A stretch of DNA of 64,000 nt, from NCBI GenBank assembly GCA_021740825.1, contig JAIOZA010000014.1, forward strand, positions 1 to 64,000, given 5' to 3'. Source of the DNA: Bacteroidia bacterium. Its GTDB lineage: Bacteria > Bacteroidota > Bacteroidia > B-17B0 > Aurantibacillaceae. Below, one piece after another: positions 1 to 64,000 of the stretch (within the stretch, counting starts at the first letter, position 1; every line of letters begins with the position of its first letter). Position numbers and translations under genes: made by a program. Under the pieces are notes generated by a model that was not told the origin of the DNA, did not search any database, and was given only the letters and a program-made list of their open reading frames with translations.

Positions 1-3000
1 CCGAAACAGTTGCAGAGGCAATGCCGTTAGCAGCAGTACAATTGGCACTTTGAGAAGATACTGCAATTGCTAGAGCGGTTGGTTGAGTTATTTGCACAGT
101 TTGTGTTGCTAAACAACCATTGACATCTTTAATACCCATTGTGTAAATTCCTGCAACTTGATTAGAGAATGTTGACGATGCTTGATAAGTTCCACCATTT
201 AAATTATAAGAATACGTTGTTGTACCACCTGATCCGCTTAAATTAATACTTCCAGTTGATGCACCATTACATAAAACTGGAGTAGCAGTGGCAGAAACTG
301 TTAAAGCTGCTGGCTGACCAATAATTACGGACGTAGTTGCAATGCAACCAGCTGCATCTTTTACGGACACATTATATGTTCCTGCTGGTAGTCCTGAAAA
401 TACTCCCGTTCCTGTTGTTGGCCCTGCTATTTGCAGAGGTGATGATGTTAATGTATAAGTGTAATTTGCTCCACCACCGCCTGTTGGAATAGCAACTGTA
501 CAAGAACCATTTGATAAACCAAAACAAGTAACATTTGAAAAACTAGTGATCGATGTTGTTGGGCTTCCTAAACTAATCACCGTAAAAGGTAATGATAAAT
601 TACACGCATTTGCATCTCTTATTATCACCGTATGATTTCCAGCAGCTAATCCTGTAACACTAGAGCTTCCTGAAAATGCACTATTGTCAAAAGAAAAACT
701 ATAAGATGGAGTACCTCCTAAAATAGTTGTAACGGTTGCTGTAGCATTAGCAACACCACAACTTGCGGTTGAAGCATTAACCGTGGCTGATGTAATACCT
801 GCAACAACACCAACACTAAATGTTGTTTGAAAAGGAAATGTACATCCATTAGCATCTTTTACAGCAATGGTATGAGTGCCCGAAGATAAATTTGTTATAA
901 CCGTTGATGTGTTGAAAGCACCACCATCGATGGAATAACTATAAGTGCCCACTACCCCTCCAGAAACGCCGGTTACCGTGTAAGAACCAGTTGCGCCCGC
1001 ACAACTTGCAGGACTTACAGTTCCAGTTATAGCCGTTGGCGTTGATGCAGCAATAATAGATGTTGTTTGGGTTAATAAGCATCCGTTACCATCTTTAACT
1101 GTAACAGAGTATGTTCCGGGAGTCAAACCTGTTGTTGGAGATGTTGCGGAAAATGCTCCACCATTAATAGCATAACTATATAATGGAGTACCGCCCGTAG
1201 GGTTACCAAAAGTAAAACTACCATTATTATTACCACAAGTGGCATTTGTTGGTGTTATTGAAATGCTTGATGGACCAGGAGTCACCGTTAAGGTTGGAGA
1301 AAGTGTAAAAGTACAACCAAGGTTACTTGTTAGTGTTATAGTGGGTGAACCTGCACCTAATCCTGTAATAGTTTGCCCAGTAACTGTTCCAGAAGTGCTA
1401 GTAATAGTTGAAATAGAAACTGTATTTGTAGGAATAATAGTAATAATACCATTATTTAATCCACAACTTGGATTTGTTGCCGTTGCAATTGTTGCCGCGG
1501 GATTAGGATTGACCGTGATAACCGTTGTTTTTGTTGCAACACAACCCGCAGCAGATGTACCTGTAACGGTATAAATTGTAGTTATTGTTGGGCTTGCTGT
1601 AACTACCGAACCTGTTATTGAACTTAGGTTTGTAGCGGGTAACCACGCATAAGTTGAAGCGCCAGAAGCTGTAATAACAGCAGAAGCGCCCGAGCATAAA
1701 GTTGGATTACTAACAGAAGCAATAGAAACGGTGGGAGTAGTGTTAACTGTAATTGTAGTGATAGCAGTATTAGAACTGATGCATCCAACAGCACTTGTAC
1801 CTGTTAAACTATAGGTTTGATTAGCAGTTGGAGAAACCGTAAAGTTTGTTCCCGTTAAGTTCCCAGGATTTAAAGTATAATTAGCAGCCCCAGCAACATT
1901 AATTATAGCACTAACCCCCGAGCATAAGGTTGGATTACTAACAGAAGCAATAGAAACAGTAGGCGTAGGATTAACTGTAATTGTGGTGACGGCGGTGTTG
2001 GAACTTAAACAACCTGTAGTATTCGATCCCGTTACAGTATAAGAAGTGTTGCTTGTTGGACTTACAACAAAGGGATTTCCAGTGAGGGTTTGCGTGTTAC
2101 TAGTTAAAGTGTAGGTTGTTGCACCAGATGCAGTTATAGTGGCAGAGGAACCTGAACAAATAGTTGGATTTATAACCGATGTTATTGACACACTTCCAGT
2201 ACAAGGCCCAATTACTATTGCGGGACAACTCCCTGAGTAAACAGGAGTTATTTGTGTTGGCGTATAAATGGGGTTTGTGCTTAAAGCTTTAGTAATATTT
2301 GCTCCAGTTGAAGTTGGAAGTGTTCCAAAATAAGATACATTGATGCTAGTTGCCGGAGAAGTACCATCACTACAAATATTAGGATTAGTAACACTACCGC
2401 CTGTTAAAAATTGACAATCTCTTACTGTAATATTACATGGATTAGCAAACCCGTTTGCCCCGTAAATATCCATACCTGCAGTGCCAGGAGAATTATTTTG
2501 AAAGATACATGAATCAATAGTTGCATTAATCGTTTTATTTGCAGAAAACCCGCCAGTTGCAGAATAGCGCGCAGAAATTGCGCCTCCCCTTAAAGTCCCA
2601 CTTGCTTGAAAATTATTTTTAAAATGGCATCTTGAAAACCGAACATTTCCAGCACTAATATAAATACCACCACCATAAATAGTTGATAACGTCTGACCTG
2701 CAGAATTGCCATCAATAACACAATCATACATTTTTAAATCTCCGTTAATAACTGAAATGCCACCACCTTGAGAAGCGACATTATTTGATATTCTAGTTCG
2801 TTTTACTGTAACTAATGTTGTAGCATCACCTTCAATTCTTAGGCCGCCACCATCAAAAGCTCCAACTTTATAATTATCGCCTAAAATATAATCTGTAATT
2901 AATAAATTTATATTAACTCCAAAAGCCTCTACTCCACCAGAATACATAGTCCCAGGTGAATTACAAAAACTACCACCACCAGTAATTGTTGCGGTTGTAT

Positions 3001-3544
3001 TTGCTAAAACAACTATTGCAGGATTTCCTCCTGATTGCCCATTTGATATTGTTTGAATATTTTCGATTAATACTCCTGAAATAGCAGTTGCGCCGCCTCC
3101 AATAGTAATTGCTTGCGCACTATGACCAGGAATTTGAGTTCCATTATTTTCATAACCAGTTACTTTTAAATCTTTTAGAGTAACATTACTTGCATTAATA
3201 TATACAAAATAATCAGTAGATGTGCCTAAAAACAAATGATCGAAAATAGTTAAGCTATAGCCTGCTCCAATTATTTGTAGTCCATTTATTGTAATGTTAA
3301 TATTCTTATCATTATTATAAGTTCCAGCATCAACATAAATGGTGTCACCAGAAGACGCGATACTATAAGCTTGAGTTAAGGTAAGTTTTGGAGTAGCAGT
3401 AGTAGTTCCATTATTAATTGCAGCGCCAACAGCAGTTGTGTAAACGTCTCCAATTAGTGAATTATCATTAACATAAATTTTTTTCGCAATTACACCTGAT
3501 GAGCAAAAAAAAAGAACTAAAAATGATAAAAGATGCCGAGTCAT
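1..3544 (-). CDS. Large surface protein, 3' end outside the window: signal peptide, right-handed beta-helix-like N-terminal region, Ig-like domains, then tandem SprB-type repeats
   Basis: Absent from the ORF track because it runs off the edge. Minus-strand ATG at 3544 gives MTRHLLSFLVLFFCSSGVIAKKIYVNDNSLIGDVYTT... Distal part has repeats of the form GCLATQTVQITQPTALAIAVSSQSANCTAANGIASATVS. Confidence 0.85.
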   Translation of the reverse strand, partial: MTRHLLSFLVLFFCSSGVIAKKIYVNDNSLIGDVYTTAVGAAINNGTTTATPKLTLTQAYSIASSGDTIYVDAGTYNNDKNINITINGLQIIGAGYSLTIFDHLFLGTSTDYFVYINASNVTLKDLKVTGYENNGTQIPGHSAQAITIGGGATAISGVLIENIQTISNGQSGGNPAIVVLANTTATITGGGSFCNSPGTMYSGGVEAFGVNINLLITDYILGDNYKVGAFDGGGLRIEGDATTLVTVKRTRISNNVASQGGGISVINGDLKMYDCVIDGNSAGQTLSTIYGGGIYISAGNVRFSRCHFKNNFQASGTLRGGAISARYSATGGFSANKTINATIDSCIFQNNSPGTAGMDIYGANGFANPCNITVRDCQFLTGGSVTNPNICSDGTSPATSINVSYFGTLPTSTGANITKALSTNPIYTPTQITPVYSGSCPAIVIGPCTGSVSITSVINPTICSGSSATITASGATTYTLTSNTQTLTGNPFVVSPTSNTSYTVTGSNTTGCLSSNTAVTTITVNPTPTVSIASVSNPTLCSGVSAIINVAGAANYTLNPGNLTGTNFTVSPTANQTYSLTGTSAVGCISSNTAITTITVNTTPTVSIASVSNPTLCSGASAVITASGASTYAWLPATNLSSITGSVVTASPTITTIYTVTGTSAAGCVATKTTVITVNPNPAATIATATNPSCGLNNGIITIIPTNTVSISTITSTSGTVTGQTITGLGAGSPTITLTSNLGCTFTLSPTLTVTPGPSSISITPTNATCGNNNGSFTFGNPTGGTPLYSYAINGGAFSATSPTTGLTPGTYSVTVKDGNGCLLTQTTSIIAASTPTAITGTVSPASCAGATGSYTVTGVSGGVVGTYSYSIDGGAFNTSTVITNLSSGTHTIAVKDANGCTFPFQTTFSVGVVAGITSATVNASTASCGVANATATVTTILGGTPSYSFSFDNSAFSGSSSVTGLAAGNHTVIIRDANACNLSLPFTVISLGSPTTSITSFSNVTCFGLSNGSCTVAIPTGGGGANYTYTLTSSPLQIAGPTTGTGVFSGLPAGTYNVSVKDAAGCIATTSVIIGQPAALTVSATATPVLCNGASTGSINLSGSGGTTTYSYNLNGGTYQASSTFSNQVAGIYTMGIKDVNGCLATQTVQITQPTALAIAVSSQSANCTAANGIASATVS

Positions 3545-3639
3545 AATATTTGTAACATTAATGTTTCTAAAAATAAGAAATTAAAGATTATTCTATTGTT
3601 AAATTGTAATTTAAAATAAAACAAAAATAGTAAGTCTGA

Positions 3640-4881
3640 TTAAACTAAAAATTGTAATAAATTATCGTTTTTATTAAGATATTCAAATTGAAAGCCTGAC
3701 AATAAAAGATTATTTTTTAGTAAATCTAAATCTTTGTGGTTTTTAATTTCTAAACCAACTAGTGCAGGCCCGTTTTCGCGATTATTTTTTTTCATATATT
3801 CAAAATGTACTATATCATCATTCGGACCCAACACTTCACTTACAAATTCCTTCAGCGCACCTGCTCTTTGAGGAAATCTGATGACAAAAAAATGTTTTAA
3901 GCCTTCAAACAATAATGAGCGTTCTCTAATTTCTTCTGTTCTCATAATGTCGTTGTTACTTCCACTTACAACACACACCACATTTTTACCTTTTAACTCT
4001 TCCTTTAAGTAACCCAAAGAAGCTACAGTTAATGCTCCAGCTGGTTCAACCACAATAGCTTGTTGATTATAAAGATTTAGTATGGTTGTACAAACCCTGC
4101 CTTCGGGAACTAAAACAACCTTACTTAATTTTTGTTTACAAATTTCATAAGTTAAATCACCTACTTTCTTTACCGCTGCGCCATCTACAAACTTATCTAT
4201 TTCTGTTAACTCTGTATTATAACCATTTTCTATGGATGTTTTCATAGATGCCGCACCTTCAGGTTCAACACCAATAATTTGTGTGGAAGGACTCTCCTGA
4301 GAGAAATAACTTACACAACCAGCAGCTAATCCGCCGCCGCCAATTGGTACTAATAAGTAATCTATTTTAAAATCGGCATCTTCAAAAATTTCTTTAGCAA
4401 CAGTCCCCTGACCTTCTATAACTTTTTCATCATCAAAAGGATGAATAAATGCAGCTCCTTTAGCTTTACAAAATTCAACAGCAGCCTTATAAGCATCATC
4501 AAACGTATCTCCTACCAAAATAATCTCGACATGTTCTTTCCCAAATAATTTAACCTGACTAATTTTTTGAGAAGGAGTTGTTGCCGGCATAAAAATTATG
4601 CCTTTAATATTTAATTTACGACATGAATATGCAACGCCTTGTGCATGATTTCCTGCGCTGGCACAAACAACACCATTCTGCTTTTCATAGTCAGTTAATG
4701 AACTTATTTTATTATAGGCGCCTCTAATTTTATAAGAACGCACCACTTGTAAATCTTCGCGTTTTAAATAGACATTGCAGCCAAACTCTTCACTCAATTG
4801 CAAATTATATTGTAAAGGCGTACGCATTGAGATGCCCTTCAAATTTTGACCAGCCTTATTAATGTTATCTAATGACACCAT
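3640..4881 (-). CDS. ilvA: Threonine dehydratase (threonine ammonia-lyase), biosynthetic
   Basis: 413 aa; PLP motif region REDLQVVRSYKIRGAYNK, CASAGNHAQGVA, GGGGLAAG; last gene of the ilv operon. Confidence 0.95.
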   Translation of the reverse strand: MVSLDNINKAGQNLKGISMRTPLQYNLQLSEEFGCNVYLKREDLQVVRSYKIRGAYNKISSLTDYEKQNGVVCASAGNHAQGVAYSCRKLNIKGIIFMPATTPSQKISQVKLFGKEHVEIILVGDTFDDAYKAAVEFCKAKGAAFIHPFDDEKVIEGQGTVAKEIFEDADFKIDYLLVPIGGGGLAAGCVSYFSQESPSTQIIGVEPEGAASMKTSIENGYNTELTEIDKFVDGAAVKKVGDLTYEICKQKLSKVVLVPEGRVCTTILNLYNQQAIVVEPAGALTVASLGYLKEELKGKNVVCVVSGSNNDIMRTEEIRERSLLFEGLKHFFVIRFPQRAGALKEFVSEVLGPNDDIVHFEYMKKNNRENGPALVGLEIKNHKDLDLLKNNLLLSGFQFEYLNKNDNLLQFLV

Positions 4882-4899
4882 AATGTGATTTTTAGTTTG

Positions 4900-6369
4900 T
4901 TATCCTATCTTTTTCATTTCTGTCATCGATTCTCTTAACCAAGCTCCAACTTCTTCAATAGGATGATTTCGGATACTTTGATTCACAGAAATCAATAATT
5001 TATTATCAACCGCATTGGAAGTTGCAAAAGACTTTCCAATAACATTAGAATCCACAGTTTTCATAAACTCATTTAATAATGGTTTACAAGCATGGTCAAA
5101 CAAGTAACAACCATATTCAGCCGTATCAGAAATAATTCGATTCATTTCATATAGTTTTTTACGAGCAACTGTATTGGCTATTAAAGGTAATTCGTGTAAT
5201 GATTCGTAATAGGCAGATTCTTCAATGATACCTGATTCAGTCATGGTTTCAAAAGCCAATTCAACGCCTGCTTTCACCATGGCAATCATCAAAACACCAT
5301 TATCAAAATATTCTTGTTCAGAAATAGAGTCGTTAGTTGCAGCAGTTTTTTCGAAATTAGTTTCAGCAGTGGCTGCTCTCCAAGTCAATAAATTAATATC
5401 ATTCTTTGCCCAATCAGCCATCATATTTTTTGAAAATTCTCCAGACAAAATATCATCCATATGTTTTTGAAACAAGGGACGCATGATGTTCTTTAATTCT
5501 TCTGACAATTTAAATGCTTTTATTTTTGAAGGGTTAGACAAACGATCCATCATATTTGTAATTCCCCCGTGCTTCAAGGCTTCAGTAATAGTTTCCCAAC
5601 CATATTGAACTAATTTTGAAGCATAACCAGGTTCAATTCCTTTTTCAACCATTTTATCAAAACATAAAATAGAGCCTGTCTGCAACATTCCACAAAGTAT
5701 AGTTTGCTCGCCCATTAAATCTGATTTTACTTCTGCAACAAATGAAGAATTTAAAACCCCAGCTTTATGACCACCGGTTGCTACCGCATAAGCTTTTGCT
5801 TGAATGAAGCCTTGTCCATTAGGATCGTTTTCCGGATGAACTGCAATAAGCGTTGGTACACCAAATCCTCTTTTATATTCTTCACGAACTTCGGAACCAG
5901 GACATTTAGGTGCACACATGATAACCGTAATATCTTTACGTATTTGCATCCCTTCTTCTACAATATTAAAGCCATGAGAATACGCTAAAGTCGAACCTTT
6001 TTTCATTAAAGGCATAATTGCTTTTACAACGGAAGTGTGTTGTTTATCTGGTGTTAGGTTGCAAACTAAATCAGCTGCCGGAATTAATTCTTCATAGGTT
6101 CCAACTTTAAAACCATTATCAAAAGCATTTGTATAAGAAACTCTTTTTTGAGTTATTGCTTCGGCGCGAAGTGCATAAGAAATATCTAAGCCAGAGTCAC
6201 GCATGTTCAAACCCTGATTTAAGCCTTGAGCGCCGCAGCCAACAATCACAACTTTTTTTCCTTTAAGAGCTTCAATTCCGTCAGCAAATTCTGATTGATC
6301 CATAAATTCGCAAACACCTAGTTGTTCTAACTGCAGTCTGAGGGGTAACGTGTTGAAATAGTTTTTCAT
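4900..6369 (-). CDS. ilvC: Ketol-acid reductoisomerase, class II (long form)
   Basis: 489 aa; [39 protein letters not shown]. Confidence 0.95.
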
Positions 6370-6373
6370 ATTT

Positions 6374-6928
6374 TTATTTATTAAAATGTTTAATTACTGT
6401 TTTACTATTGTTTTCTACTTCTTTTAAAAATGTATTTAATGTTTTCATTGGCTTAGTAATCGCTACTTTTCCGCTTCTTACAAACTCTAACATTCCAAAT
6501 TTTTCTAAATCATTAAAAAGATGTTTAATTTCTCTTTCATCTCCAGTTTTTTCTATCACAATATATTCGGGAGCAATACTTAATATTTTTGCGTGATTTT
6601 CATTTACAATGCGTGTAAACAATTCGTTTTCTTTTAATGCTTCAGAGGAAACTTTATATAAAGCAATTTCTCTACTAATAATTTCGGAGCTTATATGATA
6701 AAATGCTTTAAGTACCTCTACTTGTTTTTCTATTTGCTTTACTAATTTATTAACCTGTTCTTCAGAAACTGTAACGACAATTGTATAGCGATAAATTCCT
6801 TTCATCTCACTTTCGCTTGCAGTGATACTTTCAATATTGATGTGTCTACGAGTAAAAATAATAGTTACCCTAGATAGTAAGCCAATAATGTCTTCTGTAA
6901 ATATGGATATTGTATATGTTGTATTCAT
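6374..6928 (-). CDS. ilvN: Acetolactate synthase small subunit
   Basis: 184 aa; N-terminal ACT domain [34 protein letters not shown]; operon position. Confidence 0.9.
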
Positions 6929-6967
6929 TTTATTTTTATAATCAATTTTAAAAATATATTTATCTGT

Positions 6968-8677
6968 TTATTCTAATCGTATTTCGGCAACACTTGCTCC
7001 TGTAGCCACCATTGGAAATACATTTTCTTCGTTCTCAACAACAACCTCTAATAAATAAGCTTCTTTTGACTCGTACATTTCTTGTAATGCCTCACTCAAA
7101 TCTTTTCGCTCAGTTACTTTTTTTCCTTTGATATTATAGCCATTGGCGATGGCCACAAAATTTGGATTTTTCATTTCCGTAAACGAGTAACGCCTATCAA
7201 AAAATAGTTGTTGCCATTGACGAACCATTCCTAGAAAATTATTATTAAGCACAAGTATTTTTACAGCAATATTACTTTGCATAATAGTTCCTAGTTCCTG
7301 TATCGTCATTTGAAAACCACCATCACCTAACACCGTTACAACTTCAGTATTTGGCAGAGCAACTTTAGCACCAATGGCTGCCGGTAAACCAAATCCCATG
7401 GTTCCTAATCCACCAGAGGTTACAAAATAATTTGGAATGTTAGGTTTGTAATAACGAGATGTTATCATCTGATGTTGACCTACATCTGTTACAACTATAG
7501 CGTTACCTTCGCTCAGTTTATGAAATTTATCAATAACCTCCGCCATTAATAATTTATCTGACGTAGGATTAACTGCATGCTTGATTACCTTTTCAAATTC
7601 AATAGTATTACAATCTTCAAAACGTTTTAACCAATCAGTATGTTTAGTAACTTTTATTTTAGGTAATATTAATTCTAAAGCCTCTTTAGCATCTCCTAAA
7701 ACTGCCGCATCAGCAGGAATAATTTTATTTACTTCAGAAGGATCAATTTCAAAATGCACAACTTTTGCTTGTTTTGCATACTTACTTACATTGCCAGTTA
7801 CTCTGTCATCAAAGCGCATTCCAATAGCAATTAAAAGATCACATTCGTTTGTCAATAAATTAGGTCCGTAATTGCCATGCATTCCTAAATACCCAACATA
7901 TAATGGATGTTTTGGAGGAAAGGCTCCTAATCCTAATAAAGTAGAGGCTACTGGGATATTTGCCTTTTCTGCAAAAGCTAATAATTGCTTTTCAGCTCCC
8001 GAAAGTAAAACACCATGTCCGCATAAAATATAAGGTCGCTGAGCGTTATTTATTAATTCAGCAGCTTTTAAAACATCCTCATCCTTAACTTTTGGGCAAG
8101 GAAAATAACTTCTGATGCTTTCACATTTTTCATATTTGTAGGTAGTCTTTCCAAATTGTGCATCTTTTGTAATGTCAACCAAAACAGGGCCCGGTCGGCC
8201 AGAGCTCGCAATATAAAACGCTTTTGCAATTGCTGGAGCTATATCTTCAGCCTTTGTAACCTGTATGTTCCATTTAGTAACGGGCATTGATATACCTACA
8301 ACATCAGTTTCTTGAAAAGCATCGGTTCCTAATAAATGAGAATGAACTTGGCCAGTGATGCAAACCATTGGTGTAGAATCTATTTGAGCATCTGCAATCC
8401 CAGTAATTAAATTTGTAGCGCCGGGTCCTGAGGTTGCCAATACAACTCCTGTTTTTCTGGAAACTCTTGAATAGCCTTGAGCAGCATGCGTTGCGCCTTG
8501 CTCATGACGAACCAAATAATGATTTAGTTGATCCATGTAATCATACAACGCATCATAAACCGGCATGATAGCGCCACCCGGATAACCAAATATATCAGTG
8601 ACTTGTTCGTCAAGCAAAGCTAATATAACGGCTTCGGCACCTGTTACTTCTGTATTATATTTTGTGTGTTTTTTCAT
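6968..8677 (-). CDS. ilvB: Acetolactate synthase large subunit
   Basis: 569 aa TPP enzyme; GYPGGAIMPVYDALY, RHEQGATHAAQGYSR, GDGGFQMTIQELGTI. Confidence 0.96.
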   Translation of the reverse strand: MKKHTKYNTEVTGAEAVILALLDEQVTDIFGYPGGAIMPVYDALYDYMDQLNHYLVRHEQGATHAAQGYSRVSRKTGVVLATSGPGATNLITGIADAQIDSTPMVCITGQVHSHLLGTDAFQETDVVGISMPVTKWNIQVTKAEDIAPAIAKAFYIASSGRPGPVLVDITKDAQFGKTTYKYEKCESIRSYFPCPKVKDEDVLKAAELINNAQRPYILCGHGVLLSGAEKQLLAFAEKANIPVASTLLGLGAFPPKHPLYVGYLGMHGNYGPNLLTNECDLLIAIGMRFDDRVTGNVSKYAKQAKVVHFEIDPSEVNKIIPADAAVLGDAKEALELILPKIKVTKHTDWLKRFEDCNTIEFEKVIKHAVNPTSDKLLMAEVIDKFHKLSEGNAIVVTDVGQHQMITSRYYKPNIPNYFVTSGGLGTMGFGLPAAIGAKVALPNTEVVTVLGDGGFQMTIQELGTIMQSNIAVKILVLNNNFLGMVRQWQQLFFDRRYSFTEMKNPNFVAIANGYNIKGKKVTERKDLSEALQEMYESKEAYLLEVVVENEENVFPMVATGASVAEIRLE

Positions 8678-8684
8678 TTTGAAA

Positions 8685-10358
8685 TTATAAATCAGTTAAA
8701 CAACCTTTACTTGCAGAAGTTACTTGTATAGCGTATTTGTACAACACACCAAATTTTACTTTCAATTCTGGTTGTTGCCATTGTTTTTTTCTTTCTGCTA
8801 ATTCTTCATTTGATAATTGAACATCTATTCTATTATTTATTGCATCAATTTTTATCACATCACCATCTTTTATCAAGGCTATTGGTCCACCATCAAATGC
8901 TTCAGGACTCATATGCCCAACAACAAAACCATGGGTACCTCCAGAAAAGCGACCATCTGTTATTAAAGCCACGCTATTTCCAAGACCAGCTCCAATTAAA
9001 GCAGAAGTAGGTTTTAACATTTCAGGCATTCCAGGCCCGCCTTTTGGGCCTTCATATCTTATCACAACAACTTGACCTGCTTTTACTTTCCCTTCACGAA
9101 TACCAGCAATACATTCAAATTCATTCTCAAAAACAATGGCAGTTCCTTCAAATAATTCCCCTTCTTTGCCTGTAATTTTTGCTACTGAACCTTCTGGGGC
9201 CAAATTTCCATATAGCACTCTTAAATGACCTGAAGCTTTAACAGGATTGCTAATCGGTAGTATCACTTCCTGCCCTTCTTTTAGTCCCGTCGTGCCATCT
9301 GCGTTTTCCTTAACTGTTTTTCCTGTAACCGTTAAGCAATCTCCGTGAAGCATACCCATTTCTAATAAGTATTTCATAACGGCAGGAACGCCACCAATTG
9401 CAAACACATCTTCCATTAAAAATTTACCACTTGGCTTTAAGTTTGCAAGCAATGGGGTACTATCATTTATTCTGGCTATGTCTTCTAACGTAAAATCAAT
9501 ATTGGCAGTTTTAGCAATACCTAGCAAATGCAACACGGCATTTGTTGAACCTCCCAGCGCTACAACGACTGTAAAAGCATTTTCAAATGATTTTTTGGTT
9601 AATATGTCTGAAGGCTTTATATCTTTTTCTAAAAGCACTTTTAAGTACTCTCCAGTTTTCAAACATTCTTCTTTTTTTTCATTGCTTAGTGCTGGGTTAG
9701 ATGAACTATAAGGTAAACTTAAGCCTAACGCCTCAATAGCTGATGCCATAGTATTTGCTGTATACATTCCTCCACATGCTCCAGCTCCAGGACAAGCATT
9801 TTTTATAATTCCTTTAAAGTCTTCTTCGCTTATTTTTCCAGCATATTTTTCGCCTAAGGCTTCAAATGCAGAAACAATGTTAAGTTTTTTTCCTTTATAA
9901 TTTCCAGAAGCAATAGTGCCGCCATATACCATAATTGAAGGACGATTTAATCGAATCATGGCCATTGCCATTCCTGGCATATTTTTATCGCATCCAGCAA
10001 TTGTTATTAAACCATCGTAATAATGAGCAGCAGTAACCGCTTCAACGGAATCGGCAATTATTTCACGAGAAACCAAAGAATACCGCATCCCATCAGTACC
10101 ATTTGTAATTCCATCGCTGATCCCTATGGTATTAAATTGTAACCCAACCATTCCATTTTTACGAACTCCATCTTTTACAAAAATCGACAATCCGTTTAGG
10201 TGCATATTGCAAGTATTCCCTTCATACCAAGTTGAAGCGATACCTACTTGTGGCTTTTTCATATCTTCTTCCGTTAAGCCTATGCCATATAACATAGCTT
10301 GTGAAGCGGGCTGCGATTCATCTTGAGTAACTGTTTTACTGTAGCGATTTAATTCCAT
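8685..10358 (-). CDS. ilvD: Dihydroxy-acid dehydratase
   Basis: 557 aa; [41 protein letters not shown]. Confidence 0.96.
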
Positions 10359-10369
10359 AATAAATTATT

Positions 10370-11260
10370 TTATACAAGTGAAAAATTTCCGTATTCGTTA
10401 AAAGCAACGCGACGTGTGTATTTAGCTTGAAGTATTGCTCCTAAAGAATCTTCCCATTTTAATTTAAAAGGTATTCTATCTAAAGAGGCTATTCCTGCCA
10501 CTTCCGCTGCAGTTCCAGTAAAAAATGCACTATCAGCACCTTTTACTTCTTGTGGTGTAAAATACTTTTCTACCAATTTAAATCCCATTTCGTTGCATAA
10601 TTCAAACATAGTAGCACGAGTAATACCAGGTAAAATATTCCCCAACGGTGAGGTATATAATACTTCGTCCTTTTCAAAAAAGAAATTAGCTCCTGGTCCT
10701 TCTGCAACATTTCCATGTGCATCTAATAATAATGCTTCATCAAAACCTTTTTGTTTAGCCTCAGTAGTGGCTAAAATAGAGTTTACATAATGACCTGTAA
10801 CTTTTGCATCAACATGGCATGATTTAGGATTAGGGCGCTCATAAGAAGATATGGTAACATCCAATAATTTATCTCCCAAATATTTTCCCCATTCCCAAGC
10901 ACATAACATCACATGAACTTCATCTGTAGGAGTAAGCGACATATTAGCGCCTGCAAATATTAAAGGGCGGATGTAGGCATTTCCTAAATTATTTTTCTTA
11001 AGTAATTGATAGGTTAAACTTGTTAGCTCATCAACACTATAATTTACTTTTAAATACATTTTTTCGGCAGAATACAATAAACGTTTATAATGCTCGTCCG
11101 CTTTAAATATTCTTGTTCCATCCGGTGTTTCGTATGAACGGATACCTTCAAATACTCCACTGCCATAATGCATGGTTTGAACATAAGGGCTAACCATTAC
11201 ATCTTTAGCTTTTAGCCATTCGCCATTAAAAAAAACTTCTGTGTCGTTGTTGTAATACAT
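10370..11260 (-). CDS. ilvE: Branched-chain amino acid aminotransferase
   Basis: 296 aa; YGSGVFEGIRSYETPDG, GPGANFFF, GITRATMFELC. Confidence 0.94.
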   Translation of the reverse strand: MYYNNDTEVFFNGEWLKAKDVMVSPYVQTMHYGSGVFEGIRSYETPDGTRIFKADEHYKRLLYSAEKMYLKVNYSVDELTSLTYQLLKKNNLGNAYIRPLIFAGANMSLTPTDEVHVMLCAWEWGKYLGDKLLDVTISSYERPNPKSCHVDAKVTGHYVNSILATTEAKQKGFDEALLLDAHGNVAEGPGANFFFEKDEVLYTSPLGNILPGITRATMFELCNEMGFKLVEKYFTPQEVKGADSAFFTGTAAEVAGIASLDRIPFKLKWEDSLGAILQAKYTRRVAFNEYGNFSLV

Positions 11261-11287
11261 CTTCTTTTATTTTAAAATTATTAATAA

Positions 11288-11317
11288 ATAAAAAAAGCCT
11301 CCCAGTTAGGAAGGCTT
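11288..11317 (-). terminator. Intrinsic terminator in the leader of ilvE (attenuator terminator)
   Basis: Minus strand AAGCCTTCC-TAACT-GGGAGGCTT followed by TTTTTTTA; 9-bp stem with one G-T wobble, 5-nt loop; lies between the leader ORF and the ilvE ATG. Confidence 0.9.
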
Positions 11318-11345
11318 AATTGTTATCATAACATTATCCTTCCCT

Positions 11346-11393
11346 TCAAGAGATTGAAATAATAATTATGCTATTAATTGATTTGTTTATCAT
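11346..11393 (-). CDS. Isoleucine-rich leader peptide of the ilv operon (MINKSINSIIIISIS)
   Basis: ATG ATA AAC AAA TCA ATT AAT AGC ATA ATT ATT ATT TCA ATC TCT TGA: 7 of 15 codons are Ile, directly upstream of the antiterminator/terminator. Confidence 0.85.
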   Translation of the reverse strand: MINKSINSIIIISIS

Positions 11394-11408
11394 TATTTTA
11401 GTGCGACG

Positions 11409-11416
11409 CAAAATTA
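11409..11416 (-). promoter_or_regulatory. Bacteroidota-type -7 element of the ilv operon leader
   Basis: Minus strand TAATTTTG matches TAnnTTTG, 15 nt upstream of the leader ATG. Confidence 0.6.
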
Positions 11417-11506
11417 AATTATTTTAAAGCTGAAATATCTAAATAAATTAAAGGATTTAGTAAGTCTGAAAAACAGACAATAATTGGTTTTTAAATTTTT
11501 GTCAAA

Positions 11507-13465
11507 TTAAAGTTTAACTAGTTTTTGTATAGTAGGTTGATCATTTACTAAAACTTTTAAGAAGTAAATTCCTGCATTTAATTTACTTATATCAAGATTA
11601 ATGGAAGTCATTCCAATATCATATTTATTAGCATCATATTTTTTAATAGTTCGGCCAATTTCGTTTACTATATCTATGCTTACCAATGATGTTTGATACA
11701 ATTTAATATCTAGCACTACATAATCATTACTGGGGTTTGGATATGTGATAATTTCAGAATTTAACTTGCGAGCACAAGCATGCTCAACTGAAATTATTTT
11801 TGAACTAGATGTTTTACCATCAAAATCTTTTTGGGTTAGTCGATAATAGCATGTGACATCTAAGTTATCTTCATCTATATAGCTGTAGTTGTTTATGCGA
11901 CCACTAGCGCCTAAACTTATAACACTTCCAATAGTTTCAAAATCTATTCCGTTTGTAGAGCGTTCAATTTTAAATTCACTATTATTTATTTCAGAGGCGG
12001 TTTGCCAGTTTAAAATAACTTGTCCGTTACTGCATTCGCCTTCAAAACGAGTAAGTTCGATGGGGAGGATAATAAAATTAGTGCAATTTCCAGTAAAAGA
12101 TGGAATAGTTGGACTAGCAAATGTATATGGAGAAGATATATTTGATCCTGCGCCTAACGCGCATGGACCTGATCCTGAATAGGTTATTGTAGGATTACCT
12201 GAATTAGTAATTTTAAAAGTATTGCCAGCACAACTATTTGTGCTTCCACCACCTATATCGATAGCACCAGCGCTAAATGTTGTTTCATTTATTGTTATAG
12301 AAAATTTATTGGAGCCGTTTATTCTAGCCCCAATATCATTTCCGGTAGTTCTTTGACCGGTGTTTCCTGAAAAGCTACAGGAATCTATTTTTAGTGTTAC
12401 ATTTCCACTAGAAGGCGTCAATCCAACGCCGCCAAAACTTGTAGTAGACGCTCCAAAACTTTTATTATCTGATATTTTACATTTCGTTAAAGTCATGGTG
12501 CCACTAACAATTCCTATACCTGCTCCAACATAATACGGCCCACCACTTGTTGAAACTGTATTGCTAAGAATACTTGATTCTCTGATTGTTACATTCCCCC
12601 CATTACAATAAACGCCAGCTCCGCCACCTTGTCCTCCAATATTATTAATAATGGCGCTATTTTTTACATTAACAACGTTTGTGTTATGAATACTATAAAC
12701 ATATAAACCAGCGCCACCGAATGCTGTTTTAGAATTATATGCAATTATTACATTTTGTATAGTTAGATTAATTGCATTACCAATAGCGTCTATACCACCG
12801 CTATAAGATGAGCCTGTGGCGTTACAATTGGAACCGCCTCCTTTCAATAAGACTGTAGAATTTGGGCCTATAGCAATTGCTGCATTTCCATTAGTGCCAT
12901 TATCAAATAAACTAACATTTTCAATTACGACACCTGTCGCATTATAAATTGAAAGCACCTGTCCACCAGTATTAATTCCATTATAAACAGTGCCGCTATT
13001 TGGAGCTCCGCCATAATATTTAGTAAATGTCATGTTTTTAACAGTTGTGTTATTAGCATTAATTTGCATAAAATAATCTGTCCCACCACCATGGAAATTA
13101 TTAGAAAACGTAGTAACTCCCATTCCAGCACCTATAAATGTTAAACCAGAAACAGTAATATTAAATTTACTTTCAGTTGTTACACTTGGAGTTCCCCCTT
13201 TTGCATAAATACCAGCATCAATTTTTATTGTATCGCCAGCAGCAAATGAAGAGCCATATAAAGTAAAGAGGTAAGTTAAAGTTAATACAGGGGTAGAAGG
13301 AGAAAGCCCTCTTCCTACCGAATTTACACCTGTGTAACGCGTTCCTGAAACAATGCAGTATATGTCGTTAGTTGTAAATCCATCATTGACATAATAGTTA
13401 GTAGAGCTTAGTGTGCCAACATTTATGAAATAAAAAGAAATTAGTACAAGTAAATTTTTTGTCAT
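11507..13465 (-). CDS. T9SS-exported right-handed beta-helix-like surface protein with C-terminal sorting domain (type A)
   Basis: 652 aa; signal-like N-terminus; parallel beta-helix-like turns (NTTVKNMTFTKYYGG, GVVIENVSLFDNGTNG); C-terminal TYPNPSNDYVVLDI...LNAGIYFLKVLVNDQPTIQKLVKL. Confidence 0.85.
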   Translation of the reverse strand: MTKNLLVLISFYFINVGTLSSTNYYVNDGFTTNDIYCIVSGTRYTGVNSVGRGLSPSTPVLTLTYLFTLYGSSFAAGDTIKIDAGIYAKGGTPSVTTESKFNITVSGLTFIGAGMGVTTFSNNFHGGGTDYFMQINANNTTVKNMTFTKYYGGAPNSGTVYNGINTGGQVLSIYNATGVVIENVSLFDNGTNGNAAIAIGPNSTVLLKGGGSNCNATGSSYSGGIDAIGNAINLTIQNVIIAYNSKTAFGGAGLYVYSIHNTNVVNVKNSAIINNIGGQGGGAGVYCNGGNVTIRESSILSNTVSTSGGPYYVGAGIGIVSGTMTLTKCKISDNKSFGASTTSFGGVGLTPSSGNVTLKIDSCSFSGNTGQRTTGNDIGARINGSNKFSITINETTFSAGAIDIGGGSTNSCAGNTFKITNSGNPTITYSGSGPCALGAGSNISSPYTFASPTIPSFTGNCTNFIILPIELTRFEGECSNGQVILNWQTASEINNSEFKIERSTNGIDFETIGSVISLGASGRINNYSYIDEDNLDVTCYYRLTQKDFDGKTSSSKIISVEHACARKLNSEIITYPNPSNDYVVLDIKLYQTSLVSIDIVNEIGRTIKKYDANKYDIGMTSINLDISKLNAGIYFLKVLVNDQPTIQKLVKL

Positions 13466-13553
13466 CTTTTAGTTACTCTTACATCAAAAATATGGCATAT
13501 TTCTAATTTTATTGGCAATTATTAGTTATTTTTAGGAAGTCTGAATTTATATC

Positions 13554-15065
13554 ATGAAAAAAAACAGCAATTCCTTTGTTTTGATTAAGAGTTTAACCAT
13601 GTCTGAAAAGAGGTATTTTAAAATATTTTCTGAAAGACATACCATTGGTGCTCAAAACAAATATGTTGCATTATTTGATGAATTGGACAAAATAGAAAAT
13701 GAAAATGACTCAGAAATTAAAAGAAATTTAACAGCAATAGGAATTAATGCCGATTTTCTTTCGGCAGATAAAAATTACCTTTATCAATTAATTTTAAGAA
13801 GCTTAAACGAGTTTCATAACTCCAAAACATTTAATTTACAAGTTAAGGATTTATTACTTTCTATTGAGATACTATTTCATAAAGGATTATATCATGAATC
13901 GTTAAAATTGATTAATAAAGCAGAATTGCTTGCTGATGAATGCGAAAATTTTCAATTAATGATTGACATTTTAACTTGGAAAAAAAAATGTAGTGGCTAT
14001 TCTTTAGGATTAAAAAAAGCAGCTGAGGCTAATTTGCAAATTGATAAGTACATTGCTTTATTGAACAATTTAAAACGAACGACCGATTTATATTATGAAA
14101 GTAATTTGCTGCAAACAGAAAACGAAAAGTATACTTATGCTGATATTCAAAAAAAGTATGCGGAAATACTAAACCAACCCGAACTAAAATCTGAAAAAAA
14201 TGTTTTATCCTTTTCAGCAAAAATATTTTATCATTTGATATATTCAAATTATTACGTTGCTGTTGAAGATAAACGAAAAGAATATGATCATTTGCAAAAG
14301 TTAGTAGATGTTTTAAATGCATCTAAAACCTACGCAGCAGAAAACCCTTTAGATTACATCTCAATTTATAACAGATTATTATCGATAAAAAAGTTCTTCC
14401 CTAGCAATGCTTTTTTTGATGACATTAAAGTGCTTAATGATTTTGCTAAAGAAGTAACTATAAGAAAGGAAGTTGTATTGCAACGTGTTTTTGTGCACAC
14501 AAATACTCACGAGTTAGAATATTATTTGATAAATAACCGTTTCAGGCAAGCTTTGGCAAAAACTACTAGTATTGATAAGGAGCATTATAAATTATCGATG
14601 GATATGGAACCGTACCACATGATTTATTTTTTTTATCTTCAGGCGGTTACCTTAGTTTATTTAGGTCAGTTTCATAAGAGTTTAAAAATTGTGAATAAAT
14701 CATTACAAGATTTTACTTTTGATGCAAGGCCCCAAGTTTATTTAAGGCTAGAACTTTTAAATGTTATAATTCATTATGAATTAAAGAACTATACATTAGT
14801 AAAATCCTTAGCTAAACAAGTTTTAAAAAAGAATAGCGTTACAAGAATTTTTAGTACAACAGAAGAAAATATATTAGCTGTTTTTATAAAAATTGTTAGT
14901 TTAAAACACAGCACCCAAAAAGAAGAATTGGTTTATTGGCAAAAATTAATGCAAACAATAAATAGCAGTAAAGACAAATTGTTTATTAATATTTTAAATG
15001 AAAATTATGTAAAATGGGTTAGTGCCAAAATAAAAAGAAAATTGGTGTGTGACCTTTATGAATAA
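13554..15065 (+). CDS. Conserved-looking helical (TPR-like) protein of unknown function
   Basis: 503-aa ORF, helix-rich, no recognised catalytic motif. Confidence 0.75.
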   Translation: MKKNSNSFVLIKSLTMSEKRYFKIFSERHTIGAQNKYVALFDELDKIENENDSEIKRNLTAIGINADFLSADKNYLYQLILRSLNEFHNSKTFNLQVKDLLLSIEILFHKGLYHESLKLINKAELLADECENFQLMIDILTWKKKCSGYSLGLKKAAEANLQIDKYIALLNNLKRTTDLYYESNLLQTENEKYTYADIQKKYAEILNQPELKSEKNVLSFSAKIFYHLIYSNYYVAVEDKRKEYDHLQKLVDVLNASKTYAAENPLDYISIYNRLLSIKKFFPSNAFFDDIKVLNDFAKEVTIRKEVVLQRVFVHTNTHELEYYLINNRFRQALAKTTSIDKEHYKLSMDMEPYHMIYFFYLQAVTLVYLGQFHKSLKIVNKSLQDFTFDARPQVYLRLELLNVIIHYELKNYTLVKSLAKQVLKKNSVTRIFSTTEENILAVFIKIVSLKHSTQKEELVYWQKLMQTINSSKDKLFINILNENYVKWVSAKIKRKLVCDLYE

Positions 15066-15098
15066 CCTTTTATAAGTAATTGATAGTCTAAGCAGTTA

Positions 15099-15153
15099 GT
15101 CACCCTGAACTTGATTCAGGGTCTCTGAGATGCTGAATCAAGTTCAGCATGAC
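15099..15153. repeat. Short intergenic palindromic element, GTCACCCTGAACTTGATTCAGGG...TGCTGAATCAAGTTCAGCATGAC
   Basis: CTGAACTTGATTCAG is the exact reverse complement of CTGAATCAAGTTCAG; ends GTCA/TGAC; each half is also a hairpin. Confidence 0.8.
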
Positions 15154-15189
15154 CGCCATAATTGGACGATGTAATAAATGTATTTGGTA

Positions 15190-15972
15190 TTATAAAACTT
15201 TAAACTGATCTCCATCCGATAAAACAGGAAATAAATTTCGAAAATCTTCTAAATAATTATAAGACAAATCGAACGATTCCGTTTTATCTTCGTGTGATTG
15301 AATAGTGCTCATTAATTCTCCTCGAGGATTTATAATCGCTGAATCGCCAGAATGCGCAACCCCATTCCCGTCATTGCCAGTTCTATTTAATCCTACCACA
15401 TAAGATTGATTTTCAATAGCTCTTGCAATCAATAATTGTTTCCATGGATAAGCTCGCACTTCAGGCCAATTTGCAACATAAATTAGAACATCATAACAAT
15501 TTTCTTTTTGGTTTTTACTCCATACCGGAAATCGCAAGTCATAACAAATTAGAGGACAAATTTTCCAGCCTTTATAGTCAATTATTAATTTCTCGCTTCC
15601 TGCTTTATAAAACTGATCTTCGTTCCCCATTTTAAATAAATGGCGCTTATTATAAAATTGAAAACTCCCATCTGGGTTTACCCAATATAATCTGTTATAA
15701 AACTGCCCTTTATCTTTTACAGAAATACTTCCAACTAAAACACATTTTTTATGTTTTGCTTTTTCCATCATCCATTGCAATCCTTTTCCTCCATGTTCTT
15801 CAGCAAATTGTTTCGGATTCATTGTAAAGCCAGTAGTAAACATTTCTGGCAATACAATAATATCTGTTGGTATAATGATGTTATTAATTTTAGAATCAAA
15901 GTGCTTTAAATTACTTTCTGCATCTTCCCAATATAAATGGGTTTGAATAATTGTTATGTTTAAATCTTCCAT
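15190..15972 (-). CDS. Carbon-nitrogen hydrolase, omega-amidase (YafV/NIT2-like)
   Basis: 260 aa; LPEMFTTGF, YNKRHLFKMG, ICYDLRFPVW (Glu-Lys-Cys nitrilase triad). Confidence 0.85.
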   Translation of the reverse strand: MEDLNITIIQTHLYWEDAESNLKHFDSKINNIIIPTDIIVLPEMFTTGFTMNPKQFAEEHGGKGLQWMMEKAKHKKCVLVGSISVKDKGQFYNRLYWVNPDGSFQFYNKRHLFKMGNEDQFYKAGSEKLIIDYKGWKICPLICYDLRFPVWSKNQKENCYDVLIYVANWPEVRAYPWKQLLIARAIENQSYVVGLNRTGNDGNGVAHSGDSAIINPRGELMSTIQSHEDKTESFDLSYNYLEDFRNLFPVLSDGDQFKVL

Positions 15973-16042
15973 TTAATATTGATTATTATATGCTGGTTTT
16001 AACCAAAAGTTGTTAAGTAAAGTTATTACTTAATGTTTCTAA

Positions 16043-17185
16043 CTAAAGTTTACATAGTATTTCTGCTGCTTTTTCTAAAGTTTCTTCTTTTTTTGCAAAG
16101 CAAAACCGTAACAATTGTTGCTGATTATTTTTTGTATAAAAAACGGATAATGGAATGGACGCTAATCCTTTTTCTTTTGTTAATCTTATTGCAAAATCAG
16201 TGTCTATTTCGTCTGTAATGGCTTTGTAATTTAATAATTGAAAATAAGTCCCGGTGCAAGATTCAATGGTGAAACGCGAAGTTGAAATTAGTTTTCTGAA
16301 ATAATCACGCTTTGCTTGATAAAATTTATGAAGTTCAAGATAAGTAGTGCTATCTTTTAAATAATCTGCTAAAGCAAGTTGAAATGGATGGTTAACGCAG
16401 AATACTAAAAACTGATGTACTTTTCTAAACTCAATCATTAACTCTTTTGGTGCAGCTACATAACCAATTTTCCAACCAGTGGCATGAACTGTTTTTCCAA
16501 AAGAGGAAACAATAATAGATTGTGCCGCTAAGGTTTTAAACCTAGCTACGCTTTGATGTTCTTTGCCATCAAAACACATATGCTCATAAACCTCATCACT
16601 AATTACAATAATATTTTTACCTATCACTAATTTTTGAAGTTCCAGCACATCACTTTCCAAAAGGGTTGTTCCGCTTGGATTGTGAGGCGAATTAATTATG
16701 ATCATGCGGGTATTATCTGTAATGGTTTTTTTTACAATTTCCCAATTAATAGTAAAGTTTGGATATTCTAAAGCAATAGGTTTTACAACGCCACCATGAA
16801 CTTCAATGGCAGGAATGTAGCAATCGTAAGCGGGCTCAAAAACAATAACTTCATCACCCTTATTTATAAAAGCTGCAATGCTCGTGTAAATTGCCTGGGT
16901 AGCGCCTGCTGTAATTGTAATTTCGGTTTCAGGATGATAAATTGCCCCGTAACAATTATGCAAAAGTTCACTTATCACTTCTCTTAAGGGTTGCGCACCG
17001 GTCATTGGCGCATACTGATTAAACCCATCGCTCATGTGTTTTTGAGCAAAATCAAGTAATTTTGAGTCGCAGCCAAAATCCGGGAACCCTTGTGATAAAT
17101 TAATAGCGTTATATTCTTTTGCTAAACCACTCATTATAGTGAATATTGTAGTGCCAATAGCTGGTAATTTTGAATTTATCTGCAT
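16043..17185 (-). CDS. PLP aminotransferase class I/II (methionine/glutamine transaminase-like, YbdL family)
   Basis: 380 aa; NLSQGFPDFGCD, NSPHNPSGTTL, SSFGKTVHATGWKIGY; adjacent to the omega-amidase gene. Confidence 0.85.
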   Translation of the reverse strand: MQINSKLPAIGTTIFTIMSGLAKEYNAINLSQGFPDFGCDSKLLDFAQKHMSDGFNQYAPMTGAQPLREVISELLHNCYGAIYHPETEITITAGATQAIYTSIAAFINKGDEVIVFEPAYDCYIPAIEVHGGVVKPIALEYPNFTINWEIVKKTITDNTRMIIINSPHNPSGTTLLESDVLELQKLVIGKNIIVISDEVYEHMCFDGKEHQSVARFKTLAAQSIIVSSFGKTVHATGWKIGYVAAPKELMIEFRKVHQFLVFCVNHPFQLALADYLKDSTTYLELHKFYQAKRDYFRKLISTSRFTIESCTGTYFQLLNYKAITDEIDTDFAIRLTKEKGLASIPLSVFYTKNNQQQLLRFCFAKKEETLEKAAEILCKL

Positions 17186-17283
17186 ATTTTTTATTAATAA
17201 TTAGACTAAGTTGCTAAAAAAATCTTATTTTTGCTACCCGTTCTTGGATTTTCATTAAAATAATAAAAAACCATTAACTAAAT

Positions 17284-17354
17284 GGTCCTGTGGCCGAGTG
17301 GTTAGGCTCAGCTCTGCAAAAGCTGCTACTCCAGTTCGAACCTGGACGGGACCT
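17284..17354 (+). tRNA. tRNA-Cys (GCA)
   Basis: GGTCCTG...CGGGACC acceptor stem, anticodon loop CTGCAAA between CAGCT/AGCTG, TTCGAAC T-loop, discriminator T. Confidence 0.93.
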
Positions 17355-17357
17355 CTA

Positions 17358-17397
17358 AAAACCCTCTAAATCAATTTGATTTTAGAGGGTTTTTTAT
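17358..17397 (+). terminator. Intrinsic terminator after tRNA-Cys
   Basis: AACCCTCTAAA...TTTAGAGGGTTTTTTATTT. Confidence 0.8.
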
Positions 17398-17421
17398 TTA
17401 GTTTTAAATTAATAAAAGCTG

Positions 17422-20316
17422 TTGAAAAAGTACTATTTATATTTTTTTTTACTGTTTACTCTAAATCAGCTTTTACAAGCTCAAAATCCTGTTGCATTTC
17501 AAATAACTTCAGAAGAAGGTTTACCAAGCCAAACTATTTATAGCGCTGTACAAGACAAAAAAGGATTTATTTGGATAGGAACGGACGCTGGTTTATATAG
17601 GTATGATGGAATTCGTTATTATGAATATAAACATCCGTTGCAAAAATCACGTTCATTAACTGGGCTTGAAAAAGCGATGGATGGTAAAATATACACGTAT
17701 AATTTTAACGGGCAGATTTTTTTTATAGAAAATGATTCTTTGAAATTGTTGCATGCTTGGGATAAAGGATCGGTTTCAAACATTTGTACTGATAAAAGTA
17801 ACAACCTTTGGGTGTGTTATAAAGAAGGTGTTGCTAAACTTTCTAATAAAACAAATACATGGGCAAATTTTGCGTCTACCATTAAATATCCAACAAGCAA
17901 CTATACAAATTCATGTTTTGTAGATAACGACAATGTTTTTTGGTGCCTTGGTCCGAAAGGATTAATTCGAATTAAAAATGATATAGAAACATGTTATCCC
18001 TTAAATTGGCATGAAAAAAAAGTGTCAGGTGAATATCAACTTACATTCTATAGTCAACAAAAATTTATTTTTAGTCAAGTTGATGGAGAAATATTTCACC
18101 TAGTTGCAGGGAACTTAAAACCCTTTTATTCCAAAAATTTAAATCCACTTCTTAAAGACAAAAAAATAACTAGGGTTGAAGAAGATCACCAAAATCGTAT
18201 TTGGATATACACCTATAGCGGAATTATAATTTATGATATTAAACATGACACAAGCGAATTATTGTATGAAGACAAAGCTTTTTCGTGCGGCATTCAGGAT
18301 GACGAGAATTCTTACTGGCTTAGTACACTTCATGACGGGTTACTCAGAATACCTGAATTGTCGAATAAATTATGGATTATAAAAGATGATGCAAATGGGA
18401 ATACAAAAATTAATAAAGTAGTATGCGCTAAATCTTCCGTTTTTTTTGCTTCAGTTAATGGAAAAATTGGGGAACTAACATTAAATGATAATAGTATAAA
18501 CACCTTCTCACTTGCTACTAAGTCGGATATACAATCACTTGCATTAGCGGAAGATAAACAGTCTATTTTTTTTGGAATTCAATCTAGTGTTTATACTTTC
18601 AAGCAAAATAAAGCAAAAATCATTAGCGAGAAACTTCCTCCTGCAAAAGACATATTACAAATAGGAAACAGTTATGTTATTGCTACTTCAAAAGGAGTAT
18701 TCTATTATAGCCCCATTGAAAATTTAAAAATAGAAGTTTTAAATAAAAAATGGACAAGATCAATTGCCTACGATAAAACAAATAGTCGTTTATATCTTGC
18801 TACAAATAGCGGTATTGATATTTACAACTATCAAAATCAACATTGGGAATATAAAGGCACGCAACTAGATAGTTTGCAGATTATTTCACTTTCCATGTCC
18901 TCAAAAAATAAAATTCACGCTTTATCTTTTAATGGGAATATCTATGAACTATCATCTGTTCAAACAGCTTTACATCTCACGTCTATAGATAAAGCTATTA
19001 TTGGTTATCAAATTAAAGAAAATGATGATTGTCTTTTTTTAGCTACAAACAAAGGTCTTTGGATATACAACTTACAAAATAAAAAAACAAAACTTATTAA
19101 TCGATTATCTGGTTTAGCATCAAATACTATAGATGGTTTAGACATTGATTCTGAATATATATGGTTGGCAACTTCAAAAGGTATTCAGCAACTACCATTA
19201 CATACAAATAACAAAATTACGTCCTCAAAAATATATTTAAAAAACATTTCGGTCAATAACTCCATTGTTAATTATAAAAAGCCATTAAATCTAAACTATA
19301 AAGATGAGCTAAAAATAGAATTGAATGCAGTTGCATTAAGCTCCGAAAATCACTTTCAATATGCTTATCGATTAGACACTATCAACTCTTGGATATTTTT
19401 GCCAGCAGAAATAAATCAAATTGAATTGCCTGTTCTCAGTTCTGGCCCCTTCAATTTAGAAATAAAATTAGTAGATCATTTAGGAAAAGATTCCATTAAT
19501 TCTGTACTAATAAATGGAACAGTAAACCCTCCGTTTTGGCAAAGGTGGTGGTTTTATCTTATGATTGGGATTACCTGTATATTACTTGCGCTTATTATTT
19601 TTAAGCAACGCGTAAAAGTTATTCATAAAAAACAATTAAAAGAATTAGAACGTATTAATCTCGAACATCAATTAAAACTATCACAAGAAACTGCATTAAG
19701 AGCTCAAATGAATCCGCATTTTATATTTAATGTATTAAATTCTATAAAAAGTTATATCTATGATAACGACAAAAAAAAAGCGGCAAGTTATCTTCAACGA
19801 TTTTCTGATTTGGTGCGTAAAATATTAGAACAAAGCTCCATGTCGTGGGTAAAATTAGATGAAGAAATAGAACTATTAAAATTATATATCGAACTAGAGT
19901 CGATGCTGTTTATTGATGAGTTTCAGTATTCTATTCAAATAAATGACAATATCGATACTAGCCACACCGCTCTACCATCCCTTATTTTACAACCCTTTAT
20001 AGAAAACGCCTTTAAACATGGGTTAAGGCATAAACTTGGAGAAAAGAAGCTGGATATACTTTTTGCGATGGATACTACAAACACTGTTTTAAATGTGACG
20101 ATAACCGACAACGGTATTGGACGAAGTCAATCGAAAATAATTAATGATAGTAATTATAAAAAACATCAATCTTTTTCCACAGATGCCATTAATAAAGTTA
20201 CTGTTTTAAATCAAAATCAACCTGGAATTATTGCCATCAATTATTTAGATTTATACAACAACAATCATGATAGTATAGGCACATCGGTAGTAATAAAAAT
20301 TAAATCAAATGACTAA
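17422..20316 (+). CDS. Two-component sensor: reg_prop-type beta-propeller sensor, one TM segment, LytS-type histidine kinase (His_kinase family)
   Basis: 964 aa, TTG start; GFIWIGTDAGLYRYDG repeats; ALRAQMNPHFIFNVLNSIKSYI; N-box LQPFIENAFKHGLRH. Confidence 0.88.
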   Translation: MKKYYLYFFLLFTLNQLLQAQNPVAFQITSEEGLPSQTIYSAVQDKKGFIWIGTDAGLYRYDGIRYYEYKHPLQKSRSLTGLEKAMDGKIYTYNFNGQIFFIENDSLKLLHAWDKGSVSNICTDKSNNLWVCYKEGVAKLSNKTNTWANFASTIKYPTSNYTNSCFVDNDNVFWCLGPKGLIRIKNDIETCYPLNWHEKKVSGEYQLTFYSQQKFIFSQVDGEIFHLVAGNLKPFYSKNLNPLLKDKKITRVEEDHQNRIWIYTYSGIIIYDIKHDTSELLYEDKAFSCGIQDDENSYWLSTLHDGLLRIPELSNKLWIIKDDANGNTKINKVVCAKSSVFFASVNGKIGELTLNDNSINTFSLATKSDIQSLALAEDKQSIFFGIQSSVYTFKQNKAKIISEKLPPAKDILQIGNSYVIATSKGVFYYSPIENLKIEVLNKKWTRSIAYDKTNSRLYLATNSGIDIYNYQNQHWEYKGTQLDSLQIISLSMSSKNKIHALSFNGNIYELSSVQTALHLTSIDKAIIGYQIKENDDCLFLATNKGLWIYNLQNKKTKLINRLSGLASNTIDGLDIDSEYIWLATSKGIQQLPLHTNNKITSSKIYLKNISVNNSIVNYKKPLNLNYKDELKIELNAVALSSENHFQYAYRLDTINSWIFLPAEINQIELPVLSSGPFNLEIKLVDHLGKDSINSVLINGTVNPPFWQRWWFYLMIGITCILLALIIFKQRVKVIHKKQLKELERINLEHQLKLSQETALRAQMNPHFIFNVLNSIKSYIYDNDKKKAASYLQRFSDLVRKILEQSSMSWVKLDEEIELLKLYIELESMLFIDEFQYSIQINDNIDTSHTALPSLILQPFIENAFKHGLRHKLGEKKLDILFAMDTTNTVLNVTITDNGIGRSQSKIINDSNYKKHQSFSTDAINKVTVLNQNQPGIIAINYLDLYNNNHDSIGTSVVIKIKSND

Positions 20317-21073
20317 ACTTAAAGCGATAATCATCGACGATTCTCCACAAGCTAGAAAACTACTTTTAATGATGTTAGAAGAATATACTAAAGATTTAGA
20401 AGTAATTGCAGAAGCTGAACAAGCTGCTCAAGGTTTAGATTTGATAAAAAAACATGCACCTAATGTTATTTTTTTAGACATTGAAATGCCTGGAAAATCA
20501 GGAATTCAACTAGCTGAACAATTATTGATTGAAAAAATAAATCCAGCAATCGTTTTTACAACAGCTTATAACGATTATGCTTTAAAAGCATTTCGATTAA
20601 GCGCTATTGATTATTTATTAAAACCCATAAATGAAAAACATTTACAAGAAGCAATTGAGAAAATAAAAAAAGTACATCCAAAAGCGGAGGAAGAAAAAAA
20701 GCTAAAAACATTTATAACTAATTACAATACTGCTTTTCCAAAAACATTAAGCATTCCAACTTCTACGGGGTATCAATTTTTAAAAATTGATACTATCTTA
20801 TATATGAAAGCAGATGGTTCTTACACTCATATATTTTTTGATAAAGAAAAGTCAATCACCGTTTCTAAAAATTTAAAATATTTTGAAACTGCTCTTGATG
20901 GCTATTCTCAATTTATACGAGTGCATCGAAGTTATTTAATAAATCTTTTGCAAATGAAAAAATTTGATAAACAAAATAGAGGAGAAATTATTATGAATGA
21001 TGATGCTATTATTGATTTAGCTAGAGAAAAGCGGGAGGACTTTTTTAATGCCGTAGAAAAATTTATGCTTTAA
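20309..21073 (+). CDS. LytTR-family response regulator
   Basis: 254 aa; receiver domain (VIFLDIEMPGKSGIQLAE), LytTR DNA-binding domain (IDTILYMKADGSYTHIFF...FIRVHRSYLINL); overlaps the kinase gene by 8 nt. Confidence 0.92.
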   Translation: MTKLKAIIIDDSPQARKLLLMMLEEYTKDLEVIAEAEQAAQGLDLIKKHAPNVIFLDIEMPGKSGIQLAEQLLIEKINPAIVFTTAYNDYALKAFRLSAIDYLLKPINEKHLQEAIEKIKKVHPKAEEEKKLKTFITNYNTAFPKTLSIPTSTGYQFLKIDTILYMKADGSYTHIFFDKEKSITVSKNLKYFETALDGYSQFIRVHRSYLINLLQMKKFDKQNRGEIIMNDDAIIDLAREKREDFFNAVEKFML

Positions 21074-21244
21074 TTTTTTAATTTAATCTTATTTGTTTTC
21101 TAAAATCATTTTAATTACAGTGATTTTTTGGTATTTATCGATTTAGATAATTTTTATGTGGTGTAAATGAGTTTTCTTTTTTAAGAGCCACAAACTCAAA
21201 CGCGTCATTCACAAAACGCTTTTTTTTAGCCTACAGTTATATTT

Positions 21245-21252
21245 TAGATTTG
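21245..21252 (+). promoter_or_regulatory. Bacteroidota -7 element TAGATTTG
   Basis: Matches TAnnTTTG, 25 nt upstream of the likely ATG at 21277. Confidence 0.5.
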
Positions 21253-21276
21253 TGTAAAATTATAAAATCTAAAAAA

Positions 21277-23454
21277 ATGATCAAAAAATTACTTTTAGTA
21301 GCGGCCATATTAGGATGTATACAAACAAAAACGAAAGCACAAGCGGGGGCAGCATTAAGTTTTGATGGCACTAATGATTACATTACTATACCAGCCGTAT
21401 ATTCAAATGAATACACGATTGAGGCTTGGGTTAAATTAAATTCACTAGCCAATAGAAACATTATAGCAGGAACAAACTCATCAGGCCCTTCTCTTTTTTT
21501 ATCTAATTGTTTACGTGTAAATTCTGCCGGTTTATTCGAGCATTATACTTATGATGGTGCTGCCAAAACTTTACAAAGCTCCGTGACGATAACTGCTGGA
21601 ACTTGGTATCATGTTGCAATTAGTGCCAAAAGCAACGGTGTTATGAAAATAGTAGTAAATGGAAACGAAACCATCTCAACATTTTCAGTTGGTACGCTTT
21701 GGACCGGCTTAACATCTTTTAGATTAGGGCAAAATACGTTAGGTAATTTTAATTATTTTAATGGAAGTATGGATGATTTTCGTGTTTGGAACCGCCAATT
21801 GTGTATAGACGAGATTTTAAATAATAAAGACGGTGAAATATTAACTACTGCGCCTGGTCTTGCTACTAATATGCATTTTAATCAAGGTTTATCTGGTGGC
21901 GGTAACTCAACTGTGACTTCGGCCCTTGATGATTCAGGCTTTAATCGAAATGGAACATTAACTAATTTTACATTGTCAGGTACTGCTTCCAACTGGGTTG
22001 CCCCTGGTGCAGTTACTTCAGGAGTTGCTGTTACTACTTTTGCTTTGCCTACAGTTAGTGTCACCCCATCAGCTACACTCGTTTGTGGTGGAGCTCAAAA
22101 TACATTTACAGCAAGTGGTGCGTTTAATTATAGTTGGTCAAGTTCATTTCCCGGTCAAACAAACACTGCAACCAATATTTACACAATCACAACTGCTAAT
22201 GTCCCTGGTAATTGGAATGTACAAGTATTTGGAACTGATGTAAACGGTTGTTATGCTCCTGCGCAGGTTGTTACCTTTAGCACTGTAAACACCCCGGTTT
22301 TATCAAACGATTTGGGATACTTTTGCTCAGGTAGTAGTTATACTATTTCTCCTACAGTAGCTATCGGTGGTCCGATAACTTCCTATACTTATAGCACAGG
22401 TTCAAGTGTTTTTTCACCAACAAGCACTACAACGTACACGGTAATTGGTGCTAATGCTTTAGGTTGCGTGTCGGGTGTGGCAACAGGTACGGTTGAGGTT
22501 TGTGGTGCAAGTGGAAGTTCATTAAACATGAATGGAACAGATGATGTATTAAATACTGGTATATTATATAGTGATTTTACAAACAGCTGGACCTTTGAAT
22601 GTTGGGCAAAAAGTCCAAGTACTCCAACTAGTGGCAAATTTAATGGTCCAATGTATGGCGCAAACATGGGTATTGTTTGGGACCATAATACTCTTATTTA
22701 TAGAGGAAGCGCAACAGTACAAGATGCTTCAAATAATTTTTATGGTGCTTCATTCGGCTCTTTATTAGCAAATACTTGGTATCACTTAGCAGCAACGTAT
22801 GATGGGACGGTTTTAAAAGCCTATAAAAATGGTGTATTAACTGCATCTGTAACTACTTTGGGCGGGTTGTCCGCAGCTTCAGGCGGTTTGACTTTTGGTA
22901 AACATCCAACCCTTAGCCAATTTTGGGACGGAACAATAGATGATGCTAGAGTTTGGACAGTTGCTAGAACTTGTAATGAGATTAATCAAAATATGAATAT
23001 AGAATTAACAGGAAACCAAATAGGATTAAAAGCGTATTATAAATTTAATGAAGGAACTCCTACGGCTAATAATACAACTATTACCTCAACATCTGATGCT
23101 TCTGGAAATAATTACAATTGTTCTTTAGCTGGATTTACAAGAAATGGAGCAACTTCCAATTATCTTATAGGTGCTCCATTTAATAACACATTAAATCCAT
23201 TATGTTTAACAACTGGTATTAATGAAATAAGTAAATTAAGCACGTTGTTAATTTATCCAAATCCAGCATCATCAATACTAAACATTGAAGCCATGGAAGA
23301 AACGCAAATTATTATTGTAAATATTTTAGGTGATGTACTTTTAAAATCAACCCTTAATGGAATAAGCAAACTAGATGTTAGCGATTTAAGCGCTGGTGTT
23401 TATTTCATTCAAGATTCAAAATCAGGACAAACTATTAAATTTATTAAAGAATAG
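21277..23454 (+). CDS. LamG/concanavalin-like surface protein with T9SS C-terminal sorting domain
   Basis: ORF track starts at TTG 21250, but ATG 21277 (MIKKLLLVAAILGCIQTKTKAQ) gives a proper signal peptide; two LamG-like domains (SLNMNGTDDVLNTG...WTFECWAKS); C-terminal IYPNPASSILNIEA...SAGVYFIQ. Confidence 0.87.
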   Translation: MIKKLLLVAAILGCIQTKTKAQAGAALSFDGTNDYITIPAVYSNEYTIEAWVKLNSLANRNIIAGTNSSGPSLFLSNCLRVNSAGLFEHYTYDGAAKTLQSSVTITAGTWYHVAISAKSNGVMKIVVNGNETISTFSVGTLWTGLTSFRLGQNTLGNFNYFNGSMDDFRVWNRQLCIDEILNNKDGEILTTAPGLATNMHFNQGLSGGGNSTVTSALDDSGFNRNGTLTNFTLSGTASNWVAPGAVTSGVAVTTFALPTVSVTPSATLVCGGAQNTFTASGAFNYSWSSSFPGQTNTATNIYTITTANVPGNWNVQVFGTDVNGCYAPAQVVTFSTVNTPVLSNDLGYFCSGSSYTISPTVAIGGPITSYTYSTGSSVFSPTSTTTYTVIGANALGCVSGVATGTVEVCGASGSSLNMNGTDDVLNTGILYSDFTNSWTFECWAKSPSTPTSGKFNGPMYGANMGIVWDHNTLIYRGSATVQDASNNFYGASFGSLLANTWYHLAATYDGTVLKAYKNGVLTASVTTLGGLSAASGGLTFGKHPTLSQFWDGTIDDARVWTVARTCNEINQNMNIELTGNQIGLKAYYKFNEGTPTANNTTITSTSDASGNNYNCSLAGFTRNGATSNYLIGAPFNNTLNPLCLTTGINEISKLSTLLIYPNPASSILNIEAMEETQIIIVNILGDVLLKSTLNGISKLDVSDLSAGVYFIQDSKSGQTIKFIKE

Positions 23455-23474
23455 TTTACCAACTGAAATAATTT

Positions 23475-23512
23475 AAAAAAAACCTGTATGAGTTACTTCT
23501 GCAGGTTTTTTT
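23475..23512 (+). terminator. Intrinsic terminator
   Basis: AAAAAACCTG...CAGGTTTTTTT. Confidence 0.7.
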
Positions 23513-23612
23513 ATGCTTTAAAAGTTGATAGTTTTATCACTATTTATAGTATTATTACTCTTTTAAATTTTGTTTGGTATTTAACAACTAACGTATTTTT
23601 ATTTAAAAACTA

Positions 23613-24221
23613 ATGGATTTATTCTCCGATAATCAAATCAGCAATTTACTACCTTATGATGGTACTGCTTTTTATTACGGAAGGGTCATGCCTCAAGGAG
23701 AAGCCAGTCATTATTTTAACCGATTATATAATACCATCGAATGGAGAAATGACGAAGCTATTGTTTTTGGAAAACATTTTATTACATCACGAAAAGTAGC
23801 CTGGTATGGAACGGAAGAATACAGTTACTCGTATTCTAACACCACCAAAAAAGCATTACCGTGGACAACAGAACTATTAGCACTAAAAGCATTAGCTGAA
23901 CAAACAACTAAGGCTACCTACAATTCGTGTTTATTAAATTTATATCACAATGGTAGTGAAGGCATGAGTTGGCATAGTGATGCAGAAAAAATGCTGCAAA
24001 AAGATGGTTCCATCGCTTCATTTACTTTTGGCGCCGAACGTAAATTTGCCTTTAAACACAAACTAACAAAAGATACTACTGCAATATTATTAGAACACGG
24101 AAGTTTATTAGAAATGAAAAACAATACTCAAACTCATTGGCTGCATCGTTTACCGCCTTCAAGGCTTGTCAAAACTGCACGAATTAATTTAACATTCAGA
24201 ACTATTTTAAAGAATCGATAA
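23613..24221 (+). CDS. AlkB-like alpha-ketoglutarate-dependent dioxygenase
   Basis: 202 aa; NLYHNGSEGMSWHSDAE (HxD), LLEHGSLLEM, HRLPPSRLVKTARINLTFR. Confidence 0.9.
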   Translation: MDLFSDNQISNLLPYDGTAFYYGRVMPQGEASHYFNRLYNTIEWRNDEAIVFGKHFITSRKVAWYGTEEYSYSYSNTTKKALPWTTELLALKALAEQTTKATYNSCLLNLYHNGSEGMSWHSDAEKMLQKDGSIASFTFGAERKFAFKHKLTKDTTAILLEHGSLLEMKNNTQTHWLHRLPPSRLVKTARINLTFRTILKNR

Positions 24222-24389
24222 GTTTTGCTTGGCATCCAATACAGGAGTTATTTAAATCAATACAGTAATTTTTCCAACAACATTAAGTCGCAATAAATTT
24301 AGAACTATTCCAAATAAGCAATATTTCTCCCACGTTTAAACCAAATTAGGCTTATTCTTGTTATTAAATTGATAAAAGCACTAAATTTT

Positions 24390-24421
24390 ATTGCAATAAA
24401 CGCTTCACAATTATACATTTG
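24390..24421 (+). promoter_or_regulatory. Putative sdhCAB promoter
   Basis: ATTG, 20-nt spacer, TACATTTG, fitting the TTTG-N19/20-TAnnTTTG pattern. Confidence 0.5.
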
Positions 24422-24536
24422 CGAAGTAAAAATTAAATACAATTTCTATTATGAATTCCCCATCGTTCAAAAAAGTATAATTTTTATGAAAATGATGGGA
24501 AAATCATAAAATAATTAAAACAACAAAATCAACTTT

Positions 24537-25211
24537 ATGAGTCAAGGATTTTTAAAAACATCAATCGGAAAAAAAGTTGTAATGGGCGCAACAGGTTTAT
24601 TCCTTATTACATTTTTAGTAGTGCACTGCTTTATTAATTGCCTTATCTTTTTTAATGATGGCGGTTTAACATTTAACATTGGTGCTGATTTTATGGCGCA
24701 CAATTGGCTAATCAGAGCAGGAGAACTTGTGCTATTTGCCGGGTTAATAATTCATGTTTTTCAGGCCTTAATTTTAACCTTAGAAAATAAAAAAGCGCGT
24801 CCTGTGGGATATTTAAAAGTAGATGGAGCTGCTAATTCTTCTTGGTATAGCCGCTCAATGGGATTATTAGGAACTTTATTATTAATGTTTTTAATTATTC
24901 ACTTAGTTCATTTCTGGGTAAAATCTCGGTTTACCGGGTTACCAGGTCACGATACTAACGGTAACGAAAATTTATATGCAGTAATGCAAGAAACATTTAA
25001 AATGTTTTGGGTAGTTATTTTGTATACACTAGCAATGATTTCGTTAGCATACCATTTATTACATGGGTTTCAATCGGCATTCCAAACTTTAGGACTAAAT
25101 AATAAATTATATACACCAATCATTAAAAAGGTAGGTATTTATTTTTCAATTTTTGTTCCATTCATTTTCGCATTAATGCCAATATTAATGTATTTAGGCA
25201 TCATTAAATAA
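24537..25211 (+). CDS. sdhC: Succinate dehydrogenase/fumarate reductase cytochrome b subunit
   Basis: 224 aa, five TM helices, conserved His in HVFQALILT, HLVHFWVK and YHLLHGFQSAFQ; followed by sdhA. Confidence 0.93.
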   Translation: MSQGFLKTSIGKKVVMGATGLFLITFLVVHCFINCLIFFNDGGLTFNIGADFMAHNWLIRAGELVLFAGLIIHVFQALILTLENKKARPVGYLKVDGAANSSWYSRSMGLLGTLLLMFLIIHLVHFWVKSRFTGLPGHDTNGNENLYAVMQETFKMFWVVILYTLAMISLAYHLLHGFQSAFQTLGLNNKLYTPIIKKVGIYFSIFVPFIFALMPILMYLGIIK

Positions 25212-25247
25212 TTAAAATATTCAACCTTACATTCTTAATTTTTCAAT

Positions 25248-27260
25248 ATGAGTAAATTAGATTCAAAAATACCTGAAGGATCCATAGAACAGAAGTGGAC
25301 AAAATACCGTTCAAGCATAGCTCTTGTAAATCCAGCTAACAAACGTAGTTTAGAAGTTTTAGTTGTAGGGTCAGGATTAGCCGGTGCATCTGCAGCTGCA
25401 ACATTAGCTGAGGCAGGGTACAAAGTAAAAGTATTTTGCTTTCAAGACTCTCCTCGTCGTGCACATTCAATTGCAGCGCAAGGAGGAATTAATGCTGCAA
25501 AAAATTATCAAAATGATGGCGACTCAACTTACCGTTTATTTTATGATACAATAAAAGGTGGTGATTACAGAGCCCGTGAAGCAAATGTTCATCGTTTAGC
25601 GGAAGTATCAACTAGTATTATTGATCAATGTGTTGCTCAAGGGGTCCCATTAGCTCGCGAATACGGCGGATTGTTAAGTAACCGTTCGTTTGGTGGTACA
25701 CAAGTACAACGTACATTTTATGCAGCTGGTCAAACTGGGCAACAATTATTATTAGGAGCATACTCTGCATTACAGCGTCAAGTTGGCTCAGGTAACATCG
25801 AACTATGTCACCGTCACGAAATGCTTGATATTGTAACTATTGATGGTGTAACTCGTGGAATTATTGCGCGTAATTTAATTACTGGCGAAATGGAAAAACA
25901 TTTTGGTCATGCCGTTTTATTATGTACTGGTGGTTATGGTAATGTATTTTACCTTTCAACTAACGCTATGGGAAGTAATGTAACTGCTGCTTGGAAAGCT
26001 CATAAAAAAGGAGCGTTTTTTGCAAATCCATGCTACACGCAAATTCATCCTACTTGTATTCCTGTTTCTGGTGATCACCAATCTAAATTAACATTAATGT
26101 CGGAATCGTTGCGTAACGATGGACGTATTTGGGTTCCAAAAAAGAAAGATGACACTCGTAAGGCAACAGATATTCCTGAAGAAGAAAGAGATTATTATTT
26201 AGAGCGTCGTTACCCTGCGTTTGGAAATTTAGTTCCTCGTGACGTAGCTTCTCGCGCAGCCAAAGAGCGTTGTGATGCTGGATATGGAGTTGGTAAGTCA
26301 AAAATGGCGGTGTATTTAGATTTTGCATTTAATACGGCTCGTTACGGAAAAACAGAAGCTACAAAACGTAATCTTCACAACCCAAGCCAAGAAGAAATTA
26401 TGCGCTTAGGTAAAGAAGTAGTAAAAGAAAAATACGGTAACTTGTTTGATATGTATCAACAAATTACAGGCGAAAATCCATACGAAGTTCCAATGCGTAT
26501 TTATCCCGCAGTTCACTATACAATGGGTGGTTTATGGGTAGATTATAATTTAATGACAACGGTAAAAGGTTTATATGCCTTAGGTGAGGCTAATTTCTCT
26601 GATCATGGCGCTAACCGTTTAGGAGCTTCTGCATTAATGCAAGGTTTGGCAGATGGCTATTTTGTTATTCCCTATACGTTAGGTGTTTATTTATCTGCCG
26701 AAGTAACTCGTATGAGTGCTGAAAAAGATAAATCAGATTCAATTGATAAATTAAAAACAAAACATCCGGCATTTGAGACTGCATTAAAAGAGCAAACGGA
26801 TTTAATCAATAAATTTTTAAATATAAAAGGCACTAAATCAGTAGAAAGTTTCCACAAACGTTTAGGATTAATTATTTGGAATAAATGTGGTATGGCTCGT
26901 AATAAGCAAGGTTTATTAGATGCTATTGCTGAAATTCAAGCATTGCGTAAAGAATTTTGGAGCGATGTGCGTGTGTTAGGAACAGCCAATGAGTTTAATC
27001 CTGATTTGGAAAAAGCTGGTCGTGTAGCTGATTTTATTGAGTTGGGAGAGTTAATGTGTAAAGACGCCTTAAATCGCGAAGAAAGTTGTGGTGGTCACTT
27101 CCGTGAAGAGCATCAAACAGAAGAAGGTGAAGCAAAACGTGATGACGTAAACTTTGCTTATGTTGCCGCTTGGGAATACAAAGGTGTGAGCGAATGGGAA
27201 TTAAACAAAGAAGAGTTAAAATACGAGAATATTAAAATTGCACAAAGAAGCTACAAGTAA
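25248..27260 (+). CDS. sdhA: Succinate dehydrogenase/fumarate reductase flavoprotein subunit
   Basis: 670 aa; [52 protein letters not shown]. Confidence 0.96.
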
Positions 27261-27277
27261 TTAGAAATAAGAAAACA

Positions 27278-27298
27278 GGCAATAGTTAATAGTGAAAA
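27278..27298. repeat. Heptamer array GGCAATA-GTTAATA-GTGAAAA upstream of the four-helix-bundle gene
   Basis: Approximate inverted counterpart of TAATGCC/TAATAAC/TAATCAC at 27686-27713. Confidence 0.55.
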
Positions 27299-27675
27299 TA
27301 AACTCATATAGGAATTTAATTGTTTGGCAAAAATCCGTTGCATTAGTTACCGATATTTATACTCTTACTAAGTCTTTTCCTCAAGAAGAAAAATTTGGAA
27401 TAGTTTCTCAATTAAATAGAGCGAGTGTTTCAATTCCTTCAAATATAGCAGAAGGTTGGGGAAGAGAATCTTCTAAAAACTATTTGCAATTTTTGAGAAT
27501 TTCAAGAGGTTCTTTGATGGAGACAGAAACGTTATTAGAAATTTCTAAAAACTTGAACTACATCAACGATAGTGAATTTAAAGTTATTTCTGATAATATT
27601 GAGGAGGTGAGTAAAATTTTACAAGGATTAATTAAAAGCATTCAACAAAAAATTAAAATAACACAAACTATTTAG
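27292..27675 (+). CDS. Four-helix bundle protein (S23 / 23S rRNA-intervening-sequence protein family)
   Basis: 127 aa, GTG start; NLIVWQKSVALVTDIYTLTKSFPQEEKFGIVSQLNRASVSIPSNIAEGWGR is the family signature. Confidence 0.92.
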   Translation: MKINSYRNLIVWQKSVALVTDIYTLTKSFPQEEKFGIVSQLNRASVSIPSNIAEGWGRESSKNYLQFLRISRGSLMETETLLEISKNLNYINDSEFKVISDNIEEVSKILQGLIKSIQQKIKITQTI

Positions 27676-27685
27676 CAAAAGGCGC

Positions 27686-27713
27686 TAATGCCTAATGCCT
27701 AATCACTAATAAC
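27686..27713. repeat. Heptamer array TAATGCC-TAATGCC-TAATCAC-TAATAAC
   Basis: Four consecutive TAATNNC heptamers read directly. Confidence 0.8.
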
Positions 27714-27721
27714 AAAATAAA

Positions 27722-28486
27722 ATGGGATCAGGAAACGGAACAGAATTGAATCTAACTTTAAAAGTTTGGAGACAAAAAAACACTAAAGCAACTGGTAGTT
27801 TTGAAACGCATCAATTAACAGGCATTTCAACAGACATGTCGTTTTTAGAAATGTTTGATGTATTAAACGAAAAATTAATTAGCGAAGGAAAAGAAGCCAT
27901 CGCTTTTGATCATGATTGCCGTGAAGGTATTTGTGGCATGTGCAGTATGTATATCAATGGTCGTCCGCACGGTCCAAAACAAGGTGTAACAACGTGCCAG
28001 TTACACATGCGTTCGTTTAAAACAGGTGATACTATTGTTGTAGAACCATGGAGAAGTGGTGCTTTTCCGGTAATTAAAGATTTAGCAGTTGATAGAAGTG
28101 CATTTGATAGAATTATTGCAAGTGGAGGTTACATCTCTGTAAACACAGGTAATGCCCAAGACGCAAACAATATCTTAATACCAAAAACAGATGCAGATGA
28201 AGCTTTTGGTGCAGCAGCTTGTATTGGCTGCGGTGCTTGTGTAGCCGCTTGTAAAAATAGCTCAGCTATGTTATTTGTTTCAGCAAAAGTATCTCAATTG
28301 GCATTATTACCTCAAGGACAAGTTGAACGTAAAGAGCGAGTATTAAAAATGGTTGCTCAAATGGATGAAGAAGGATTTGGTAACTGCACGAATACAGGCG
28401 CTTGTGAAGCTGAATGTCCTAAAGGAATTTCTTTGGAAAATATTGCACGTATGAACAGAGAATTAATGGGAGCAACTTTTAAGTAA
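27722..28486 (+). CDS. sdhB: Succinate dehydrogenase/fumarate reductase iron-sulfur subunit
   Basis: 254 aa; [37 protein letters not shown] cysteine clusters. Confidence 0.96.
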
Positions 28487-28512
28487 AGAATTTTATAACC
28501 TTAAATTTATAG

Positions 28513-28547
28513 TACCTTCTATTTCTAAAAATAGAAGGTATTTTTTT
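28513..28547 (+). terminator. Intrinsic terminator of the sdh operon
   Basis: TACCTTCTATTT-CTAA-AAATAGAAGGTA followed by TTTTTTT. Confidence 0.88.
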
Positions 28548-28646
28548 ATGTATCCTGCAACAATTTCCTCGCCAAATTGTCTTTATAGTAATTTACAATC
28601 TATTGTAAATGAATGATTTTATCTAATTTACTTTACACCACACATT

Positions 28647-29114
28647 ATGAAATTTTATAACATTAAGAGCACGCAGCATTTACCAATTTCGTTAGAGGAA
28701 GCTTGGGATTTTTTTTCGTCACCAAATAATTTAGCAAAAATTACACCTCCCGATATGGGTTTTATTATTACATCTGATAAAAAAGATGGTCAAAAAATGT
28801 ATGCTGGACAAATTATTACTTATATTATAAAGCCAATGTTTGGTATTCCAGTAAAATGGATGACTGAAATTACGCATGTAAAAGATGGCGAATATTTTAT
28901 TGATGAGCAGCGTTTTGGTCCTTACAAATTATGGCATCATCGCCACTCATTTACAAAAACAGCAACAGGGGTAGAAATGAATGATGAGGTAAATTATGTT
29001 TTACCATTTGGCATTTTTGGATCTATAGCTCATGCATTATTTATTAGAAAACGTGTAGAAGAAATTTTTACATACAGAACTAAAGTGGTAGACAAATTAT
29101 TTTCAATTAAATAA
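28647..29114 (+). CDS. SRPBCC-superfamily (START-like) protein
   Basis: 155 aa; LPISLEEAWDFFSSPNNLAKITPPDMGF...DEQRFGPYKLWHHRHSF. Confidence 0.85.
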   Translation: MKFYNIKSTQHLPISLEEAWDFFSSPNNLAKITPPDMGFIITSDKKDGQKMYAGQIITYIIKPMFGIPVKWMTEITHVKDGEYFIDEQRFGPYKLWHHRHSFTKTATGVEMNDEVNYVLPFGIFGSIAHALFIRKRVEEIFTYRTKVVDKLFSIK

Positions 29115-29182
29115 AATAGTTAACTTCCCTTTCTACAAAAATCGGAGTCGGATTGTAGTAATATTTAATTTAAATTTACAGT

Positions 29183-29767
29183 ATGTTTACGGGAATTATA
29201 GAAGGCCTTTCAAAAGTTGAAGCAATTGAAAAAGAAAACACAAATGTACATTTTACATTTAGCTGTTCTTTTACTCATGAATTAAAAATAGATCAAAGCG
29301 TTGCGCACAACGGCGTGTGCTTAACTGTTGTGAAGATTAACGGAAATCAATATACCGTAACTGCCATTGATGAAACTTTACAGAAAACCAATTTAGGAAA
29401 TTTAAAAGTTGGGGACGAAGTAAATTTAGAGCGTTGCATGCCCGCTAACGGTCGCTTTGACGGACACATCGTTCAAGGCCATGTAGATCAAACAGGTATT
29501 GTAATTTCTATTATTGACAACAAAGGTAGTTGGACTTACACTATTCAATACAATCCTAAATTGGGGAATGTAACAGTAGAAAAAGGAAGCGTTACTATAA
29601 ATGGAACAAGTTTAACAGTGGTTGATTCAAAGGATGATTCTTTCTCTGTTTGCATTATTCCTTATACTTTTGAAAACACCGGGTTTAAAAATTTAAAAGT
29701 AAACGACGTTGTTAATTTAGAATTTGATATTGTAGGAAAATATGTTGCTCGCTTGCTTAACAAATAA
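29183..29767 (+). CDS. ribE: Riboflavin synthase alpha subunit
   Basis: 194 aa; MFTGIIEGLSKVEAI, NGVCLTVV, GRFDGHIVQGHVDQTG. Confidence 0.94.
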   Translation: MFTGIIEGLSKVEAIEKENTNVHFTFSCSFTHELKIDQSVAHNGVCLTVVKINGNQYTVTAIDETLQKTNLGNLKVGDEVNLERCMPANGRFDGHIVQGHVDQTGIVISIIDNKGSWTYTIQYNPKLGNVTVEKGSVTINGTSLTVVDSKDDSFSVCIIPYTFENTGFKNLKVNDVVNLEFDIVGKYVARLLNK

Positions 29768-29770
29768 ATC

Positions 29771-31342
29771 ATGCAACAAAAAGTAGATTTTTTAATTATT
29801 GGTAGCGGAATTGCAGGTTTAAGTTATGCGCTTAAAGTTGCGGAACATGGTTCAGTTTATATTGTTACTAAAAGTAACGAAGACGAATCTAATACCAAAT
29901 ATGCTCAAGGTGGTATTGCCGCCGTTTGGCATGATAAAGATACGATTGAAAAACACATTCAGGATACGCTAATTGCCGGAGCTGGTTTATGCGATGAAGA
30001 AACAGTACGTTTGGTAGTAACTGAAGGCACTCAACGCGTTAGAGAATTAATTGAACTAGGCGCTAATTTTGATAAAACCAAAGAAGGTTCATACGATTTA
30101 GCAAAAGAAGGAGGACATTCTGAACACCGTATTTTGCATTATAAAGATATTACTGGTTATGAAATTGAACGCGCTTTGATTGAGCAAATTCGCAAACATA
30201 AAAATATAACAGTACTCGATCACCATTATGCAATTGATGTTATTACACAGCATCACTTGGGCGAAGTAGTAACTTCTCACTCAGAAAACATAAAGTGTTT
30301 TGGCGCTTATATCTTAAACACAAAAACACAAAAGATAGACACTGTACTTTCTAAAATTACACTGATGGCAACTGGCGGAGCAGGGCACGTATATGCTACT
30401 ACTACTAATCCTATTATTGCAACAGGCGACGGCATTGCGATGGTTTATAGAGCTAAAGGTCGCGTAAAAGATATGGAATTTGTTCAGTTTCATCCAACCT
30501 CTTTATATAATCCGGGCGAGCATCCTAGTTTTTTAATTACAGAAGCTATTAGAGGCTTTGGAGCTGTGCTAAAAACCATGGATGGAAAAGAGTTTATGCA
30601 AAAGTATGACGAGCGATTATCTTTGGCACCTCGCGATATTGTTGCTCGTGCAATTGATAATGAATTAAAAACACGAGGCGAAGACTTTGTGTATTTAGAT
30701 TGCCGCCACATTGATAGAAAATCGTTTATAGAACATTTTCCAAACATTTATACTAAATGCATGAATTTAGATATCGATCCTTTTATTCATTTAATTCCTG
30801 TTGTTCCTGCTATGCATTATTTGTGTGGTGGTATTTTGGTTGATAAAAATGGTTTGTCAACCATTGGAAATTTGTTTGCAGTGGGCGAATGCGCTTGCAC
30901 TGGTTTGCATGGCGCAAATAGATTAGCTAGCAATTCATTATTAGAAGCGGTTGTATTTGCGCATAGGGCTGCAACGTTAGGAGTTGAAAATCTATCTAGT
31001 ATTTCGTTTGAGGAAAAAATTCCTAATTGGGATGCCGAAGGTACGGAACATGCAGAAGAAATGGTATTGATTACTCAATCGCAACGTGAAGTGCAACAAA
31101 TTATGAGTAATTATGTTGGCATTGTTAGATCTGAATTACGATTAAAAAGAGCATTCGATCGGTTAGAGATTTTATATAAAGAAAATGAGGCGCTATACGA
31201 TAAAACAACGTTAACTCAAAAGCTTTGCGAATTGCGCAATTTAATTTGCATTGGCTATTTAATTATAAAACATGCTGTAAGGCGAAAAGATTCAGTTGGT
31301 TTGCATTATATGGTAAATTACAACAAGTTGACTTCAAAGTAA
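29771..31342 (+). CDS. nadB: L-aspartate oxidase
   Basis: 523 aa; IIGSGIAGLSYALKVAEHG, TKYAQGGIAAVW, ATGGAGHVY, GANRLASNSLLEAVVFAHRA. Confidence 0.94.
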   Translation: MQQKVDFLIIGSGIAGLSYALKVAEHGSVYIVTKSNEDESNTKYAQGGIAAVWHDKDTIEKHIQDTLIAGAGLCDEETVRLVVTEGTQRVRELIELGANFDKTKEGSYDLAKEGGHSEHRILHYKDITGYEIERALIEQIRKHKNITVLDHHYAIDVITQHHLGEVVTSHSENIKCFGAYILNTKTQKIDTVLSKITLMATGGAGHVYATTTNPIIATGDGIAMVYRAKGRVKDMEFVQFHPTSLYNPGEHPSFLITEAIRGFGAVLKTMDGKEFMQKYDERLSLAPRDIVARAIDNELKTRGEDFVYLDCRHIDRKSFIEHFPNIYTKCMNLDIDPFIHLIPVVPAMHYLCGGILVDKNGLSTIGNLFAVGECACTGLHGANRLASNSLLEAVVFAHRAATLGVENLSSISFEEKIPNWDAEGTEHAEEMVLITQSQREVQQIMSNYVGIVRSELRLKRAFDRLEILYKENEALYDKTTLTQKLCELRNLICIGYLIIKHAVRRKDSVGLHYMVNYNKLTSK

Positions 31343-31440
31343 TAAGCCAGATTGGGTTTCGTGTTTTCTTGGTAATTGATGAATCAAAATTGGATTGAAG
31401 GAAAATAATCATTTCACTAAATAAATCTTCCACTTATTAT

Positions 31441-31475
31441 CCCAAACTAACCACTTGTTAGTTTGGGCTATTTTA
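31441..31475 (+). terminator. Intrinsic terminator after nadB
   Basis: CCCAAACTAAC-CACTT-GTTAGTTTGGG (11-bp perfect stem) then CTATTTTATTTT. Confidence 0.7.
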
Positions 31476-31524
31476 TTTTCTTTATTTACAGTAGCTTTAT
31501 AAGTAACCAATTAAGCCTACTTTT

Positions 31525-33189
31525 ATGAAATTAACCTTAATTTTTTTAGCAAGTTTATACATTGACATAGCTAATTCACAAACATTTGATTTTTTAAACA
31601 TTAACCAAGTTAAAGCAATGGTTAATAGTAGTGGTGATTTTAATTGGGATCCCTCATCTAATTTTAATGTAGGTTATGAATGCCCAATTGTAGGTCAGAA
31701 ATATTGGGCTCCTGCCAGATTATGGCTCGGAGGACTGGATGCTGGTGGTCAATTACATGTAGCTGCTCAAACTTACCGCCAAGCTGGTTTTGACTTTTGG
31801 GCAGGTCCATTAACGACAAGTAGTGCTTCAACTAATTCTCTAACAGTTAGTCAATATGACCGAGTGTGGAAATTAAACAAATCGGATATAGACGATTTTT
31901 TAATCAACCTAGCTAATGGAAATGTACAAAATGGGAGTTTCATTCCTGCTCCAGATTTATTATCGTGGCCTGGTAATGGTGATATCAGTCAGAATTATTC
32001 TGCAACATTAGCACCCTTTTTTGATGCAGACGGAGACGGTTTTTACAATCCAATGTCGGGAGATTATCCTATTATTAAAGGAGACCAAGCTATTTATACT
32101 ATTTTTAATGATAATTTTTCAAATCATCAAAGCTCTCTTTCAAGTGCTATTGGAGCGGAATTTCATCTCATGGCATATGCTTATGGACCTTGCACTATAA
32201 CAAGCAGTAACGACTTTTTAAACTATACAACCTTTTATAATTTTAAAATTATAAACCGAAGTTCTACCACACTGCTTAACACTTATGCAAGTTTATTTAA
32301 TGACATTGATTTATGGGCATATATAGATGATTATGTAGGATGTGATGTTGCTGATCATTACTCCTATTTTTATGATAGTCCAACAGCCACATATAACCAA
32401 CCTGCTATTGGAATTGTTCAGTTAAAAGGTCCGATTAATACCACAAATAATATTGATGATAATGGAGACGGTATTACTGATGAACCTGGTGAAAATATGA
32501 GTATGACAAATTTCATGTATTTTAATAACTCATTTTCAAATGTACAACCTTCTCAGTCTGATCCAAGCAATGGTGTTGAGTATTATCATTATATGAGGAG
32601 TTTATGGAGAGATGCAAGTCCTTTAACCTGTGGTGGAAATGGTTATGGGGGAAGTATTCCAACAAATTTTGCGTATTCAAACAACACCTATTCCAACAGT
32701 CCATGCGGATCAGGTAGTTGGGTAGAAAATGGCATAGGAAGTGATAAAAAAAGCGTGATGAGTTCTGGACCCTACACACTGCAGCCTGGAGAAATAGTTG
32801 AATTAGAATATGCTTACATTCTTGCTTTTGATAGCATTACAAATAGTCCTTTAACAAAATTAGATTTAGCGGTTCAAAATTTACATTCTATTTATAACTC
32901 AACTCTAAATCAATGCTTAAATACAAGTGTGAAAGAACAAAATAATCAAATGGACTATTTACTCTCACCAAATCCAACAAACGGACAATTAAATATTGAA
33001 TTCAACAAAGCAACTACCAACATTTCGATTGAAATTATCGATGCCCTAGGAAAAAAATTAATTCAGCAAAATCTGAAGGTGCTGAATCAAACAACAATTG
33101 ATGTTAGTAGTCTAAGTTCGGGTATATATTTTTTAAAATTAACATCAGAAGGAAATAGCTCTACTAAAAAATTTATTAAAGTGTTTTAG
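31525..33189 (+). CDS. T9SS C-terminal sorting domain surface protein
   Basis: 554 aa; signal peptide; FDADGDGFYNPMSGDYPIIKGDQAIY; C-terminal LSPNPTNGQLNIEFN...LSSGIYFLKLTSEGNSSTKKFIKVF. Confidence 0.87.
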   Translation: MKLTLIFLASLYIDIANSQTFDFLNINQVKAMVNSSGDFNWDPSSNFNVGYECPIVGQKYWAPARLWLGGLDAGGQLHVAAQTYRQAGFDFWAGPLTTSSASTNSLTVSQYDRVWKLNKSDIDDFLINLANGNVQNGSFIPAPDLLSWPGNGDISQNYSATLAPFFDADGDGFYNPMSGDYPIIKGDQAIYTIFNDNFSNHQSSLSSAIGAEFHLMAYAYGPCTITSSNDFLNYTTFYNFKIINRSSTTLLNTYASLFNDIDLWAYIDDYVGCDVADHYSYFYDSPTATYNQPAIGIVQLKGPINTTNNIDDNGDGITDEPGENMSMTNFMYFNNSFSNVQPSQSDPSNGVEYYHYMRSLWRDASPLTCGGNGYGGSIPTNFAYSNNTYSNSPCGSGSWVENGIGSDKKSVMSSGPYTLQPGEIVELEYAYILAFDSITNSPLTKLDLAVQNLHSIYNSTLNQCLNTSVKEQNNQMDYLLSPNPTNGQLNIEFNKATTNISIEIIDALGKKLIQQNLKVLNQTTIDVSSLSSGIYFLKLTSEGNSSTKKFIKVF

Positions 33190-33412
33190 TCTTGTAATAA
33201 ATGACCCTATAATGGATATTTTATTCATGGTATATTATTTAAAGTTTTTTATTTTATCTTTCTTTTTCCTTGACGAAAAAGAAACAAAAAGTGAAGACAA
33301 TTCGCCAACCACCATCTACCCCGCAAAAGCTTGCCAAAATGGCGGTTCGCATCGAATTGACAAATGTCAGCCGCACCATTACAAGCGGATGAGAAACTTA
33401 TATAAAACAATA

Positions 33413-33700
33413 TTAAATAGTTGTTAAAAGCTTTTCAAACTCTTCTTCTGACGACAATTCGCATGTAGTTCCAACATCATGCATTAAATCATAAATAAAA
33501 TTTCTATCAGGTAATATTTTGGCGATATGTTTTGTAACAAATGCTTTGCTTCCAATAAAACTAATTTCATCAAATTCATTATTGCTAATAATTTTAAAAT
33601 AATTCTTATTGTTTTTGTATTTACGATAGTTTGGAAAAGTAATTTCTGATTTTATGTCACCCTGAGCAGAGTCGAAGGGTACTTCTTTTTTAAAATTCAT
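33413..33700 (-). CDS. Small hypothetical protein containing a translated palindromic-repeat segment (VPFDSAQGDIK)
   Basis: 95-aa ORF; the N-terminal part is encoded by the GTACCCTTCGACTCTGCTCAGGGTGAC repeat. Confidence 0.5.
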   Translation of the reverse strand: MNFKKEVPFDSAQGDIKSEITFPNYRKYKNNKNYFKIISNNEFDEISFIGSKAFVTKHIAKILPDRNFIYDLMHDVGTTCELSSEEEFEKLLTTI

Positions 33701-33714
33701 ATGAGATGTTTCGT

Positions 33715-33830
33715 TTAAGGATCGTTATTAATTCCTGAATTATGTTCAAACAATCGTCTTTCAATATCATTTGTTATTCCGGTGTAATATGATTTATCAG
33801 AACATTTTAATATATATATACAAAGTAATT
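33715..33830 (-). pseudogene. GIY-YIG endonuclease remnant (N-terminal half only)
   Basis: Minus-strand reading YILKCSDKSYYTGITNDIERRLFEHNSGINNDP*; a typical UPF0213-like start that stops mid-domain. Confidence 0.75.
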
Positions 33831-33926
33831 AAATAGTTTCATTGGCTTTTATTGGGCTTCGACTCCGCTCAGCCTGACATACTTCGACATTTTACACCTT
33901 AGCTTGATATAACATAATTTTTTCAC

Positions 33927-33965
33927 ATAAAAAAAGTGTCCGCCAGCTGACGGACACTTTTAAGT
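33927..33965 (-). terminator. Intrinsic terminator of the DUF2723 gene
   Basis: Minus strand AAAGTGTCCGTCAGCTGGCGGACACTTTTTTTATG. Confidence 0.85.
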
Positions 33966-33975
33966 TTTTAAAAAA

Positions 33976-36900
33976 TTACAAACCTTGCGGTTGTTGTTGT
34001 GGCTGTTCGTCAGGCATTAATTCCTCCATCGGAACAACAGCCGTTAAACGTTTCATTAATTCCTTTGAATGTGCATCTTCTTTAAATTGTTCAGCTAACA
34101 TTACCAAACGGCGCATAATTTCTTTTGCTTGGTCAACTTCTCTATTAAATGCTGCACGACGAATAGGCTTTTGTGCTTTATACACCTGTAAGTCATTTTC
34201 AAAAATAGTAAATAATTTTCCAGACAATTCAATGGCTTTTTTCTTATTCCCAATTTGGTAATAACATGCAATAACTGTGTAAAGTGTAGCTTCGTAGCGC
34301 ACGTTTTCATCAGGCATTTTTGCTAAACATAAATCCAATACTTTTTCAGCTTTTTGTTTTTGACCTTTATTAATAAGTGCACCGGCTAACGTTGCCATTT
34401 GCATGCGCATATTTGAAGCCATACGTGTACAGTTTTCATCTAAACTAACACCTGGCTGATCTAAACCACCCCAGGCAAATTTATTCATAATGTTGTCGTA
34501 CATGATGTCAGTATTTACACGTCCACCTTGAGCCATTTCATTTTCTGTATTTTTAATTGGAGTTAAGCGATAGGCTAAACCTTCTAATTGAAAATACTCT
34601 TCTAATCCTAAATAAGCTTCAGAGCCTGTTGTTACAGCAAAATAAATAGGACGTTTCCAATCGTTATGTGCAATTAAATCAAATACCATTAAATCGTTTT
34701 TAGTTAAGTACTGACGATTGATAGTCCATTTTATAGATTTTACTAAACGCGCGGTGTCTTTTACAGTAATAACTTTTTCACGCATAACTTTAGCGGAATC
34801 TACAGATACATAAAATGTTTTAGCCGGAAAATAATCTAACGGTTTATTTCCGTAATCTAGTTTATTTTCTAGATCATCCGATACTACAAAGTCAATTGCT
34901 TTTTTCAAACTCATTGGCCCTGCGCCTTTATCCATAATGTATACAACCTCACGTTTACTTTGTGTGTATTTTTCTTCAGGTATTGTAAATGGCACTGGTG
35001 CTGATTCGTATGCCGCGCGGCGCATTTGATTTATGTACCAATCTGTTTGTAGTAAACTTAAATTCACAACACGCACATCTGTTCTAATACCCTCCACCTC
35101 TTGTGCATACCATAAAGGGAATGTATCGTTATCGCCATTTGTAAATAAAATAGCGTTAGGTGCACAGGTATTTAAATAGTTTACAGCAAAATCTCTGCTC
35201 ATGGTTCGTTTAGAGCGATTATGATCATCCCATCCTTCTGCAGCCATTAGCGAAGGAATTATTAAACCCAAAACAGTTGCTAAAAGCGAGGCAGTTTTGG
35301 CATTTGTTTTTTTGCTTAACAAATCAAAAATAAATAATACCCCAAAACCTATCCAGATACTAAACGCATAGAATGACGCGGCATAAGCATAATCACGTTC
35401 ACGTGGTTGGTAAGGGTATTGATTTAAGTAAATAACAATGGCTAAACCAGTTAACAAAAATAAGAGCGCCACTACCCAAGTATCACCTTTATTATTTTTT
35501 AATTGAAATAAAAATCCAAACAGTCCTAAAATAAAAGGTAAGGCATAAAATGAATTGCTAGCTAAGTTATTTGATGCAGCGTGCGGAACAAATGATGTAT
35601 CTGTATCTAGAATATAATCATCTAAGCCGCTCAACCCGGTTTTCCAATTACCTTCTAAAGGGTTACCATTTAGCCCTTGAATATCGTTTTGACGACCAAT
35701 AAAATTCCATGCAAAATAACGTAAGTACATATATTTTACTTGGTAGCTAATAAAGTAGGTTAAGTTAGCTGTAAATGTTGGAATTTGAACTTCTTCCAAC
35801 TGCCCACTTTGTTCGTTCATTTTTTGCTTTGTTTTATGATGACTTTGCACATCTCCCCAATAGCGATAGGCTGCTTCGTGGTTTCCTTGCTGGCTCCACA
35901 TACGAGGAAATACAGTACAATATTCATCTTCATAAGCTGGCACTGATTTTTTACGATCGTCAACTACGGCATATTTTTGGGATTTTTCATCCTTTGCATA
36001 AATAGGATCTTTATCACCAAAATACTGTTGCGATTTTGTTGGCGCATTATAGTAATTACCATACGTTAAAGGAAAATCTCCGTATTGCTCACGATTTAAA
36101 TACGACAACATGGTAATTGCATTTTCGGGATCGTTTTCATCCATGGGGGTATTAGCTTGCGAACGAATAATTAAAACAAAGAAAGATGAATACCCAATTA
36201 ATAAAGATGTAAAACTTATTAAAATAACATTTAACGTATTATTACTTTTTGATTTTAAATAATTAATACCATACAGCATACCACCCAGTACTAACAACCT
36301 TGTAAACATGGCAGATACGCCATAGCCAGAAATAACAACTAAAAACGTAAATACAATAGCCGTATAAAAACCTAATTTATAGTACGATTCTTTTTTCTTT
36401 ACCGTATACATAATTAGAGACGCCAGCGCAACAAACAATAACAGGAAATAAAATATAGAACCAATATTAAAGCCCATATGTAATTTATTTACAAAAAACA
36501 CTTCAAAATCAGCAGCAAATTTTACAATTTTTGGAATCATAATGTTTTGAATACCGCCTAACAATACCAACGAAATAATCCCCGTAATGAAAAACGATTT
36601 CCAAGTAAACACATGTTTTTTGTAATAATAAATAAAACAAATGGCAGGAATTGCTAATAAATTTAATAAATGGACACCAATTGATAATCCCATTAAATAG
36701 GCAATAACCACTAACCAACGCATTGCGCCAATGGGGTTTGTGGTATCTTCTTCTTCCCATTTAAGCACTGCCCAAAAAACTAAAGCTGTAAAAAAAGAGG
36801 ACATGGCGTATACCTCGCCTTCAACAGCCGAAAACCAAAACGAGTCAGAAAAAGTATAAGCTAAACCACCAACAATACCAGCGCCAATTACGGCCCATTG

Positions 36901-37248
36901 TTTACCCGAAGTAAATTCTTCTCCTTTTTTAACTATAGTTTTGATGCCTAAGCGTGTAATACTCCAAAATAAAAATAATATGGTGAACGAACTGCATAAG
37001 GCCGACATCACATTAATCATTTTACCAGCTAATGCTGGATCGCCACCTGCTAATAAAGCAAACATACGCCCAACAATCATAAAGAAAGGCGCTCCGGGAG
37101 GGTGACCAACTTCTAATTTATATGCACAGGCAATATACTCGCCGCAATCCCAAAAACTGGCTGTTGGCTCAATGGTTGATACATAGGTAATTGTGGCAAG
37201 GGCGAAAACAATCCACCCAATAATGTTATTTAATTTTTTAAACTGCAT
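33976..37248 (-). CDS. DUF2723-family polytopic membrane protein (protein O-mannosyltransferase-like)
   Basis: 1090 aa; YVSTIEPTASFWDCGEYIACAYKLEVGHPPGAPFFMIVGRMFALLAGGDPALAGKMINVMSAL is the family signature; many TM helices and a TPR-like C-terminal region. Confidence 0.9.
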   Translation of the reverse strand: MQFKKLNNIIGWIVFALATITYVSTIEPTASFWDCGEYIACAYKLEVGHPPGAPFFMIVGRMFALLAGGDPALAGKMINVMSALCSSFTILFLFWSITRLGIKTIVKKGEEFTSGKQWAVIGAGIVGGLAYTFSDSFWFSAVEGEVYAMSSFFTALVFWAVLKWEEEDTTNPIGAMRWLVVIAYLMGLSIGVHLLNLLAIPAICFIYYYKKHVFTWKSFFITGIISLVLLGGIQNIMIPKIVKFAADFEVFFVNKLHMGFNIGSIFYFLLLFVALASLIMYTVKKKESYYKLGFYTAIVFTFLVVISGYGVSAMFTRLLVLGGMLYGINYLKSKSNNTLNVILISFTSLLIGYSSFFVLIIRSQANTPMDENDPENAITMLSYLNREQYGDFPLTYGNYYNAPTKSQQYFGDKDPIYAKDEKSQKYAVVDDRKKSVPAYEDEYCTVFPRMWSQQGNHEAAYRYWGDVQSHHKTKQKMNEQSGQLEEVQIPTFTANLTYFISYQVKYMYLRYFAWNFIGRQNDIQGLNGNPLEGNWKTGLSGLDDYILDTDTSFVPHAASNNLASNSFYALPFILGLFGFLFQLKNNKGDTWVVALLFLLTGLAIVIYLNQYPYQPRERDYAYAASFYAFSIWIGFGVLFIFDLLSKKTNAKTASLLATVLGLIIPSLMAAEGWDDHNRSKRTMSRDFAVNYLNTCAPNAILFTNGDNDTFPLWYAQEVEGIRTDVRVVNLSLLQTDWYINQMRRAAYESAPVPFTIPEEKYTQSKREVVYIMDKGAGPMSLKKAIDFVVSDDLENKLDYGNKPLDYFPAKTFYVSVDSAKVMREKVITVKDTARLVKSIKWTINRQYLTKNDLMVFDLIAHNDWKRPIYFAVTTGSEAYLGLEEYFQLEGLAYRLTPIKNTENEMAQGGRVNTDIMYDNIMNKFAWGGLDQPGVSLDENCTRMASNMRMQMATLAGALINKGQKQKAEKVLDLCLAKMPDENVRYEATLYTVIACYYQIGNKKKAIELSGKLFTIFENDLQVYKAQKPIRRAAFNREVDQAKEIMRRLVMLAEQFKEDAHSKELMKRLTAVVPMEELMPDEQPQQQPQGL

Positions 37249-37329
37249 ATATTTATTTTAATAAGCTATAAGATGCGAATTTAACTAAAAAATGGCGTTA
37301 TTATGAACGAAAGTTTTTTTTATGAATTA

Positions 37330-37359
37330 TTTGTTAATGAATTATTTTTGCTATTTTTG
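37330..37359 (+). promoter_or_regulatory. Putative promoter of tRNA-Gln
   Basis: TTTG, 18-nt spacer, TATTTTTG (TAnnTTTG). Confidence 0.6.
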
Positions 37360-37386
37360 TCGCCCAAACTTGAATTGAGTTTGAAT

Positions 37387-37459
37387 TGTCCGATGGTGTA
37401 ACTGGCAACACGACTGATTTTGGTTCAGTAGAGTCTAGGTTCGAGCCCTAGTCGGACAA
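37387..37459 (+). tRNA. tRNA-Gln (TTG)
   Basis: TGTCCGA/TCGGACA acceptor stem (U1-A72), anticodon loop TTTTGGT between ACTGA/TCAGT, TTCGAGC T-loop. Confidence 0.93.
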
Positions 37460-37465
37460 CAAAAA

Positions 37466-37499
37466 AACCCTCCTAATCAATGATTAAGAGGGTTTTTTT
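37466..37499 (+). terminator. Intrinsic terminator after tRNA-Gln
   Basis: AACCCTCCTAATCAATGATTAAGAGGGTTTTTTT. Confidence 0.85.
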
Positions 37500-37512
37500 A
37501 GTTTAAAACATT

Positions 37513-37857
37513 TTATTTAAAACCGTTTCTTGTCAAAATATCCTTAATGTGATTGTTTGTAATTGTCTCTGTGTCGCTTTTATCGTAAATAGTAACTAAA
37601 ACTACTCCATGCTTAACCAAATTAATAACTAACTCGTAAACAATTAATCTTGCCCCACCACTTTTGCCTTTACCTTTAGATTTTATTGAAATTCTAATTT
37701 TACGGACATTACTACCTAAATCGATTCCTATGTTTGGATTAGCAATATAATCTGATTTAAACTCTCTTAAATCATCTGGTAACGAATGATACTTTTTCTT
37801 GAGTCGTTTAAACTCTTTTTCAAACTCATGAGTCGTTAAAAATTCAATCTTACTCAT
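37513..37857 (-). CDS. RelE/HigB-like type II toxin (putative mRNA interferase)
   Basis: 114 aa; EFLTTHEFEKEFKRLKKKYHSLPDDLREF...KIRISIKSKGKGKSGGARLIVYELV...VTIYDKSD; overlaps the upstream antitoxin gene. Confidence 0.82.
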   Translation of the reverse strand: MSKIEFLTTHEFEKEFKRLKKKYHSLPDDLREFKSDYIANPNIGIDLGSNVRKIRISIKSKGKGKSGGARLIVYELVINLVKHGVVLVTIYDKSDTETITNNHIKDILTRNGFK

Positions 37858-38044
37858 TTAACAAATCATCCAAAGTTTTTGCTTTTCTTTTACCATTTAT
37901 AATTTGCTTCAAATCTTTTAAGCCTCTATCAATACTTTGAGCAGTTTCGTTTTCAATAACGGGTTTATCCCCTAACTTTTTAGCGAGTTCAAATAGCAAC
38001 TTAATGTTTGATTTTGATTTAGATTGTATTACTAATGTTTCCAT
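37850..38044 (-). CDS. Putative antitoxin
   Basis: 64 aa; small protein 5' to and overlapping the RelE-like toxin gene by 8 nt; METLVIQSKSKSNIKLLFELAKKLGDKP. Confidence 0.75.
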   Translation of the reverse strand: METLVIQSKSKSNIKLLFELAKKLGDKPVIENETAQSIDRGLKDLKQIINGKRKAKTLDDLLNE

Positions 38045-38100
38045 ACAGCTAATTTACAAAAAAATAATGAGGAATAAAATGACCTTTTAAAAAATTTAGT

Positions 38101-38169
38101 GATGGTGTAACTGGCAACACGACTGATTTTGGTTCAGTAGAGTCTAGGTTCGAGCCCTAGGCGGACAAC
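38101..38169 (+). pseudogene. tRNA-Gln (TTG) pseudogene, 5' acceptor strand missing
   Basis: 69-nt copy of 37392-37460 with one mismatch (t to g at 38161); the preceding 7 nt do not pair with GCGGACA. Confidence 0.85.
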
Positions 38170-38182
38170 GATTTAAATTAAT

Positions 38183-38213
38183 AAACCCTTGAAAATCAAT
38201 TTTTCAAGGGTTT
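38183..38213 (+). terminator. Hairpin/terminator after the tRNA-Gln pseudogene
   Basis: AAACCCTTGAAAA-TCAA-TTTTTCAAGGGTTT. Confidence 0.65.
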
Positions 38214-38282
38214 ATTGTTTTTGATACATAAAATAGTTTCACCGGATAGTTTTATACCAAATCATTGTTTTAATTTATTTGG

Positions 38283-38400
38283 GCGTGTCCCATTCCGCCA
38301 GCTGGCGGATCGGGTCAGGCTTTCACTTCAATCTTTTAATACCTTCGCTAACGCTATATATTAAAAGGATTTACGTTCTTTCCTTCACGCAGTTTTATTT
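38283..38400. repeat. Structured intergenic repeat-like element
   Basis: Perfect 14-bp palindrome CCGCCAGCTGGCGG and hairpin CTTTTAATA...TATTAAAAG; no convincing CDS. Confidence 0.5.
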
Positions 38401-38421
38401 GCAATTTAGTATTTTTCGCCA

Positions 38422-38539
38422 CTGTTGGTGTTATCACCAACAGCTATTTTTTTTGGTAGCCTTTTTCTCGTGCTACTACTAATTTTATAAGCAGTAGTAT
38501 AAGTTATACAATTGTATTTGTTGGTGATAACACCAACAA
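38422..38539. repeat. Pair of 22-bp palindromes in mirrored orientation
   Basis: CTGTTGGTGTTATCACCAACAG at 38422-38443 and TTGTTGGTGATAACACCAACAA at 38518-38539. Confidence 0.75.
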
Positions 38540-38666
38540 GGGCAGTAGTATTCCAATTAAATTATTTTTGTAATGGCAGACAAAGCAATTATCTTTGCTA
38601 TATGCTGGTTTGTAAACATAGTTGCAAATCAAACAAAGTTAAGAGCTACATTGATTAAATAGGAAA

Positions 38667-39152
38667 ATGCAAATAAGGAAATCTACCATAGCAGATCTTG
38701 ATGAGATCATGAAAATTTATGATTATGCTAGAACGTATATGGCTGCTAATGGAAACGCCAATCAATGGTTAGATGGCTATCCACAAAGAGAATTGGTTAT
38801 TTCAGACATATCAAACGGAAAAAGTTATGTTTGCTATAACGACAGCACTATTCTAGGAACGTTTTATTTTGGAATTGAAGCAGAGCCAACCTATAAATAC
38901 ATTTATGAAGGTAATTGGATTAATGATGAAAAATACGGAGTTATTCATAGAATAGCTACAAATGGCATTCAAAAAGGAATTGCAGCGCAGTGCATAAATT
39001 GGTGCATGGCAGAGGTTGGCAATATTAGAATTGATACCCATAAACAAAATATTCCGATGCAAAAAGTGCTTACAAGATGCGAGTTTTCCTATTGTGGCAT
39101 TGTGTTTATGCAAAATGGGGATGAAAGAATTGCTTTCCAAAAATTGGGGTAA
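38667..39152 (+). CDS. GNAT-family N-acetyltransferase
   Basis: 161 aa; MQIRKSTIADLDEIMKIYDYARTYMAANGNANQW...IHRIATNGIQKGIAAQCINWC...IRIDTHKQNIPMQKVLTRCEFSYCG. Confidence 0.88.
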   Translation: MQIRKSTIADLDEIMKIYDYARTYMAANGNANQWLDGYPQRELVISDISNGKSYVCYNDSTILGTFYFGIEAEPTYKYIYEGNWINDEKYGVIHRIATNGIQKGIAAQCINWCMAEVGNIRIDTHKQNIPMQKVLTRCEFSYCGIVFMQNGDERIAFQKLG

Positions 39153-39173
39153 AGATTAGAATGAATTATTCTC

Positions 39174-39206
39174 AAAAAAAAGCAGGCTACTTGCGTGCCT
39201 GCTTTT
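39174..39206 (-). terminator. Intrinsic terminator, stronger on the minus strand
   Basis: AAGCAGGC-ACGCAAGTA-GCCTGCTT followed by T-run on minus; only four T on the plus side. Confidence 0.8.
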
Positions 39207-39700
39207 CCGATTTGATTCAAGTTTTTCATGTAGTAAAACACTTAAACCTGTATTCTTTCTTTCGTAATTGAAATCGAAATAAATGCAATCGGTTTTTAAG
39301 CCGGCTTCGGATTTTACAGTTTAATCTCGTTTTTTATAACGATTATTTCTGCTTCAATCAGTCATGCAGGTTACCCTTACATGATGCAGCTTTTTCTGCC
39401 TTTGAACATAAGAACCGAAATTCTTACATCTATACACTATTTCAGTCCCATCTAAAATAAACGGATATACAACGTACTTCGGACAATGCTTTTTAAATAT
39501 TCATCATCTGGCTAATTATGGATTTGCACCTTAACTAACATCAGCTCTCGCTGCCTTTGCGTTTGACAGTTTAAAAAATTTATTACAATTTTTTGTTTCT
39601 GCTCTAACCAATATTTAAGAACGACTTCTTCAACTAAGACAATGTAAAGGTAAGTTATCCTTAAAGTGAATACTGTGATAGAGCGCATTTAATAGTATGA
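39207..39700 (-). ncRNA. Candidate structured ncRNA or long structured 3' UTR
   Basis: About 500 nt without a plausible ORF, several local hairpins, ends at a minus-oriented terminator; no RNA family recognised. Confidence 0.35.
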
Positions 39701-39717
39701 TTGATTTAGCAAGCAAT

Positions 39718-41706
39718 TTACTTCAAATAACTAATTGCAATAATTTGGATTTTGCGTTCGCTTGCTGCAAAAGGGCTATAAACGGAATTCCTAACATCTT
39801 TTACATCGTCACTCACCGTGCTTACTGGTAATTCTCCAATATCTTCATTAAAAAACTCAATGCGGCCTTCAGCGTCATTGGTATTATCTACATATTTTAC
39901 AAACTTACCATTACCATATTCCATAAAATAATTGCGCAAACTACTGATGCGGCGCTTTGCTAAATTCACATTATAATCTGTACTAGCTAACGGACTGCAA
40001 TAGCCCTTCATTGTAATTTTCACTTTTTCGCCACGCAATAAAACCTGATCTAATAATAAAGCAAACTTATCTAAGTCCTGCATTCCAGCATCTACGCTGT
40101 CTTCAAAAAAGTTTTCAATTCTATTAATGGCAAAGTCTTTTTGATCTCCTTCTAATCCTTTAGCGTACTCCGAAAAGTATTTTGATTTTAAAATGGTATA
40201 ATCTTCATAAGTTTTTTTATAATTTTTTTTAGTGACTATTACTTTTGTTTTAGGTTCAGGTTCATCGTTGTGAAAATATAACGTTAAGGGAACTAATACT
40301 TTCATTTGATTAATTAATAAAGCCGTTGTATCAATTGGTTTTGGTGGTTCTGATAATGGAGTGATTGGGAAACTATAAATATCATTGCAGCAATTTGGTT
40401 TATCTTCAAAATAAGAACCTAATCGATTAGAGGAAATATAGGCTCTGTCTTTTTTTGAATTGATGCTGTAGTAAATATCATTGTAACTGCTGTTAATGGG
40501 ATAGCCAATATTTTGAACATCCGAAAATGCATTGTTTTTAAATTCGGATGTAAAAATATCGAAGTTTCCTAAACCCTTGTGCCAAGTGCTACTAAAGTAA
40601 AGTGTTTTATTTTCCTTAACAAACCAAGGAGTGATGTCATCTTCTATTGTATTTATTTTTTTACCGGCATTAATAGGAGTTTCAAATGTTCCATCAGCAT
40701 TCATATAAGCATACCAAATATCCATTGCACCTTCGCCTGCAGCTCTATCGCTCGAAAAGAACAAAATGGGTTTTTGATTTAATTCGCTAAAACAAGGTTG
40801 AGTTGTATTATTGCCATTTGTATTTATTGGCGAAGGAAGTTTCTGTAATTCTGTCCAATGCCCGTTTTTAAAATCAGACACATAAATTTCGCAACGGTAT
40901 TGAGTTGCATTTATTGATCCACAGCGTGAAACAAACACTTTTGTGAAGTCTGAATTAAAACTTGTATTTGCATTATGAATATTACTTTTATTAAACAATG
41001 AATCTAATTCCTGCGCTTTTAAAAATTTATGGGCTTTTGTGGCTGATTTATGAGCGGTGTATAATTTATTAAACGCAACGCCTTCTGCATCTTGCTTTGA
41101 CTTGTCTCTTAATGAAGAAAAATACAGCAAGCTGTCATATTCAAAAGGAGCATACTCACTAACTCGACTATTAACGGCACTATCTAAATGAATTACTTTT
41201 ATGTCCACAGGGTTTTTGATGAGAACTTGCGCAATATCGCAAGCTTCAAATTCTTGTTTTGCCTTAGCTGCTAAACGCTGCTTTTCTTTGTCCTTACTAG
41301 TACGTTGTTTTTTGTAATATTTATCAAAATACTTTTTTGCTCCTTTATACTTTCCATTGGTTTTTAATTGCATGGCAATATAAAATGGAATTTCTTTATA
41401 AGTTTTACCATTATCTTTTTTATAAATTTTTTGATACCAATGTAACGATACGTCATGATCATAATTTAAACGAGAGGCATCGGCAAAAAGCAACTGATAT
41501 TCAATATTTGAAGAATCTTGTAAAATAATTTGGTTATAAATTTGAGCTGCTGCTGAAAAGTCTTTTCTGTTAGTAGCTTCAGCACCTTGTTTTAATAACT
41601 GTTTGATACTTTGCGCATCTATTGTATTTGACAATGATAAACAAGCAAATAAGAATAGTTTATGTAGTTGTTGTTTCAACATACGGCTTACATGTAAATT
41701 GGACAA
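39718..41706 (-). CDS. OmpA-family protein with TPR and WD40-like/PD40 repeats
   Basis: 662 aa; LFFSSDRAAGEGAMDIWYAYMNADGTF, OmpA-like C-terminus VKITMKGYCSPLASTDYNVNLAKRRISSLRNYF. Confidence 0.87.
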   Translation of the reverse strand: MSNLHVSRMLKQQLHKLFLFACLSLSNTIDAQSIKQLLKQGAEATNRKDFSAAAQIYNQIILQDSSNIEYQLLFADASRLNYDHDVSLHWYQKIYKKDNGKTYKEIPFYIAMQLKTNGKYKGAKKYFDKYYKKQRTSKDKEKQRLAAKAKQEFEACDIAQVLIKNPVDIKVIHLDSAVNSRVSEYAPFEYDSLLYFSSLRDKSKQDAEGVAFNKLYTAHKSATKAHKFLKAQELDSLFNKSNIHNANTSFNSDFTKVFVSRCGSINATQYRCEIYVSDFKNGHWTELQKLPSPINTNGNNTTQPCFSELNQKPILFFSSDRAAGEGAMDIWYAYMNADGTFETPINAGKKINTIEDDITPWFVKENKTLYFSSTWHKGLGNFDIFTSEFKNNAFSDVQNIGYPINSSYNDIYYSINSKKDRAYISSNRLGSYFEDKPNCCNDIYSFPITPLSEPPKPIDTTALLINQMKVLVPLTLYFHNDEPEPKTKVIVTKKNYKKTYEDYTILKSKYFSEYAKGLEGDQKDFAINRIENFFEDSVDAGMQDLDKFALLLDQVLLRGEKVKITMKGYCSPLASTDYNVNLAKRRISSLRNYFMEYGNGKFVKYVDNTNDAEGRIEFFNEDIGELPVSTVSDDVKDVRNSVYSPFAASERKIQIIAISYLK

Positions 41707-42725
41707 ACACGTGTTTTAGGCACAAATACTTTTGGAGTAGCCCAAATATAAATAAACGAAATTTCAAGACCACCTCTACCATTTGTGGCGCGTTTAAACT
41801 GCGAGTAGTTGTAATCATATGAAACTTGCAAACGCATATTGTTATGCTCCAATCCAACGGTTGTAATAATAGCATCTTTTATTCGTGATAAAAGTCCAAC
41901 GTTAAAAATGGTATTAGTTTTTGGGTCTAGTGTGTGATAATAAGATAAGCCAAAAAGATTTTCTCTAAACTTTTGTTGTTGGTTTCCATAATATTCAAAC
42001 ATAATTGCAGAGATATTATTAAAGCTATATTTAAATTGTAAGGATTCATTGTGCTTTACCCTTAAAACAACTCCTTGTGTATTGTAAAAAGAAATATTTG
42101 GTTTATTAATATGATTGATTGAATAGCCAATTGTAGCTTTTATTTTTTGGTTAATTTTTTTTTGTACTACAACACCAGCACCAATATCTGCAAATAATTT
42201 ACTTTGTCTTGCAAAGCTTTCGCCGTTATTTAATGATGCACTATAAGCATCGCCGTCCCATTGTTTGTCGTACGATAAGCGATTTGCATCAACACTAATA
42301 TTTGTAATACCTCCAATTATTCCTAATGCAACACTTAGTCCCGAATCTTTTTTGAAAGAAAACTTATGATTGATAGGAATTTTAAAATCAGTAATTTTAT
42401 ATTTACCATCACCAGCGGCATCATGATTTAAAATAATTCCTACCGCTTCATTGGTATTTTTTATGAATGATTTTTTCAAATTATAATCTCCTCCAAAACT
42501 AAAAGTACTATATGGCACTGGCACACTTTGCCATTGGTTTCGATAATTAAAAATCAATCGTCCATCACCTTCAAACATACCAGTATTTGCAGGATTTAAA
42601 TTGAGCGGCGACATTTGCCAGTTTGAAAAATGGATATCTTGGCTAAGTGAAAATTTAGGCACATGAATGCAAAATGCAAAAAGCATCATATAAAAAACAG
42701 GTATGTGTTTGTTATTATGCATCAT
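41688..42725 (-). CDS. PorP/SprF-family type IX secretion system membrane protein
   Basis: 345 aa; DIHFSNWQMSPLNLNPANTGMFEGDGRLIFNYRNQWQSV signature. Confidence 0.93.
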   Translation of the reverse strand: MMHNNKHIPVFYMMLFAFCIHVPKFSLSQDIHFSNWQMSPLNLNPANTGMFEGDGRLIFNYRNQWQSVPVPYSTFSFGGDYNLKKSFIKNTNEAVGIILNHDAAGDGKYKITDFKIPINHKFSFKKDSGLSVALGIIGGITNISVDANRLSYDKQWDGDAYSASLNNGESFARQSKLFADIGAGVVVQKKINQKIKATIGYSINHINKPNISFYNTQGVVLRVKHNESLQFKYSFNNISAIMFEYYGNQQQKFRENLFGLSYYHTLDPKTNTIFNVGLLSRIKDAIITTVGLEHNNMRLQVSYDYNYSQFKRATNGRGGLEISFIYIWATPKVFVPKTRVCPIYM

Positions 42726-45700
42726 TATCTCATTAAGGTTACATTACCCTTTTTAAAAGATTCTTCACCGTTATTGCATTTAAAAGTCATATAGTAGCCA
42801 TACACACCTTGGTCTAAGAGTTTCCCTTTAAAGCTTCCGTCCCACCCATTTTTAATATCAGAGGTTTCAAATAATTTTTCGCCCCACCTATCGTAAATTG
42901 TTAAATATACTTCTGTTATGAAATTGCTTCTAATAAAAAGCACATCATTTATTCCATCATTATTTGGTGTAAATCCTGTTGGTAAATAAACAACACCTTC
43001 ATCACAAATACTTGTGATTACCGATAAATAGATTGTTTTTAAAACATGCGCGCAGCCATTTTCATCAGTAAAATAAACCGTGTATTCACCAGGTTTGGTG
43101 GGGGTAATGACTATTGTTGTATTAGATGTAATACTAGTTTGTGTTGGAGGAACCACTGCAACTGTGCCATTATTAACAAAGCCATTTAATGTTACAGTGG
43201 ATGATTGTCCTAAGGTAAGTGTTGTTGCTGAAACACTAATAGATGAAGTGTTATATGAAAATGGATATACAGAAACAGTGGTGGTTAGATTGCTTTTGCA
43301 AGTATCGATTCCTTGAATTGTACTGATTGTAACGGTGTAAATGGTTGTCGAACTTGGAAATGCAAGAGGATTGTGGATTGTAGAATCGGATAAACTTGCG
43401 CCGGGTTGCCATAAATAATAAACACCTCCACTTGCATTAAGTTGTACAGAATCTAATTCGCATTTTAGTATAGGGTTATTCACGGCAACGGTTGTGAATC
43501 CACTTAAATTTACAACTTGTTCGCTAGTATCTTTACAACCAAAACTATTTGTAGCAATTAACGCTACTGTGTATATTCCAGCAGATCCATAAAAATAGGT
43601 TGGATTTTGAATGGAACTAGTATTTGAATTTCCGAAATCCCACTGCCATGTAATTGGATTAGTAAAGGACGCATCTGTAAACTGAACATTATTTCCGCAA
43701 GCACCTACGGTATAATTAAATTGTGAAGTTATTTTTGGAAAAACAGTAACGGAAGTGGTAAGAGTTTTAACACATTGTTTTCCAAGTAAACTATTTTGAA
43801 TGATGCTAACGGTATAAATGGTTGTTGTTTGAACTGTGCAGGTTGGATTTGCAATTAGCGGATTTGATAGTCCTGTAATTGGTTGCCAACTATAATTTGT
43901 ACCACCTTCGGCAAGCAACGAAACAGTTTGGTAACTGCATTTTGATTGTGGTTGATTTATTTTTATCGAGTCAACAGGAACAATGAGCGTTTGTGTAATA
44001 GAATCTTTGCAGCCAAAATTAGTTTGTGAGGTTAACTTTACAGTATAAGTGCCGGCAGTTAAAAAAGAATACGATGTATTTGTGGAACTTGAAAGTAGAT
44101 TAGAATTTAAATACCATTTAGTAAAATTAGCCACTGGAGTTGTTTGATTAATAAAACTAACATAATTAGAACACGAATCAACCGTCATAGTAAAGTTACT
44201 TACTGGTTTAGGATGAACTGTTATAATAATTTTAGCAGTATCATAAATATTATTACAGATAGAAGTTTTTACATATAAGTTTGCTGTATAGGTGCCAGCT
44301 GCAGTAAAAGTTTTTATTGGGTTAAAAATAGTTGAGGTGGTATCGTTTGCGCCAAAATCCCATAAATAAGCATGACCGGGAGTACTATTATTTGTAAAGT
44401 TTACAGTTAAAGGCATGCATCCCGATATGGTACTTGCTGAAATATTTGCCACTGCTGAGTTTAATTGAAAATCAATTTTAAAAACGCCGTTATTGCAATT
44501 AGAAGAATAATTAACGTTACTTCCGTTATTAGGCCAAGCGCCAGGAGTAACCGGAAAATCATCATTATTTGTGCACCCTGCACACACTGATTGATAAATG
44601 ATGCCGTTTTTATCAAAACGACTTGTGCCGCCATCTACATGTTCGTGGCTAAGTGCACCACCAAAATAACTACCAAATAATAAGTTAGACATGTTTGGCG
44701 CTAATACCATTAAATAAAAATTATAACTGTCTGTTGATGATTGTATGGCGTTTGCAGTAAGTGGCATGCCTGATGTTGGAACTAAAAATATAATATTTCC
44801 TCCCCAACCCGATAAGTAAATATTGCCAGCGCAATCAACCGAAAAGGCCGAAGGGGAAATATTGATATTTCCGTTTCCGTTACCTATTACAGTAGAGGCT
44901 AATAAGACATTTAACTGTGGATTTAGTTTTTGAATAAATTGTTTACTGTTGGCATTTGAATATACTCCTGCTGTAACTGGCATATTTCCTAATGATTGAC
45001 CAAAGAGGTAAACATTTTGTTGATTATCTAATTGTACAAAATAACTTTGATCGTAGTTATTTGTTCCAATATAACTAGAATGAATAATAGCCGAACCATT
45101 TTGTTTTATTTTACAAATATAACCATCACACTTTCCACCTCCATAAGTTGTTTTGTAGCTTCCTGCCGTGATAGGAAAATTGGAACTTCTGGTGCCCCCC
45201 GTTACATAAATATTTAATGTATCATCTAGCGCAAGCGCATAACCAGCATCATTGTCGCTTCCGCCAATAAATGTACTAAATACAAGTCCGCTAAGCGTTG
45301 GGTTAAATTTTATTAATACTGCGTCTTGTTTGCCACCTAAAGAGTTATCTAAAGCATTAAGGGTAGGGAAGTCAGAAGATTTTGTACTACTATAAATATA
45401 GATATTATCTAACGTGTCAACTTGAATTTCACCTCGGTACTGATCTCCATAATTATATTGTAAAGAATCTGGCGGATACTCGGTAACATTGCCATAAGGA
45501 GAAGTGTAAGAGGTGATGGCGTTGTTATAATTTATACCGTCGTTTTCGGCTCCGCCAATGTACGTGGAGGATAATAATGTACTGCCAACGCTGTTGAGTT
45601 TAGCGGCAAATATATCGGTTCCATTATTAAACGTAGTACCGTTAAATACAAAACTAATGTATGTTCCACCATTAAATGTATTGTCGTAACATCCAACCGT

Positions 45701-46765
45701 TGTCGGAAAATTGCTCGAACCAGTTGCGCCATATAAGCATAGATTATCGTTTTTATCAACTACTAAACTAGAAACAATTTCTGCGCCATTACCGCCTAAA
45801 TAAGTTGAATATTTTAAGAATGTGCCCGATGAATCGTATTTTGTGATAACAACATCGGTTTGTCCGGGACCTACAAAATTATTAAAACTCACATCGTAAG
45901 CTCCCACCGTTGTTGGATAACCTATATCAAAGGTAGTTCCTCCGGTATATAAACTTCCTCGCGAATCATAAGTTGCAGTCATTCCAAAATTATCAGCGGT
46001 GCTACCACTTGAGGCAGCAAATACTAATAATGGATCAATAATTAATTCATGGCTGCGATCATATTCTTTTAAAAGTTTAAAGGAAACAACATTATCCTTT
46101 AAAATAAATTTACTTGGAATTTCTATAGTGTCTTCATTTATGATTTGATATACAAATGGTTTTTGTTCAATGGATTCGCTAACGGAGGTGCTAATATAAA
46201 GTTCTCCATTTTTTAGTTTAATACTATTTACACCTACATAATGTATTTTAATTTCATTGGGATTTCCATTAGGCTTTACAATAAAATTGTATTTTATAGA
46301 TTGTTTTCCTCCAAAGTACATGGCATCAATATTTGCATATAATTCAGAAATAAGAATATTTTTATAGTGATGTACATTTGAAGCCCAATGAGAAGAATTT
46401 TTCCCCACAAAATAATTAGAATAATCTTCTGTGATATCATTGGCAATAATTTGCGGACTGCCGTTTGAGCCAAGAAAATTAATTGAATAAGAATGAAATT
46501 TTAAGTTAGGAGAGATTATTTTTCCAAGATGCCTAGATCTATAGTTGTCTTTATCATATAAATGAAAAGTCAGTTTTCCGGTTTTTTCTACAAACAAAGC
46601 GCCGCCATCTAATTGTGCCTTATAACTAATGTGATTGTCCCATTGGCTTTTGTTTTCGGTAAATTGAATTTGAGCCTGCGAGTGAGTAGAAGGAGTTTTT
46701 ACTCGCTGCGCAAAACTATGCGCAGCACAAAAAATGATACAAACTATAATTAACAATTTATTCAT
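42725..46765 (-). CDS. Gliding-motility-associated/T9SS type B sorting domain surface protein with SBBP-like beta-propeller and PKD domains
   Basis: 1346 aa; ENKSQWDNHISYKAQLDGGALFVEKTGKLTFHL; YLGGNGAEIVSSLVVDKNDNLCLYGATGS repeats; C-terminal VYLPTGFTPNNDGINDVLFIRS...IYDRWGEKLFETSDIKNGWDGSFKGK. Confidence 0.92.
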   Translation of the reverse strand: MNKLLIIVCIIFCAAHSFAQRVKTPSTHSQAQIQFTENKSQWDNHISYKAQLDGGALFVEKTGKLTFHLYDKDNYRSRHLGKIISPNLKFHSYSINFLGSNGSPQIIANDITEDYSNYFVGKNSSHWASNVHHYKNILISELYANIDAMYFGGKQSIKYNFIVKPNGNPNEIKIHYVGVNSIKLKNGELYISTSVSESIEQKPFVYQIINEDTIEIPSKFILKDNVVSFKLLKEYDRSHELIIDPLLVFAASSGSTADNFGMTATYDSRGSLYTGGTTFDIGYPTTVGAYDVSFNNFVGPGQTDVVITKYDSSGTFLKYSTYLGGNGAEIVSSLVVDKNDNLCLYGATGSSNFPTTVGCYDNTFNGGTYISFVFNGTTFNNGTDIFAAKLNSVGSTLLSSTYIGGAENDGINYNNAITSYTSPYGNVTEYPPDSLQYNYGDQYRGEIQVDTLDNIYIYSSTKSSDFPTLNALDNSLGGKQDAVLIKFNPTLSGLVFSTFIGGSDNDAGYALALDDTLNIYVTGGTRSSNFPITAGSYKTTYGGGKCDGYICKIKQNGSAIIHSSYIGTNNYDQSYFVQLDNQQNVYLFGQSLGNMPVTAGVYSNANSKQFIQKLNPQLNVLLASTVIGNGNGNINISPSAFSVDCAGNIYLSGWGGNIIFLVPTSGMPLTANAIQSSTDSYNFYLMVLAPNMSNLLFGSYFGGALSHEHVDGGTSRFDKNGIIYQSVCAGCTNNDDFPVTPGAWPNNGSNVNYSSNCNNGVFKIDFQLNSAVANISASTISGCMPLTVNFTNNSTPGHAYLWDFGANDTTSTIFNPIKTFTAAGTYTANLYVKTSICNNIYDTAKIIITVHPKPVSNFTMTVDSCSNYVSFINQTTPVANFTKWYLNSNLLSSSTNTSYSFLTAGTYTVKLTSQTNFGCKDSITQTLIVPVDSIKINQPQSKCSYQTVSLLAEGGTNYSWQPITGLSNPLIANPTCTVQTTTIYTVSIIQNSLLGKQCVKTLTTSVTVFPKITSQFNYTVGACGNNVQFTDASFTNPITWQWDFGNSNTSSIQNPTYFYGSAGIYTVALIATNSFGCKDTSEQVVNLSGFTTVAVNNPILKCELDSVQLNASGGVYYLWQPGASLSDSTIHNPLAFPSSTTIYTVTISTIQGIDTCKSNLTTTVSVYPFSYNTSSISVSATTLTLGQSSTVTLNGFVNNGTVAVVPPTQTSITSNTTIVITPTKPGEYTVYFTDENGCAHVLKTIYLSVITSICDEGVVYLPTGFTPNNDGINDVLFIRSNFITEVYLTIYDRWGEKLFETSDIKNGWDGSFKGKLLDQGVYGYYMTFKCNNGEESFKKGNVTLMR

Positions 46766-46779
46766 TATAGTAAATGTAA

Positions 46780-46808
46780 TAAAAAAAACCTTGATTAAAA
46801 ATCAAGGT
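46780..46808 (-). terminator. Intrinsic terminator after the 66-aa membrane protein gene
   Basis: AAACCTTGAT-TTTTA-ATCAAGGTTTTTTTT on the minus strand. Confidence 0.8.
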
Positions 46809-46836
46809 TTAAATAAAATAAATCTAAAGGATGATT

Positions 46837-47037
46837 TTATCTTAAAGTGCCATTTTTGTCGGCGTCCTTAGTTTGTTTAATAATTTGCATAGTCCAATAC
46901 ACTAATAAGCCACCAATAATAATCCAAAGAACAATGTTAGGCCCATGCCCTAAAGAGCGCATTCCTTTAAACACTTTTTGAGAAAAATCTCCGATTGCAT
47001 AAAAAACATCAGTCATTGTTATCATTAAAGAAGCCAT
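46837..47037 (-). CDS. Small single-TM protein (DUF6341-like)
   Basis: 66 aa; MTDVFYAIGDFSQKVFKGMRSLGHGPNIVLWIIIGGLLVYWTMQI. Confidence 0.65.
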   Translation of the reverse strand: MASLMITMTDVFYAIGDFSQKVFKGMRSLGHGPNIVLWIIIGGLLVYWTMQIIKQTKDADKNGTLR

Positions 47038-47110
47038 ATTAATCTAATTTTGTAAGTTTACAGCACAAAAATATAAATTATTTCTAATATAAAATGATTT
47101 TGTACAAAAA

Positions 47111-48100
47111 ATGATTGTCGCCCCTTTAAAAAGTAGCCTTCAAGTTTCAATTATAATCATCCTTTTGCTTTCAATTGGGCTTTGGTGTAGTACATTTTTA
47201 TTTGTAAACACTAATCCGTTCATTATAAATTACAAAGAACATATCTTGTATTTGTATTTTTTTCTCAACGGTTTTTCACCGAATGTAAATCAACTTATAA
47301 ATCTTGGGGTTATTTTATTAGGGGCTTTTTTGGTCAATTTTTTAGCCATAGAACAGGAAATTACCGCAAAAACAAATTACTTACCAGCCTTTTTTTACGT
47401 ATTATTTGCTTTTTCAGCAAGCACTTCTTCAATTGTAGAACCTCTACTAACAGCTAATTTGTTTATTTTACCAGCACTGTTTTTTTTAATAAACAGCTAT
47501 AAAAAAAGTGAGGCACTTACCGAGTTTTTTAAAGCAGGATTATTTATGGGCTTAGCATCTTTTTTTTGCATACATTTTATTGTTATATTTCCTTTAAGTT
47601 TAATTGTACTTTTCATTTTAAGACCTTTTAATTGGCGAGAATGGAGCATCTTATTATTCGGATTATGTGCGCCACTTTATATATTTATGTGCATATCATA
47701 CATAACAACTAATGAGGCTTTTACTGTTTTTAATATGATGCAAGAAGCAACTTCAAGTTTGCAAATGCCAATAATATCTGAGTATTATGTTTGTTTTATT
47801 GGCGTAATAATTATAGGGTTTTTTCTTGCGCTGCTAAAATATATTGGCAAAGGATTTGGAGGGAAAGTTAAAACACAAAAAACAAAGTACATCTTGCTAT
47901 GGATGTTTCTGTTATGTTTATTAATGGTATTTTTCGAGCAAATGTCTGATATGATTTTACTACCGTGCATCATCCCATTATGTATTATATTATCAGATTA
48001 TATTTTTGATATAAAACAATTAAAAATAGCTAATACATTAATATTACTTTTTTTAGCTAGTTTTTCAATTATATATTTACACGCCCTTGGGTTAATATAG
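47111..48100 (+). CDS. Polytopic membrane protein (DUF6427-like)
   Basis: 329 aa, many TM helices; divergent from the DUF6341-like gene, as often seen in Flavobacteriia. Confidence 0.65.
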   Translation: MIVAPLKSSLQVSIIIILLLSIGLWCSTFLFVNTNPFIINYKEHILYLYFFLNGFSPNVNQLINLGVILLGAFLVNFLAIEQEITAKTNYLPAFFYVLFAFSASTSSIVEPLLTANLFILPALFFLINSYKKSEALTEFFKAGLFMGLASFFCIHFIVIFPLSLIVLFILRPFNWREWSILLFGLCAPLYIFMCISYITTNEAFTVFNMMQEATSSLQMPIISEYYVCFIGVIIIGFFLALLKYIGKGFGGKVKTQKTKYILLWMFLLCLLMVFFEQMSDMILLPCIIPLCIILSDYIFDIKQLKIANTLILLFLASFSIIYLHALGLI

Positions 48101-48143
48101 TATATTGTTAAAAAAATAAGGTTACCAAGTAAATTGATTTATT

Positions 48144-48151
48144 TATTTTTG
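48144..48151 (+). promoter_or_regulatory. Bacteroidota -7 element TATTTTTG upstream of purQ
   Basis: Matches TAnnTTTG, 36 nt before the ATG. Confidence 0.45.
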
Positions 48152-48186
48152 CAAGGCAGTAATTATTAAAATATAAAAGTACAGAT

Positions 48187-48882
48187 ATGAAATTTGGAGT
48201 AGTTGTTTTCCCTGGGTCAAATTGTGATGAAGATATGGTGTATGTATTACGCGATATTATGAAACAAGAAACCACTAAACTGTGGCATAAAAACACTGAT
48301 TTGGAAGATTGCACCCACATTATTTTGCCGGGTGGGTTTTCTTATGGAGATTACTTAAGAAGTGGTGCTATCGCAAGATTTTCTCCAATTATGACCAGTG
48401 TTATTAAACACGCAGAATCAGGTGGCTTTGTATTTGGTGTTTGTAACGGCTTTCAAATTTTGTGCGAAAGTGGACTATTACCTGGAGCCTTATTACATAA
48501 TAATAGCCGTAAGTTTATATGTAAGAATGTATTTATAAAAGCCGAAAACAACTCAACAACTTTAACTAATGCTTTACCGGATAAAGCTTTAAAAATTCCT
48601 ATTGCCCATGGCGAAGGAAAGTACTTTGCAGATCCTGAAACATTAGCAGCTTTAAATCATAACGGACAAGTTATTTTTAGATATTGTAACCAAGACGGAG
48701 AAATAACATCCGATGCAAATCCTAATGGAGCAATTGATAATATTGCCGGCGTTTGTAATGCTACTAAAAACGTATTTGGCATGATGCCCCATCCTGAGCG
48801 CGCTGCAGATGAATTGTTGGCAAACACAGATGGTAAATATTTACTTGAAAGTATTTTAAAAGCCACTTTGGTTAACATCTAA
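48187..48882 (+). CDS. purQ: Phosphoribosylformylglycinamidine synthase, glutaminase subunit
   Basis: 231 aa; MKFGVVVFPGSNCDEDMVYVL, LPGGFSYGDYLRSGAIARFS, GVCNGFQIL, MMPHPERA. Confidence 0.95.
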   Translation: MKFGVVVFPGSNCDEDMVYVLRDIMKQETTKLWHKNTDLEDCTHIILPGGFSYGDYLRSGAIARFSPIMTSVIKHAESGGFVFGVCNGFQILCESGLLPGALLHNNSRKFICKNVFIKAENNSTTLTNALPDKALKIPIAHGEGKYFADPETLAALNHNGQVIFRYCNQDGEITSDANPNGAIDNIAGVCNATKNVFGMMPHPERAADELLANTDGKYLLESILKATLVNI

Positions 48883-48942
48883 TCTACCACTTTTAAGGTA
48901 GTATTTTTGAGTAGATAAAAACGTATTTTTATTTGCTTATTT

Positions 48943-49167
48943 ATGGTAACACTCGACAATTTAAAATTAGGTCAATCGGCTACAGTGAGGGAATTTACAG
49001 ACGATTTTTTGTCGTTAAAACTCACCGAAATGGGTTGTTTTCCGGGCGAGGTAGTAAAGCTTACAAACATTGCTCCTTTCGGAGATCCAATTGCCATTGA
49101 AGTTTCGGGTTATCAATTAAGCTTAAGAAAGCAAGAAGCGCATACCGTTATTGTAGAAAGAATTTAA
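48943..49167 (+). CDS. feoA: Ferrous iron transport protein A
   Basis: 74 aa; LTEMGCFPGEVVKLTNIAPFGDPIAIEVSGYQLSLRKQEA; followed by feoB. Confidence 0.92.
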   Translation: MVTLDNLKLGQSATVREFTDDFLSLKLTEMGCFPGEVVKLTNIAPFGDPIAIEVSGYQLSLRKQEAHTVIVERI

Positions 49168-49178
49168 AGCGCCGCTTA

Positions 49179-51185
49179 TTGGGACCTCTTAAAAATAATA
49201 TTTCTGTCGCGTTAATTGGTAATCCAAATTCAGGAAAATCCACCTTGTTTAATGCCTTAACAGGTTTAAATCAAAAAACCGGAAATTATGCTGGCGTAAC
49301 TGTTGACAAACATTACGGTTCTTATAAATTCAAAACACAAGATTACACAATAACAGATTTACCAGGCACCTACAGTTTATATCCCAAATCTATTGATGAA
49401 GAAGTAGCCTGCAAAGTATTATTTAGCAAAGAAGAAGGAATTGATGTAGTTGTTATAGTAACTGATGCCTCAAGTTTAAAAAGGCATTTATTGTTAGCTA
49501 CACAAGTTGTTGATTTAAAAAAACCATGTGTTTTAGTTTTAAATATGATAGATGAGGCTAATAAAAACAACCTTACTATTTATAAAGAGGAGTTAGAAAA
49601 ACTACTTGATATTTCGGTTGTTGCCGTAAATTCAAGAAATAAAGAAGGGATCAACGATTTAAAAGAAGCTATTACAAAAGCTAAAATTTCAAGTGCTATC
49701 TTTTATGATTTCGAAAAGCAAATGCAATTATTTCCCCAAGCTACCTCATATCAAACAATTATAGAATCAGCAGTAAAAAGTAATGAAGCGCATTCAGAGC
49801 AATTAAAACAATACGAATTATCTGACAATATTTTTAGATTCTCAAAAATTAATTACATCATTGCAAAGTGTATTAAAAAACCAGAGCAACTAAACAAAAA
49901 TATCACTCAAAAATTAGATGCGTTTTTTACTCATAAAATATTTGGATTCGCTTTTTTCTTCTTAATTCTATTTATCATTTTTCAATTCATTTTCTATGTA
50001 GCCGAATTTCCTATGACTTGGATTGAAGGAGGTTTTGCAAATTTGATGAATATAACATCTTCAGTATTGCCTAAAGGCCAATTAAACGATTTAATTGTTA
50101 ATGGAGTGTTGGCAGGAATAAGTGGCATTGTGGTGTTCGTGCCGCAAATTGCCTTATTGTTTTTCTTTATTGCTATTTTAGAAGATACCGGATACATGGC
50201 TCGCGCTAGTTTTATTTTAGATAAAATAATGCGGCGCTTTGGTTTAAATGGAAAATCAGTAATCCCAATGCTTAGCAGCGTAGCCTGCGCCGTGCCATCC
50301 ATTATGAGCGCTCGTACCATTACTAATTGGAAGGACAGGATGATTACTATTTTAGTTACACCCTTAATTAGCTGCTCAGCCCGCTTGCCGGTGTATACTT
50401 TATTGATTAGCATTATGTTTGTTGGCCACCATACGGTTGGAATTTTAAATTTCCAAGGTTTGGTTTTAATGGGCATGTATGTTTTAGGTTTTGCAGCAGC
50501 ATTAATTGCTGCATATATTTTAAAGCGCATTTTAAAAACTACTGAAAAAAGTTATTTTATAATGGAACTTCCAGTCTACAGAATGCCGCAATGGCAAACT
50601 GTTACGATGCTGGTTTTTAGTAAAGTAAAGATATTTTTGTTTGATGCAGGTAAAATAATTTTAGCAATCTCAATTGTTTTATGGTTTTTAACAAGCCATG
50701 CACCTGCAGATAATTTCGAGGTATTAGAGAAAAATGCGGTTGCCAACAACGTATCTGAGCAAGATTTAAATGCTCAAAAATTAGAAGCTTCTTACGCTGG
50801 TATTTTAGGAAAAAAAATGGAGCCAGCAATTAAACCGTTAGGCTTTGATTGGAAAATAGGAATTGCATTAATTACATCCTTTGCAGCAAGAGAAGTTTTT
50901 GTAGGAACGATGGCAACGATTTATAGCAGTGGCGATTCTGAGAACACAGAAACGTTGAGAGAAAAATTAATTGCACAGAAAAATTTTGAAACACAACAGC
51001 CAGCTTATACAAATGCAGTTTGTTGGTCGTTATTAATTTTTTATGTATTTGCCATGCAGTGTATGAGCACACTTGCAACAACGTATCGCGAAACCAAGCA
51101 CTGGAAATGGCCCGCCCTACAATTAGTATTTATGACTGGCTTGGCCTATCTTTCTTCTTTTTTAGTGTATACTGTTTTAGGTTAA
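49179..51185 (+). CDS. feoB: Ferrous iron transport protein B
   Basis: 668 aa, TTG start; VALIGNPNSGKSTLFNALTGLNQKTGNYAGVTVDKH, DLPGTYSLYPKSIDEEVA. Confidence 0.95.
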   Translation: MGPLKNNISVALIGNPNSGKSTLFNALTGLNQKTGNYAGVTVDKHYGSYKFKTQDYTITDLPGTYSLYPKSIDEEVACKVLFSKEEGIDVVVIVTDASSLKRHLLLATQVVDLKKPCVLVLNMIDEANKNNLTIYKEELEKLLDISVVAVNSRNKEGINDLKEAITKAKISSAIFYDFEKQMQLFPQATSYQTIIESAVKSNEAHSEQLKQYELSDNIFRFSKINYIIAKCIKKPEQLNKNITQKLDAFFTHKIFGFAFFFLILFIIFQFIFYVAEFPMTWIEGGFANLMNITSSVLPKGQLNDLIVNGVLAGISGIVVFVPQIALLFFFIAILEDTGYMARASFILDKIMRRFGLNGKSVIPMLSSVACAVPSIMSARTITNWKDRMITILVTPLISCSARLPVYTLLISIMFVGHHTVGILNFQGLVLMGMYVLGFAAALIAAYILKRILKTTEKSYFIMELPVYRMPQWQTVTMLVFSKVKIFLFDAGKIILAISIVLWFLTSHAPADNFEVLEKNAVANNVSEQDLNAQKLEASYAGILGKKMEPAIKPLGFDWKIGIALITSFAAREVFVGTMATIYSSGDSENTETLREKLIAQKNFETQQPAYTNAVCWSLLIFYVFAMQCMSTLATTYRETKHWKWPALQLVFMTGLAYLSSFLVYTVLG

Positions 51186-51190
51186 AACAA

Positions 51191-52021
51191 ATGAACTATC
51201 AAAGACTTCTTCACCAATCTATTATCGCTTCTGTTTTGGCAGGCAAAGAAATAATGGAAGTTTATGACACTAACTTTGATGTAGAATATAAAGATGATAA
51301 CTCACCATTAACACTAGCAGATAAAAAAGCAAGTGATAAAATTATTGGTGAGTTAAAGCAATTTGATATTCCTGTTTTAAGCGAAGAGGGTGTTCATGAT
51401 AGTTTTGAAATAAGAAAAACGTGGAGTAAGTTATGGATTGTTGATCCATTAGACGGCACTAAAGAATTTGTAAAACGTAATGGAGAATTTACAGTAAACA
51501 TTGCCTTAGTGGAAGAAAATATTCCAACCTTAGGCGTGATTTTCTCGCCAATATTTAAAGATATTTATTTTGCTGCTACGGACTTAGGTGCTTTTAAAAT
51601 TGATAGGAAGGAATTTTCGGTACTAGTGGATTCAATACAAGATCAGACTTTAGAACAATTATTAAAAGTTGCGCAAAAACTACCTATTGTTTCAAACCGA
51701 GAAAATTATGTGGTAGTTTCTAGTCGTTCTCACATGAGCACTGAAACGTACAAACATATTGAAGCGTTAAAATTAATACACAAACACGTTGAAATTGTAA
51801 CAACGGGTAGTAGTATTAAAATGTGTTGGGTAGCAGAAGGAATTGCTGATGAGTATCCACGTTATGGTCCAACTATGGAATGGGACACCGCTGCTGGTCA
51901 AGCTATTTTGCAAGAAGCAAACGCTTGTTTAATAGATATGGAAACAAAACTACCAATGAAATATAATCGCGAACAATTATTAAATAATTGCTTTATTGCA
52001 AAAGGAATGTTTTTATCATAA
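51191..52021 (+). CDS. cysQ: 3'(2'),5'-bisphosphate nucleotidase
   Basis: Start moved to ATG 51191 (MNYQRLLHQSIIASVLAGKEIMEVY), since the ORF-track start lies inside feoB; LWIVDPLDGTKEFVKRNGEFTVNIAL, EWDTAAGQAIL. Confidence 0.93.
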   Translation: MNYQRLLHQSIIASVLAGKEIMEVYDTNFDVEYKDDNSPLTLADKKASDKIIGELKQFDIPVLSEEGVHDSFEIRKTWSKLWIVDPLDGTKEFVKRNGEFTVNIALVEENIPTLGVIFSPIFKDIYFAATDLGAFKIDRKEFSVLVDSIQDQTLEQLLKVAQKLPIVSNRENYVVVSSRSHMSTETYKHIEALKLIHKHVEIVTTGSSIKMCWVAEGIADEYPRYGPTMEWDTAAGQAILQEANACLIDMETKLPMKYNREQLLNNCFIAKGMFLS

Positions 52022-52231
52022 TGTTTGTTTTAAAAACCGCTTTCGCTAAATTAAAATAATACTGTTTGTGGTTTCCTTAGACACAAAAAATAATGTCGAA
52101 GAGATTAAACACATACACTGCAATAAAATAGAATTATATAAAAACTAATGTTTTAACGATTGGGTTAATAACTTTTTATTGATTTAAAACTTATCACATT
52201 ATATTTGTTTTAAATAAAAAATATAATTGTA

Positions 52232-53026
52232 ATGACAACAGAAATGGCTTTAGAAAATATAACAACAGAACTTAAAAACGAGGTATTGTTAATCACAATA
52301 AATCGTCCGGATAAATTAAACGCTCTTAATAAACAAACAATAGAGGAATTACACGAAACATTAGTTGAAGCAGAAAACAACAAAAATGTACGTGCATTAA
52401 TCATCACAGGATCTGGCGCGAAGGCCTTTGTAGCAGGTGCAGATATTGCAGAGTTTGCAAATTTTAGTGTTGAAGAGGGAAAACAATTAAGTTCCATTGG
52501 ACATTTTAAAGTTTTTAATTTTATTGAAAATTACTCCAAACCTGTTATTGCAGCGGTCAATGGCTTCGCTTTAGGCGGAGGACTAGAGTTAGCAATGGCT
52601 TGTCATATAAGGGTTGCAAGTGCAAATGCCAAAATGGGCTTACCTGAAGTTAGTTTAGGAGTAATTCCTGGATATGGAGGAACACAAAGATTAGCGCAAT
52701 TAGTAGGAAAAGGTAAAGCCTTTGAAATGATTGTGACCGCTGATATGATTAATGCGGATGATGCTTTTAAGTGGGGGCTTGTAAATTATGTAACTACACA
52801 AGAAGAACTTATAAATAAATGTTTTGATATTACATCTAAAATCGTTTCGAAGTCGCCAACTGCAGTTAAAACAGCAATTAAAGTAATTAATGCAGGTTAT
52901 AACAATAAGCAAAACGGTTATGAAGTAGAAATTGAAGAGTTTGGAAAAAGTTTTGGTAGTGGGGATTTTAAAGAAGGCGTTTCGGCGTTTTTAGAAAAGC
53001 GTAAAGCAAATTTTTTAGGAAATTAA
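52232..53026 (+). CDS. Enoyl-CoA hydratase/isomerase (crotonase family)
   Basis: 264 aa; AFVAGADIAEF, AAVNGFALGGGLELAMACHIRVAS, LPEVSLGVIPGYGGTQRL. Confidence 0.93.
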   Translation: MTTEMALENITTELKNEVLLITINRPDKLNALNKQTIEELHETLVEAENNKNVRALIITGSGAKAFVAGADIAEFANFSVEEGKQLSSIGHFKVFNFIENYSKPVIAAVNGFALGGGLELAMACHIRVASANAKMGLPEVSLGVIPGYGGTQRLAQLVGKGKAFEMIVTADMINADDAFKWGLVNYVTTQEELINKCFDITSKIVSKSPTAVKTAIKVINAGYNNKQNGYEVEIEEFGKSFGSGDFKEGVSAFLEKRKANFLGN

Positions 53027-53037
53027 TACAAAAAACT

Positions 53038-53562
53038 ATGAGTATTACCCGACCGTTTAATTTTAAAAAGTGGATTGATGAAAATCGTCACTTATTAAAA
53101 CCGCCTGTAAATAATAAAGTGGTTTATAAAGATGCTGAATTTATTGTGATGGTTGTAGGCGGACCAAATTCTCGTAAAGATTTTCATTACAACGAAAGTG
53201 AAGAGTTTTTTTACCAATTGGAAGGAGATATTTTTGTAACCATTCAAGAAGATGGCAAAGCGGTTGAGGTTCCTATAAAAGAAGGAGACATCTTTTTATT
53301 GCCGCCAAAGATTCCGCATAATCCTATACGATTTAAAGATACTATTGGTTTAGTTATGGAACGCAGGCGACGCGATGGTGAGATGGATGGCTTGATGTGG
53401 TTTTGTGAAAAATGTAATACTAAATTATACGAAGAGAAATTTGCTCTCGATGACATTGCAACTCAATTTCAAGGTGTATTTGCGAAATTTTATGCATCTG
53501 ATGATTTAAGAACTTGTAAGTCTTGTAGTTATAAAATGGAGCCTCCCCCAGTCGTTTATTAA
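53038..53562 (+). CDS. nbaC: 3-hydroxyanthranilate 3,4-dioxygenase
   Basis: 174 aa; VVGGPNSRKDFHYNESEEFFYQLEGD, LLPPKIPHNPIRF, WFCEKCNTKLYEE plus C-terminal CKSC. Confidence 0.93.
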   Translation: MSITRPFNFKKWIDENRHLLKPPVNNKVVYKDAEFIVMVVGGPNSRKDFHYNESEEFFYQLEGDIFVTIQEDGKAVEVPIKEGDIFLLPPKIPHNPIRFKDTIGLVMERRRRDGEMDGLMWFCEKCNTKLYEEKFALDDIATQFQGVFAKFYASDDLRTCKSCSYKMEPPPVVY

Positions 53563-53625
53563 CCGTTTTGCCAAATAATTTAGTAAAACTATAGTTATAC
53601 TGAGTAAATAGGGGTATTTATGTTA

Positions 53626-53656
53626 ATATTTTATGGTAACTTTCCCCATAAAATAT
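53626..53656 (+). promoter_or_regulatory. 11-bp perfect hairpin directly upstream of the adhesin start codon
   Basis: ATATTTTATGG-TAACTTTCC-CCATAAAATAT, ending 5 nt before ATG 53662. Confidence 0.6.
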
Positions 53657-53661
53657 AACAC

Positions 53662-56600
53662 ATGAAAAACGCACTTTTTTTAAGAGGAACATTTTTGTTA
53701 CTTTCAATATTTTTTCATCAAATTTCCTTTGCTCAATTACCTGATGGGTTTGATATCAAAAAAGCATATCAACAAGCTAAGGATAATGGCATTAATAATT
53801 CTGACATAGAAGGTTATGTAAAATATCTACATAACGATTACTTATCTCATAAGAGTAGCAAGAAAAAAAACAATCAAAACCTCGGTGTTTATGATGCTGG
53901 AACAATATATTTAGGGTACAATAACCTTAATGCTAATAAACCAATAAACCCAAATTCACCACAAAACATTTATTGTCCAAACGCTGGCTTTGAGCAAGCA
54001 ACATTTGCAAATTGGACAGGAGAATACGGAACTGTATCTACCGGCCCCACAACTGCCCCATTTCCAACATATACTCAAACATCACCAACAATTGTTAATC
54101 CTGCAGGAAACAATGTTAGTTTAGTAAATACACTTAACTACCACACTATTATGACTACTCCAGCTACAAATAGTGTTTATCCTAATTGTGTTGGATGGGA
54201 TTCAATTGCTTGCAGAGTAATTGGAACGCAAACAGTTTCAGAAATACCAGTAGTTAATCCAAATGGCGGTCCAGCTTCGGTTCGATTAAACGGAGCTATT
54301 CCAAATTACAGGGCTAGTAAGTTAACTTATAATATGGCATTAAATCCAAACAACAAAAACTTTAGTATTTCTTATGCTTTGGTTTTAGATAATGGAAATC
54401 ATTTACCGTATGAACAACCTTATTTTGCTGTAAAAGTAACTGATCAAAATGGAAATTTGGTCCCAGGTTGTTCTACATATACTGTTACTTGCGATCAAGA
54501 TTTAACGAACCCTGCTTCGCCTTTGTATGATCCAACATGGACTAATAACTTTAATAATACGGGTGGATTTGGTGTAATGTATAGAAAATGGACATCTTAT
54601 GCATTTGACTTTTCAAATTACCCAACAATTACATCGGTAAATGTTGAGTTTTACGTTGGTGGTTGCTCGCAAAGTGGTCATTATGGTTATGCTTATGTTG
54701 ATGCGGCATGTAGTCAAGGTGGAGCAGTAGCTAGTTTTTGTGCAGGCTCTAACACAACAGTATTAACTGCACCTTTTGGATATTCATCTTATCAATGGAC
54801 TGGCCCAAGCGGACCGGTATCTAATGCGAATGGTGGAAATACAGCAACCGCTACAATTACCCCAGTAACTGCCGGACAAGTTTTTACTTGTAATGTAACG
54901 GCTCCAAATGGCTGTTTAAGTATTTTTCAAGCCACAGTATCAATAACCACAGTTACTATTACAGGCGTAAGTTCCACACCTTCTTGTCCAAATGGTAATA
55001 GTGGAACAGCAGTTGTTGCTGCCACCGGAAGCAGCAGTGGTTATAACTATCAATGGCAAAATAGTTCGGGAGCCATAGTTGGTACTTCACAAAATGCTAG
55101 CGGCTTATCTCCAGGAATTTATAGCGTTACCGCATCTTCTCCTTTATGTGGATCAGCTACCGAAACAGTTCAGGTAGGAATTTCCGCCCCTGCCTTTTAT
55201 TCACTGCCAGCACCATTTTGTGGTTCGGTGGCATGGATAACAAATGCTGGTGGATCAAATTATAAATGGTACACCGCAGCTCCTTTAGCTATCATTCCTG
55301 GCGCAACAAGTTCGTCGTTAACAATTAATGCACCGGTAAATGGAGCTCAGTATTTTTTAGTTTTCACAACAGCAAGCGGTTGTAAAGATTCAATAAAATA
55401 CACATTGGCGCAATCACCGGGAGGAAATATTTATGCAAGCAATATAAAAAGTATTTGTGCAGGAAATAATAATTCTTATGCAGTTATTAATTTACAAACT
55501 ACTGCGCCACCAGTTTATAGTTACTCTGTTACTGGCCCTTCAGGATATTCTTCAACATTACTTAACACAACTTTATTAAAAGATAGTATTACAGGCTTAT
55601 CAATAGGAACTTACAGTGCAACCGTATTTGACGGCCAGTGTATTTATAATACAACTTTTACAGTAAGTCCTTTTGTATATTCTTATACACTTACCCCTCA
55701 AAATACAAGTATTTGTGCTGCAGGGAGCACCTCTTTATTGGTAAACTTTGGCAACACTACTCCAAGTGTTTGTGGATTATCATCCAGCGGTAGTTGCACA
55801 TCTCCAAATCAAATTACAATTGGTAATGGAATAAATGTTAATTCAACGACCACCTATCCGGCAATTTATAGTAACTGGTACAAAAACGCTAGGCATCAAA
55901 TTTTATATTTAGCGAGCGAGTTGCTAGCTGCAGGAGTTTTACCAGGAAAAATCTCAAGTACCTCTTGGAATATAGCAACTATTAGTGGAACAACTACCTA
56001 TCCAAATTTTTCGATTAAAATGAAGTGCACCAATGTAAATGATTTAGGTGTAAATAGTCCTTTTGACAATACTGGCTTAACTCAAGTTTATTTTGCTCCA
56101 AGCATCAACATCACAACAGGATGGAATAACTACAATTTTGCTACCGCTTATGAGTGGGATGGTGTTTCAAACCTTTTAATTGATGTTTGTAGTGATTTAA
56201 CTGCAAATTATACAAATAACTCATCTTCACCATACACACCAACTCCGTTTAATTCAGTAAGATGGTTTAATAGTGATATTACGCCTGCATGTGGGAACTT
56301 AACCTCTAATGGATTTACCCCAAATACAACAAACAGACCAAATATTAAATTTGGAAATTGTGGCGGTTCAAATCCTGCTGCATTTACCTACTCTTGGTCA
56401 CCAACAAGTGGTTTAAATCCAACAAATACTTATACAACTATTGCAAATCCCACTGTAACAACTATATATACAGTTCAAGTTAATCCAATCGGCCAAACTA
56501 ATTGTATGCAAGCGCAAACTTCTACCGTTAATGTTACTAGCGCCATAACACCTTCTATCACACCTGTTTCAACATTATGTACAAATGCTTCAACAGTGTT

Positions 56601-58755
56601 ATTATCTGGGTTTCCAGCGGGAGGAACGTGGAGCTTAACCGCTTCTACATCTACGTTAGGTGTATTTACGCCGTCTTTAGCAACTGTGGGAACTAATGTA
56701 GTAACCTATTTATATGGAGGAGCAGGCTGCGCGCAAACTGCAACAGCGGCTATTTCAATTGAACAATTTGTTCCTGCAACAATTACTGGAACAATAAATC
56801 CAATTTGTCTACCAAGCAACACTATTAATTTGTCTACTGCTTTAACTACTTCCACTTTAGGTGTTGGCGTTTGGTCTGGTAATGGAGTTACAGGAAATTC
56901 ATTTAGCCCTAACATAGCTGGCGCTGGAACTCAAATATTAACTTACAATACAAATTCAGTTCCTACTACATCATTATGTCCTGCAACTGGTACCATTGCA
57001 GTTCAATTGAACTCAGTTGCGCAGCCAACAATTACAGCAGTGAATCCAATGTGTACAAATGCTTCCAGCGTAACGTTGTCGGCTTTACCTGCTGGAGGAG
57101 TTTGGGTAGGTTCAGGAGTTTCAATCGCTGGAATTTTAAGCCCATCTTTAGCAACAGTAGGCACCAATACAATTACTTATACTATTGGATCTTCAACTTG
57201 CTCTGCAACAAATAACATAACAATTTCAATAGAGAGATTTGTTCCTTCTACTATAGTAGGCGCTATAGCTCCATTATGTAATACGAGTAGTACTATAAAT
57301 TTATCTACTGCATTAACTACATCAACCTTAGGAGTTGGCGTTTGGTCGGGTAATGGTGTTTCAGGAACTGCATTTAATCCGGCAAATGCAGTGGTAGGGG
57401 TTAATACTTTAACTTATAGCACTAACTCATTACCTACAACTACATTATGTCCATCGTCTAGTACAATAAATATTACTGTAAATTCTGTTGTACAACCAAC
57501 AATTACTCCAGCAGGACCGTTTTGCGATAATTATACTTCTCAACAACTTACTGCTAATCCAATTGGCGGTGTTTGGTCGCCAGCTGCGGTTGGAACAACC
57601 ATGTGGCCGGCAGGGCAGTTTTTTCCAACAACAAGTTCAATTGGAAATAACAAAGTGTATTACACTGTAACTAATGCTCCATGTGTAAGAGTGGATTCAA
57701 CCTTGATTAATGTGATACATTTTGTGCCTGCAACAATTACTGGAGCGTTGGGTCCGTATTGCATTTATGATGCAGCGACTAATTTGCAATCTATTGCACA
57801 GTTTGCCGGAGGTACTTGGTCAGGTGCAGGTGTAAATTCATCAACATTTACTCCGTCATCTGCAGGTGCAGGTATCCATACAATTACTTATGTAACCAAC
57901 CCTTCTCCATTGCTCAATTGTGGTAGCACCGAAACTCTTTCTATTTTAGTGAATGATAAACCAAATGCCAATGCGATATCAGATGTTATCGCTGGATGTA
58001 ATCCCGTTTTAGTTAATTATATGACCACTACGGTTAATACTGGTAATGCTACCTGGGACTTTGGTGACGGAAGCCTGCCAGAGAATGGGTTATCTGTTTC
58101 ACATGTGTATACGGTTCCTGGAACTTATACAGCAACAATTACCTATACTGATAATATTGGTTGTATTGATACAACAGTAGCCACTACTGGAATTTCTGTT
58201 TACGCTATTCCAGTTGCATCGTTTGATCCTTCTGTTACAGAAACAACCGTAGTTGATGGCCAAGTAGAATTTATCAATCAATCAACTGTTTTAGGAAATA
58301 ATACTTATGCATGGAACATAGGAGGACTTTATTCAAGCAATAATATTGATGAATCATATTTGTTTTTAAATTCAGGGAATTTTGTAGTAACACTTGTTGC
58401 TACAAGTAATGAGGGTTGCGTAGATGACACGGCCTTAATTGTAATTGTAAATCCAGATGTAGTCTTATATGTGCCAAATGCATTTACTCCTGGGAATAAA
58501 GATGGGCTAAACGATTTGTTTCAAATATTTTTACCACCAGCAGGAGTAGATTATACAACATTTAGTTTATTAATTTATGATAGATGGGGAGAACTTATTT
58601 ATAGTACGAATGATGTAAATGCGTTTTGGAATGGTTCAAAAAACAACACAGGGCCTCAATTAAAACAAGATGTTTACGTTTATAAAATATCCTTTAAGGA
58701 TGAGAAGAAAAGGCTATACAAGAAAGTTGGGCATGTTACTTTATTAAGCAGGTAA
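53662..58755 (+). CDS. Giant surface protein with Ig-like/PKD domains and T9SS type B (CHU_C-like) sorting domain
   Basis: 1697 aa; repeated GVWSGNGV Ig-like modules, PKD ATWDFGDGSLPENGLSVSHVYTVPGTYTATI, C-terminal VYVPNAFTPGNKDGLNDLFQIF-like sequence and IYDRWGELIYSTNDVNAFWNGS. Confidence 0.92.
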   Translation: MKNALFLRGTFLLLSIFFHQISFAQLPDGFDIKKAYQQAKDNGINNSDIEGYVKYLHNDYLSHKSSKKKNNQNLGVYDAGTIYLGYNNLNANKPINPNSPQNIYCPNAGFEQATFANWTGEYGTVSTGPTTAPFPTYTQTSPTIVNPAGNNVSLVNTLNYHTIMTTPATNSVYPNCVGWDSIACRVIGTQTVSEIPVVNPNGGPASVRLNGAIPNYRASKLTYNMALNPNNKNFSISYALVLDNGNHLPYEQPYFAVKVTDQNGNLVPGCSTYTVTCDQDLTNPASPLYDPTWTNNFNNTGGFGVMYRKWTSYAFDFSNYPTITSVNVEFYVGGCSQSGHYGYAYVDAACSQGGAVASFCAGSNTTVLTAPFGYSSYQWTGPSGPVSNANGGNTATATITPVTAGQVFTCNVTAPNGCLSIFQATVSITTVTITGVSSTPSCPNGNSGTAVVAATGSSSGYNYQWQNSSGAIVGTSQNASGLSPGIYSVTASSPLCGSATETVQVGISAPAFYSLPAPFCGSVAWITNAGGSNYKWYTAAPLAIIPGATSSSLTINAPVNGAQYFLVFTTASGCKDSIKYTLAQSPGGNIYASNIKSICAGNNNSYAVINLQTTAPPVYSYSVTGPSGYSSTLLNTTLLKDSITGLSIGTYSATVFDGQCIYNTTFTVSPFVYSYTLTPQNTSICAAGSTSLLVNFGNTTPSVCGLSSSGSCTSPNQITIGNGINVNSTTTYPAIYSNWYKNARHQILYLASELLAAGVLPGKISSTSWNIATISGTTTYPNFSIKMKCTNVNDLGVNSPFDNTGLTQVYFAPSINITTGWNNYNFATAYEWDGVSNLLIDVCSDLTANYTNNSSSPYTPTPFNSVRWFNSDITPACGNLTSNGFTPNTTNRPNIKFGNCGGSNPAAFTYSWSPTSGLNPTNTYTTIANPTVTTIYTVQVNPIGQTNCMQAQTSTVNVTSAITPSITPVSTLCTNASTVLLSGFPAGGTWSLTASTSTLGVFTPSLATVGTNVVTYLYGGAGCAQTATAAISIEQFVPATITGTINPICLPSNTINLSTALTTSTLGVGVWSGNGVTGNSFSPNIAGAGTQILTYNTNSVPTTSLCPATGTIAVQLNSVAQPTITAVNPMCTNASSVTLSALPAGGVWVGSGVSIAGILSPSLATVGTNTITYTIGSSTCSATNNITISIERFVPSTIVGAIAPLCNTSSTINLSTALTTSTLGVGVWSGNGVSGTAFNPANAVVGVNTLTYSTNSLPTTTLCPSSSTINITVNSVVQPTITPAGPFCDNYTSQQLTANPIGGVWSPAAVGTTMWPAGQFFPTTSSIGNNKVYYTVTNAPCVRVDSTLINVIHFVPATITGALGPYCIYDAATNLQSIAQFAGGTWSGAGVNSSTFTPSSAGAGIHTITYVTNPSPLLNCGSTETLSILVNDKPNANAISDVIAGCNPVLVNYMTTTVNTGNATWDFGDGSLPENGLSVSHVYTVPGTYTATITYTDNIGCIDTTVATTGISVYAIPVASFDPSVTETTVVDGQVEFINQSTVLGNNTYAWNIGGLYSSNNIDESYLFLNSGNFVVTLVATSNEGCVDDTALIVIVNPDVVLYVPNAFTPGNKDGLNDLFQIFLPPAGVDYTTFSLLIYDRWGELIYSTNDVNAFWNGSKNNTGPQLKQDVYVYKISFKDEKKRLYKKVGHVTLLSR

Positions 58756-58780
58756 CAAGCTAGTTTAGTAATTTTTAAAC

Positions 58781-60211
58781 TTATTGAATATAACTTAACT
58801 TTAACATATTAGTGCGCCCTTTTTCTTTCATTGGCATACTAGCAAGGTTAATTACTAAATCATCGGCTTTAACAAAACCGCCTTCTTTGATATAATCTTT
58901 TAAGTCAGCAATAGTTTGATCTGTGCTTTCGTATTTATCATAATAAAAACCTCGAACACCCCAAACTAAACTCAAGGCGTTTAGTAAAGATTGATTATCA
59001 GTAAAAATGTAAATATTAGCTTTTGGTCGATGGCTGCTTAATTTAAAAGCTGTATAGCCACTATGTGTCATAGATATAATTGCAGCAACATTTGCTTGTT
59101 TGGCCATCACGCTGGCATTAAAACATATACTGTCGGTAATGTATGTTACTGTTTTTAGTTCAGGCTCGTGTTCCTTGTAATAAATGGAGCCGTTATCTTC
59201 TATTTGAGTAATAATTCTGCGCATATATTCCACTACTTTTACCGGATACCTTCCAACTGAAGTTTCTGCACTAAGCATAACAGCGTCAGCTCCATCTAAA
59301 ACAGCATTTGCTACATCATTAACTTCCGCCCTTGTTGGTGTATAAGCAGTAATCATACTCTCCATCATTTGAGTAGCTATAATAACAGGCTTAGAAGCTT
59401 CAATACATTTATTTACAATCATTTTTTGTAATAAAGGCACTTGTTCCATAGGCAATTCAACACCTAAGTCACCACGCGCAACCATTACACCATCACTTAC
59501 TTCAATAATTTTATCAATTTCCTTAATTGCCTCAGGCTTTTCTATCTTCGCAATAACACGGGCATTTTTTTTCTTCGAACGGATAATATCTTTCAATTCA
59601 ACAATATCTGTTACACTTCTTACAAAAGATAAACCTATCCACTCAAAATTATTTTCTAACGCAAAATCTAAATCACGCAAATCTTTTAAGGTTAAGCAGG
59701 GTAACGAAATCTTGGTGTTAGGAAGGTTAACGCCTTTTTTTGAAGAAAGCACTCCTCCAGCAATAATGGTACACTTTACTTCATCTTTTTTATTAGTATC
59801 AATTACTTTTAAAGTTATTTTTCCATCATCAATCAACACTAATTCGCCAACAGAAACATCTTGAGGAAATTGAGGATAGGTAATAAATATTCTTTCAGCA
59901 GTACCTTCAGATTCTTTGGTAGTGATAACAATTTCTTGCCCATTAACTAAATCAACCGCATTGTCTTTTACTTTTCCAATTCGCAATTTTGGTCCCTGCA
60001 AATCTCCTAAAATACCAACGTGACGATTTAATTTTTTATTTAATGTTCTGATATTATCAATTACATGTTTTATGGGTTCGTAATCTCCATGCGAAAAATT
60101 AATGCGACAAATATCTAACCCAGCCTTAAATAATTCTTCCAGCACCGCAATATTTTCGGTTGACGGCCCCATAGTTGCAACAATTTTTGTTTTGTTATAG
60201 TTAAAATTCAT
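58781..60211 (-). CDS. pyk: Pyruvate kinase
   Basis: 476 aa; TKIVATMGPSTENIAVLEELFKAGLDICRINFSHG, MVARGDLGVELPMEQVP, MLSAETSVGRYPV. Confidence 0.96.
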   Translation of the reverse strand: MNFNYNKTKIVATMGPSTENIAVLEELFKAGLDICRINFSHGDYEPIKHVIDNIRTLNKKLNRHVGILGDLQGPKLRIGKVKDNAVDLVNGQEIVITTKESEGTAERIFITYPQFPQDVSVGELVLIDDGKITLKVIDTNKKDEVKCTIIAGGVLSSKKGVNLPNTKISLPCLTLKDLRDLDFALENNFEWIGLSFVRSVTDIVELKDIIRSKKKNARVIAKIEKPEAIKEIDKIIEVSDGVMVARGDLGVELPMEQVPLLQKMIVNKCIEASKPVIIATQMMESMITAYTPTRAEVNDVANAVLDGADAVMLSAETSVGRYPVKVVEYMRRIITQIEDNGSIYYKEHEPELKTVTYITDSICFNASVMAKQANVAAIISMTHSGYTAFKLSSHRPKANIYIFTDNQSLLNALSLVWGVRGFYYDKYESTDQTIADLKDYIKEGGFVKADDLVINLASMPMKEKGRTNMLKLSYIQ

Positions 60212-60373
60212 ATTCTGTATATTTAAAAATAGTTTGGTTTTTGTTTATCACAATCCTAATTCAGATGAAATAGTTGTGTTTTATTTTGGCTTACGAATGT
60301 ACTAAATTCAAGTTTAAAAATCGCATTATTAAATCATTATCTATTTTAGTACTTTAGCACTTTTAATACAAGT

Positions 60374-61045
60374 ATGCCTAATAAACTCGAAAAATTTGCA
60401 GAACTAAATACATTTTTAAATACGTTTGCATTTCATCATTTTGACATTCCGAAAGGATTTGTAAAAAAGGGTAAATGGCAAATGGATGTTTTTAAAAATG
60501 ATAATCCTATTGTTGTTGAGCTAGGCTGCGGAAGAGGGGAATACACCATTGGTTTATCAAAAAATAATTTAAGCAAGAACTTTATTGGCGTTGATGTAAA
60601 AGGTAATCGTATGTGGACGGGCGCAAAGCATGCTATTATAAATCAAATGAATCATGTTGCTTTTTTGAGAACGCGCATCGACTTTATTGATTTGTGTTTT
60701 AACGAAAATGAAGTTTCTGAAATATGGATAACCTTTCCTGACCCTCAACCTCAAAAAAACAGAGCCAGAAAACGGTTAACCAATCCTGATTTCTTTTTAA
60801 ATCGATATAAAAAAATATTAAAACCTGGTGGGCTTATTCACTTAAAAACCGATAATACTTTTTTTTATGAATATACGATGGAAGTAATAAAAGAAAGAAA
60901 CCTTCCTCTAATTTTCGCTACTGATGATTTATATCACAATTGCCCTAATGGCAGAGAAGAGTTAACGGCTATAAAAACGTATTACGAAACTTTATTTACA
61001 GTTAGAGGAGAGCGCATTAAATATTGTTGTTTTAAATTGGATTAA
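60374..61045 (+). CDS. trmB: tRNA (guanine-N7-)-methyltransferase
   Basis: 223 aa; VVELGCGRGEYTIGL, FIGVDVKGNRMW, ITFPDPQPQKNRARKRLTNPDFL-like motif. Confidence 0.94.
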   Translation: MPNKLEKFAELNTFLNTFAFHHFDIPKGFVKKGKWQMDVFKNDNPIVVELGCGRGEYTIGLSKNNLSKNFIGVDVKGNRMWTGAKHAIINQMNHVAFLRTRIDFIDLCFNENEVSEIWITFPDPQPQKNRARKRLTNPDFFLNRYKKILKPGGLIHLKTDNTFFYEYTMEVIKERNLPLIFATDDLYHNCPNGREELTAIKTYYETLFTVRGERIKYCCFKLD

Positions 61046-61046
61046 A

Positions 61047-61382
61047 ATGGCTGTTAAAGATTTACCACACAAAAAACACTTTTATAGTAAGGTTTTAAAA
61101 AGCGTTACCTTAGGCGCATTATTTTTATTAGCATCATTAATCATAGGAGTTATTGGTTATCATTATTTTTTTAATATTCCGTGGTTGGATAGTTTGGTTA
61201 ATGCTAGTATGATTTTAACGGGCATGGGGCCGATTGATAGAGCAGAAACTGATGCTGCTAAATGGTTTGCTTCATTGTATGCTATTTATAGTGGGGTTGC
61301 TTTTTTAACTAGTGCGGCTGTTATATTAAGTCCTATTGTGCATCGTTTTTTGCACAAATTTCATTTAGACATGGAGGAATAA
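61047..61382 (+). CDS. Small TM-P-TM protein, possibly a minimal ion-channel-like pore protein
   Basis: 111 aa; two TM helices flank a re-entrant-like segment LDSLVNASMILTGMGPID; 1 nt downstream of trmB. Confidence 0.6.
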   Translation: MAVKDLPHKKHFYSKVLKSVTLGALFLLASLIIGVIGYHYFFNIPWLDSLVNASMILTGMGPIDRAETDAAKWFASLYAIYSGVAFLTSAAVILSPIVHRFLHKFHLDMEE

Positions 61383-61431
61383 ATAAACAGGTGCCAATTA
61401 ATATATAAACAAAAAACACTAATCTTGTAAT

Positions 61432-62226
61432 ATGCTTTCACTTTTTATCAATTGGAATCCAAGTCCCGAAATTTTTACAATTCCTGGCATTGATTGGCCG
61501 GTGCGTTGGTATGGCTTGTCGTGGGCACTTGCTTTTATTGGCTGTCATTTTTTTATGAATCGCATTTTTAATGCAGAAGGAAGAACAGAAAAACAACTTG
61601 ATACGTTAACGCTATATATTGTTTTAGCAACCATTTTAGGAGCGCGCTTGGGCCACTGTTTGTTTTATGATTTTGCTTACTACTCTCAACATCCTTTAGA
61701 TATCTTAAAAGTATATGAAGGAGGATTAGCTAGTCATGGTGGTGCTATTGGAATCATTATTGGCATGTGGTTGTATTGCAAAAAAACTCAAGAAAGTTGG
61801 ATTTGGTTATTTGATCGCTTGGTTGTGGTTGTTCCGTTTGCGTCGTTTATGATTCGATTTGGAAACTTAATGAACTCTGAAATTGTTGGCAAACCAACTG
61901 ATGTGCCATGGGCATTTGTATTTCATCAGTTGGATGAACTTCCAAGACATCCCACACAATTATATGAAGCTCTGTTTTACATTTGTTTATTTGTGGTGTT
62001 TTATTGGTTGTGGAAAAACAAGCGGCATGATTTCGGAAAAGGTTTTATGTTTGGACTTTTTTGCGTGTTGATGTTTAGTTTTCGATTTGTAATGGAATTT
62101 TTAAAAGAAAATCAAGAAAGCTTTGAAAATGCACTTCCTATAAATATGGGACAAATACTAAGTCTCCCTTTTGTTTTAGTTGGCATTTATATGATACTAA
62201 AATCGAAAGGGAAGAATCTCGTATAA
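61432..62226 (+). CDS. lgt: Prolipoprotein diacylglyceryl transferase
   Basis: 264 aa; GARLGHCLFYD, YEGGLASHGGAIGIIIGMW, RFGNLMNSEIVGKPTDVPW. Confidence 0.95.
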   Translation: MLSLFINWNPSPEIFTIPGIDWPVRWYGLSWALAFIGCHFFMNRIFNAEGRTEKQLDTLTLYIVLATILGARLGHCLFYDFAYYSQHPLDILKVYEGGLASHGGAIGIIIGMWLYCKKTQESWIWLFDRLVVVVPFASFMIRFGNLMNSEIVGKPTDVPWAFVFHQLDELPRHPTQLYEALFYICLFVVFYWLWKNKRHDFGKGFMFGLFCVLMFSFRFVMEFLKENQESFENALPINMGQILSLPFVLVGIYMILKSKGKNLV

Positions 62227-62288
62227 TTTCTTAAATCATTTTAGCATAAGCTTTCAGACTTAATAATTAAAAAAATAGTTAGATAAAA

Positions 62289-62990
62289 TTAAGAATTTAC
62301 TAAAAGTTTAAATCCTTTACCATGTATGTTTACAATCTCCACCTTAGGATCGTCTTTAAGGTACTTTCGTAATTTAGCAATGTAAACATCCATACTTCGT
62401 CCATTAAAGTAATTATCATCATGCCAAATTGTTTTTAAGGCAAAATTTCTATCTAACACATCGTTTTTATGCACGCACAACAAGCGCATAAGCTGACTTT
62501 CTTTAGTGGTTAATTTTTGCTCTGCACCATTATTAATTAATGCTTGCGTTTCGGAATTAAACGAATACGTTCCAATTGTAAAACTAATATCCTCCGTATT
62601 ATGAACGCGTTGCTTGCTACTTCTTCGCAATACAGCATTTACACGAGCTAATAATTCGTCCATACTAAATGGCTTTGTAATATAATCATCAGCGCCCGCA
62701 TTAAAACCTTCAATCGTATCTTCTTTCATGCTTTTTGCTGTTAAGAAAATAATTGGCACATGTTTATCAGTAACTCTTATTTCTTTTGCTAATGTTAATC
62801 CATCCTTTACAGGCATCATCACATCTAACAATAATAAATCAAACCCTTGCTTACAAAAAGCATCAAATCCTTTTTTACCGTCTGTGGCTAATTTCGTTTC
62901 AAATCCTTTTGCTTCTAAATATTCCTGTAGCAAGGTTCCTAAATTTGGATCATCTTCTACTAACAGTATTTGTGTTTTTACATTTTCCAT
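62289..62990 (-). CDS. OmpR-family response regulator
   Basis: 233 aa; LLLDVMMPVKDGLTLAKEIR, ITKPFSMDELLARVNAVLRR, winged-helix C-terminus. Confidence 0.93.
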   Translation of the reverse strand: MENVKTQILLVEDDPNLGTLLQEYLEAKGFETKLATDGKKGFDAFCKQGFDLLLLDVMMPVKDGLTLAKEIRVTDKHVPIIFLTAKSMKEDTIEGFNAGADDYITKPFSMDELLARVNAVLRRSSKQRVHNTEDISFTIGTYSFNSETQALINNGAEQKLTTKESQLMRLLCVHKNDVLDRNFALKTIWHDDNYFNGRSMDVYIAKLRKYLKDDPKVEIVNIHGKGFKLLVNS

Positions 62991-63019
62991 ATTACTTATT
63001 TTATTTGTTTTAACTATAC

Positions 63020-64000
63020 TTAGTTTTTGTAAGGCATTACTATTTTAAAAACACTGCCTTTTCCTAATTCACTCTCGACATTAATTGTGCCATTGTGCTT
63101 TTGCACAACTGCCAGCACGTAACTTAATCCTAAACCAAACCCTTTTACATTGTGAACGTTCCCGGTTGGAACTCTATAAAATTTATCAAAAATTTTCCGT
63201 TGATTTTCTTTACTTATTCCAATTCCATTGTCTTTTACAGTAATTTCTATTCCTGCAGGCGTATCTTTCGTTGTTATAAGTATGATTGGACTATCCTTTG
63301 TATATTTAATAGCATTATCAATTAAGTTAAAAATTATATTAGTTAAATGTACTTTATCAGAGCTAATAATACAATTAAGTGCGTCTAATTGTTTAGTGAT
63401 TTTTCCGTGACGTTGGTCAATTAAAAGTTGCGTATTTTGAATTGCCTGATTTATTATTTCATGAACATCATTTTGGCTGAGTTTTAATTTAAATTCTCCC
63501 TTGTCTAAGATGGATGTTTGTAGGATACTTTCTACTAAAATACTTAATCGTTTATTTTCATCTTTAATCATTTTCACAAACCTTTGTTGTTTGTCGGGAG
63601 TTTTTACTACAGAATCATCATTGAGCATTTCTGCTGCCAAAGAAATTGTACTGATAGGTGTTTTAAACTCGTGGGTCATATTACTTATGAAATCGTTTTT
63701 TATAACAGATAATTTCTTTTGTCGTGATATAGTTGCAATTGTGTAATAAAAGGCAAAAATGAGTATGAGTATAACCATAGCAGAAACACCCAGCATGATC
63801 CACATTGTTTTTAATAAATAATTTGTTTGATTTGGAAATTGTACACTTAAATATTGCGGTGTTACAAAGACGTTATTTGGAGATAAGTTTATTTTTATGG
63901 AACATCCCGATGAATCACAATCTTTTTGGGCTTCTTTGTAATTACCGTTAAGATTCGAATCTGAAAGTCGGCTAGTAACTGAATAAATAAAGTTAGTTGT
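63020..64000 (-). CDS. Sensor histidine kinase, 5' end outside the window
   Basis: HisKA NDFISNMTHEFKTPISTISLAAEML, HATPase DNGIGISKENQRKIFDKFYRVP...GFGLGLSYV; the frame stays open to the window edge. Confidence 0.9.
   Translation of the reverse strand, partial: TTNFIYSVTSRLSDSNLNGNYKEAQKDCDSSGCSIKINLSPNNVFVTPQYLSVQFPNQTNYLLKTMWIMLGVSAMVILILIFAFYYTIATISRQKKLSVIKNDFISNMTHEFKTPISTISLAAEMLNDDSVVKTPDKQQRFVKMIKDENKRLSILVESILQTSILDKGEFKLKLSQNDVHEIINQAIQNTQLLIDQRHGKITKQLDALNCIISSDKVHLTNIIFNLIDNAIKYTKDSPIILITTKDTPAGIEITVKDNGIGISKENQRKIFDKFYRVPTGNVHNVKGFGLGLSYVLAVVQKHNGTINVESELGKGSVFKIVMPYKN

Follow-up and report, generated by a model that had tools for sequence, protein, structure and literature searches.

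In enterobacteria, control of ilv operons by leader-peptide attenuation is textbook knowledge, and the anatomy of the enterobacterial ilvGMEDA, ilvBN and leu attenuators serves here as the basis of comparison. We have investigated a locus in front of ilvE in a 64-kb window (the whole stretch of DNA that was analysed) from a member of the Bacteroidota. It shares with the enterobacterial attenuators a leader ORF enriched in codons for an amino acid that the operon makes, mutually exclusive antiterminator and terminator structures, and downstream genes of the same pathway. In contrast to those systems, the window leader is shorter (15 codons), carries isoleucine codons only and follows a Bacteroidota promoter; the unit is compact, with the antiterminator located at the leader stop codon and a weak protector, and does not match an Rfam leader model at threshold.

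Branched-chain leader peptides or uORFs preceding ilv genes, similar to the window leader, are described in the relevant passages on Corynebacterium ilvBNC (PMC10272879, PMC11857589) and on Staphylococcus and Listeria (PMC5794164, PMC5864092). These organisms belong to other phyla, and the Staphylococcus leader peptide is described there as leucine-rich, in contrast to the isoleucine-only window leader. Within the same phylum, the passages on leaders in a 2021 transcriptome paper on Flavobacterium psychrophilum provide strong clues, derived from the transcriptome and RNA structure, for the same kind of mechanism upstream of amino acid operons (PMC9723704). The main text of that paper has no occurrence of ilv and its passages on leaders, unlike the present study, contain no antiterminator or codon analysis. 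The original prediction placed an ilv attenuator in a Bacteroidota context; a probable attenuator is present, but given these published clues it is not unprecedented there. A map of B. thetaiotaomicron reports sORFs reminiscent of leader peptides (PMC7366714), and a comparative study of attenuation by Lopatovskaya et al. from 2010 is cited in a passage of PMC4833913. The spread of ilv attenuation in Bacteroidota is little documented. Thus, while the mechanism proposed for the window is the textbook one, its spread in the phylum, the occurrence of tandem units and a GTC/ATT bias in the leaders are added here.

Table 1. Features of the leader region and of the ilv operon, in window coordinates.
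Feature	Position	Strand	Basis
-7 promoter element, Bacteroidota-type, TAATTTTG (TANNTTTG)	11409..11416	-	read from sequence
Leader peptide ORF MINKSINSIIIISIS, including stop codon	11346..11393	-	sequence and relatives
Possible protector hairpin (1:2)	11327..11370	-	minimum-energy fold without ribosome
Antiterminator strand GGGAAGG, directly after leader stop codon	11338..11344	-	complementarity, relatives, folding
Intrinsic terminator: 9-bp stem, 5-nt loop, T-run	11290..11317	-	sequence, hairpin -13.8 kcal/mol
ilvE, branched-chain amino acid transaminase, first operon gene	10370..11260	-	NCBIfam
ilvD, dihydroxy-acid dehydratase	8685..10358	-	NCBIfam
ilvB, acetolactate synthase large subunit	6968..8677	-	NCBIfam
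ilvN, acetolactate synthase small subunit	6374..6928	-	NCBIfam
ilvC, ketol-acid reductoisomerase	4900..6369	-	NCBIfam
ilvA, threonine ammonia-lyase	3640..4881	-	NCBIfam

The promoter element, the 15-codon ORF with seven isoleucine codons and the terminator named in the original prediction were all found on the minus strand as claimed. The order on this strand is a T9SS-sorted protein gene (13465-11507), which is the 5' neighbour of the leader, followed by TAATTTTG, the leader ORF, GGGAAGG, the terminator and ilvE. Translation of the leader, from the ATG at 11393 to the TGA ending at 11346, would proceed through ATG ATA AAC AAA TCA ATT AAT AGC ATA ATT ATT ATT TCA ATC TCT TGA, in which codons 9-12 (ATA ATT ATT ATT, 11369-11358) are the likely sensing codons. 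As neither a valine nor a leucine codon is present, the window leader should report isoleucine only and not valine. The terminator hairpin consists of AAGCCTTCC-TAACT-GGGAGGCTT at 11317-11295 and the seven T residues occupy 11296-11290, two of them within the stem. The terminator is located where it had been predicted, with the trivial correction that 29 nt, not 27 nt, separate the end of the T-run from the ilvE ATG (11260). The assignment of an isoleucine-rich leader to an isoleucine and valine operon is borne out by the six genes ilvE-ilvD-ilvB-ilvN-ilvC-ilvA, all of which exceed the curated NCBIfam cut-offs and which together make isoleucine and valine.

Both strands of the window were scanned for micro-ORFs that contain three or more Ile/Leu/Val residues in a row and are followed by a terminator within 60 nt. 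The 391 ILV-rich micro-ORFs and 9 terminators combined into exactly one pair, at ilvE, and the ilvE terminator ranks strongest among 12 terminator-like sites in the first 20 kb. At 38103-38160 on the plus strand, the window also contains a partial tRNA-like match (38.5 bits, model positions 8-63), not called by ARAGORN, which is possibly a tRNA remnant.

Two elements were absent from the original prediction: the antiterminator GGGAAGG (11344-11338), complementary to CCTTCCT (11314-11308) in the 5' arm of the terminator, and a possible protector hairpin (11370-11327). The front of a ribosome lies ∼13 nt past the A site, and this distance was used as the mask in folding the window RNA and in testing spacing. 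With the ribosome mask at codon 9 or 12, an antiterminator hairpin of -11.7 kcal/mol forms before the terminator 3' arm has been made. A ribosome at isoleucine codon 14 leaves a weak antiterminator remnant (-3.5), and with a ribosome at the stop codon the antiterminator cannot form and the terminator (-13.8) is free to do so. When the full-length leader is folded to equilibrium, the terminator, at -13.8, outweighs the antiterminator, at -11.7, and the switch would therefore depend on co-transcriptional order, as known attenuators usually do. Without a ribosome, the lowest-energy fold pairs the isoleucine codon run (11370-11357), which is arm 1 of the protector hairpin, with a region overlapping the antiterminator, which is arm 2. 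Folding suggests that this hairpin may leave the terminator on; however, across relatives such pairing between codon run and post-stop region is barely better in cis than when swapped (590/10,000 permutations) and thus receives weak support.

Spacing in the window places the antiterminator 4 nt from the stop codon, 25 nt from the first and 16 nt from the last codon of the run. Across all units (100%), the antiterminator begins no more than 13 nt from the A site of a ribosome at the stop codon, a position in which it is masked. It lies at least 13 nt past the last Ile/Val/Leu run codon in 84% and past the first in 100%, positions in which it is free. The features of an attenuator found in the window are an amino-acid codon run, an intrinsic terminator, an antiterminator mutually exclusive with it and the appropriate ribosome spacing.

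From this arrangement we infer that the ilvEDBNCA operon is, very probably, under ribosome-mediated transcription attenuation by isoleucine supply. Transcription would begin just past TAATTTTG and a ribosome would start on the 15-codon leader. With charged Ile-tRNA in good supply, this ribosome would reach the stop codon and cover GGGAAGG, the terminator would form and transcription would stop before ilvE. If charged Ile-tRNA runs short, the ribosome would wait at the ATA-ATT-ATT-ATT run and GGGAAGG could pair with CCTTCCT in the terminator 5' arm, so that no terminator would form and the operon would be transcribed.

IlvE loci were gathered from GTDB genomes and 73 upstream regions, including that of the window, were examined. 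Under fixed criteria, 61 of the 73 have an ILV-rich ORF with a terminator no more than 60 nt behind it; the antisense strand gave 4, and reversed and shuffled sequences gave 0 each. Under stricter criteria 52 units remained, compared with 1 antisense and 0 shuffled. About one sixth of the ilvE loci, as well as most distant Bacteroidota, yielded no unit, in some cases since another gene precedes ilvE or the contig is truncated. A second survey, based on 198 genomes sampled from across the phylum, yielded 89 regions upstream of ilvD. Among the 67 regions whose IlvD has an identity of about 60% or more, 30 contained a unit; among the 22 belonging to a more distant IlvD type, 0 did. The antisense background was 7 of 89 regions. 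Strains of Winogradskyella, Ulvibacter and Roseivirga are among the sources of the loci examined. The upstream reach was 1.5-1.9 kb, such that operons with a first gene farther upstream would be missed. One locus, in a record titled Gammaproteobacteria bacterium (L062), has a Bacteroidota-type ilvE (55% identity) and the same kind of leader (MNLILIIVVIIILLPMR); this contig is probably misbinned, the other explanation being transfer.

Recurrence of the unit bears on whether the hairpin could simply terminate the T9SS gene upstream, with the ilvE promoter located downstream of it and the micro-ORF a chance frame in AT-rich DNA. The upstream gene is indeed on the same strand, ending at 11507, and a poor promoter-like TAATTTTA occurs between the terminator and ilvE. 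However, dozens of genomes have the unit before ilvE or before ilvD while it is rare on control strands, an antiterminator that matches would have no role, and the TANNTTTG promoter element precedes the leader, as it does within 60 nt upstream in 37 of 101 leaders compared with 4.2% of shuffles. We regard this explanation as very improbable and retain attenuation by the leader peptide.

Covariation between the arms was assessed by a swap test, in which the best duplex between the leader-stop region and the terminator 5' arm was computed for each of 103 units. The mean duplex energy was -12.16 kcal/mol in cis, compared with -8.22 (sd 0.23) for swapped terminators and -5.28 for shuffled regions, and the cis mean was reached in 0 of 10,000 permutations. 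Since common descent raises the similarity of the swapped sets, the test is conservative. The stems vary widely (CCTTCC/GGAAGG, CGCCTCGG/CCGGGGCG, GCGCCA/TGGCGC, TGCCTC/GAGGCA, also CCATCC and CTGTATC) yet match, indicating that three segments, the antiterminator and the 5' and 3' arms of the terminator, change together. Sequence and comparison combined thus demonstrate leader, terminator and antiterminator together with their mutual exclusion, spacing and conservation. Two implausible leaders (L102, L161) were left out from the promoter, geometry and codon counts onward. Leader residues across the units are 28% isoleucine, 11% valine and 9% leucine, most relatives mixing isoleucine and valine. 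The proposed ilv attenuator is thus upheld by the recurrence of leader and terminator and by the cis-matched arms, and homologous leaders show both the isoleucine enrichment and, in differing stems, the complementarity for which they were checked.

A terminator governed instead by a trans-acting protein or by an RNA that binds a metabolite or a tRNA (riboswitch, T-box), with the peptide incidental, would also account for a terminator and antiterminator, as both are found in T-boxes and riboswitches. In opposition, conservation falls on the reading frame that contains the Ile/Val run and on how it is spaced relative to a ribosome footprint. No Rfam model, T-box or riboswitch, matched the window leader at threshold, so such control is not indicated, and we give it hardly any credence. 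The best sub-threshold match was Phe_leader (31.9 bits compared with a cut-off of 55); the window leader would work like the amino acid leaders of Rfam (Phe, Thr and others) but is not a member of those families. Action of the leader on ilvE mainly via translation, by coupling or reinitiation, is just as improbable since, although reinitiation at short leaders in Bacteroidetes has been proposed for distances of 11-14 nt (PMC4833913), the leader stop lies 85 nt ahead of the ilvE ATG, a T-tailed terminator occupies the interval, and relatives keep this layout.

In relatives, attenuation by leader peptide appears in a duplicated form as well. Two complete leader-terminator units in series were observed upstream of ilvE or ilvD at 11 loci (L014, L019, L026, L031, L041, L067, L069, L073, L074, L108 and L127), which belong to several lineages as judged by record titles. 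The TANNTTTG promoter element is found upstream of the first unit in 9 of the 11 and between the units in none, and from these sequences both units of each locus look to be on one transcript. Three further loci (L012, L017, L018) have two leaders each, with only the first terminator passing the scan. The window has one unit, and the single unit of its nearest relatives resembles, in peptide and terminator sequence, the first of two tandem units. Among the papers searched, none dealt with amino acid leader attenuators in tandem. The nearest tandem case found is Salmonella mgtCBR, which in the passages describing it (PMC3641672) has two short ORFs per leader, as do the tandem loci; unlike these it is not an amino acid biosynthesis operon, and the comparison applies to the relatives, not to the single-unit window.

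Codon choice in the leaders is markedly biased. GTC makes up 56% (121/217) of leader valine codons compared with 6% in the set of ilvE genes, and ATT 77% of isoleucine codons compared with 39%. Relative to the coding sequence of the same loci, 71 GTC were observed with 9.6 expected and 280 ATT with 166 expected, and the bias survives removal of similar leaders. This preference results in GTCATTATT recurring across distant lineages. Pairing between codon run and post-stop region was considered as the cause of the bias and rejected, being hardly locus-specific (590/10,000), while synonymous recoding weakens this pairing to -4.89 (sd 0.17) from -5.52. A search for isoacceptor content found genes for neither tRNA-Val nor tRNA-Ile(GAT) in the draft genome.

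Other amino acid operons of the same genome (G000, 87.6% complete) were sought by protein family. HisG and homoserine dehydrogenase had no match in this genome, which could be due to draft incompleteness, and neither a single weak HMGL-like match nor a chorismate-binding (trpE-like) locus had a convincing leader. The organism may therefore lack histidine, threonine and perhaps leucine synthesis while the isoleucine and valine operon is kept.

These results extend classic attenuation to a large environmental phylum whose regulation is poorly charted and whose micro-ORFs and RNA leaders of this kind are mostly unannotated; comparison among genomes supports both the antiterminator and the terminator. 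The approximately 100 units, natural tandem attenuators included, are a ready list for tests, and the GTC/ATT codon puzzle makes ideas on tRNA isoacceptors in attenuation testable. There is, in our estimate, an even chance that a large part of the Bacteroidota carries an old, compact family of branched-chain attenuators, in tandem on one transcript in several lineages where both leaders and both terminators would have to be passed, with sensing codons narrowly confined to GTC and ATT, possibly for tRNA isoacceptor sensitivity.
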